IMG/VR virus record: IMGVR_UViG_3300028228_000044 | Span: 1 to 31,693 of that record | DNA length: 31,693 nucleotides | Source of the DNA: a virus | Direction: 5' to 3' (one strand) | Part shown: positions 1-31,693 of the stretch, piece after piece | Layout: the number at the start of each line of letters is the position of its first letter | Position numbering within the stretch: position 1 is the stretch's first letter | The notes under the pieces: generated by a model | Told to the model about the DNA's origin: nothing | The model's database searches: none | The model's input: only the letters and a program-made list of their open reading frames with translations | Position numbers and translations under genes: made by a program

Positions 1-527
1 GTAGCTGCAAGAACAGATGAGAATGCTTGTACGTCAGTACCAATAGCCACACCTAAGTTAGTTCTTGAAGTGGCTGCGCTATTTACATCAGATAAGTTAT
101 TAATTACTTGTAACCCAACACCTGTACTTATGGCTTGCCATATTGAACCTGTGTAGGATAATACAAGATTAGAAACAGTATTGAAGTACAATGCACCAGC
201 ACTTAAAGCATCACCGTCATTGTCAAGGGTAGGGTTAGATGCTTTAGCACCTAAGTACCTGTCGTCAAAAGAATCATAAGAAGCAGCAGCGTCTGTTGCA
301 GAGCTTGCGGCAGCAGTTTCAGAGTTAGAAGCATTAGTGGCAGAAGTAGAAGCCTCAGATGCTCGTGTTGTTGCAGTAGATGCAGATGTTGAAGCAGAAC
401 TGGCTGAACCAGCGGCAGCGGTAGCTGATATAGCGGCCTCAGCAGCCTTGTTAGAAGCTACGGATGCCTGATTAGCAGCATCTGTTGTAGCATCTCCTGA
501 TCCACCTGGGCCTCTATATATAGCCAT
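1..527 (-). CDS. Tail fibre protein, N-terminal part (runs off the left edge)
   Basis: The reading frame starts at ATG 525-527 and stays open to base 1, giving 175 full codons. The N-terminus reads MAIYRGPGGSGDATTDA, a form common at the virion-attachment end of marine podovirus fibres. Residues 18-85 are almost entirely Ala, Ser and Thr, a low-complexity shaft. Then come a YLGAKASNPTLDNDGDAL segment and an NNLSDVNSAATSRTNLGVA / GTDVQAFSSVLA motif, both recurrent in phage fibres (family knowledge). The role is inferred to be host recognition, attached to the tail. The C-terminal half is absent here, but a leftward fibre C-terminus enters the window at its right end (31184-31693), so the two are probably one gene. 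The gene lies 10 nt after the PqqA-like ORF and may share its transcript. Confidence 0.85.
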   Translation of the reverse strand, partial: MAIYRGPGGSGDATTDAANQASVASNKAAEAAISATAAAGSASSASTSASTATTRASEASTSATNASNSETAAASSATDAAASYDSFDDRYLGAKASNPTLDNDGDALSAGALYFNTVSNLVLSYTGSIWQAISTGVGLQVINNLSDVNSAATSRTNLGVAIGTDVQAFSSVLAA

Positions 528-537
528 TTAATTGTCC

Positions 538-693
538 CTATCTATTTGCGATGTACATAGTTACTTCAAATCCAAATCTCATTTCAGTATATTCAGGTTT
601 AGTCCACATCATGTTTCTCCAAAGTACTTTAATTAACTTATCTCTTTCGTGCCTTTTAATCTCGTTCTTGCGGCAGTAATTTGTCCAAAGCAT
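538..693 (-). CDS. pqqA-like: PqqA-like peptide precursor (51 aa frame; core peptide 23-24 aa)
   Basis: The frame from ATG 691-693 is preceded by a strong GGAGGG ribosome site. Its last 23 residues, from the second of two adjacent internal ATGs (607-609), match the PQQ precursor PqqA in length and layout. They begin MWTKP and end [13 protein letters not shown]. The E-x3-Y pair that PqqE cross-links in PqqA falls at residues 15 and 19 of the 23-mer, as in Pseudomonas and Klebsiella PqqA (family knowledge). A GGAG site also lies just before the internal ATG pair, so the short form could be translated alone. No pqqB, C, D, E or F is visible, so maturation would need host enzymes. The 27-28 residue basic N-terminal extension is unusual. 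A structural role for the peptide is the alternative. Confidence 0.75.
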
Positions 694-769
694 ATCACCC
701 TCCTCGCTAAAGGTATAGGTGCGTTCCTTCGGTCTCCCTACTTCCGTCCTGATGGATGAACGACTTATG
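694..769 (-). promoter_or_regulatory. Leader between the capsid terminator and the PqqA-like ORF
   Basis: These 76 nt on the minus strand hold no gene. Read leftward they contain the purine-rich run GGAAGTAGGGAGACC, then GGAACGCACC, then a ribosome site. The TATACC and GGTGATA segments (about 694-715) can pair with one bulge, placing the GAGG ribosome site in the loop of a hairpin that ends at the start codon. TCGTTC and GAACG could also pair. I see no good -35/-10 pair, so the fibre arm may depend on read-through from the capsid operon. A structured leader is a guess from local pairing only. Confidence 0.35.
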
Positions 770-800
770 AAAACTCCCCAGACCTTATGAGCCTGGGGAG
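770..800 (-). terminator. Rho-independent terminator after the major capsid gene
   Basis: On the minus strand an 8-bp GC-rich stem (CTCCCCAG at 793-800 pairing with CTGGGGAG at 774-781) closes an 11-nt loop and is followed by TTTT (770-773). It begins 18 nt after the capsid stop codon. It should end or attenuate the capsid transcript, making capsid the last strongly expressed gene of that unit and reducing transcription into the PqqA-like and fibre genes. Confidence 0.85.
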
Positions 801-817
801 GTATTACAACTTACTGG

Positions 818-1762
818 TTAAGCAGGTACAGCCAAAGCTACAGCAGCATCGTCACGCAACTCAGCTACACCGTAAAGCATATCTGTCGTGAACAATGTTG
901 CAAGCCACTCTTGCTTGTACTGGGTCTGTGAACGTACGCCCATTTGCTCAGCAAGACAGAAAGCATCTTTATGAGCCATCAAGCAAATACGGTCAGCACC
1001 TGAACTACCTGCACCAAAGTCAGCATTGGTAGATACAAATACTTTAACACCATATACATCACCAACAGAACCATTACGGATTGTGTTGCTTGAACCCACA
1101 TCACCAGTGAACGCTTGCTCAGTAAATCGAGCAATGCTCATTAAAGTATTTCTGGTTGTAGGTGGAACAAGTAAAACACGATCTGACATAGGTACATCAG
1201 CGTCATCGAGCCTTTGGATTGAACGTCTTATCCCTGCATCAGCAAGCGCAGCAGCGTTTGAAGACGTAGAGTTATAAGCAGTTGCACCCGTAGAACCGAT
1301 CCATGCTTTAGTAGCTGTGTTAGAAGTAGCGTAGTCATCAGTGCCAAGTGTAGCACCGTTAACCAAACGACCAAGCCGTACAAGGTCAGTATCAACCTGT
1401 TTAGCAATAGCATAACCAGCGTCATCAGTGTAGAACTTACGCAAAGAGCTTAGTGCTTGTGTCTCTACGATGTCTTCAATGAAACGTGAGTATTCATAAT
1501 GCTTGTTAATGTTAACGAGGATTTCACTCTCTGTAGCAGCAATCAGTGTGACCTGAGTTGATGCTGATTTAGCAGAGGCTGCTCCACGAGTTGGTTTAGG
1601 AATGTGAAGTACATCACCCTTTTTGCCTTTGAAAGACATCTTGGAGAACAAGTTTGCTGCAACAAGATTAGCCTTGTATGCGGCAACAATCTCATCACTC
1701 CAAATCTCAGGGATAAACTTCGCTGCGGTAGTGGTTGTTACATTATTAGTACCTAGTGCCAT
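818..1762 (-). CDS. Major capsid protein
   Basis: This 314-residue protein follows the scaffold gene and precedes a strong terminator, the usual place for the major head protein. The N-terminal region (about residues 15-60: KFIPEIWSDEIVAAYKANLV, then FKGKKGDVLHIPKP) and the IVETQALSSLRKFYTDDAGYA stretch resemble capsid proteins of marine podoviruses that adopt the HK97 fold (family knowledge). The start ATG 1760-1762 has an AAAGGA ribosome site. It should self-assemble with the scaffold into the procapsid. No separate maturation protease is visible in the window. Confidence 0.88.
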   Translation of the reverse strand: MALGTNNVTTTTAAKFIPEIWSDEIVAAYKANLVAANLFSKMSFKGKKGDVLHIPKPTRGAASAKSASTQVTLIAATESEILVNINKHYEYSRFIEDIVETQALSSLRKFYTDDAGYAIAKQVDTDLVRLGRLVNGATLGTDDYATSNTATKAWIGSTGATAYNSTSSNAAALADAGIRRSIQRLDDADVPMSDRVLLVPPTTRNTLMSIARFTEQAFTGDVGSSNTIRNGSVGDVYGVKVFVSTNADFGAGSSGADRICLMAHKDAFCLAEQMGVRSQTQYKQEWLATLFTTDMLYGVAELRDDAAVALAVPA

Positions 1763-1779
1763 TTCTTATTTCCTTTAAG

Positions 1780-2607
1780 TTAATTGTAGACTCGTCCCTC
1801 TGCGTAAGCCTGAAGGATTTCCTCTGAATGTGCATAATATTTATCAGGGTTGTTTTTTAGAAGTTCTTGAATAGCCTTTCGAGAGTATTTCTTTTGTGAA
1901 CTAATAGAAGAAGTTCCTGTATCAACAGAGGCAGCTTTAAGAGATTTACTTCTATTCTCTTTTACTTCAGTAGTGATTGGCTGCTGTTCTGGTTGCCTAA
2001 CACCTGAAATAGCTTTCCAGGTGCTGATTAATTCAGTTGCAGCAGCTACGTCATACCTATCGTCTGCATCATCGTACAGTCTTTGTCTAATAGGAGAAGC
2101 ATCTACCCACTCTTTAAACTGTGGGTTTTTTATCACTTCTACATAATCAGGAAACTGTTGTTGCAGATTCTGTTGAGCAGATTGAGCTTTCATTATCAAG
2201 GCATTTTCTTGTGCCTGTTTAATGGACGGATGATTGGATAAATACTCATCCATAGCTTCTGTTGGTTTTTTAAAGAATTTCTCGTTTGGGTCTTCAATCT
2301 CTTCTGATGACTGTTTATTTGCTGTATTTTTTAAGAGTTCCCGCTTGAGCATTTCATCAACGAACTTTCGATGTTCGCCAACTTCTTGAGCTTGCCTACC
2401 GTTGAGCTTTTCTAGCTCTTGGTGCATCTTAGCAATTTGTGCTGTAGACTTACCACGATACTTTTCAGGTAAATCATCTTCAGGGTTATCCTCTGGTGCT
2501 GGTTCCTGTTGTGCTTCTACCTGCACCTGTTCAGTAGGATCATCATCACCTACTTCATCAGGTGTAAAGTCAAGATTTTCTTCAATCGGATCTTCAAAAT
2601 TAGCCAT
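1780..2607 (-). CDS. Capsid assembly scaffold protein
   Basis: This 275-residue, highly charged protein sits directly upstream of the capsid gene. Residues 1-50 are strongly acidic. An LPEKYRGKS motif follows at about 47-55, and the central part is Gln- and Lys-rich, predicted helical or coiled. The C-terminal helix is basic and aromatic (KYSRKAIQELLKNNPDKYYA), as expected for the coat-binding end of a scaffold. The LPEKY-type motif recurs in scaffolds of marine podoviruses. Function rests on position, composition and this motif. The protein is probably released or degraded during packaging. Confidence 0.8.
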   Translation of the reverse strand: MANFEDPIEENLDFTPDEVGDDDPTEQVQVEAQQEPAPEDNPEDDLPEKYRGKSTAQIAKMHQELEKLNGRQAQEVGEHRKFVDEMLKRELLKNTANKQSSEEIEDPNEKFFKKPTEAMDEYLSNHPSIKQAQENALIMKAQSAQQNLQQQFPDYVEVIKNPQFKEWVDASPIRQRLYDDADDRYDVAAATELISTWKAISGVRQPEQQPITTEVKENRSKSLKAASVDTGTSSISSQKKYSRKAIQELLKNNPDKYYAHSEEILQAYAEGRVYN

Positions 2608-2662
2608 GTATAAAAACTCCTGTCACATTGTGATTATAGGAAATAAAAAATATCACTGACGC

Positions 2663-2896
2663 TCAGTCTCTACGTTTTTCAGCGATTCTTGTTGCTTGCT
2701 CGTGCTTCCTAGCCCATGCGTCTGCTGCTGTTGGAAAGTCACCAGTGACCCCCTCTAAAGCAATACGTGGTGCTGAGATAATACGAGGTGCTGCACACTG
2801 ACAAGTAGGACACGAGATCGTGGTTACCTCTTCATCAATGTAATTCTCTGCGATGTGGTTTTGTTCACACCTGAATTCAAACATTCTTTTACTCAT
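2663..2896 (-). CDS. Small FmdB-type zinc-ribbon protein
   Basis: The protein has 77 residues. The N-terminus FEFRCEQNH and the later SCPTC give a C10/H14/C29/C32 set of likely zinc ligands, laid out like the FmdB/CxxC regulatory-protein zinc ribbon with His replacing one Cys. The C-terminal half (about 45-77) is charged and helical. Its start overlaps the end of the 77-residue gene upstream by 8 nt, so translation is probably coupled. Such small zinc ribbons are frequent in phage head gene clusters, but the exact function is unknown; a minor virion or assembly factor is possible. Confidence 0.65.
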   Translation of the reverse strand: MSKRMFEFRCEQNHIAENYIDEEVTTISCPTCQCAAPRIISAPRIALEGVTGDFPTAADAWARKHEQATRIAEKRRD

Positions 2897-3122
2897 TGTT
2901 TAGTTGCTCCCAGGCTTCCTCAGAAAGTTTCTTGAGAGTTCTAATCCAATGTAAAACATCTAACTGTCCTTTACGAAAGTGCATTTCCTCAACGGTTTTA
3001 GTAGCCATCAAGTTATCTCTTTCTTCAATCATTGTTTCTACATCTGTCAACAAATCTGTGTAGCCTTGTGTCGACATCATTTCAAATCTTGCTTCGTAGT
3101 ACGCCTGGAGTTCTTTATCCAA
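2889..3122 (-). CDS. Conserved-type hypothetical protein between portal and scaffold
   Basis: A 77-residue acidic, predicted all-helical protein (MDKELQAYYEARFEMMSTQG at the start, then TDVETMIEERDNL). Proteins of this look occur between portal and scaffold in marine podoviruses, but I know no assigned function. It is the first gene after the promoter at 3190-3218 only if the transcript starts there; that promoter lies between this gene and portal, so capsid-proximal genes would get a second input of transcription. The ribosome site is GGAG just before the ATG at 3120-3122. Confidence 0.6.
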   Translation of the reverse strand: MDKELQAYYEARFEMMSTQGYTDLLTDVETMIEERDNLMATKTVEEMHFRKGQLDVLHWIRTLKKLSEEAWEQLNNE

Positions 3123-3154
3123 ATGGAGTTCTCCTAAATGATAATGAGTATTAG

Positions 3155-3173
3155 AATGAGAATGATTCTTATT
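3155..3173. promoter_or_regulatory. Fur-box-like operator, copy 1
   Basis: AATGAGAATGATTCTTATT is a near-palindrome. It differs at one position from the 19-bp Fur consensus described for Vibrio (AATGANAATNATTNTCATT; established knowledge, from memory). It lies about 10-30 nt downstream of the expected start of the transcript from the 3190-3218 promoter, where a bound repressor would block elongation. An 18-of-19 identical copy is at 7490-7508. Another dimeric regulator, including a phage one, could equally use it. Confidence 0.45.
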
Positions 3174-3189
3174 TACATAATGTTACGGC

Positions 3190-3218
3190 ATTATACCACA
3201 AATGAACAACAAAGTCAA
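3190..3218 (-). promoter_or_regulatory. Sigma70-type promoter for scaffold and capsid genes
   Basis: On the minus strand, TTGACT (3213-3218) and a perfect TATAAT (3190-3195) are separated by 17 bp. The whole element, including an upstream CAGTAAATA stretch, is nearly identical to the promoter at 7165-7193. It would drive the genes from 3122 leftward to the terminator at 770-800 (77-aa protein, zinc ribbon, scaffold, capsid), giving extra capsid expression. Confidence 0.85.
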
Positions 3219-3225
3219 GCATTAT

Positions 3226-5259
3226 TTACTGTCTGGTTCTTTTTTCTTGCATCTGTCTCTCAACTATTCTTTCCTTAGATTCAATATCTTTTTCTTTAAT
3301 CAAGATATCCGCAATCTTAGCTCTCTTAGTAAACTCGTTAGTATCCTCATCTTTAATGTTAGCTGATAGGTTACGGATCATGTCCGTTTTAACCTTATCT
3401 TCCATAAGAGAAGCCTCAACCATAAGTTTCTGCGCTCTGGCTTGTGCCTCTTGAGCATCAGCCATAGACTCAGCAGCTCTAGCTTGTAGCTCAGCAGTCT
3501 GAGCAGCGAGGTATTGCATCTGAGCCTGTTGTTGTTGCATCTGCATCTCTTGAGCTTGTGGGTTAGGCTGAGACATCTGATCTAGTTGTGATACCAGCTC
3601 TTCTCTGTTCAACAAACCAGAGGTAGATACAATGCTCTTTAAGATGATAGGAACAATGGGTGAGTTAGGACCAAGCGTCTGAAGCAACCCTATTAGCTGT
3701 TGTTGTTCATGCTCTCTAGCAATAGACCCAATAGAGGACATTGTGGTAAACTTAAAGTCTTTCATTGGGTAACGCTCTGGGTCAAACTGCATATAGCGAT
3801 ACGCAACCTTCTTAACCATTGGAATGATGAAGTCATCCTGAAACGATGCCATTGCCACTTTATTCTTCTTGACAATAGCAGACATAGCTAACGACATACC
3901 CATACCGTTGTTTTGTCCTCCTCCACCTGCTGCGCTCTTGACCAACTCTGCCGAGTCTAGTGTGCCTGTTGCTTGCAGCAGCATTGCCTCAAACCCTTTA
4001 GCTGTATCATAGTTTGAGGCATCGGTACTTCCAAATTTAAACGGTACTAATATTTCTGAAGGGTTACCATTAGTTAGGATGTTTTTACCAGGTCTAACCT
4101 CAAACTTCATGCCTCTCGGTAATCTTGTAGCATCAATACCCATCATAGGTGCTGTTGTTAGTGCCAGGGAGTCCATATGACTACGCAGTTGGGCATCAAT
4201 AGCCTTTTGCATATTATATGCCTTCTCTACTGTTCCAACCCCGTAGAAGCGTCCTGGACGTACCTCTGGTCGATAGGCAATAACAGGTCTATCTTCCATC
4301 ATGTACGGTGAGCGTTCTGCCTTCAAAAGCTGAGAATCATTGGCGATAACTACTATAGCTTCAACCAAATCAGCCATTTCTGATGCTTCATCGTCATCAG
4401 GGAACAGTTCTTCTGCTCTTTGCTCTACTTCTCCTGATTCTTCTAGTAAATCTCTAGGTACTAGCCCATAATATCGGATAACTTTAACTTTATCATCACG
4501 GTATTGAGTATCTTCAAGCTGTGAGTCATCTAAATCATCGTCATCATAAGAAGGCTTGACATCTACCTTTCGATAAACACCAGAAGCCATTCCTCTGATA
4601 ACTTGATGATAACTGAGGTACTCTTCTACGCCTACACCTAAAGATTCCTCAATTGAGTCAGCATTTGGGTCAATTAAGAGATTTCTAGGGTTTACCGGCT
4701 TAATTTTTATGGATATCTTCTCTCTTTCGGTGACACCAACCTCTGCTATGCCTTGATCTGGCACTTCTTTGGTAGTAGGGACACGTTCCATCTCAGTTTT
4801 GACTAAAACTTCCCCAATACCAGTACCAAATATCTCTGCTAACTTGACAATTGATGATACATTGTTCAGATAAGCGTTATTGTGCGTGTCTTCAAGCAAA
4901 AGAAGCTGCATTTTCTCAATATCTGAGGCATCTTCATCTAAACCATCATCACTTATTTCAAACAGTTTGCCTGTTCCAGCAAAACCTTCCATAGTTTCCG
5001 CAACACGGTTATCAACAGCCTGACGGGTGGCAGGACTAATAATTTTACTGCGCTCACTATCCCTTGTACGATCTTCTGCGCTCCAAACACCATAATAAAT
5101 CCTCTCATATTCATCCCACTTGGTCTCATAGTTAGAGTCCCTCCAGTCTCTCCACTTGTTACAGTGATCAACAACAAAAGATACTAACTCTTTATCACTT
5201 TCAGTAACTTCTACTTCTTCATCTGAGGTGAATTCTGTATTCCTGTTTATTTCAGCCAT
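3226..5259 (-). CDS. Portal (head-tail connector) protein
   Basis: This 677-residue protein lies directly after the terminase genes and before the capsid genes. The opening region has features of podovirus portals (KWRDWRDSNYETKWDEYERIY, then the SKIISPATRQAVDNRVAETM stretch). The middle holds a YRPEVRPGRFYGVGTVEKAYNMQ segment typical of portals. Residues about 555-640 form a Gln/Ala-rich coiled coil, likely the barrel or crown end. It should form the dodecameric channel through which DNA enters and leaves. The start ATG 5257-5259 has only a weak upstream ribosome site (TTGGGATACTAAC). Confidence 0.88.
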   Translation of the reverse strand: MAEINRNTEFTSDEEVEVTESDKELVSFVVDHCNKWRDWRDSNYETKWDEYERIYYGVWSAEDRTRDSERSKIISPATRQAVDNRVAETMEGFAGTGKLFEISDDGLDEDASDIEKMQLLLLEDTHNNAYLNNVSSIVKLAEIFGTGIGEVLVKTEMERVPTTKEVPDQGIAEVGVTEREKISIKIKPVNPRNLLIDPNADSIEESLGVGVEEYLSYHQVIRGMASGVYRKVDVKPSYDDDDLDDSQLEDTQYRDDKVKVIRYYGLVPRDLLEESGEVEQRAEELFPDDDEASEMADLVEAIVVIANDSQLLKAERSPYMMEDRPVIAYRPEVRPGRFYGVGTVEKAYNMQKAIDAQLRSHMDSLALTTAPMMGIDATRLPRGMKFEVRPGKNILTNGNPSEILVPFKFGSTDASNYDTAKGFEAMLLQATGTLDSAELVKSAAGGGGQNNGMGMSLAMSAIVKKNKVAMASFQDDFIIPMVKKVAYRYMQFDPERYPMKDFKFTTMSSIGSIAREHEQQQLIGLLQTLGPNSPIVPIILKSIVSTSGLLNREELVSQLDQMSQPNPQAQEMQMQQQQAQMQYLAAQTAELQARAAESMADAQEAQARAQKLMVEASLMEDKVKTDMIRNLSANIKDEDTNEFTKRAKIADILIKEKDIESKERIVERQMQEKRTRQ

Positions 5260-5279
5260 GTTAGTATCCCAATATATAA

Positions 5280-5399
5280 TTAAGTGTTCTTTACGTAGGT
5301 GTTCATATTTCTATTACCTTTCTTACAATTACAATATGCAGGAACAACTTGTAAGTTAGTCTTACGAGTTCCCGTTGCCTACAGCCTACAATCTTTCAT
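5280..5399 (-). pseudogene. Possible remnant of a small Cys-containing (HNH-tail-like) ORF with an in-frame TAG
   Basis: The 141-nt gap between terminase and portal contains a frame that begins ATG at 5397-5399, hits TAG after six codons (5379-5381), and then continues for 32 codons to TAA. The second part reads ATGTRKTNLQVVPAYCNC followed by KKGNRNMNTYVKNT. The LQVVPAYCN part resembles the end of HNH-type endonucleases. With the stop in place there is no sensible start for the second part. It may be a decayed homing endonuclease, a frame translated by stop read-through, or chance. Confidence 0.35.
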
Positions 5400-5400
5400 A

Positions 5401-6675
5401 TTAGTACCCGCTTATAGGGTCTAAAGGTTCGTATTCATCGTCTGGGTCATCTTCAAAGTACATTGCTGCGTTAGCTATGTGAGCAATAAGACTTACAGAA
5501 TCTATCATGTCATCATGTACACCAGTAGTGGGAAAGTTTAACAACTCATCCTTGAACTCTCTTACCCAGTCTCCATCACACAACTCTATCTGTTTATGCT
5601 CAAACCTACCTTGCAAAGCACCAACAACTCTATCTACCTTGCTTCTATTACCTAACGCTACTTCTTCTATTCGTGGGTAGATGTTCTGCTTTAACATCAT
5701 CTCTGTTAAGTAAGGCAGTACAGCCCTCATCAGAGAACCCTTCTCTATGCCTATGACTTGTATATTATAAGTCTTGACATGATCCAACATCCTCTCGCAT
5801 ATCTCTTTAATGTCCCACCTACCAGCGTCAACCTTATCCACCCACCACTTGTTATCATCACCTACCTTAACAATGGCTATGGACGTTTGATCCAGATACT
5901 TCTTCTTATTACTGGCTTGCTTGGATACATTCTCAAAACCTGCTAAGTCAACACCCATATAGTAAGTGCCTTCTTTAGGTTCATCATCCTTATCTTTAAT
6001 AACAACCCAGTTCTCTTTAAAGATGTCTGACTGTGGTGCTTCAAAGTTAGCCATGAACTCTTGTCTGAATGCAAACGTAGACATTGTATTCTTAGCTACT
6101 TCAATCTCTTCTTTATCCAGTAGTGGGTTATCAAAGCTAGTAAAGTGCCATGACTTCCAATCCTTAGTCTCTGGCTTATCACTCTGACCCATCTTGTAGG
6201 TATCATAGAAATGATTACGCCCCTTGGGTGTACCAATAAATATACAGTGACCCTTCAAGTCAGCTAACGCTGGTCTAAGAATCTGTTCAAACACAGTAGG
6301 TTTAATATCTGCATACTCATCGAGTACAACAAACTTTAAAGCTACACCACGCATTGTCTCTGGTCTATCAGCACCTTTTAACGATATCTTAGAACCGTTA
6401 ATCAATGTAAGTTGCATATTGTTAACGTGACTGCTTGCTATCACTGGGTTACCAAGCTCAAGCAGTTGTTGCCACATAATATCTCTAGCTTGTTGCTGCG
6501 TAGGAGCTATATACCAGACATGACCCTTCTTAGCTTCTAAGGCGTTAACAAGCAACTGCCACGCTGCCAACATACTCTTACCCGTCCTACGACCAGCAGC
6601 TATAACCTTAAACCTGGACTTATCAGCCCACACATCTTTCTGCCAGGGTAGTAGCTTAATATCAAGATTCGACAT
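5401..6675 (-). CDS. terL: Terminase large subunit (ATPase and nuclease)
   Basis: The 424-residue protein has all the motor and nuclease motifs. Walker A is AGRRTGKS (27-34). Walker B with catalytic Glu is FVVLDE (115-120). The coupling motif is IGTPKG (147-152). The RNase H-like nuclease acidic residues are D243 in GVDLAG, E311 in GIEKG and D388/D389/D392 in HDDMIDS. It pumps DNA into the procapsid through the portal and cuts concatemers. The start overlaps the small subunit by 14 nt, so translation is likely coupled. Length fits the compact T4/Terminase_6-like group. Confidence 0.95.
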   Translation of the reverse strand: MSNLDIKLLPWQKDVWADKSRFKVIAAGRRTGKSMLAAWQLLVNALEAKKGHVWYIAPTQQQARDIMWQQLLELGNPVIASSHVNNMQLTLINGSKISLKGADRPETMRGVALKFVVLDEYADIKPTVFEQILRPALADLKGHCIFIGTPKGRNHFYDTYKMGQSDKPETKDWKSWHFTSFDNPLLDKEEIEVAKNTMSTFAFRQEFMANFEAPQSDIFKENWVVIKDKDDEPKEGTYYMGVDLAGFENVSKQASNKKKYLDQTSIAIVKVGDDNKWWVDKVDAGRWDIKEICERMLDHVKTYNIQVIGIEKGSLMRAVLPYLTEMMLKQNIYPRIEEVALGNRSKVDRVVGALQGRFEHKQIELCDGDWVREFKDELLNFPTTGVHDDMIDSVSLIAHIANAAMYFEDDPDDEYEPLDPISGY

Positions 6676-7057
6676 CTACATCCTCATATTCTGCATCTTG
6701 TAGTTCTTCTTGATCTAAAACTTCAGCCTTAGCATCACCAAGCATTGATATCTGAATATTAACACTACCTCTGCCTGCATCCCTACCCTTCTCAAAGTAT
6801 GACATTGGAAGGACACGATCAATACACATCTTTAGACACGCCACTTGATCCTTGTCATCATCATTTAATGCCTTACTGATGATAGTGTTAATGACTGTCT
6901 CACCGCTTGTAGCTAACAACCTAGCATGAAACTCTTTGATCCTAGCAGCCTCACCTGGCGGTCTACCAATAACACCTCGTTTCTTCTTGGACTCAACCTC
7001 AGACTTTCTCGGTCTACCACGACCCCTTTTCTTAGGGACATTATCTACATCAGACAA
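6662..7057 (-). CDS. terS: Terminase small subunit (DNA recognition)
   Basis: The 131-residue protein begins with two basic stretches. KKRGRGRPRK (about 9-18) matches an AT-hook core, and GVIGRPPG (about 28-35) follows. After that come helical segments and an acidic tail. This layout and the overlap with the large subunit support a small terminase that binds packaging sites. The only plausible start is TTG 7055-7057, with AAGGA seven nt upstream; no in-frame ATG is nearby. It is the first gene of the leftward operon driven by the promoter at 7165-7193. Confidence 0.8.
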   Translation of the reverse strand: MSDVDNVPKKRGRGRPRKSEVESKKKRGVIGRPPGEAARIKEFHARLLATSGETVINTIISKALNDDDKDQVACLKMCIDRVLPMSYFEKGRDAGRGSVNIQISMLGDAKAEVLDQEELQDAEYEDVDVES

Positions 7058-7079
7058 ATGTTTATCCTTATGTTTTATA

Positions 7080-7158
7080 CTATTTAGTTCTAAATAGCTT
7101 TAAATAGAAAAATTATCAATAGATTACTATTAATGATTATCTGTTTTGATCTATTTAG
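7080..7158. repeat. Cluster of CTATTTAG/CTAAATAG octamers in the leftward leader
   Basis: The octamer CTATTTAG or its reverse complement CTAAATAG occurs at 7080-7087, 7090-7097 and 7151-7158. Further copies lie at 7504-7511, 10607-10614 and 10663-10670, all in non-coding control sequence or at its edge. The first two form an inverted pair. Placement downstream of the leftward promoters suggests an operator or RNA element. I did not count every chance occurrence in the rest of the window. Confidence 0.4.
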
Positions 7159-7164
7159 TGTTCT

Positions 7165-7193
7165 ATTATACCACAAATCAACAACAAAGTCAA
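7165..7193 (-). promoter_or_regulatory. Sigma70-type promoter for the terminase-portal operon
   Basis: On the minus strand TTGACT (7188-7193) and a perfect TATAAT (7165-7170) are 17 bp apart. The 17-bp spacer differs from that of the promoter at 3190-3218 at one base, and an upstream CAGTAAATA is also shared. The transcript would start near 7158 and read into the small terminase gene after an AT-rich leader of about 100 nt. Host RNA polymerase is the expected user, as no phage polymerase is seen. Confidence 0.88.
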
Positions 7194-7255
7194 GAACTAT
7201 TTACTGTATTAGTCCAGAACTCCCGTGTTTTTTTTAGTAGGGGACATATCTTAGT

Positions 7256-7313
7256 TCTAAACGACCTTAATAGCCCTTAATAACCCTTAATAGCTCTAAA
7301 CGACCTTAATAGC
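7256..7313 (+). repeat. Phased 10-bp repeats (iteron-like)
   Basis: CCTTAATAGC or a one-base variant occurs in direct tandem at 7265, 7275 and 7285, and again at 7304. TCTAAACGAC precedes the first copy (7256) and the fourth (7295), and a decayed TCTAAATG begins at 7314. The 10-bp spacing puts the three copies on one face of the helix. This is typical of binding sites for an initiator or of an unwinding element (inference). Protein partner unknown. Confidence 0.6.
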
Positions 7314-7450
7314 TCTAAATGTCCTGATTCCTTATTCGTACCTATTACCTAGAGTACTGTCCAGTTTCTTTTCCTATTCTGATCTTTTTTGTGTCTGTTA
7401 GGGTAATACTAATAAGTTTTTACAGAGCCTAACATACCCCCCCTATAAAG

Positions 7451-7595
7451 TTATCCACAAAGAATCCACAAGTTATACACAAGATTCTAAATGAGAATGA
7501 TTCCTATTTAGATTTGTAAATGATAACCATTCGCATTAAGCAGAGCTATATAGTTATCCACAAACTACTCACAAGTTACTAACAAGTTATCCACA
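7451..7595 (+). promoter_or_regulatory. DnaA-box cluster, candidate origin of replication
   Basis: TTATCCACA, the strict DnaA-box consensus, occurs at 7451-7459, 7554-7562 and 7587-7595. TTATACACA, which fits the looser TTATNCACA consensus, is at 7473-7481. All four point the same way within 145 bp. Weaker relatives such as GAATCCACA (7462-7470) lie between. The cluster is next to repeats and AT-rich DNA, as in bacterial and plasmid origins. It suggests that the host DnaA protein helps start replication or acts as a regulator here. Confidence 0.7.
7490..7537. promoter_or_regulatory. Fur-box-like operators, copies 2 and 3
   Basis: AATGAGAATGATTCCTATT (7490-7508) is 18 of 19 identical to the site at 3155-3173. 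AATGATAACCATTCGCATT (7519-7537) is a second, weaker match. Each differs from the Vibrio Fur consensus at two defined positions. Copy 2 lies inside a larger palindrome with TCTAAAT and ATTTAGA arms (7486-7512). The sites sit among the DnaA boxes, so a bound regulator could affect origin use or the divergent promoters. Confidence 0.4.
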
Positions 7596-7843
7596 GGGAG
7601 GGAGGGTCATACCAGGGGAGGATGTATCCGAGTGGTAGCCTCATAGCACTATTTAACAGCTACTACACAACGACTCCACAGACCACTCCACAGCCTCTCA
7701 CAAGCCACTCACAAGCCTCTGACTTAACGGGGTTACCTGCAGATTAAAAAGAACTGGGGGATGCGTCTAAGACGTTGATTAGCTTATGCTTTAAAGGCAT
7801 AACACTTATAACAAAATGATCTATTAATTTATGAATAAAACAC

Positions 7844-7871
7844 TTGCATTGTGTCTTGAGGTAGGTATAAT
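7844..7871 (+). promoter_or_regulatory. Candidate rightward early promoter
   Basis: A perfect TATAAT (7866-7871) is preceded at 16 bp by TTGCAT (7844-7849), a weak -35 matching only the TTG of the consensus. A palindromic ACAATTGT follows at 7874-7881, near the expected transcript start, and could be an operator. The first early gene starts at 7918 with a good AAAGGAG ribosome site. Confidence 0.55.
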
Positions 7872-7917
7872 AACAATTGTGGTAAGGGAATTTAATTAAC
7901 AACAAAGGAGAAATAAA

Positions 7918-8082
7918 ATGATTACTGAATACATAGTATTAGCGAGAAGTTTAAACAATGAAGAGGAGGAGGTGTTGTCCTTCGAAGACTTGTCTGAGGC
8001 TCAGAGCTACAAGAAAGAGTTGGACTCAGCTAAGTACAGGGTTGTTAAACGTATAACAACAACTGAGGATGAATACTTATGA
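7918..8082 (+). CDS. Small early protein, 54 aa, unknown function
   Basis: The first rightward gene encodes a 54-residue protein starting MITEYIVLARSLNNEEEEV, acidic in the middle and basic near KRITTTEDE. The ribosome site AAAGGAG lies about 9 nt before the ATG. The stop overlaps the next ATG (ATGA). Small acidic proteins made first after infection often modify host machinery, but nothing in the sequence identifies a target. Confidence 0.65.
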   Translation: MITEYIVLARSLNNEEEEVLSFEDLSEAQSYKKELDSAKYRVVKRITTTEDEYL

Positions 8083-8168
8083 ACAAGTTAGATATATTTC
8101 TTTGGATAGGGTTTACAGGTTATGTCTGGGTGTGTTATTATCTGATAGCGGGGCTTTATGGCTACTGA
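8079..8168 (+). CDS. Tiny membrane peptide, 29 aa
   Basis: A 29-residue frame (MNKLDIFLWIGFTGYVWVCY, then YLIAGLYGY) consists almost wholly of one membrane-spanning segment. It starts on the ATGA overlap with the previous stop, and its own end overlaps the next ATG by 11 nt. The tight coupling supports real translation. Function unknown. Confidence 0.5.
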   Translation: MNKLDIFLWIGFTGYVWVCYYLIAGLYGY

Positions 8169-8232
8169 AATTCAAGAGTACATTATATTCTTTGTGTTAG
8201 GATATTTAGCAGCTAGGTTTTTTATAGACTAA
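8158..8232 (+). CDS. Tiny membrane peptide, 24 aa
   Basis: A 24-residue frame (MATEIQEYIIFFVLGYLAAR, then FFID) with a single hydrophobic helix. It overlaps the preceding membrane peptide and ends 12 nt before the next gene. The two could form a pair of small inner-membrane peptides. Evidence is limited to coupling and hydrophobicity. Confidence 0.45.
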   Translation: MATEIQEYIIFFVLGYLAARFFID

Positions 8233-8244
8233 GGAGATAGATTT

Positions 8245-8451
8245 ATGAAAAAGAAAACACCATACGACCAAGGATCAGCAGACTGCTGGGCAGAGCGTGA
8301 TAGGGACTTAACCGAGCTTAACTGGAGTCCTGAGCAGGTACAGGATTACCACAAAGGCTGGGCAGCTCAGGAGGTCTTAGGAGACTACTGGAAAGACAAG
8401 AACCAAGACTTAAACCAGGACTATGACCACTACGTAGGAGAAGAGGAATGA
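8245..8451 (+). CDS. Small early protein, 68 aa, unknown function
   Basis: A 68-residue hydrophilic protein rich in Asp, Trp and Tyr (YDQGSADCWAERDRDL near the start, acidic end HYVGEEE). AAGGAG precedes the ATG. The C-terminal codons lie in the first copy of the 20-bp repeat that flanks the methyltransferase gene, so before that gene arrived it probably stood directly upstream of the gene at 9199. No function recognised. Confidence 0.65.
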   Translation: MKKKTPYDQGSADCWAERDRDLTELNWSPEQVQDYHKGWAAQEVLGDYWKDKNQDLNQDYDHYVGEEE

Positions 8452-8455
8452 TGAC
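8436..8455 (+). repeat. 20-bp direct repeat, left copy, at the methyltransferase boundary
   Basis: AGGAGAAGAGGAATGATGAC here is repeated without mismatch at 9187-9206. It contains the end of the preceding gene, a ribosome site and the start codon of the following one. The copies are 751 bp apart and bracket the methyltransferase reading frame. Confidence 0.9.
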
Positions 8456-9230
8456 TTTTATGCAAGGTGATTGCCTTCAACTAATGTCTGACATACCAGA
8501 TCAATCAGTTGATATGATACTGTGTGACCTACCTTATGGCACTACTGCTTGTAAGTGGGATACTGTCATACCTTTTGAACCATTATGGGGGCAGTACAAG
8601 CGCATCATTAAAGACAATGGGGCAATAGTATTGACTGCTTCGCAACCGTTTACCAGTGCTTTAGTAATGAGCAATATTAAGATGTTTAAGTATGAGTGGT
8701 ATTGGGTAAAAAACAGAATAACTGGATTTGCAAATGCTAAAAAACAACCCCTAAGAAACATTGAAGATATTTTAGTTTTTTACAATAACCACTCGACATA
8801 TAATCCACAAGGAATTGTAAGAATAGATAAGGTTTGTAAGAATGGGAAGAGTGTTGGTGGCGAAAGTCTAAGAACAAATATAAAAGAAAGTGCAAACAAA
8901 GGAAGTTTAAGAACCGAGGGCAAAACATACATACAAGAGTTTACTGGCTACCCAAGACAAACACTTACAGATATACCAGAGGAAAAAAAACTCCACCCCA
9001 CCCAAAAGCCAGTGGCTTTAATGGAATATTTAATAAAAACCTACACTAACGAGGGGGATTTAGTTTTAGATAACTGTATGGGTAGTGGCACAACAGGAGT
9101 AGCTTGTAAGAATACTGGTAGATCGTTTATCGGTATTGAACAGGACGAGAAGTATTTTAAAATTGCAGTAGATAGAATAACACACCAGGAGAAGAGGAAT
9201 GATGACATATCTCACAAGAACAATTGCTAA
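8448..9230 (+). CDS. DNA methyltransferase (N6-adenine or N4-cytosine, beta-type motif order)
   Basis: The 260-residue protein has the catalytic motif IV DLPY (27-30) before the S-adenosylmethionine motif I (LDNCMGSGTTGVA, 207-219). HPTQKP (183-188) lies just ahead of motif I. This is the beta order of amino-methyltransferases. Motif DLPY fits N6-adenine or N4-cytosine modification; the recognition sequence cannot be read. It may protect phage DNA from host restriction. No partner nuclease is seen. The central part (about 100-180) is Lys/Asn-rich and AT-richer than neighbours, and the gene sits between perfect 20-bp repeats, so recent acquisition is likely. The last 32 bases overlap the next gene. 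Confidence 0.9.
   Translation: MMTFMQGDCLQLMSDIPDQSVDMILCDLPYGTTACKWDTVIPFEPLWGQYKRIIKDNGAIVLTASQPFTSALVMSNIKMFKYEWYWVKNRITGFANAKKQPLRNIEDILVFYNNHSTYNPQGIVRIDKVCKNGKSVGGESLRTNIKESANKGSLRTEGKTYIQEFTGYPRQTLTDIPEEKKLHPTQKPVALMEYLIKTYTNEGDLVLDNCMGSGTTGVACKNTGRSFIGIEQDEKYFKIAVDRITHQEKRNDDISHKNNC
9187..9206 (+). repeat. 20-bp direct repeat, right copy, at the methyltransferase boundary
   Basis: Perfect second copy of the sequence at 8436-8455. It supplies the ribosome site and ATGATG start of the small membrane protein at 9199. Recombination between the copies would remove the methyltransferase cleanly and restore a plausible ancestral junction. Confidence 0.9.
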
Positions 9231-9387
9231 TATATGTATTGCTTGGGTCTTATCTCTGTTTTACATCTACATGATTGGAGAGATAGTGGTTAACAAGAAT
9301 ACACTTGAAGAGTTCCTGATTTTCATGGTTCCACTACAACTCATTACAACTGTGAGAGGAGTATACCCTTGGGTAAGAAACAAGTAA
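9199..9387 (+). CDS. Small membrane protein, 62 aa
   Basis: The 62-residue protein has two hydrophobic stretches (about 10-28 and 38-52) and a basic C-terminus (WVRNK). The start ATGATG follows an AGGAG-AAGAGG ribosome site within the right-hand 20-bp repeat. It overlaps both the methyltransferase end and the next gene. Function unknown. Confidence 0.5.
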   Translation: MMTYLTRTIANICIAWVLSLFYIYMIGEIVVNKNTLEEFLIFMVPLQLITTVRGVYPWVRNK

Positions 9388-9527
9388 CAGCAACCTACGA
9401 GAAGTTTATTGACGGTAGACCAAAGTTCAGGTTAGAATGGACTAACCATACCAAGCAGTTCTTTATAGATGACAAAGAGGTCAGTGAAGAAGTTTGGATA
9501 ACAGGAGTAAAGGAGAACACACAATGA
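9369..9527 (+). CDS. Small early protein, 52 aa, with TTG start
   Basis: This frame codes for 52 residues (GKKQVTATYEKFIDGRPKF, then RLEWTNHTKQFFIDDKEV). It starts at TTG 9369-9371 with GAGAGGAG upstream and ends TGA on the ATGA overlap with thyX. Tight packing and a good ribosome site support it. The alternating polar pattern suggests a small beta-rich protein. Not recognised. Confidence 0.55.
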   Translation: MGKKQVTATYEKFIDGRPKFRLEWTNHTKQFFIDDKEVSEEVWITGVKENTQ

Positions 9528-10177
9528 AAGTAGAATTATTGGACAGCATGGGAAATGACCTAACAGTAGTGAATGCAGCTCGTGTCAGCTTCAATAAGCA
9601 ACACACTGAAGTTGAATCTACTGACGCTGGTTTAATAAGATACCTGGCTAAGCACAAACACTGGTCACCATTTGCACACTGCTTTGTACAGTTCAGGATT
9701 CAAGCACCTATCTTTGTAGCCAGGCAGCTTGGGAAGCACCAGGTTGGTCTGTCATGGAACGAAATCTCTAGGAGGTATGTCAGTGATCCTCCTGAGTTCT
9801 GGGAGGCTCCTATGGGATGGAGAGAAGCAACAGAAGACAAGAAGCAAGGCTCTGGAAGGTTGTCACCATTTAACCGTGAGGCTAACCTGCTGCGTGACTC
9901 AACGCATAAACTATGCTCTAATGCTTATGAACAGTTGCTGGGTATGAATATCTGTGAAGAGCAAGCAAGGTCTGTACTTCCCCAGAGCATGATGACTGAG
10001 TGGTTCTGGTCTGGAAGTCTGTATGCGTTCTCAAGGGTGTGTAATCTACGCAACAAAGAAGACTCCCAAAAAGAAACTCAAATAATTTCCTTGCAAATTG
10101 ACAAGGAGTGTGGTAAGCTGTTCCCGCTAAGTTGGAGTTCTTTAATGAATCGTAATTTTGAAATAGGAGAAGGATAA
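9524..10177 (+). CDS. thyX: Flavin-dependent thymidylate synthase
   Basis: The 217-residue protein makes dTMP from dUMP using FAD and methylene-tetrahydrofolate. The ThyX signature appears as KHQVGLSWNEISRRY, where the usual RHR is replaced by KHQ, a variant known from marine phages. FVARQLGKHQ and a C-terminal EQARSVLPQSMMTEWFW stretch are also family-typical. The start chosen is ATG 9524-9526 with AAAGGAG upstream; a longer TTG start at 9494 is unlikely. Together with ribonucleotide reductase it supplies thymidine nucleotides for phage DNA. Its stop overlaps the next ATG (TAATG). Confidence 0.95.
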   Translation: MKVELLDSMGNDLTVVNAARVSFNKQHTEVESTDAGLIRYLAKHKHWSPFAHCFVQFRIQAPIFVARQLGKHQVGLSWNEISRRYVSDPPEFWEAPMGWREATEDKKQGSGRLSPFNREANLLRDSTHKLCSNAYEQLLGMNICEEQARSVLPQSMMTEWFWSGSLYAFSRVCNLRNKEDSQKETQIISLQIDKECGKLFPLSWSSLMNRNFEIGEG

Positions 10178-10422
10178 TGAAGTGTCAAGCCTGTGATGAG
10201 ATATTGTCTGATTTTGAGGCAACCAGAAAAATGATAGAGAGTAATGAATATTTAGAGCTGTGTAATCATTGCTTTAATGTGTCACCAGAGGATAACATAC
10301 TCACGCTGGATAGAATGGACCTGCGTCATGTTACTGATGACAAACCAGGTTTAGAGTTTGAAAGATTAGATGAAAATGATTATGACTCTCTTGGGGTCAC
10401 TGATGTTTACTTCAACGACTAA
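10177..10422 (+). CDS. Small zinc-finger-like protein, 81 aa
   Basis: The 81-residue protein has two CxxC pairs (CQAC at 3-6 and CNHC at 29-32), likely one zinc site. An acidic C-terminal half follows (ERLDENDYDSLGVTDVYFND). It starts on the thyX stop (TAATG), so it is translationally coupled. Function unknown; a nucleic-acid or protein-binding adaptor is possible. Confidence 0.65.
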   Translation: MKCQACDEILSDFEATRKMIESNEYLELCNHCFNVSPEDNILTLDRMDLRHVTDDKPGLEFERLDENDYDSLGVTDVYFND

Positions 10423-10432
10423 GGAAAAGACA

Positions 10433-10624
10433 ATGAGTGATGAATACTATTTTGAAGGTGATGACGATCAACAGTTCTTTAGTCAAGAGGAGGAGCAGCA
10501 TTTTTATGCGGTTTTGAGTGACTATATTGATTTGATGACTATTTATGATCCTAATTTCATATTACTTACTGTATGTGAGTTAATGAAAGAGAAGCAAGCT
10601 AACAGTCTAAATAGTCTCAATTAG
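10433..10624 (+). CDS. Small acidic protein, 63 aa
   Basis: A very acidic 63-residue protein (MSDEYYFEGDDDQQFFSQEE at the start) ending in a helix and an Asn/Ser repeat (QANSLNSLN). AAGGA lies upstream of the ATG at 10433-10435. Strongly acidic small phage proteins sometimes mimic DNA, but nothing here proves that. It ends just before the only real gap in the early operon. Confidence 0.55.
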   Translation: MSDEYYFEGDDDQQFFSQEEEQHFYAVLSDYIDLMTIYDPNFILLTVCELMKEKQANSLNSLN

Positions 10625-10672
10625 ATTATTATTAATGATTTTATATTTAATGCTAATTAAAGCTAAATAGTT
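10607..10672 (-). promoter_or_regulatory. Leader element shared with the terminase promoter region
   Basis: TAGATTATTATTAATGATT on the plus strand at 10622-10640 matches 18 of 19 bases of 7120-7138. CTAAATAG octamers flank it (10607-10614 and 10663-10670), as in the 7.1-kb region. Both copies lie 27-33 bp downstream of a minus-strand TATAAT. The gap looks like a small copy of the main control region. Confidence 0.45.
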
Positions 10673-10701
10673 ATTATAGCATACTTTAAAGGATTTGTCA
10701 A
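10673..10701 (-). promoter_or_regulatory. Perfect-consensus sigma70 promoter, antisense to the early operon
   Basis: On the minus strand TTGACA (10696-10701) and TATAAT (10673-10678) are separated by exactly 17 bp, a full match to the consensus. It points left, against the early genes. The -35 box overlaps the first base of the primase-helicase start codon, so a bound polymerase would also cover the start region. It might make an antisense RNA over the genes at 9.5-10.6 kb or act as a roadblock. Confidence 0.65.
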
Positions 10702-12323
10702 TGGGAATACAATTAAAAGTTCACCAACCATGTCCTGATTGTAATAGTTCGGATGCTTTGACTACTTATGATTGGGGAAGTAAGTGCTATGCTTGTGAAG
10801 TTGTGCATAGGAACCAACAAGATCAACCAAACCAAAGGAGAAACATGACGTTAGTAAACACAACAAGCGAGGTTCCAAAGCCTCTGATACACCCTGATGT
10901 AGATGCTGTATCTCGACCTGTGCCTATAAGGAACATAACCAGAGCCACTATGGAGCACTTTGGAGTTAAAGCTGACTCTAATCATTACTGGTTTCCGTAC
11001 ACTAATGAAAAAGGGAAAATAGTAGCGTACAAAAAGCGTGGGATCACAGATAAAAAATTCAGCACAACAGGTGATTGGAAACAAGCTAATCTTTTCGGAC
11101 AGAATTTATTTAACAGTGGTGGTCGGTATGTAACGATTTGCGAAGGCGAATTTGACTGTCTGAGTGCGTTTGCTATGCTTGGCTCTAAGTTCCCAGTGTT
11201 GTCCATTAGGAACGGTGCAGCCAGTGCCTCAGTAGATGTCAGAACTCATTACAAATGGTTGAACTCATTTGATAATGTAGTGATCTTTATGGACAATGAT
11301 GAGCAAGGTGCTAAAGCTGTGGATGCTATTACCCAGGTCTTAGGCTCTAAAGTTAAAGTGTTTAAGGCAAAAGAAGGTTTCAAAGATGCTTGTGATTATC
11401 TATCAAGAGGAGAAGAGAAGTTATTTCTGGACACCTGGTGGAGAGCTGAGAAGTACGTTCCTGCTGGTATTGTCAGTGGCTCCTCACTCAAAGATCAAGT
11501 ACTTAAACTACCAGAAGCGTCTAAAGTTCGTTACCCATTCTCTCAGCTAGATGACTTAACTATGGGTATTCGAGACACTGAGTTGGTTACTATCACTGCA
11601 GGTTCTGGTCTAGGTAAATCACAGTTCTTGAAGGAACTGATCTACGCTATTTTCAACCAAACTACTGACAACATTGGTATTATGTTTCTTGAAGAAAGTG
11701 TAGATAGAACTGCAAGATCACTGATGTCTTTACATTTAAACAAACCAATACACTTACCAGAAACAGAGGTTACAGATCAAGAGCTTGAAGATTCTTATAA
11801 TGTCATGCTTAAAGATGATAGGATTTATTTCTATGACCATTTTGGCTCTAACGATATTGATTCTATTATTAACAATGTTCGCTACTTTGCCAAAGCTCTT
11901 AATTGTCGTTACGTCTGCCTGGACCACGTGTCAATAATTGTTTCTGCTCAAGCAAACGTAGATGAGCGTAAGGCTATTGATGAAATCATGACTAAATTAC
12001 GAATGCTCACACAAGAAACTGGTATCTGTTTATTCTTAGTCAGCCACCTAAAACGCCCTGACGGTAAAGGCTTTGAGGATGGAGCGCAAGTGTCTATATC
12101 AGCACTCAGAGGCTCTGCAAGTATTGCACAGTTGTCTGATGTTGTTATTGGATTAGAACGCTCTAGTCAAGACCCTGACCCCATTGAGCGTAACTCAACC
12201 AGGGTGCGTGTGCTAAAGAATCGTTACTCTGGTCAGGTAGGCCCATCAGGACGCTTGCTTTATGATATGAAGAGTGGTAGGATGCACCAACGATTAGATG
12301 AAGAAGAGGAAAATGCACTATGA
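10701..12323 (+). CDS. Bifunctional primase-helicase (T7 gp4-like)
   Basis: The 540-residue protein carries a zinc ribbon (C11, C14, C29, C32), a TOPRIM primase core with EGEFD (148-152) and the DND acidic set (198-200), and a RecA-like DnaB-family helicase. Walker A is GSGLGKS (301-307), a catalytic Glu lies in FLEES (329-333), Walker B is VCLDH (405-409), and the SHL/ALRGS motifs are near 448-472. It unwinds DNA at the fork and makes primers for the polymerase. The ATG at 10701 with AAAGG upstream is preferred over a TTG two codons earlier. The stop overlaps the polymerase ATG. Confidence 0.93.
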   Translation: MGIQLKVHQPCPDCNSSDALTTYDWGSKCYACEVVHRNQQDQPNQRRNMTLVNTTSEVPKPLIHPDVDAVSRPVPIRNITRATMEHFGVKADSNHYWFPYTNEKGKIVAYKKRGITDKKFSTTGDWKQANLFGQNLFNSGGRYVTICEGEFDCLSAFAMLGSKFPVLSIRNGAASASVDVRTHYKWLNSFDNVVIFMDNDEQGAKAVDAITQVLGSKVKVFKAKEGFKDACDYLSRGEEKLFLDTWWRAEKYVPAGIVSGSSLKDQVLKLPEASKVRYPFSQLDDLTMGIRDTELVTITAGSGLGKSQFLKELIYAIFNQTTDNIGIMFLEESVDRTARSLMSLHLNKPIHLPETEVTDQELEDSYNVMLKDDRIYFYDHFGSNDIDSIINNVRYFAKALNCRYVCLDHVSIIVSAQANVDERKAIDEIMTKLRMLTQETGICLFLVSHLKRPDGKGFEDGAQVSISALRGSASIAQLSDVVIGLERSSQDPDPIERNSTRVRVLKNRYSGQVGPSGRLLYDMKSGRMHQRLDEEEENAL

Positions 12324-13963
12324 GGAAAATCATTATTGATGTAGAAACAGATGGACTTGATGCCACCAGAATATGGTGTGCTGTTACTAAGAACATAACA
12401 ACTGAGGAGATTAAAGTATGGACAGTAGCCAGCGAATTACAAAAGTATCTAAGACCAGAAGATACCTTGATTGGTCAGAATATAATCGGATTCGATGCAC
12501 CAGTATTGAGGAAGCTGTGGAACTTGAAAATAGATTCAGCCCAGTTGCAAGATACGTTGATAATGTCTCGGCTACTAAACCCAGTAATCGAGTCAGGACA
12601 CTCGCTAAGATCATGGGGACTACGGCTAGGATTGCACAAGGGAGACTTCACAGCTTTCGATGGAGGTCTGTCTGATGAGATGGTTGAGTACTGCATCCAA
12701 GATGTTGAGGTCACTGCTGCGTTATACAAGAATCTTAGTGCTGATTTATTGGAGTGGGGTGAGTCCTCTGATCTTGAGCATCAAGTTGCTGTTATCACCA
12801 AAGCACAGCAAGATAAAGGATTCAAAATTGATGTTAAGAAAACAATTGGACTTCTGGCAGACTGGAGGAAAAGACTATCAGAAATTGAGGAAGAACTACA
12901 AAGAGTTTTCAAACCTATTGTAACTATTCGGTTTAGTGAGAAGACAGGTAAACGTCTTAAAGATAAAGTAGAAGTGTTCAATCCAGGGAGTCGTAAGCAG
13001 ATAGCAGAGCGTCTTGTTGTTCTTGGTTGGACTCCTAAAACATACACTGAGAAAGGAACGGTGATTGTAGATGAGAAAGTACTTTCAACTATTGACAGAC
13101 CTGAAGCTAGGCTCTTTGAAGAATTCTTACTTCTTCAAAAACGGATTACTCAGGCTGAGAAATGGATTGACTATGCAGATCACTCCGACAGGGTACACGG
13201 TTCGGTCAACACCAACGGTTGTATCACGGGACGAATGAGCCATTCTAAACCGAATCTCGCCCAAGTGCCGAGCGTCTCTAGCCCTTACGGTAAAGAGTGT
13301 AGGTCTGTCTGGACAGTGGAAGAAGGTAATGTACTGGTTGGTATAGATGCTTCTGGTCTTGAGTTGCGTATGCTTGCACATTATATGCGTGATGATGACT
13401 ACACCAATGAGATACTGAGTGGTGATATCCACACAGCTAATATGAAGGCAGCAGGGCTTACTGATAGAGATCAGAGTAAGCGGTTCATTTATGCTTTTCT
13501 TTATGGAGCCGGTCCTGCTAAGATTGGGCAGGTAGTTGGTGGTAGTGAGCGTAAAGGTAAGAAGTTGATTTCTACTTTCCTGGCGAATACACCAGCCTTA
13601 AAAGTTCTGAAAGATAAAGTTAATAAGTTATCTGATAAAGGATGGCTGCCAGGTTTGGATGGTAGGAAGTTATTTGTTAGATCACAACACGCAGCTCTTA
13701 ATACTTTGTTGCAGGGAGCTGGTGCGATAGTTATGAAAAAAGCCTTAATACTATTGACACAGAAGCTAAATTGTGATAGAATACACGGCTCGATTGTAGC
13801 TAATGTCCATGATGAATGGCAAATAGAAACAACTGAAGAACACGCTGATATTGTAGGTAGGTACGGTGTGATGGCAATACAAGAAGCAGGACTTGCATTC
13901 GGGCTACGCTGCCCTCTCGATGGTGAGTTTAAAGTAGGTACTAACTGGGCAGCAACACACTAA
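12320..13963 (+). CDS. Family A DNA polymerase with 3'-5' exonuclease domain
   Basis: The 547-residue enzyme is shorter than T7 polymerase (704). Exonuclease motifs: DVETDG (D7, E9), NIIGFD (54-59), and EYCIQDV (123-129). Polymerase motif A is DASGLELR (343-350), motif B runs from K387 through YAFLYG (391-396), and motif C is HDE (497-499). All catalytic residues are present. The residue equivalent to E. coli Phe762 is Tyr391, the form seen in T7 and tied in surveys to fast, virulent replication (established correlation). It overlaps the primase-helicase gene by 4 nt, as expected for a paired replisome. Confidence 0.95.
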   Translation: MRKIIIDVETDGLDATRIWCAVTKNITTEEIKVWTVASELQKYLRPEDTLIGQNIIGFDAPVLRKLWNLKIDSAQLQDTLIMSRLLNPVIESGHSLRSWGLRLGLHKGDFTAFDGGLSDEMVEYCIQDVEVTAALYKNLSADLLEWGESSDLEHQVAVITKAQQDKGFKIDVKKTIGLLADWRKRLSEIEEELQRVFKPIVTIRFSEKTGKRLKDKVEVFNPGSRKQIAERLVVLGWTPKTYTEKGTVIVDEKVLSTIDRPEARLFEEFLLLQKRITQAEKWIDYADHSDRVHGSVNTNGCITGRMSHSKPNLAQVPSVSSPYGKECRSVWTVEEGNVLVGIDASGLELRMLAHYMRDDDYTNEILSGDIHTANMKAAGLTDRDQSKRFIYAFLYGAGPAKIGQVVGGSERKGKKLISTFLANTPALKVLKDKVNKLSDKGWLPGLDGRKLFVRSQHAALNTLLQGAGAIVMKKALILLTQKLNCDRIHGSIVANVHDEWQIETTEEHADIVGRYGVMAIQEAGLAFGLRCPLDGEFKVGTNWAATH

Positions 13964-13973
13964 AAGGAAATAC

Positions 13974-14377
13974 ATGGCTAATCTAAAACCTATAGTAGTA
14001 AAGACAGAACTCATGTGGGATGATAGAGAAATAATTAACCCTCAGAGTAAAAAGTATCAGATTAATCTAACTCATCTATCAGATGACGCTGTAAAAAACT
14101 AACAGAGATTGGCGTTAAAGTTAGGAACGATAAACATGATCCAGAGCAAGGTAACTATATAGTAGTCAAATCAGCAAATTATCCAATCAAGGCAGAGCTT
14201 GAAGACGGCACTCCAATTATTAATGCTAAAATTGCAAATAATTCTAAAGCAGTCGCTACAGTTAAGCCTTACACTTGGACCTTTTCTGGTGACACTGGTG
14301 TAGGTACTGGTGCAGGTAGGATAGTTGTTACTGAGTACGCAGAGTACACTGGTCCCAGTATGGACAATCCTCTCTAA
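13974..14377 (+). CDS. ssDNA-binding protein, possibly made by -1 frameshift
   Basis: The frame from ATG 13974 (AAGGA upstream) gives 42 residues and stops at TAA 14100-14102. The -1 frame then continues without a break to TAA 14375-14377, with no usable start of its own. The join is GT-A-AAA-AAC-TAA: a perfect slippery heptamer at 14093-14099 read in the correct phase. The joined product is about 134 residues. Features such as KKYQINLTHLSDDAVK, then NYPIKAELEDGTPI and KPYTWTFSG, match single-stranded DNA-binding proteins of marine podoviruses, and the place between polymerase and exonuclease fits. A missing A in the run (6 instead of 7) would also explain it. Confidence 0.7.
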
Positions 14378-14390
14378 CTTGTCTAAGTCA

Positions 14391-15089
14391 ATGGATAAAG
14401 CGTGTGGTTTAATCGATGGAGATATCCTGGTTTATCGTGTCGGATTCTCTGTCGATGACCCTGCAGAGGAGAAGTTTGCAATATCTCGCATGGGTAACTT
14501 TGTTGAGAACTTAATAAGATTAAAAGGTATTGATTCTTATGAAGGTTATTTAACAGGGAAGACCAACTATAGATCAGAGATTGCCACCGAACAACCTTAT
14601 AAGGGGAATCGTAAAGATGCTAGAAAACCTGTACATTACGATACTCTGCGTGATTACCTTATATCTAATTGGAATTTTATAGTCATTGAAGGTCAAGAAG
14701 CTGATGATGCATTGGGAATCAAAGCGTATGAATTACCAAAAGATTCTAGTTGCATAATGACCATTGATAAAGATTTAGATATGATCCGAGGTTGGCACTA
14801 CAACTTTGTTAAGCGAGATTTATATTATGTTACTGAAAGGGAGGCTATAAAGAATTTCTATCTTCAGTTACTTACTGGTGATCGTGTTGATAACATTCCA
14901 GGTCTTAAAGGTATTGGTCCAGTAAAAGCCAATAAAATTCTTGAGAACTGTACAACTGAGAAAAGTCTTTTCAAAGCTGTGAGTGAGAAATACGATCATG
15001 ACCTTGATAAAATGACAGAGCGTGGAAGGTTATTATGGATAAGAAGAAAAGAGAATCAGCTATGGAAACCGCCAAGAACTTCACAATAG
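14391..15089 (+). CDS. 5'-3' exonuclease (FEN-like, T7 gp6 type)
   Basis: The 232-residue protein has the acidic metal sites of the 5' nuclease family: LIDGD near the N-terminus, EGQEADDALG near 101-110, and TIDKDLDM near 124-131. GDRVDNIPGLKGIGPVKANKIL is a helix-hairpin-helix region. It likely degrades host DNA and removes primers. The ATG at 14391 is chosen because homologous sequence begins with CGLIDGDILVYR just after it; an upstream frame extension lacks similarity. The 3' end overlaps the next gene by 55 nt. Confidence 0.9.
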   Translation: MDKACGLIDGDILVYRVGFSVDDPAEEKFAISRMGNFVENLIRLKGIDSYEGYLTGKTNYRSEIATEQPYKGNRKDARKPVHYDTLRDYLISNWNFIVIEGQEADDALGIKAYELPKDSSCIMTIDKDLDMIRGWHYNFVKRDLYYVTEREAIKNFYLQLLTGDRVDNIPGLKGIGPVKANKILENCTTEKSLFKAVSEKYDHDLDKMTERGRLLWIRRKENQLWKPPRTSQ

Positions 15090-15421
15090 GTTATGTGCAA
15101 TGGGTTGATGCTGTCTCTGACGCTGGGTGGGATATTGAATCAAAAGCAGAAGTACATCCATGTCTAAGCATAGGATTTATAGTTGATGAAACACCAGATG
15201 CTATTTGTCTTGCTGCTGTGATATCACATGAGCAGTCCAACTCTAGGATACATATTCCTAAAGGATGGATTAAAAGTATTAAGAGAGTCACACTAGATAA
15301 ATTCTTAAACATAGGGAGAAAACCATTAAAACCCACAGTGCAAAAGCAAAAGGCAGAAGACTCCAACAGTGGTTCAGAGATGCGATCCTCGAAGTCTTTC
15401 CCTTTTCCAAAGACGATGTAA
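15035..15421 (+). CDS. Phage protein of unknown function, 128 aa
   Basis: Residues about 10-105 (NFTIGYVQWVDAVSDAGWD, then CLSIGFIVDE and RIHIPKGWIKSIKRV) look like a compact, conserved marine-phage protein found beside replication genes. The last 30 or so residues, from about 97, overlap the endonuclease frame and are of low quality, suggesting a C-terminal extension made by loss of an earlier stop. The ATG at 15035 lies inside the exonuclease gene and has AAGG upstream; ATG 15062 is an alternative. Confidence 0.6.
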   Translation: MDKKKRESAMETAKNFTIGYVQWVDAVSDAGWDIESKAEVHPCLSIGFIVDETPDAICLAAVISHEQSNSRIHIPKGWIKSIKRVTLDKFLNIGRKPLKPTVQKQKAEDSNSGSEMRSSKSFPFPKTM

Positions 15422-15681
15422 GGTCAACGAGCATGGGAGCTGCTGGCGAGGACATCCTGTTCTCTAAGGAAGTAGGTGACCAGCTAGGGATATCTATTGA
15501 GTGTAAGTCAAGAGAGTCAATGGCTGTCTACTCTTTCTACTCTCAAGCAGATGACAACTGTCCTGAAGATAGAGAGCCTGTTGTTGTCATTAAACAAAAC
15601 AAGTCTGCACCTCTTGTTGTGGTTGATGCGGTGTACTACTTATTACTCTTGGAGAAAGCTTATGAGCAATATCAACACTAA
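15325..15681 (+). CDS. Endonuclease or resolvase-like protein with probable ATT start
   Basis: The product (118 aa) begins IKTHSAKAKGRRLQQWFRDA and includes a STSMGAAGEDILFS segment and an ISIECKSRE motif. This E-x-K type pattern is typical of restriction-like or Holliday-junction nucleases encoded next to phage replication genes. Upstream, the frame is closed at 15298-15300 (TAA), and no ATG, GTG or TTG occurs before 15433, which would delete the conserved N-terminus. ATT 15325-15327 has AGGGAG six nt upstream, so it is the best start. It overlaps the previous gene by 97 nt. A sequence error is the alternative. Confidence 0.68.
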   Translation: MKTHSAKAKGRRLQQWFRDAILEVFPFSKDDVRSTSMGAAGEDILFSKEVGDQLGISIECKSRESMAVYSFYSQADDNCPEDREPVVVIKQNKSAPLVVVDAVYYLLLLEKAYEQYQH

Positions 15682-15820
15682 GGATTACTTATACCAATAC
15701 ACTATTAAATTAATTAGAGAAGCTCTTAGAGAAGGTGGATCAAAGGAAGGTCTTTATAAAAGATACACCTATAAAGAACTTAAAGAACTTAACAAAAGAA
15801 GTATGGAGAAATCTATATGA
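15662..15820 (+). CDS. Small basic protein, 52 aa
   Basis: The frame from ATG 15662-15664 (GGAG seven nt upstream) encodes MSNINTKDYLYQYTIKLIRE and a Lys/Tyr-rich end with KELKELNKRSMEKSI. It overlaps the end of the endonuclease gene by 20 nt and joins the next gene at ATGA. Helical and basic; it may bind nucleic acid. Not recognised. Confidence 0.6.
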   Translation: MSNINTKDYLYQYTIKLIREALREGGSKEGLYKRYTYKELKELNKRSMEKSI

Positions 15821-16581
15821 GACACTTAGTTATACCTGACACACAATGCAAACCTGGTAACTCATTCGATCATTTAGAGTGGGCAGGTAAGTATGCAGTC
15901 AAGACTAAGCCTGATGTCATAGTTCACTTAGGAGATCACTGGGATATGTCAAGCCTTAGTGTCTATGATATTGGTAAGAAGTCTTTCGAAGGCAGAACAT
16001 ATAGTGATGACGTTAAAGCAGGTAATGATGCCCTGTCTGTGTTTATGAAACCTATCGTTGATGAACAGAAGAGACAGCATGAGAACAAGAAGAAAGTATG
16101 GAAGCCTAAGAAGATATTCCTTATCGGGAACCATGAGTATCGTATAGATCGTGCAATAGATTCTGATAGGAAGTTAGATGGGCTGATAGGTTATAAGGAC
16201 TTCAACCTAAAGAAGTATGGTTGGGAAGTACATAACTTTTTAGATGTAGCTATTGTAAATGGTATTGCTTATAGTCATTACTTCACATCTGGTGTGATGG
16301 GTAGACCTGTGAGTAGTCCACATTTAATGTTGCAAAAGAAACATATGAGTTGTATCATGGGTCACGTTCAAGACAGAGGTATCTCTTACAGCAAGAAAGC
16401 TGATGGCTCTAGTATCACTGGCTTGTTTGCTGGCATCTTCTACCAACACGATGAGGAGTATCTAAACCCTCAGACTAACGGTAGCTGGTCTGGTATCTGG
16501 ATGTTGAACGAAGTAAACAATGGTAGCTTTGACGAGATGCCCGTATCAATTAACTACTTGAGGAAACAATATGGAAATTAG
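15817..16581 (+). CDS. Calcineurin-like metallophosphoesterase
   Basis: The 254-residue protein shows the metal-binding pattern of this superfamily: PDTQ near residue 7-10, LGDHWD near 38-43, IGNHEYR near 107-113, YSHYF near 152-156, and GHVQDRG near 177-183. It probably uses two metal ions to hydrolyse phosphoesters. Substrate unknown; nucleotide or nucleic-acid cleavage is reasonable beside nucleotide metabolism genes. Similar genes occur in SIO1/cobavirus-like and cyanophage podoviruses. It overlaps both neighbours by a few bases. Confidence 0.88.
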   Translation: MRHLVIPDTQCKPGNSFDHLEWAGKYAVKTKPDVIVHLGDHWDMSSLSVYDIGKKSFEGRTYSDDVKAGNDALSVFMKPIVDEQKRQHENKKKVWKPKKIFLIGNHEYRIDRAIDSDRKLDGLIGYKDFNLKKYGWEVHNFLDVAIVNGIAYSHYFTSGVMGRPVSSPHLMLQKKHMSCIMGHVQDRGISYSKKADGSSITGLFAGIFYQHDEEYLNPQTNGSWSGIWMLNEVNNGSFDEMPVSINYLRKQYGN

Positions 16582-16858
16582 TGAGACACTAACAACAAGA
16601 GAAGGACAGTACGGAAGATATGAAATAGTTAGTCAGATCAGTCAAGACATAAAGAAAATCATGAGGCAGTCACCTAACTACTACATCATGCCTGACTATG
16701 CTCGTGAAAGTTTAGACATGATTGCTAATAAGATGGCACGTTTACTTAACGGTGACTTTATGCTGAACGATTCATGGCATGACATAAGTGGTTACTCTGC
16801 ATTAGTTGTTATGACTAATGAAGACAAGGAGACTAATGATGAACTTGACGCTTGTTGA
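16571..16858 (+). CDS. DUF6378-like phage protein
   Basis: The 95-residue helical protein has TTREGQYGRYEIVSQISQDI near the start and SLDMIANKMARLLNGD followed by DSWHDISGY, the pattern of a small phage family (DUF6378) usually found in nucleotide or replication gene clusters. Its conserved Glu, Asp and Lys residues recall MazG-like all-alpha nucleotide pyrophosphatases, but that link is only suggestive. The start lies within the end of the phosphoesterase gene. Confidence 0.7.
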   Translation: MEISETLTTREGQYGRYEIVSQISQDIKKIMRQSPNYYIMPDYARESLDMIANKMARLLNGDFMLNDSWHDISGYSALVVMTNEDKETNDELDAC

Positions 16859-16991
16859 ACTTAAAGAAAAATTATCAGTGCTGGATGAGACTGTAATATT
16901 AGAGTTACTAGACTTAACTACTGTTGACATCTTGAACAGATTTGAAGATATTATTGAAGAAAATTACGACAAACTTATTGAGGAAATATAA
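16839..16991 (+). CDS. Small acidic protein, 50 aa
   Basis: The frame (MNLTLVELKEKLSVLDETVI, then LELLDLTTVDILNRFEDI) is acidic and fully helical. It starts at the second of two ATGs inside the end of the previous gene and stops on TAATG with ribonucleotide reductase. Similar small leucine-rich acidic proteins precede reductase genes in marine podoviruses. It may help the neighbouring enzymes, but no function is known. Confidence 0.65.
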   Translation: MNLTLVELKEKLSVLDETVILELLDLTTVDILNRFEDIIEENYDKLIEEI

Positions 16992-18880
16992 TGGATTTTT
17001 ACCAGGAATACATAGCTAAAAGCAGGTACTCACGATTCTTAGAAGAAGAAGGACGCAGAGAGAATTGGTTTGAAACAGTTGATAGATACATGGACTTCAT
17101 GAAGAACCATCTAGAGACTAAGATGAATTACACGATACCTATGCAGACAGACTCAGAGCTGCGTGAGGCTATTAAGAACTTAGAGATAGTACCTTCTATG
17201 CGCTCTATCATGACAGCTGGTAAAGCCCTTGAGAGGGACAACACAGCAGGTTACAACTGTGCCTACCTACCTGTTGATGATCCTAAGTGCTTTGATGAGG
17301 CGATGTACATACTACTGTGTGGCACTGGTGTTGGCTTCAGTGTTGAGAAGAAGTACGTTGACAAGCTACCTGAAGTACCTCATATGATGTTTGAGTCAGA
17401 CTCTACTGTTGTGGTATCAGACAGCAAGGAAGGATGGGCTAAGGCATTACGTCAAGTCATAGCCCTGTTGTACTCAGGTGAAGTACCTAAGTGGAACACA
17501 GATAAGGTTCGTCCTGCAGGTGCTAGGTTAAAGACATTCGGTGGTAGAGCTAGTGGTCCTGGTCCTTTACATGAGCTGTTTGAGTTTGTTGTGCGTAAGT
17601 TTAAGTGTGCCTCAGGACGTAAGCTGACCACACTAGAAGCACACGACATCATGTGCAAAGTAGCAGAGGTAGTGGTTGTAGGTGGTGTTAGACGTTCAGC
17701 AATGATCTCACTGTCTGACTTAGAAGATGACAAGATGCGTAACGCTAAGACAGGCCAGTGGTGGGAGGCTAATCCTCAACGTGCGTTAGCTAACAACTCT
17801 GCTGTGTATGCTCGTAGACCTGATGTTGGTCAATTCATGGACGAGTGGAACAGCCTGTATCACAGCCACTCAGGTGAACGTGGTATCTTCAATCGTGAAG
17901 CTGCTCAGTTTCAAGCAGGTAAGAATGGACGTAGAGATACTGACCAGGAGTTCGGCACTAACCCATGCTCTGAGATTATCCTTAGACCTTATCAGTTCTG
18001 TAACCTCTCTGAGGTTGTTGTTCGAGAGAGTGATTCGATCTATGATCTTGAGCGTAAGGTAAACCTGGCTACAATACTTGGAACCTATCAGTCCACAATG
18101 ACACACTTCCCTTACCTCAGAAAGATATGGAATCGCAACACTGAGGAAGAAAGATTGTTGGGTGTCTCATTGACTGGTATCCTTGATAACAAAATACTAG
18201 GAGATACAATTGTTCAAACTAAAACTCTTCTTGAAAAACTTAAGATGGAAGCTGCAGAGACAAACAAACTTCTCGCAAGCGATCTTGGCATTCCTATCTC
18301 TGTCGCTATTACTTGTGTTAAACCTAGTGGTACTGTGTCTCAGCTTGTTGATAGTGCCAGTGGCATTCATCCACGCCATAGTCGTTATTATATCAGACGT
18401 ATTCGTGGCGATAAGAAAGACCCTCTTTCCACCTTCATGATGGAGCAAGGCATACCCTTTGAGGATTGTGTCATGCGTCCTGAGTCTACTACTATCTTTA
18501 GCTTCCCTAAGAAAGCACCACACAATGCACTACTGCGTGAGGACTTGACTGCAGTCCAACATCTGGACTTATGGATGATGTATCAGCAACATTGGTGTGA
18601 ACACAAACCTTCAGTGACTATCTCAGTCAATGAGGACGAGTGGGTTGAGGTTGGTGCGTGGGTGTGGAAGAACTTCGATGATGTATCTGGTGTCAGCTTC
18701 TTACCCTACGATGGAGGTACTTATAAACAGGCTCCATACGAGGAATGCAGTGAGGAAGAGTATAAAGAATTGTTGCATAAGATGCCTCAAGAGATTGATT
18801 GGGACAGTCTCATCGAAGTGGATGATAATGTCGAAGGTGCTCAGCAGTTGGCTTGCTCTGCTGGAGTCTGTGAAATTTAA
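16991..18880 (+). CDS. nrdJ: Adenosylcobalamin-dependent (class II) ribonucleotide reductase, monomeric type
   Basis: The 629-residue enzyme reduces ribonucleoside triphosphates using vitamin B12. Active-site residues: thiyl-radical Cys C326 in NPCSEI with N324 and E328, the redox pair C90 (AGYNC) and C337 (FCNLSE), and the C-terminal shuttle pair C622/C627 in CSAGVC. It is shorter than the Lactobacillus enzyme (739). No intein or split is seen. It needs no iron centre or small subunit but needs host B12. It works with ThyX to supply dNTPs during rapid phage replication. Confidence 0.95.
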   Translation: MDFYQEYIAKSRYSRFLEEEGRRENWFETVDRYMDFMKNHLETKMNYTIPMQTDSELREAIKNLEIVPSMRSIMTAGKALERDNTAGYNCAYLPVDDPKCFDEAMYILLCGTGVGFSVEKKYVDKLPEVPHMMFESDSTVVVSDSKEGWAKALRQVIALLYSGEVPKWNTDKVRPAGARLKTFGGRASGPGPLHELFEFVVRKFKCASGRKLTTLEAHDIMCKVAEVVVVGGVRRSAMISLSDLEDDKMRNAKTGQWWEANPQRALANNSAVYARRPDVGQFMDEWNSLYHSHSGERGIFNREAAQFQAGKNGRRDTDQEFGTNPCSEIILRPYQFCNLSEVVVRESDSIYDLERKVNLATILGTYQSTMTHFPYLRKIWNRNTEEERLLGVSLTGILDNKILGDTIVQTKTLLEKLKMEAAETNKLLASDLGIPISVAITCVKPSGTVSQLVDSASGIHPRHSRYYIRRIRGDKKDPLSTFMMEQGIPFEDCVMRPESTTIFSFPKKAPHNALLREDLTAVQHLDLWMMYQQHWCEHKPSVTISVNEDEWVEVGAWVWKNFDDVSGVSFLPYDGGTYKQAPYEECSEEEYKELLHKMPQEIDWDSLIEVDDNVEGAQQLACSAGVCEI

Positions 18881-18882
18881 CG

Positions 18883-19158
18883 ATGCCTGATCCTATCTTA
18901 CTAGCGTCCTTGTTTGAGTTTCTAGCTCTAATCTCTTGCTACCCACAAGATGCTGAGTTCAAGCAAGGCGTTAGTAATTATTTCCAAGAAGGTACTATAA
19001 CACTAACACCTGTTGCAATGACTAAAGATTATGTTATAGTTCATGAGTTGTTTCATTATTGTCAGTGGGATAGGGATGGTAATGCAAAGAACTGGAGTGA
19101 GTGGCGGTTAAGAGAAAGAGATGCAAAAACAGTTGAGTACATTTATTTAAACAAATAG
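18883..19158 (+). CDS. Small HExxH (zincin-like) protein
   Basis: The 91-residue protein has an N-terminal hydrophobic stretch (ILLASLFEFLALISCY), a beta-like middle (GTITLTPVAM), then VIVHELFHYCQWDRD and an acidic/basic helix (SEWRLRERDAKTVEY). HELFH is a zinc-metalloprotease signature, and downstream Glu residues could supply the third ligand. It could be a minimal metallopeptidase. It follows the reductase by two bases. Its target is unknown. Confidence 0.65.
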   Translation: MPDPILLASLFEFLALISCYPQDAEFKQGVSNYFQEGTITLTPVAMTKDYVIVHELFHYCQWDRDGNAKNWSEWRLRERDAKTVEYIYLNK

Positions 19159-19167
19159 GAGAAACTT

Positions 19168-19266
19168 ATGGGACTAATAGAAATATTAGGACTACTATTC
19201 ATGACGTACATGACACTGGTTCTAGTAGCTGTAGTAATAGGAGTAATAATAGAGAAATGGAGATAG
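19168..19266 (+). CDS. Tiny membrane peptide, 32 aa, end of the rightward arm
   Basis: A 32-residue frame with one long hydrophobic helix (LIEILGLLFMTYMTLVLVAV, then VIGVIIEKWR). AGGAG precedes its ATG at 19168. It is the last rightward gene; the leftward gene at 19283-19441 ends just 16 nt away. It could be a small membrane or lysis-related peptide. No function recognised. Confidence 0.5.
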   Translation: MGLIEILGLLFMTYMTLVLVAVVIGVIIEKWR

Positions 19267-19282
19267 GCTTGGCAGAATATAT

Positions 19283-19441
19283 CTAATCTTTTCTATTATT
19301 AATTAGCTCAAATAGGGTGCGAACTTTATCTTCTAACACAGATATCCTCGCCCCTATTTCTGCTTTCCAAGTGATAGCCATGAACACTACCAGCAATAGT
19401 CCTGAGATAATCTCCCAGAAGTTGATGATGAAGTTCTCCAT
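19283..19441 (-). CDS. Holin-like membrane protein, 52 aa
   Basis: The 52-residue frame has one membrane segment (ISGLLLVVFMAITW, about 12-25) followed by a charged heptad-like region (ARISVLEDKVRTLFELI). Its ATG follows the stop of the lysozyme-bearing gene at once (TAG-ATG), and the GATGGAG context is weak. Location after a lysozyme gene and single-helix layout make a holin or anti-holin possible. It is the last gene of the leftward arm. Confidence 0.5.
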   Translation of the reverse strand: MENFIINFWEIISGLLLVVFMAITWKAEIGARISVLEDKVRTLFELINNRKD

Positions 19442-21274
19442 CTAGTTACTTTTTCTTCTCTGGCTATTTATGTACTCTCTCGGTGAGTAGTCATCCTTCT
19501 TAAATAAGTCACGATTTCTTTTGTTGTCACCTATGAACATAAATTTATCCTCCTCCCCAATACGTGGTGGATCATTTCGATGATACATAACTCTCTTACC
19601 AGACTCCATTGGATCAGAAGCACGAGGGTTAGGTTTAAATGTAAATCCTTTATCTGCTTTCTTTGCAGCTGCATCTATTCTATCTTGAATAGCTTTAGGT
19701 GGTTCCTTGCTACCAAACAAGTCATTCATCCACACCCTGACCCTGTCCATTACTCCTTTGTCTCCATCCTTGCCTACATTAGCTTGTAGTCTACCCATCA
19801 TCTCAACATACGAGTTGTTATTCCAGAGTTCCTCATAAGCTGCTTGCTTAAGAGAGCTGAGGTTGCCATCTTTAGGGTTAGCCATTCTTGCTTCAACATA
19901 GGTGGAATACTTTTCATTCCATCCGTCATTAATGTCTCCACGATAGTGAGCATCTATAAGTGCTTTCTGTTCTTTTAAATCTACATCCTTAAACACACGA
20001 ACCTTGTTTCTAACTTCCTTTATCTTAGCGTTCATGGCTTCAGGTGGTGTCATCTCAGCATATTTACCTGTCTGGCCTACACCTGCTGTAGCAACACCTA
20101 CTGTGTCCTTATACCATCCTGGTCTATAGCCTTCTTTCCTTACCAAGAACTTCTGAAGCTCATTCAGTTTGATTCCGTAGGCATCCTCTACTTCCTTAAT
20201 AGCATCTTCACCGTAGTGATGAGGTACGTTTTTATTAAAGGTAGTTGGTGGTGTGTTAGACCATATGTTACCAGTAACCTGTGCTTGACTCGTTTCGATT
20301 ACGTCTGCAGCACCTGCTTCAGTAATTAAAGATAACGAAGGTATTTCTTTATCTCTATAAGAATCAATCTCTCTTGCTAACTCACTTAAAGTAGCAGAGT
20401 CTGCGCCAAGTTCAGATAGTCTTTGATAGTCTTCTTCAAGCGTCTCGATTATCTCTGATGTAGTAGGAGCATCGCCTACCTTCACAATAGATGGCTTTAG
20501 TTCAATAGTGTTTACATTCTCTGTTTGGGTAGACATCTCGCCACCACCGTAGGCTAGCACAGCAGCTCTACGCTCTTCTTCTTGCATACGTCTTAGCTCA
20601 CTGACCTGTGTATCAGGAGTCATTAAACCTTGTCCGTTATAAGGCATATCCATGCTACCAGAGTCCATCACTGCTTTTCTCCTAACCGCTTCTTCTCTTT
20701 CTCTTTGGGCTATTGCAACACCTTCTTCATTCCTATTGTATTCGTTCTCTTGTCTTTCTACAGGGATGTTATTCTGTAATAATGCTTCTCGTCTCCTTCT
20801 GTCCTCAGCTATCTTAGCATCATACATAGCCTCCTCTGTAGAAGTGCCTAAGCCTCTGTCTTTAGGTCTTCTTAAATTCTCTTCTCTTCTTAAATTCTCT
20901 TCTACTTGTAATTGATTTAATCTCCAGTCAGAACGAGCTTCAGGGATTGCACCAGCGAGTACCTCATCCGGTGTCATTAGACCTGCTGGCTTTTTATAAT
21001 CAAACACTTCACCCTGACCATACCCTCCACCACTGGTAAATGATTGGTTATTAGGAGTGTTGTAATTATTACTATATCCTACAGAAGGGTCTGCACCACT
21101 ACCATAATAGTAAGCATACTCACTAGGAGTAGCTTGACCAGCTTGAGCTGCTCTGTTACTTGCTGTTTGATAATCAATCTTGGCTCTGTTCTCTGCTGCT
21201 GTTCCAGAACCTACACCAATACCTTTTAATCTATTAACAAGATTACCTAATAAGTCATCGAATGCGTTAGCCAT
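19442..21274 (-). CDS. Internal virion protein with T4-type lysozyme (GH24-like) domain
   Basis: The 610-residue protein has a long, low-complexity charged N-terminal part (about 1-350) with internal repeats: GLMTPD at 98 and 216, and EENLRR twice at 125-136. A C-terminal muramidase domain follows. The residues E381, D390 and T396 have the exact 9- and 6-residue spacing of the T4 lysozyme triad (E11, D20, T26), in KEGYRPGWYKDTVGVATAGVG. It probably opens the peptidoglycan during DNA entry. As no separate endolysin is visible, it might also serve in lysis. Confidence 0.8.
   Translation of the reverse strand: MANAFDDLLGNLVNRLKGIGVGSGTAAENRAKIDYQTASNRAAQAGQATPSEYAYYYGSGADPSVGYSNNYNTPNNQSFTSGGGYGQGEVFDYKKPAGLMTPDEVLAGAIPEARSDWRLNQLQVEENLRREENLRRPKDRGLGTSTEEAMYDAKIAEDRRRREALLQNNIPVERQENEYNRNEEGVAIAQREREEAVRRKAVMDSGSMDMPYNGQGLMTPDTQVSELRRMQEEERRAAVLAYGGGEMSTQTENVNTIELKPSIVKVGDAPTTSEIIETLEEDYQRLSELGADSATLSELAREIDSYRDKEIPSLSLITEAGAADVIETSQAQVTGNIWSNTPPTTFNKNVPHHYGEDAIKEVEDAYGIKLNELQKFLVRKEGYRPGWYKDTVGVATAGVGQTGKYAEMTPPEAMNAKIKEVRNKVRVFKDVDLKEQKALIDAHYRGDINDGWNEKYSTYVEARMANPKDGNLSSLKQAAYEELWNNNSYVEMMGRLQANVGKDGDKGVMDRVRVWMNDLFGSKEPPKAIQDRIDAAAKKADKGFTFKPNPRASDPMESGKRVMYHRNDPPRIGEEDKFMFIGDNKRNRDLFKKDDYSPREYINSQRRKSN
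20868..20903. repeat. Perfect 2 x 18-bp tandem repeat inside the lysozyme-bearing gene
   Basis: CTTCTTAAATTCTCTTCT is repeated without change. It codes, on the minus strand, for a duplicated EENLRR hexapeptide. Length 18 keeps the frame, so slippage could change the repeat number without breaking the protein. Confidence 0.9.
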
Positions 21275-22923
21275 TATTGTTCTTCCTCTGCCATTTCTGT
21301 TATTCTCTGAGCTGCTGTTATCTGACTAAAGGTTCCTGACGGAACTACCTGCGCTGCTTTTCTAGCGACACGGCTTGCCTGTCCTGCTAACTGTGCTGTC
21401 TCTCCAACAACTCTAGGAGAAGCTAATGCCAAAGCTGGTATAGCACCAGGAGTAAGCAACCCTCCAAGACCTCCAGTAGCTGCACCATAACCAACAGCAC
21501 CACCACCTAATATTCTTCCTAGCATTCCTTTAGGAGTTAGTGATGCCATGTCTTGACCTGCTATCTTGTTTATAAATTTATTACCACCGATGCTTTCTAG
21601 TTCTTCAGCAAGCGTAACTCTCCTACCATAGTTAGTCTGAACATTATCTCTCATGATAGACAGTAACTTTCTCAGTGCTGTGTCTGGGTTTGTTTTCCCT
21701 CCTGACTCAACACTAAGAGTCTTCTTCAGTTCCTTCATCTGCTCAGCAGCTTTGCCATAACTCTCCATGACTTTTGAGTAATCAGGTGCAACATCCTCAA
21801 TAGCTTTAACTACTGACTTCCTTACTTCTTCAGCAAACACCTTTCCACCGTTAGTGCTGGATGCGTCCCCTATTTCCTTAATTGCTTGTTTAAGCTGGTC
21901 CATCTGCATTACTGTGTTGTATCCCATTTCTTTAGATTGTTTTACTTTGTCTAACAAGGCGTTGATAGTGTCCATCGAACCATCTGATAATTTATTAGCC
22001 TCTCTTGTTATCTTAGATAAAACATAATCTATTCTGTTATACATCACCTTTGAGCCAGAAGCAGAAACCTCTTTCATTCCTGCATTGTAATCAGCGTTCT
22101 TCTTTTGTCTTAACTTCTCAAGGTTAGCAAGAGCATCATCAAGTATTAACTGTGGGTCTGCACCTTTCATGTTGTCTCTAAATTGTTTCAAGGCTGATCC
22201 GCCCTCTACTCCAGACTCATATGCCTTTTCAATAGATTTTCTACCTACTCCAGATGTGAAGGAAGCTACCGCAGGTGCTACTACTCCTACAGTCTTTGTT
22301 ACTGCCTTCCCAATAACAGGTGCAACAAGAGCTACAGGGTCTAACTTAGTTGCTACATTTGACACGCCTTTTGCTACATTGGCTGTTCTACTACCAGCAA
22401 CGGCAGTCTTAGCAACAGCACTCGCTCCTCCTGTAACAAGAACAGATACATCTGCCAGTACACTTGCTGGGTCTGTGGCTAACGCCTTTTTAAAACCATC
22501 AGCAGTACCATACTTCTCAGCCATTCCATCGACAACAGAATCAAACATCTGCTCAGAGTCCGGTCTACCATCCATATCAACACCGAGATTACGCAGACCT
22601 TTTCTAAGACCTCCACCTATAACCTGGCTCAATGATGTTACAGTATCTATTGGGCTGGTCACTGCTTGGAACAAGTCACCAATTAACCTTGCCGATGAGG
22701 GTACTAAGTTACGTCCTGCCTGAGACAAAACCTGGTCGGCTCTCATCTCACCGTAGTCAACTTCAGGTTCAGCCTGAGCTGTCTCATCTGGCTCTGGTTG
22801 TTGTCCTTGTTGTTCTTGATACAACCTAGCAGCAGCTTGTTTTATTTCTTCAGGTTTAGCATCCGCTGGTCCTTCAAATGTTATGACTTTCCCACTGCTG
22901 TGTCTTACTGAATATTTAGCCAT
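21274..22923 (-). CDS. Internal virion / DNA ejection protein (549 aa)
   Basis: The protein opens with YSVRHSSGKVITFEGPADAK, a start common to a family of internal proteins in marine podoviruses, then an acidic Gln-rich linker. Ala/Val/Gly-rich hydrophobic parts lie near residues 155-225 and near 460-510. The helical middle (about 240-420) is rich in Lys and Asp. This mix fits proteins ejected from the head that form a trans-envelope channel. It overlaps the next gene by one base. The assignment is by position and composition. Confidence 0.6.
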   Translation of the reverse strand: MAKYSVRHSSGKVITFEGPADAKPEEIKQAAARLYQEQQGQQPEPDETAQAEPEVDYGEMRADQVLSQAGRNLVPSSARLIGDLFQAVTSPIDTVTSLSQVIGGGLRKGLRNLGVDMDGRPDSEQMFDSVVDGMAEKYGTADGFKKALATDPASVLADVSVLVTGGASAVAKTAVAGSRTANVAKGVSNVATKLDPVALVAPVIGKAVTKTVGVVAPAVASFTSGVGRKSIEKAYESGVEGGSALKQFRDNMKGADPQLILDDALANLEKLRQKKNADYNAGMKEVSASGSKVMYNRIDYVLSKITREANKLSDGSMDTINALLDKVKQSKEMGYNTVMQMDQLKQAIKEIGDASSTNGGKVFAEEVRKSVVKAIEDVAPDYSKVMESYGKAAEQMKELKKTLSVESGGKTNPDTALRKLLSIMRDNVQTNYGRRVTLAEELESIGGNKFINKIAGQDMASLTPKGMLGRILGGGAVGYGAATGGLGGLLTPGAIPALALASPRVVGETAQLAGQASRVARKAAQVVPSGTFSQITAAQRITEMAEEEQ

Positions 22924-22937
22924 TTGTTGTTTCCCTG

Positions 22938-23927
22938 TTATTCGATGCTAATGATTTCAAACTCTTCAGCACTAGTAGACTCACCTTCAAAACTACTACC
23001 TACTAAATACTCGTCAAACCCTACGGTATTCCATCCTTGCTTTTTATAATTAGCTGTGGATTTTTGGTATGCTTTTCTAGCAGCTTCCGCTTGTCTTTTT
23101 AGATTTCTTTTAATAGTTTCTCCATCCATGCCAGGAGTAACCATAGCTTTTAAGAATTCCTCTTTTTCTGTCTGAGTCAATGCAGACCCAAATAATTTAT
23201 TTCTTACCGCATTAACTTGCTTTTGGTATCTCATCCACCAATCACCAAGTCTTTTTTGCTCTTCAGTTGTGGGAAACTTTTTAGCTGCCATTACAGCCCA
23301 GTCACCAACAACATCAAAAGCATAACCACCAAAATTCTCTTCAAAAGTAGTAAACAAGTCTGTAGTTTCGTTTGCTTGGTTTCCTTTTTCTTCTAAATCT
23401 TCAAATATAGGTTTAGTAAGTTTATCTCCTTTACCTTCCTTTTCTGCGTCTTTTCTTATCTTATCTATATCTGCTTGCGTCTTCTCCATGCCAAGCACTT
23501 CTTTACTTCTATCAAACTTAGCCTGTTCAGCTGCCTGCTCAGCTTTCATTCTAGTTGCAACAGTAGCTTTAGCTTGATCCATCAACTGCATAGCCTCTCT
23601 AGGGTAGCCTGATTGTCCCAACTCTTGAGACATCTTAGCCAGTACATCAGGGTTACTCATGTCTTGACCTTGATACGTTTTAAGTATCTGCTTCATTACA
23701 GAGGCTCTTTCCATCTCAGGAGAAGGTGACTCACCAAACAATCTAAGACCTCTAAGTTTCTCACCTGTCTCAAGACCAGCCCTAGCCACTCCTGCGTACA
23801 TACCTAGCTCTGAACCATAGTTAGGTAGCTTGGCTAAGTATTCTTGTCTTGCCCTGTTCTCTCGTTCCTGTCCTCTTTGATACTCTAGCTCTTCAGGAGT
23901 AGGACCAAATATATCTGCAATTGCCAT
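22938..23927 (-). CDS. Virion-associated protein, likely internal (329 aa)
   Basis: The N-terminus (MAIADIFGPTPEELEYQRGQ) and long charged helices (about 130-180, rich in Lys, Glu, Gln) resemble proteins that lie between tail and ejection proteins in marine podoviruses. The C-terminal part (GSALTQTEKEEFLKAMVTPG) is also helical. No enzyme motif is seen. It probably belongs to the internal core or tail. Confidence 0.55.
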   Translation of the reverse strand: MAIADIFGPTPEELEYQRGQERENRARQEYLAKLPNYGSELGMYAGVARAGLETGEKLRGLRLFGESPSPEMERASVMKQILKTYQGQDMSNPDVLAKMSQELGQSGYPREAMQLMDQAKATVATRMKAEQAAEQAKFDRSKEVLGMEKTQADIDKIRKDAEKEGKGDKLTKPIFEDLEEKGNQANETTDLFTTFEENFGGYAFDVVGDWAVMAAKKFPTTEEQKRLGDWWMRYQKQVNAVRNKLFGSALTQTEKEEFLKAMVTPGMDGETIKRNLKRQAEAARKAYQKSTANYKKQGWNTVGFDEYLVGSSFEGESTSAEEFEIISIE

Positions 23928-23940
23928 AATTAATTATCCT

Positions 23941-25053
23941 TTAGTATGCTTTCTGTCCAAATTGAAACTTAGAAGGGTCTGACATACCCATTCCCATGTT
24001 TGAAGTCATAGGTGCTGGACCACCACCGAACCCACTAAAAAGACCACCTATCTTACCAATGCCTTTTTGAACAAGACCACCTACATCACCCATTAATTCT
24101 TTATTGTTAAGCAAACCAGTAGTGGCGTCATACTTGTTCTGTGCTTGTCCCATACTAACTTTAGCTTGGTTTAACGCTGAGTCCTGTAACGCATTAGCAC
24201 CATACTGTTGTCCTGTCATGGCGGTAGCACCTGCGTCAAGGCCCATCTGGAATGGTTGTTTAGCTAAGTCTTCTAGTCCTGATTGCTGATTCAAGTAGTT
24301 CTGATACGGTGACAAAGCTCCTGTCATCGTGTTATAACCAGTACCCATCAACCCAGCAGCCTTACTTAGTTGTGATGTACCAAAGTTTATCTGTTGTTGT
24401 GCAGCGTCTTCAGCTCCTGCTGCTAACTGCAAGCCACGCCTGTTTCTACTTTCTTGTAGAGCCTTCAGCATTGGGTTACCACCAGCACCAACACTCAAAC
24501 CAGTGGTTCCTCTACCAAAGCCCATAGCAAGTAATCTCTGCTCTTCCTCAATATCATAAGGACGTAATGCAGCCATCTGTTGTTGCATATAATTCTGTCT
24601 TGCTTGTTCTGGAGTATCAGCTAAATAATCCTGACCCAGGTTAAACAGACCTTGTGCAGGTGCGCTATACTGTTGAGCAAAAGGAACAGCTTGTTCAGCA
24701 GTGGTTAAACCTGTCTGCATCAAGTTACCAAATCTAGCTTGGTCTGCTTGAACAGCATCAGAGGCAGTGTACCCAGCAGACTTTAATTGCCCTGTGGTAG
24801 GATCAACCTCAAAGTTAGACTGTCCGTAGAGTGTCTTAACATCAACAGGTCTGAAGAATCCTTGCTGACCAGCCTGAGCCATACGAGCAGCGTACTGTTG
24901 GGCTGTTTCCCCGGCTTGTTGAGCAAGTTGCTTGCTTGCCCCATACTGACCTATAGCACTACCTGCCATCGACAGCATCTGGTTTCCTGTTGCCATCCCT
25001 GCTACCTGCATAGCTGGTCCTGCTACTTTTGCTATCTTAGAAAACAATCCCAT
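23941..25053 (-). CDS. Internal virion / ejection protein (370 aa)
   Basis: The protein is rich in Gly, Ala and Gln. The opening (MGLFSKIAKVAGPAMQVAG) and repeated AQQ-type motifs are typical of internal proteins of T7-like marine phages (gp14-like). A Gly-rich, possibly membrane-active end follows (IGKIGGLFSGFGGGPAPMTS). Likely part of the DNA-ejection apparatus. It lies 13 nt before the 329-residue gene. Confidence 0.6.
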   Translation of the reverse strand: MGLFSKIAKVAGPAMQVAGMATGNQMLSMAGSAIGQYGASKQLAQQAGETAQQYAARMAQAGQQGFFRPVDVKTLYGQSNFEVDPTTGQLKSAGYTASDAVQADQARFGNLMQTGLTTAEQAVPFAQQYSAPAQGLFNLGQDYLADTPEQARQNYMQQQMAALRPYDIEEEQRLLAMGFGRGTTGLSVGAGGNPMLKALQESRNRRGLQLAAGAEDAAQQQINFGTSQLSKAAGLMGTGYNTMTGALSPYQNYLNQQSGLEDLAKQPFQMGLDAGATAMTGQQYGANALQDSALNQAKVSMGQAQNKYDATTGLLNNKELMGDVGGLVQKGIGKIGGLFSGFGGGPAPMTSNMGMGMSDPSKFQFGQKAY

Positions 25054-25071
25054 TTCTCTACCCTCTTTAAA

Positions 25072-25734
25072 TTAAACAGTACGTTGCCACATATAAACTA
25101 CGATGTACGGTTGTAAGTTTGCGTTAGTTGCTGAAACACCTGCACTGGCTACTGTTGTTGCTGATGTTATAATTGCTGTTCCTGAGGCAGATGTTTTACT
25201 TTCTATTGCTCTTCCAGTCCCGATTGTTACAGAACTTCCTGCAGTAGCTGTGGCTACGTCAGGAACGACATGGGTGTGTCCTGCGTCTGTCGATGTGGTG
25301 GTTGCTGTATGGGTATGACTTACATTCACTGCGTCAGCAGTACCACCTGTTGCACCTGCAGTAAAGCCACCACCATCAGCTAACGGTATACGACCTGCTC
25401 CAAACGCTGTCCAAGTACCAAACCCTAAGAGTGTTGCAGGGTTTGTAGCTACTGTAGCATTCATGTAAATAGAACCTACAGGATATGCACCTGCTAAAGC
25501 TGCCTGGACAAAAGATGTTGTAGCAATCTGCGTGCTTGTTGTACCTCCAGCGGCGGTGGGTGCTGAAGGTGTCCCTGTGAATGTAGGAGCATTAAGATCA
25601 GCTTTAGATGAAATAGCATTTGAAATAGAAACATACTCTGCATCAAGCTCTGAGCCTTTAATAATCTTATTTACATCACCTGTAACTAATCCGTCTTTTA
25701 ATGTAAAGTTTGTTGCTTTTGTATAGTTACTCAT
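25072..25734 (-). CDS. Tail tip or fibre protein with collar-type domain (220 aa)
   Basis: A short N-terminal part (residues 1-50) is followed by a linker typical of fibre proteins (FTGTPSAPTAAGGTTSTQIA). The collar-like section reads YPVGSIYMNATVATNPATLL, then GFGTWTAFGAGRIPLADGGG. The end NLQPYIVVYMWQRTV is the usual last strand of these domains. Such proteins sit at the tail tip and bind receptors or cap the tube. It is a candidate host-range determinant besides the two fibres. Confidence 0.75.
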   Translation of the reverse strand: MSNYTKATNFTLKDGLVTGDVNKIIKGSELDAEYVSISNAISSKADLNAPTFTGTPSAPTAAGGTTSTQIATTSFVQAALAGAYPVGSIYMNATVATNPATLLGFGTWTAFGAGRIPLADGGGFTAGATGGTADAVNVSHTHTATTTSTDAGHTHVVPDVATATAGSSVTIGTGRAIESKTSASGTAIITSATTVASAGVSATNANLQPYIVVYMWQRTV

Positions 25735-25742
25735 ACTTGTCC

Positions 25743-27605
25743 TTAAATTGTTTTACCTGCTTTAACATAAATATCTATCTTTTGTATCGACAGTGGTGCA
25801 GCGTTTATGTCTGCTTCAAAGCCTAATTGAATAATAGAACCTGATCCACCTAAGTTTGATTGAACTTCTTCTAACACTAAACCACTAGAGTATTCAGATA
25901 AAGCGTCTGCACTTCTTAAATAAATGGTAGCGTCAGCTGGATTAGCATTATCAGGAATGTAATAAAAACCATTAGCATCTAATCTAACAGCTTCAGACAA
26001 ATCATAACCACCTGTAACGTCTTCTACAGATTTAAAAGGAACCTGATAGTGTGTTGTTCCATCAGGTGCTGTAAGTGTATTAGTCGTAGGTGTGCTGTTA
26101 CTGAATGATTGACTGCCTACTACTGCTGAACCACTGACACCATACTTGTTTGTATTAAACTCAGAAATAACAATTGAGCCTGTTCTTAGTTTTTTAGTTA
26201 TTGAACGATACGATTGGACATAATCAAAGCCATACTTTAAAGCTACGTCCTGACCTACCCCACCTACAACTACAAAGTTAGCTTTCTTTAGAAACTTTAA
26301 TGAAGTAGGCGCACCTAAGTCAAAGAAGTTTGTGTAGTACCTGAGTCTGTATGTAGCTGCGTTGTCTGTAAATCCAAAGTACTTACCTATGTAACCTTCT
26401 TTACCTACAAACAAATCACCTGTGTAGGTAACGTGTAATGCTGCAGGTTCAATACCATCCCAGATGGTTACCCGTGCTGCTCCATTCTCTAGTCTGCCTC
26501 TTAGATCAAAACAATATACATATTTAGAAGTAGGTAAAGTTAACAGATAGAAAGCATCTTTAGGATAGTAGGTAGCTTTAATCTTTTCTCTGTTGGTTTC
26601 TGACTCTACAAAAGCTACTAGCTCATCCCTAACATTAAACGATACATCATTGATAGGTGCTGACTTTTCTTGGATAACTCGTGACAGACTTCTTACACCA
26701 GACTCAGACAAGAACATAACGTCTGTACCTGTGTTGACAATACTGTCTCTAGCAATACAACCGATGTTAGCAACTAAATCAGACAATACCAGTGTAGTTA
26801 CATCAATAGGATTAGCGTAGATAGCAATGTTTCTTTTACCAAATATAATTAAGAAACCGTTGTGCGGTGCAATACCTACTATCTCATCTCCGTTAGGAAA
26901 GACATCAACCAATGACAAGTAACCTGAGTCACCTGTTGCTAAGTTAGTACCATCGAGTAAAGCACTGAAATATAGTGTTTGTTTATCGTTAGCAATGTCA
27001 GCCCACCATGTTCTACCGTAAGCACCTATAACTATGTTAGGCTTAAAATCAGCAGGAGAAGCGTAAGTGGTAGGTACTGTGCCAGCGTCACTGAGTAAAT
27101 TGAAACCATAAGCACCTGTATGTGCATGATCTGCTCCAAGCTGATGATAGACTAAAGGGAGGTGTCCAGCTTGTGCTAAGTAAGCATGAGGTTTAGCAGT
27201 TGGTCCTTCACCAAATACAATACTAGCACCCATCCATTCGTTAGCTGTAATAGTGTAAGCAGTTGTACCTGTGCCTGCTGCGTCAGCTACTGTACCGTCA
27301 ACAGCAGTAACTAAGGTAGCAGAACCACCTGCTCGTGTGAATAATTTATTGTTACCACCTGCGAATGTAACATCAGGGTTAGGAAGGTTGTACAAGAACT
27401 CTACTTTGTTAGAAGCTAAGTCAGTATTTAAAGCACTGTTTACTTTAGTCCATCCACGCCTGGCTCCAATCCTACCAAACTTATCAATCACACAGTTGTA
27501 GGCTTCTAGTGCGTAGCCAGATGAAAGATCAACGCTGCTCTCTTGGGTGTTAACGCCAAGAAAGCCTGGTGCTGATATCGAAGAAGACTGTAGTTGACCT
27601 GACAT
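25743..27605 (-). CDS. Tail tubular protein B-like (nozzle, 620 aa)
   Basis: The start region (GFLGVNTQESSVDLSSGYAL, then a FGRIGARRGWTKVN segment) is the hallmark N-terminus of podovirus tail-tube or stabilisation proteins (T7 gp12 position). The long, beta-rich middle has many Asp/Gly/Thr turns and SESGVRSLSRVIQE near 300. It should form the distal nozzle of the tail. It shares one base with the tail tubular A gene, which precedes it as in T7. Confidence 0.82.
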   Translation of the reverse strand: MSGQLQSSSISAPGFLGVNTQESSVDLSSGYALEAYNCVIDKFGRIGARRGWTKVNSALNTDLASNKVEFLYNLPNPDVTFAGGNNKLFTRAGGSATLVTAVDGTVADAAGTGTTAYTITANEWMGASIVFGEGPTAKPHAYLAQAGHLPLVYHQLGADHAHTGAYGFNLLSDAGTVPTTYASPADFKPNIVIGAYGRTWWADIANDKQTLYFSALLDGTNLATGDSGYLSLVDVFPNGDEIVGIAPHNGFLIIFGKRNIAIYANPIDVTTLVLSDLVANIGCIARDSIVNTGTDVMFLSESGVRSLSRVIQEKSAPINDVSFNVRDELVAFVESETNREKIKATYYPKDAFYLLTLPTSKYVYCFDLRGRLENGAARVTIWDGIEPAALHVTYTGDLFVGKEGYIGKYFGFTDNAATYRLRYYTNFFDLGAPTSLKFLKKANFVVVGGVGQDVALKYGFDYVQSYRSITKKLRTGSIVISEFNTNKYGVSGSAVVGSQSFSNSTPTTNTLTAPDGTTHYQVPFKSVEDVTGGYDLSEAVRLDANGFYYIPDNANPADATIYLRSADALSEYSSGLVLEEVQSNLGGSGSIIQLGFEADINAAPLSIQKIDIYVKAGKTI

Positions 27606-28252
27606 TATACTGCTGCCCAGATGTATTGATCGTTCTGTCTGCTCTCTGCCATAGCAATATGATCTGATAAAGACATATCTGCTAGTGCGCTGGCTTCTTG
27701 TGATGATATACCACCATCTTCACCACGCTCTGCTACAGCCATTGCATAGGCATATTTGAGTACAGGCTCACTAGGAACCAGTAAGGTAGTTGAAGCATCT
27801 GTTAGTGCAGGTTGTGGTTTGTATAAGTTAAAGTAAATGTTCTGTATTCCATTAGGGATAGGAAATAAATCAACCTGTGTGTCCCCATTAACGTCTACAC
27901 CATTGAAGTTATAGAAGGTTGGGCTACCTCTTTGTGGGTTGTTGTTCAATAGAAACGAGTTCATCTGACTAGAGGTCTTAGGGTTTAAGAAGTAGTCTTC
28001 TTCAGCGTGAATAACATCCATCACCCTAAAGCGTTGACCCGCCCCTGTAAGGACGTAGTTAAAGAGATCATTAGAGGTAGTGACTGTTAGTGTTTCTGTC
28101 AATACGTTCCACTGAAAAGAATCTTCTACCAGTCTCTTAGCATCATTAACAAAGGTGCTGATTAGTTTAGAGTAAGGCGTATCTGTCGGAGCAGTTATTT
28201 CAGCCTCTCTCAGTCTTACTAATACATTGTTGACAACTTCTAAATAATTCAT
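27605..28252 (-). CDS. Tail tubular protein A-like (adaptor, 215 aa)
   Basis: The protein (MNYLEVVNNVLVRLREAEIT at the start, then TFVNDAKRLVEDSFQWNVL) matches the gp11-type adaptor that joins portal to nozzle in T7-like tails. Helices near residues 1-45 and 160-200 flank a central beta region. The C-terminus is aromatic (YIWAAV). The stop overlaps the start of the nozzle gene by one base. Confidence 0.85.
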   Translation of the reverse strand: MNYLEVVNNVLVRLREAEITAPTDTPYSKLISTFVNDAKRLVEDSFQWNVLTETLTVTTSNDLFNYVLTGAGQRFRVMDVIHAEEDYFLNPKTSSQMNSFLLNNNPQRGSPTFYNFNGVDVNGDTQVDLFPIPNGIQNIYFNLYKPQPALTDASTTLLVPSEPVLKYAYAMAVAERGEDGGISSQEASALADMSLSDHIAMAESRQNDQYIWAAV

Positions 28253-28254
28253 TC

Positions 28255-28425
28255 TTATCCTCTAGCTTTCTTCTTCGCAGTAGCTGAAAGATCACCGTAA
28301 TGATACAAAGGTTTACTGGTCGCTGTATGTGACTTGTTAGTATGTAACTTACCGTCAGGCATTTTGTGGTAGTTACCTGACCAAGTTTTTCCTTCTTTTA
28401 AGTAATGCTTTACACCCTTAGCCAT
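28255..28425 (-). CDS. Small basic virion-cluster protein, 56 aa
   Basis: The frame reads MAKGVKHYLKEGKTWSGNYH, then KMPDGKLHTNKSHT and ends in KKKARG. It is rich in Lys and His. Proteins of this look are placed before the tail adaptor gene in marine podoviruses. It starts on the last base of the preceding stop (TAATG) and ends two bases before the adaptor gene. Possibly a tail assembly factor like T7 gp7.3 (position only). Confidence 0.6.
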   Translation of the reverse strand: MAKGVKHYLKEGKTWSGNYHKMPDGKLHTNKSHTATSKPLYHYGDLSATAKKKARG

Positions 28426-28490
28426 TACTTCTTAGGCTTAGGTTTTGGTCGAGGTGCAGGTGCTTTCTTCTTTTTACCGTATCCGTACAT
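28425..28490 (-). CDS. Very small Lys/Pro-rich peptide, 21 aa
   Basis: The frame MYGYGKKKKAPAPRPKPKPK plus one Lys starts at ATG 28488-28490 after AAGGAG, an excellent ribosome site. It overlaps the next start by one base. The alternating Lys-Pro end is nearly a polybasic tail. The strong ribosome site and coupling support expression. It may bind DNA or a negatively charged surface. Confidence 0.5.
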   Translation of the reverse strand: MYGYGKKKKAPAPRPKPKPKK

Positions 28491-28500
28491 TGTTATCTCC

Positions 28501-28857
28501 TTAGTTATGGAATTGTGTTGTGATTGAAGGTGCTAAATTCATGCTGACCATGTAAGTTATGGTGCTGCTTGTGCCACTATTCTTTACTCTGAGTATGTCG
28601 TTTTCTTTTAAATCTATCTGTAAGTTATTTAGCAATAAATACTCACCGTTAGTAGACTGTAATGTTTTAGCGTGAGCTAGGGGGTACTCTGTTGTTGTAG
28701 CACTGTCGTACCAATACAAGTCAGCATCTTCGTTACCAGCACTGGCTAAGATATAAATCATGTGTATCTCAGCAGTATTCTTTGCTGGTACAGTATACAT
28801 ATCAACCTTTGCGCTATCGTTTGTTCTTGTTTTTACGGCTGTTACGTTTCTTGCCAT
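28501..28857 (-). CDS. Hypothetical structural-type protein, 118 aa
   Basis: A 118-residue protein of predicted beta structure (VDMYTVPAKNTAEIHMIYIL, then NNLQIDLKENDILRVKNSGT). Such jelly-roll-like patterns are common in small head or tail decoration proteins. Its start lies within the end of the spanin-like gene (44-nt overlap). No family recognised. Confidence 0.55.
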   Translation of the reverse strand: MARNVTAVKTRTNDSAKVDMYTVPAKNTAEIHMIYILASAGNEDADLYWYDSATTTEYPLAHAKTLQSTNGEYLLLNNLQIDLKENDILRVKNSGTSSTITYMVSMNLAPSITTQFHN

Positions 28858-29230
28858 GAATTAATCTCTCTATTGAGTTGACAAAGCCTGCCCATATCTC
28901 TTGTGGGCTGGGCAGTAACCACCCTAGAACCAATAACAATAAATACCACATGGGTACGTTAGTGTTATTCTGCACTAGACTGTCTACCTTTGATGTATTA
29001 ATGCTGGTGTCAGTTTCCTTCTGACTTACATTAACATTCTCACCTTCGATCTTGGTGTTCTGCTGATTAGCAACTACTTGTTGTGTGTTCTCTTTTCCTA
29101 CTTGAGCATTAGCATTAACATTAGTACCTGAGTTACCTGGTAGAACTGCCTTTACAAGACCTAAAGCACTACAACCTTGAAGAAGCATTATACCACAGAC
29201 TGATAGTAATGTCAAGGACTTTATGCTCAT
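28814..29230 (-). CDS. Spanin-like lipoprotein with C-terminal membrane segment (138 aa)
   Basis: The N-terminus is a lipoprotein signal with lipobox LQGC (Cys20). A Gln/Asn-rich, low-hydrophobic region (about 30-90: NANAQVGKENTQQVVANQQN) follows. A membrane segment lies near 93-108 (VPMWYLLLLVLGWLLP) with a basic tail. A lipid-anchored N-terminus plus inner-membrane C-terminus is the layout of unimolecular spanins, which fuse the membranes at the end of lysis. The gene overlaps the holin candidate upstream by four bases. Confidence 0.7.
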   Translation of the reverse strand: MSIKSLTLLSVCGIMLLQGCSALGLVKAVLPGNSGTNVNANAQVGKENTQQVVANQQNTKIEGENVNVSQKETDTSINTSKVDSLVQNNTNVPMWYLLLLVLGWLLPSPQEIWAGFVNSIERLIHGKKRNSRKNKNKR

Positions 29231-29421
29231 CTCTTAATGATAAGATCAACAAGCCATCCGAAGGAAGCACCCAGTATCAGCAGTAATACACCTGCACCCT
29301 TCCACTTAGACATCAGACTAGACAGACATCTAACGTCTATGCTTAACTGCTCCATCTGACGCTGTAGGGATTCTACCTGAGCTTCGAGTCTACCTAACTG
29401 CTTGTCGTTGTTGTTGTCCAT
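29227..29421 (-). CDS. Holin-like protein with coiled coil and one membrane segment (64 aa)
   Basis: An N-terminal coiled coil (about 6-38: LGRLEAQVESLQRQMEQLSI) is followed by a membrane helix (WKGAGVLLLILGASFGWLVD, about 40-58) and a basic end. It is directly followed by the spanin-like gene. This layout and place suggest a holin or pinholin. The second candidate lies at 19283-19441. Confidence 0.65.
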   Translation of the reverse strand: MDNNNDKQLGRLEAQVESLQRQMEQLSIDVRCLSSLMSKWKGAGVLLLILGASFGWLVDLIIKR

Positions 29422-29424
29422 GCT

Positions 29425-29532
29425 TTACCTCAAGTTAGATCGTTTCTTAGCGATCCTAATTTTCTTTTTACGTCTACTTAACTTACTGCGTTTAGGTAGC
29501 GGGCGTGTGGTTTCTAGTTTTAATCGAGCCAT
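29425..29532 (-). CDS. Highly basic peptide, 35 aa
   Basis: The frame MARLKLETTRPLPKRSKLSR continues into RKKKIRIAKKRSNLR. Fifteen or more of 35 residues are Lys or Arg. It lies 3 nt before the holin-like start and 6 nt after the previous stop. No clear ribosome site is seen, so translation may be coupled. It may bind nucleic acid; not recognised. Confidence 0.45.
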   Translation of the reverse strand: MARLKLETTRPLPKRSKLSRRKKKIRIAKKRSNLR

Positions 29533-29538
29533 CTATTG

Positions 29539-29694
29539 TTACCAAGGTGTTACAGGTTCTTTAGCGAATGCAATCTGAGAGGCTACTACATCCTCAGCAT
29601 GGCTACTGAACTCACCATCAGTGTCTGAGCATGTCCAGTGTACGTTTGTTACAAATGTCTTGCTATCTAGTTGTACAACGTCCCAGGTGGTCAT
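29539..29694 (-). CDS. DUF7936-like small phage protein, 51 aa
   Basis: The frame MTTWDVVQLDSKTFVTNVHW, then TCSDTDGEFSSHAEDVVASQ matches a family of small proteins near tail-fibre genes in marine phages. The TWxV start, VHWTC core and PVTPW end are recognisable. A GAGAGGA ribosome site precedes the ATG. It starts on an ATGA overlap with the previous tiny gene. Role unknown; family name given from memory. Confidence 0.6.
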   Translation of the reverse strand: MTTWDVVQLDSKTFVTNVHWTCSDTDGEFSSHAEDVVASQIAFAKEPVTPW

Positions 29695-29759
29695 TTTAGT
29701 TTCCTCTCGGTAAGTGCTGCGAATCCTTCTCTCAACTCGTTAAATAAGTTACGTTTCAT
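29691..29759 (-). CDS. Very small peptide, 22 aa
   Basis: The frame MKRNLFNELREGFAALTERK plus two residues starts at ATGA overlap with the chaperone-like gene and ends at ATGA overlap with the next. MKRxLFxEL-type starts are frequent in small regulatory proteins of bacteria and phages, where they precede a helix-turn-helix that is missing here. It may be a real microprotein or only a coupling device. Confidence 0.4.
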   Translation of the reverse strand: MKRNLFNELREGFAALTERKLK

Positions 29760-30064
29760 TTAGGATACTCCGCTTTAACTGCCAGACACGCATCAATGTA
29801 AGTCTGTGCCTGTACTGTGTCACCTTTAACGATAGCGTCTAGGTAGTCAGTTACTGGTGGATAGGCTGCTGCTCTTAGTTCTGCATAGGTAGGTGGCTCA
29901 GGTATGTCTGCTGGCTCAGGTGTGTTTCCATCTAAGAGCCACTGAATGTAATCTATTGAATCTATTAAACAAGAATCTTCTCTACCATTTTCCCACTTAC
30001 GCCACACAACTTGTGTTTGATGTTCAGATAAGATGGGTAATAGTTTCCATGTAGGTGTTATCAT
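29756..30064 (-). CDS. Fibre-assembly (XkdW-like) protein, 102 aa
   Basis: The C-terminal part (PPTYAELRAAAYPPVTDYLD, then IVKGDTVQAQTYIDACLAVK and AEYPK) is a repeated type in phage tail operons, similar to XkdW or tail-fibre assembly proteins. It follows the second fibre gene with ATGA-type overlap. A parallel protein with the same YAELR and EYPK ends follows the first fibre (30927-31187). Both probably help their fibre partner fold or attach. Confidence 0.65.
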   Translation of the reverse strand: MITPTWKLLPILSEHQTQVVWRKWENGREDSCLIDSIDYIQWLLDGNTPEPADIPEPPTYAELRAAAYPPVTDYLDAIVKGDTVQAQTYIDACLAVKAEYPK

Positions 30065-30927
30065 AATTCACATCCTGTAAATAATAGTTGACCACCCGAC
30101 AATGAACGCAGCATTCCACTTTGACCTGCTGTTAGTCCAGATGCAACCGTCCCTCCAATAAATAATGACGCTTCTCCTTGAGGCGTAGCCAGTGTAATGG
30201 TGGAACAGACGACTTCACCTAATGAACCATTACTAAAGTTAAAATGTGCGCTTGACGAAACAGTTAAACCTGTTGGCGTTGTACGAGGAGTAACAATAGA
30301 AGGCATCATACACACCCACTGTGTTGTTGAGTAAGCAAATCCCTGCCCTATGTAACCCGTCCCGTTAAAAGCTGGTAAGTATCTCTGACACAACGCCAAC
30401 TCAGTACCGTAACTTCTATGCTCAAAAGGTGTGGCTGCTGAGCCTTCTTCTAGTTGTATAGTTCCTAAAGTACCTTCGTCAAACTCAACGCTCATGGTTG
30501 TACCTGCAGTCTGTCCAGTGATTAGAATAGGACTAACAGCAAATGCCCCTGCTGGTGTTGCAGAATCAACCCCTACACGGCCTTCGGCTGTACCTGTCCA
30601 AGATAATACGTAACTGCCTCCGACCACGTTTTTATCTTCAACGACTTGAATCAAGCTCTTACCTGAAGCAATCGTTACTTGCGTGCTAGAGTTAAGCTGA
30701 GTAAACGAATAATCACCTCCTGCCGTACCTGCTTTAAAGCGATCATGACCATAATCTCCTGACGCAAGCGTTGCTGCTGAGACGTAAACTCGCTGATTGA
30801 TTCTGAAGTCTGCGTTAAATAAGAGGTTTCGACCTGCCATGTTACTGGCTGTAGGTGTGTAGGTATTTATTGTTACTGTTTCACCACCAGATTCATCAGT
30901 GATTGCTCCGACTGCTAGTGTAGACAT
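30061..30927 (-). CDS. Second tail fibre or receptor-binding protein (288 aa)
   Basis: After a short start (MSTLAVGAITDESGGETVTI) comes GRNLLFNADFRINQRVYVSA, a widespread opening of fibre C-terminal carbohydrate-binding domains. IQLEEGSAATPFEHRSYGTE and LALCQRYLPAF follow, again fibre hallmarks. The rest is beta-rich and ends in GGQLLFTGCEL. It lacks a long shaft, so it may attach to the larger fibre. It lies between two small assembly-type genes. Confidence 0.75.
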   Translation of the reverse strand: MSTLAVGAITDESGGETVTINTYTPTASNMAGRNLLFNADFRINQRVYVSAATLASGDYGHDRFKAGTAGGDYSFTQLNSSTQVTIASGKSLIQVVEDKNVVGGSYVLSWTGTAEGRVGVDSATPAGAFAVSPILITGQTAGTTMSVEFDEGTLGTIQLEEGSAATPFEHRSYGTELALCQRYLPAFNGTGYIGQGFAYSTTQWVCMMPSIVTPRTTPTGLTVSSSAHFNFSNGSLGEVVCSTITLATPQGEASLFIGGTVASGLTAGQSGMLRSLSGGQLLFTGCEL

Positions 30928-31187
30928 TATTTAGGATACTCCAGTTTGATAGCAACAATAGCGTCTTGCCATGTGGTTGTTGAGTTAACTAAGTCATCAA
31001 AACGCATCTCGTCTTGGTTTAGTAGATTGTACTTAGCTCTGCGTAGTTCTGCGTAAGCCATAGGATTAATCCATGAATCTACTAATTCGTGGTCTATCAC
31101 TACTAAGTTACCATTAGCGTCAAAAGCACCACTATTATTAATAGTAACAACTGATGTATATAATGCATATACCGCATCATGGTTCAT
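30927..31187 (-). CDS. Fibre-assembly-like protein, 86 aa
   Basis: The 86-residue protein ends AYAELRRAKYNLLNQDEMRF, then DDLVNSTTTWQDAIVAIKLE and YPK. It shares YAELR and the K-x-EYPK end with the 102-residue protein at 29756-30064, so the two are paralogous in type. It follows the first fibre and overlaps it by four bases. Likely a chaperone or attachment factor for that fibre. Confidence 0.6.
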   Translation of the reverse strand: MNHDAVYALYTSVVTINNSGAFDANGNLVVIDHELVDSWINPMAYAELRRAKYNLLNQDEMRFDDLVNSTTTWQDAIVAIKLEYPK

Positions 31188-31693
31188 ACTGCTATCTCCG
31201 TGATTGTTATTGAGGATGCTGCAACGCCACCAAGCAATCTCCCTCCGTTATTACCATTAAAATTAAACGTCACTGCGGTAGAATTACCAACCCTTACTTT
31301 GAATGTGTGAGCGCCAGTGGAAGGTGCTGTCATCTTATGCCTAAAACTAGTAACCGTAGTCACGTTAGTAGCCGAAGCAGCAGTTACAGAAGCAAGGGCA
31401 TCCGAAACCACATCTTGAAATAATGAGTAGATACTTGTAGTTGATCCACTTCTACTCCCGAAAACATTAATGTCAATTATCAAGACGTTGTCAGTACTTG
31501 TAGGTGTAATTTCTAAAGACATAAACTCAGTGCCTTCACCACTCTGGGGAATAGTGTCATCTAGAGGTACAGTCGTTGTCCCTGTAGCTACCGCACCAGT
31601 CTGAAAGTTAACCACTTGAATAACTTTACCTACACCGCCCGTTACTTGACTAGAATCAATATCAGAAGCATCAGTAAGAACAGTCCCTGTCTC
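31184..31693 (-). CDS. Tail fibre C-terminal part (runs off the right edge)
   Basis: The minus-strand frame is open from the window end and ends at 31184. It includes GGVGKVIQVVNFQTGAVATG and a FMSLEITPTSTDNVLIIDIN stretch, typical of C-terminal fibre domains with a repeated beta structure. A GTG at 31613-31615 is an internal codon, not a start. It should join the N-terminal part at 1-527 through the ends of the assembly. Joining the ends directly would shift the frame: two bases are left over at the left edge, so a gap of 3n+1 bases is needed. At least one base is therefore missing. Confidence 0.78.
   Translation of the reverse strand, partial: ETGTVLTDASDIDSSQVTGGVGKVIQVVNFQTGAVATGTTTVPLDDTIPQSGEGTEFMSLEITPTSTDNVLIIDINVFGSRSGSTTSIYSLFQDVVSDALASVTAASATNVTTVTSFRHKMTAPSTGAHTFKVRVGNSTAVTFNFNGNNGGRLLGGVAASSITITEIAV

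Follow-up and report, generated by a model that had tools for sequence, protein, structure and literature searches.

At one gene position close to the ribonucleotide reductase gene, called the slot here, an uncultured podovirus-like phage and its clade carry a swappable cartridge of wall hydrolases, which occur either fused to a long N-terminal region or as free proteins. The slot protein of the phage itself, a product of 610 residues, is probably (we estimate a probability of roughly 0.7) a lysis enzyme fused to a tether and the sole recognisable wall hydrolase of the phage. The catalytic domain, the synteny of the slot, the exchange of domains and the occurrence of both fused and free states were observed directly. 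It is this exchangeable slot with its two states, rather than the catalytic triad, which gives the system its interest, and it is kin to the modular endolysins.

Slot gene and its neighbourhood

The whole stretch of DNA analysed (the window) comprises the 31,693 bases of one IMG/VR virus record, which is classed as linear. The features discussed below are as follows.

16991..18880, plus strand: ribonucleotide reductase (named by eye), the convergent landmark of the slot
19283..19441, minus strand: 52-residue holin candidate with one hydrophobic segment (hydropathy 2.24), adjoining 21 of 25 distinct slot alleles
19442..21274, minus strand: slot gene, 610-residue protein with a long N-terminal region and a lysozyme-type domain (open reading frame, family matches, slot synteny)
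19610..20272, minus strand: catalytic domain, residues 335-555, with E381, D390 and T396 (AlphaFold2 model, T4 lysozyme fold matches, homologs in alignments A1 and A4)
20087..20089, minus strand: codon of T396
20105..20107, minus strand: codon of D390
20132..20134, minus strand: codon of E381
20270..21274, minus strand: N-terminal region, residues 1-335, predicted to be mostly disordered, with a helical pair at residues 272-310 (model, composition)
21095..21274, minus strand: conserved N-terminal leader, residues 1-60 (alignment A2, nine rows, 30-78% identity to the window)
21274..22923, minus strand: 549-residue gene upstream of the slot gene (homolog in record G002 at 49%)
22938..23927, minus strand: 329-residue presumed internal virion gene (from position and conservation only)
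23941..25053, minus strand: 370-residue presumed internal virion gene (likewise from position and conservation only)
28814..29230, minus strand: spanin-like gene of lipoprotein type, matching phrog_1804 (Rz-like spanin, E=1.1e-7), whose product has a hydrophobic segment at its N-terminus
29227..29421, minus strand: 64-residue second holin candidate, coiled-coil-like followed by one hydrophobic segment (phrog_11131, unknown function, E=0.0013)

The ATG of the slot gene overlaps the stop codon of the 549-residue gene (TAATG) and the ATG of the 52-residue gene abuts the stop codon of the slot gene, so that the three genes are probably co-translated. A block covering positions 19266-22771 is 99.6% identical to two other loci (L005 and L006), while the neighbouring blocks are 93-98% identical and positions 22771-23412 are unaligned, which suggests recombination around the slot.

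Between the reductase and the slot, positions 18883-19158 (plus strand) encode a protein of 91 residues carrying the motif HELFHYCQW and a downstream glutamate, possibly a small zinc peptidase as judged from these residues. Pfam gave no confident match for it; homologs were found in L099 (39%), L126, L130, L131 and L136.

Catalytic domain

The original prediction placed a glutamate, an aspartate and a threonine, spaced as in T4 lysozyme, in the open reading frame at 19442-21274, and this was borne out. E381, D390 and T396 stand at spacings of 9 and 6, the same as those of E11, D20 and T26 in T4 lysozyme. The bare spacing was present in 17% of 5000 shuffles of the slot protein, as well as in two of the 42 listed window proteins, and taken alone it is therefore weak evidence and not proof. 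The fuller pattern E[GS]-x7-D-x5-T-x-G-x-G appeared in none of the 5000 shuffles.

Based on comparison to PHROGs the slot protein matches phrog_7 (endolysin) with E=5.3e-5, and in Pfam it matches Phage_lysozyme (PF00959, GH24) with E=0.0029 and 18.4 bits, below the curated cut-off of 22.3. Its other weak Pfam matches (PP-binding, Ntox34, Sey1_3HB and others) were all below cut-off and were disregarded. In the two domain alignments the glutamate and the threonine are invariant (5/5 rows of A1 and 6/6 rows of A4), as is a YRGD motif of the subgroup. The window keeps D390, and an aligned aspartate is present in 3/5 rows of A1 and 3/6 rows of A4; the catalytic aspartate is thus not conserved in the subgroup.

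Residues 335-555 were modelled with AlphaFold2 from six aligned rows, giving a pLDDT of 87.1 and a pTM of 0.83. Among the 50 PDB matches listed for this model nearly all were T4 lysozyme chains or fusions, with Z scores of 6.2-6.9 over 117-130 residues and an rmsd of 3.4-4.8, where a Z below 8 can mean a common arrangement. The best Foldseek match in the PDB had E=7.6e-3, and the best among predicted viral structures was a segment of 1122 residues from a Vibrio phage protein (3.2e-8), followed by the endolysin of phage R8W (9.9e-8). The match to phrog_7, the sub-threshold Pfam match and the predicted model together point to lysozyme-type homology, and with moderate scores against T4 lysozyme the domain would be a divergent T4-type lysozyme.

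Of 50,697 phage records searched for the slot protein two matched, both from the same Vibrio phage, and 21 pattern-matching stretches in cellular genomes included none encoding a relative of the domain, in a search with a single protein query that reaches close relatives only.

N-terminal region

Residues 1-335 of the slot protein are predicted to be disordered, the ten-row model having a pLDDT of 51.8 and a pTM of 0.19. The long region had been described as repetitive, a term that does not suit it: it is rich in glutamate and arginine, is poorly predicted, and contains one 18-nt tandem duplication. No Pfam or PHROG family matched residues 1-350 at E<0.1 (the nearest was PP-binding with E=0.11), and on the evidence of the pTM and these two scans no recognisable structural or ejection domain is fused to the lysozyme domain. 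The suggested fusion in the position of an ejection protein stands in part, in that a lysozyme-type domain does end a long protein adjoining internal-virion genes; the identification of the long part as a repetitive ejection protein is not supported. Calling the product a virion protein reflects only the position of its gene, and it is at most a putative one.

A check for an internal start before residue 350, by which a separate lysozyme could be freed, had also been proposed. No start with a Shine-Dalgarno-like motif lies within the 110 codons preceding the domain in the window, and farther upstream GTG202 and ATG203 follow an AGGAG. One candidate each was found in three of 11 fused genes (L219, L153 and L099); an internal start there is consequently not a shared feature, and release of a lysozyme in this way was rejected.

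Fused and free lysins in the window's clade

Loci corresponding to the slot were collected by way of the reductase. Among the best 80 of 95 reductase loci, the reductase C-terminus was present in 37 of L120-L158, and addition of L098, L099 and L102 gave 40 loci. A lysin open reading frame was obtained from 36 of them (all except L123, L131, L140 and L154). With the window and ten loci from a search with the leader (29 loci) the set comprised 47 loci, 43 of them complete and four partial (L124, L127, L132 and L136). The same record is represented twice by L098/L141 and by L102/L152, and L159-L199, which have different gene neighbourhoods or are incomplete, were left out of the count. A lysin of more than 400 residues was scored as fused, and alleles were considered distinct at a threshold of 95% identity.

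The 43 complete loci yielded 25 distinct lysins, 12 of them fused and 13 separate, which fell into nine BLAST classes: A (the window type), B (Phage_lysozyme), C (weakly SLT-like), D (phrog_5867 endolysin), E (L128, with no family match), G (phrog_90 endolysin), H (GH108), I (phrog_873 endolysin) and J (PF07486 hydrolase). A further class outside the nine, F (Amidase_2), was represented by the partial locus L136. There is a weak resemblance between classes C and E (3e-4), and the independent families may therefore be fewer.

The leader of the window type begins eight of the 12 fused alleles, the other four (L130, L099, L134 and L153) having different N-termini. Ten of the 13 separate lysins are preceded by a leader-type gene of their own, and the remaining three (L141, L146 and L128) by a gene of 705-706 residues. 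LysM was recognised by pattern in 6/13 separate and 0/12 fused alleles, and was confirmed by Pfam in L098, L125, L148 and L225. A YDAFGN-like linker precedes the catalytic part in nine of 13 proteins tested, the window protein being one without it.

At eight split loci among those shown, the leader gene is closed by an in-frame TAA that precedes the ATG of the lysin by three bases, and this ATG stands behind a GAGG-type site. Stop-codon readthrough was considered for these alleles and rejected, as the arrangement has the appearance of normal reinitiation or of a newly gained start.

Exchange of catalytic domains

The exchange is seen on comparing the window to L122. The DNA of the two is 96.8% identical through the reductase (98.7% for the protein) and 96.0% at the 52-residue gene, but their slot proteins have only residues 1-86/89 in common (57%) and carry different catalytic domains beyond that point. 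For the window and L145 the slot proteins match along residues 1-329 (43%) and diverge beyond them.

On a tree built from 31 reductase rows, of which 24 differ, the class of the lysin changes 14 times, the minimum being six, and the fused or free state changes seven times. Shuffled labels gave a mean of 17.5 class changes and as few as 14 in 3/200 shuffles. Class is thus more clustered than expected by chance, and exchange has been frequent but not free.

Slot in more distant relatives

The relatives' records searched numbered 22, of which 11 were read for the slot (G004-G008, G010, G011, G015, G016 and G019 being left out). A free lysin of 144-201 residues, scoring above the Pfam cut-offs, was present in all eight of the more distant records examined, whose portal proteins are 52-57% identical to that of the window. 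These lysins belong to the M15 peptidase (G012, G013 and G017), GH19 (G020), GH108 (G022) and Phage_lysozyme (G014, G018 and G021) families. They are located downstream of the internal-virion genes with zero to four small genes between, and in five of the eight (G012, G013, G014, G017 and G018) the lysin and reductase genes are convergent, an arrangement shared with the window. In G013 a recognised holin (PF11351; phrog_3427) is encoded beside the lysin.

Search for another wall hydrolase

It had been claimed that the phage has no separate endolysin, and the claim holds for the 39 of 42 listed window genes scanned against PHROGs (the primase, DNA polymerase and ribonucleotide reductase genes were left out). 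Matches labelled as lysis functions were restricted to the slot protein, the spanin-like gene and a tail protein encoded at 25743-27605 (minus strand). The last matches phrog_5107 "amidase" with E=4.6e-27 and also a head-closure family; it had no match in Pfam, and was rejected as an amidase since the label looks wrong.

The part of the genome missing from the window was read in two relatives, one of which (L010) is 99.5% identical and extends 1.05 kb beyond the left end of the window, the other (L011, portal 90%) bridging window position 1 to position 29400. Fibre-like (tail-fibre) and small genes were seen there, and no lysin.

Two relatives, G023 and G024, are classed as linear though each has an exact repeat at its ends, of 2190 bases in G023 and 221 bases in G024. 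In the Pfam scan of 27 proteins of G023 the wall-hydrolase matches were to SLT and SLT_3 only, both on the slot protein and both below cut-off; among the best 25 of 62 PHROG families of this record one was lysis-labelled (phrog_5107 "amidase", for which the member protein is not named). The genes of G024 were read by eye, its slot lysin having been scanned as L148. Record G023 also encodes (L201:4619-5053) a protein of 144 residues with the sequence HDFGHLMGIIH, which resembles the metal-binding motif HxxxHxxGxxH.

Holin and spanin candidates

Two holin-like genes and a spanin-like gene had been reported in the window. All three exist, and each of the two small proteins has one hydrophobic segment; neither the 52- nor the 64-residue protein matches a holin family in PHROGs or in a follow-up family scan, and the former is without any family match. 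The 52-residue gene is absent beside four of the 25 distinct alleles (L099, L126, L225 and L232, of which the L225 locus ends soon past the lysin), and it is therefore not a fixed partner of the lysin. One other holin-like candidate, proposed from its sequence, is a protein of 91 residues with an N-terminal hydrophobic segment (L011:12107-12382). It is conserved in G009, G023 and G025, is not among the listed open reading frames of the window, and gave no family match.

Role of the slot protein

Judged from the evidence on the slot, the protein most likely acts in terminal lysis. Its exchangeable catalytic domain, in this phage a divergent T4-type lysozyme, would be attached to a small leader and a long flexible stretch. 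As infection ends, one or both of the small hydrophobic proteins would open a hole in the membrane, giving the slot protein access to the wall; there it would cut the glycan strands with E381 as the general acid, after which the spanin-like protein would disrupt the outer membrane. Enzymatic activity, use at lysis and the holin roles are what we infer here. Counting against this reading are the sub-threshold Pfam score, the unconserved aspartate, the lack of the 52-residue gene beside four of the 25 alleles, the occurrence of this domain type in virion RNA polymerases of Vibrio phages, the clustering of lysin class on the reductase tree, and the weak or missing family assignment of classes C and E.

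A second role at entry is possible. In its full form, which we put forward tentatively and rate below an even chance, the slot would encode a dual-use exchangeable lysin, in which a virion-targeting leader and a disordered tether carry whichever hydrolase has been acquired, one and the same molecule being packaged to serve at entry and set free to serve at lysis; the fused form and the pair of leader gene and free lysin would interconvert as a stop codon and a ribosome-binding site are gained or lost at a fixed linker. Use of the protein in the virion only, where it would be packaged with the internal proteins and drill the wall at entry while something unrecognised brought about lysis, is unlikely. 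It would account for the slot gene following the presumed internal-virion genes with a stop-start overlap, for the long N-terminal region fused in 12/25 alleles, and for the same domain type beginning the virion RNA polymerases of Vibrio phages; against it stand the free endolysins occupying the same slot in 8/8 more distant records, the free forms with Pfam-confirmed LysM, and the failure to find another lysin in 39/42 window genes or 27 proteins of G023.

There is also the earlier suggestion that a small open reading frame is the endolysin, in which case the slot protein would be secondary. Several open reading frames of the window have no family match and the tail protein at 25743-27605 matches a PHROG labelled amidase, but the unmatched frames mostly encode fewer than 130 residues, the tail protein has the head-closure match and no Pfam support, and the slot is syntenic with canonical endolysins, being filled by free endolysins in all eight distant relatives and by free or fused hydrolases in the window's own clade; the suggestion thus seems quite unlikely. 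A binding role for the domain, as a lysozyme fold that has degenerated and lost its activity, is very improbable: the low Pfam score and the variable aspartate would fit, but the glutamate and threonine are invariant in every aligned row of A1 and A4, the window copy retains all three residues, and the alternative alleles of the slot are hydrolases of other families.

If the slot protein is indeed the only wall hydrolase, then close relatives differ by whole catalytic families at one gene and would form a natural series for asking which features of an enzyme lysis needs. Whether one enzyme can serve both entry and exit could be tested directly with fused and free alleles that share near-identical backgrounds.

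Comparison with known systems

A literature search found no published work on this phage group. The window domain resembles the T4-type lysozymes (PF00959, GH24) in its E-D-T arrangement and, at moderate scores, in its lysozyme-like predicted fold, and differs from them in scoring below the Pfam cut-off, in the invariant YRGD and unconserved aspartate of its subgroup, and in its long N-terminal fusion. The putative endolysin g43 of Alteromonas phage vB_AmeP_R8W, the Foldseek match given above, has a TM score of 0.77 by target length; it is described as a free endolysin encoded next to a class II holin, the annotation being a prediction (PMC8228385). In contrast to the slot protein it has 160 residues, is free, and is without the long N-terminal region.

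The N-termini of the virion RNA polymerases of Vibrio Schitoviridae (1.097.O, pVa5 and 1.026.O) are similar to the window domain, with 40% identity to 1.097.O over window residues 354-448 and 29-33% between the L155 domain and the Vibrio polymerase N-termini. In those phages the domain forms the beginning of a very large virion polymerase, whereas it ends a polymerase-free protein of 610 residues here; its presence at the head of virion polymerases favours use in the virion. A precedent for the double use of a single enzyme is P15 of PRD1, described in one account as a muramidase that is virion-associated and is used in lysis (PMC6356626), with the difference that PRD1 is an unrelated, membrane-containing phage and that the likeness is one of description. 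With the modular endolysins the slot shares the exchange of catalytic domains, and it differs from them in that exchange here also toggles between a fused and a separate gene, with a long partner predicted to be disordered.
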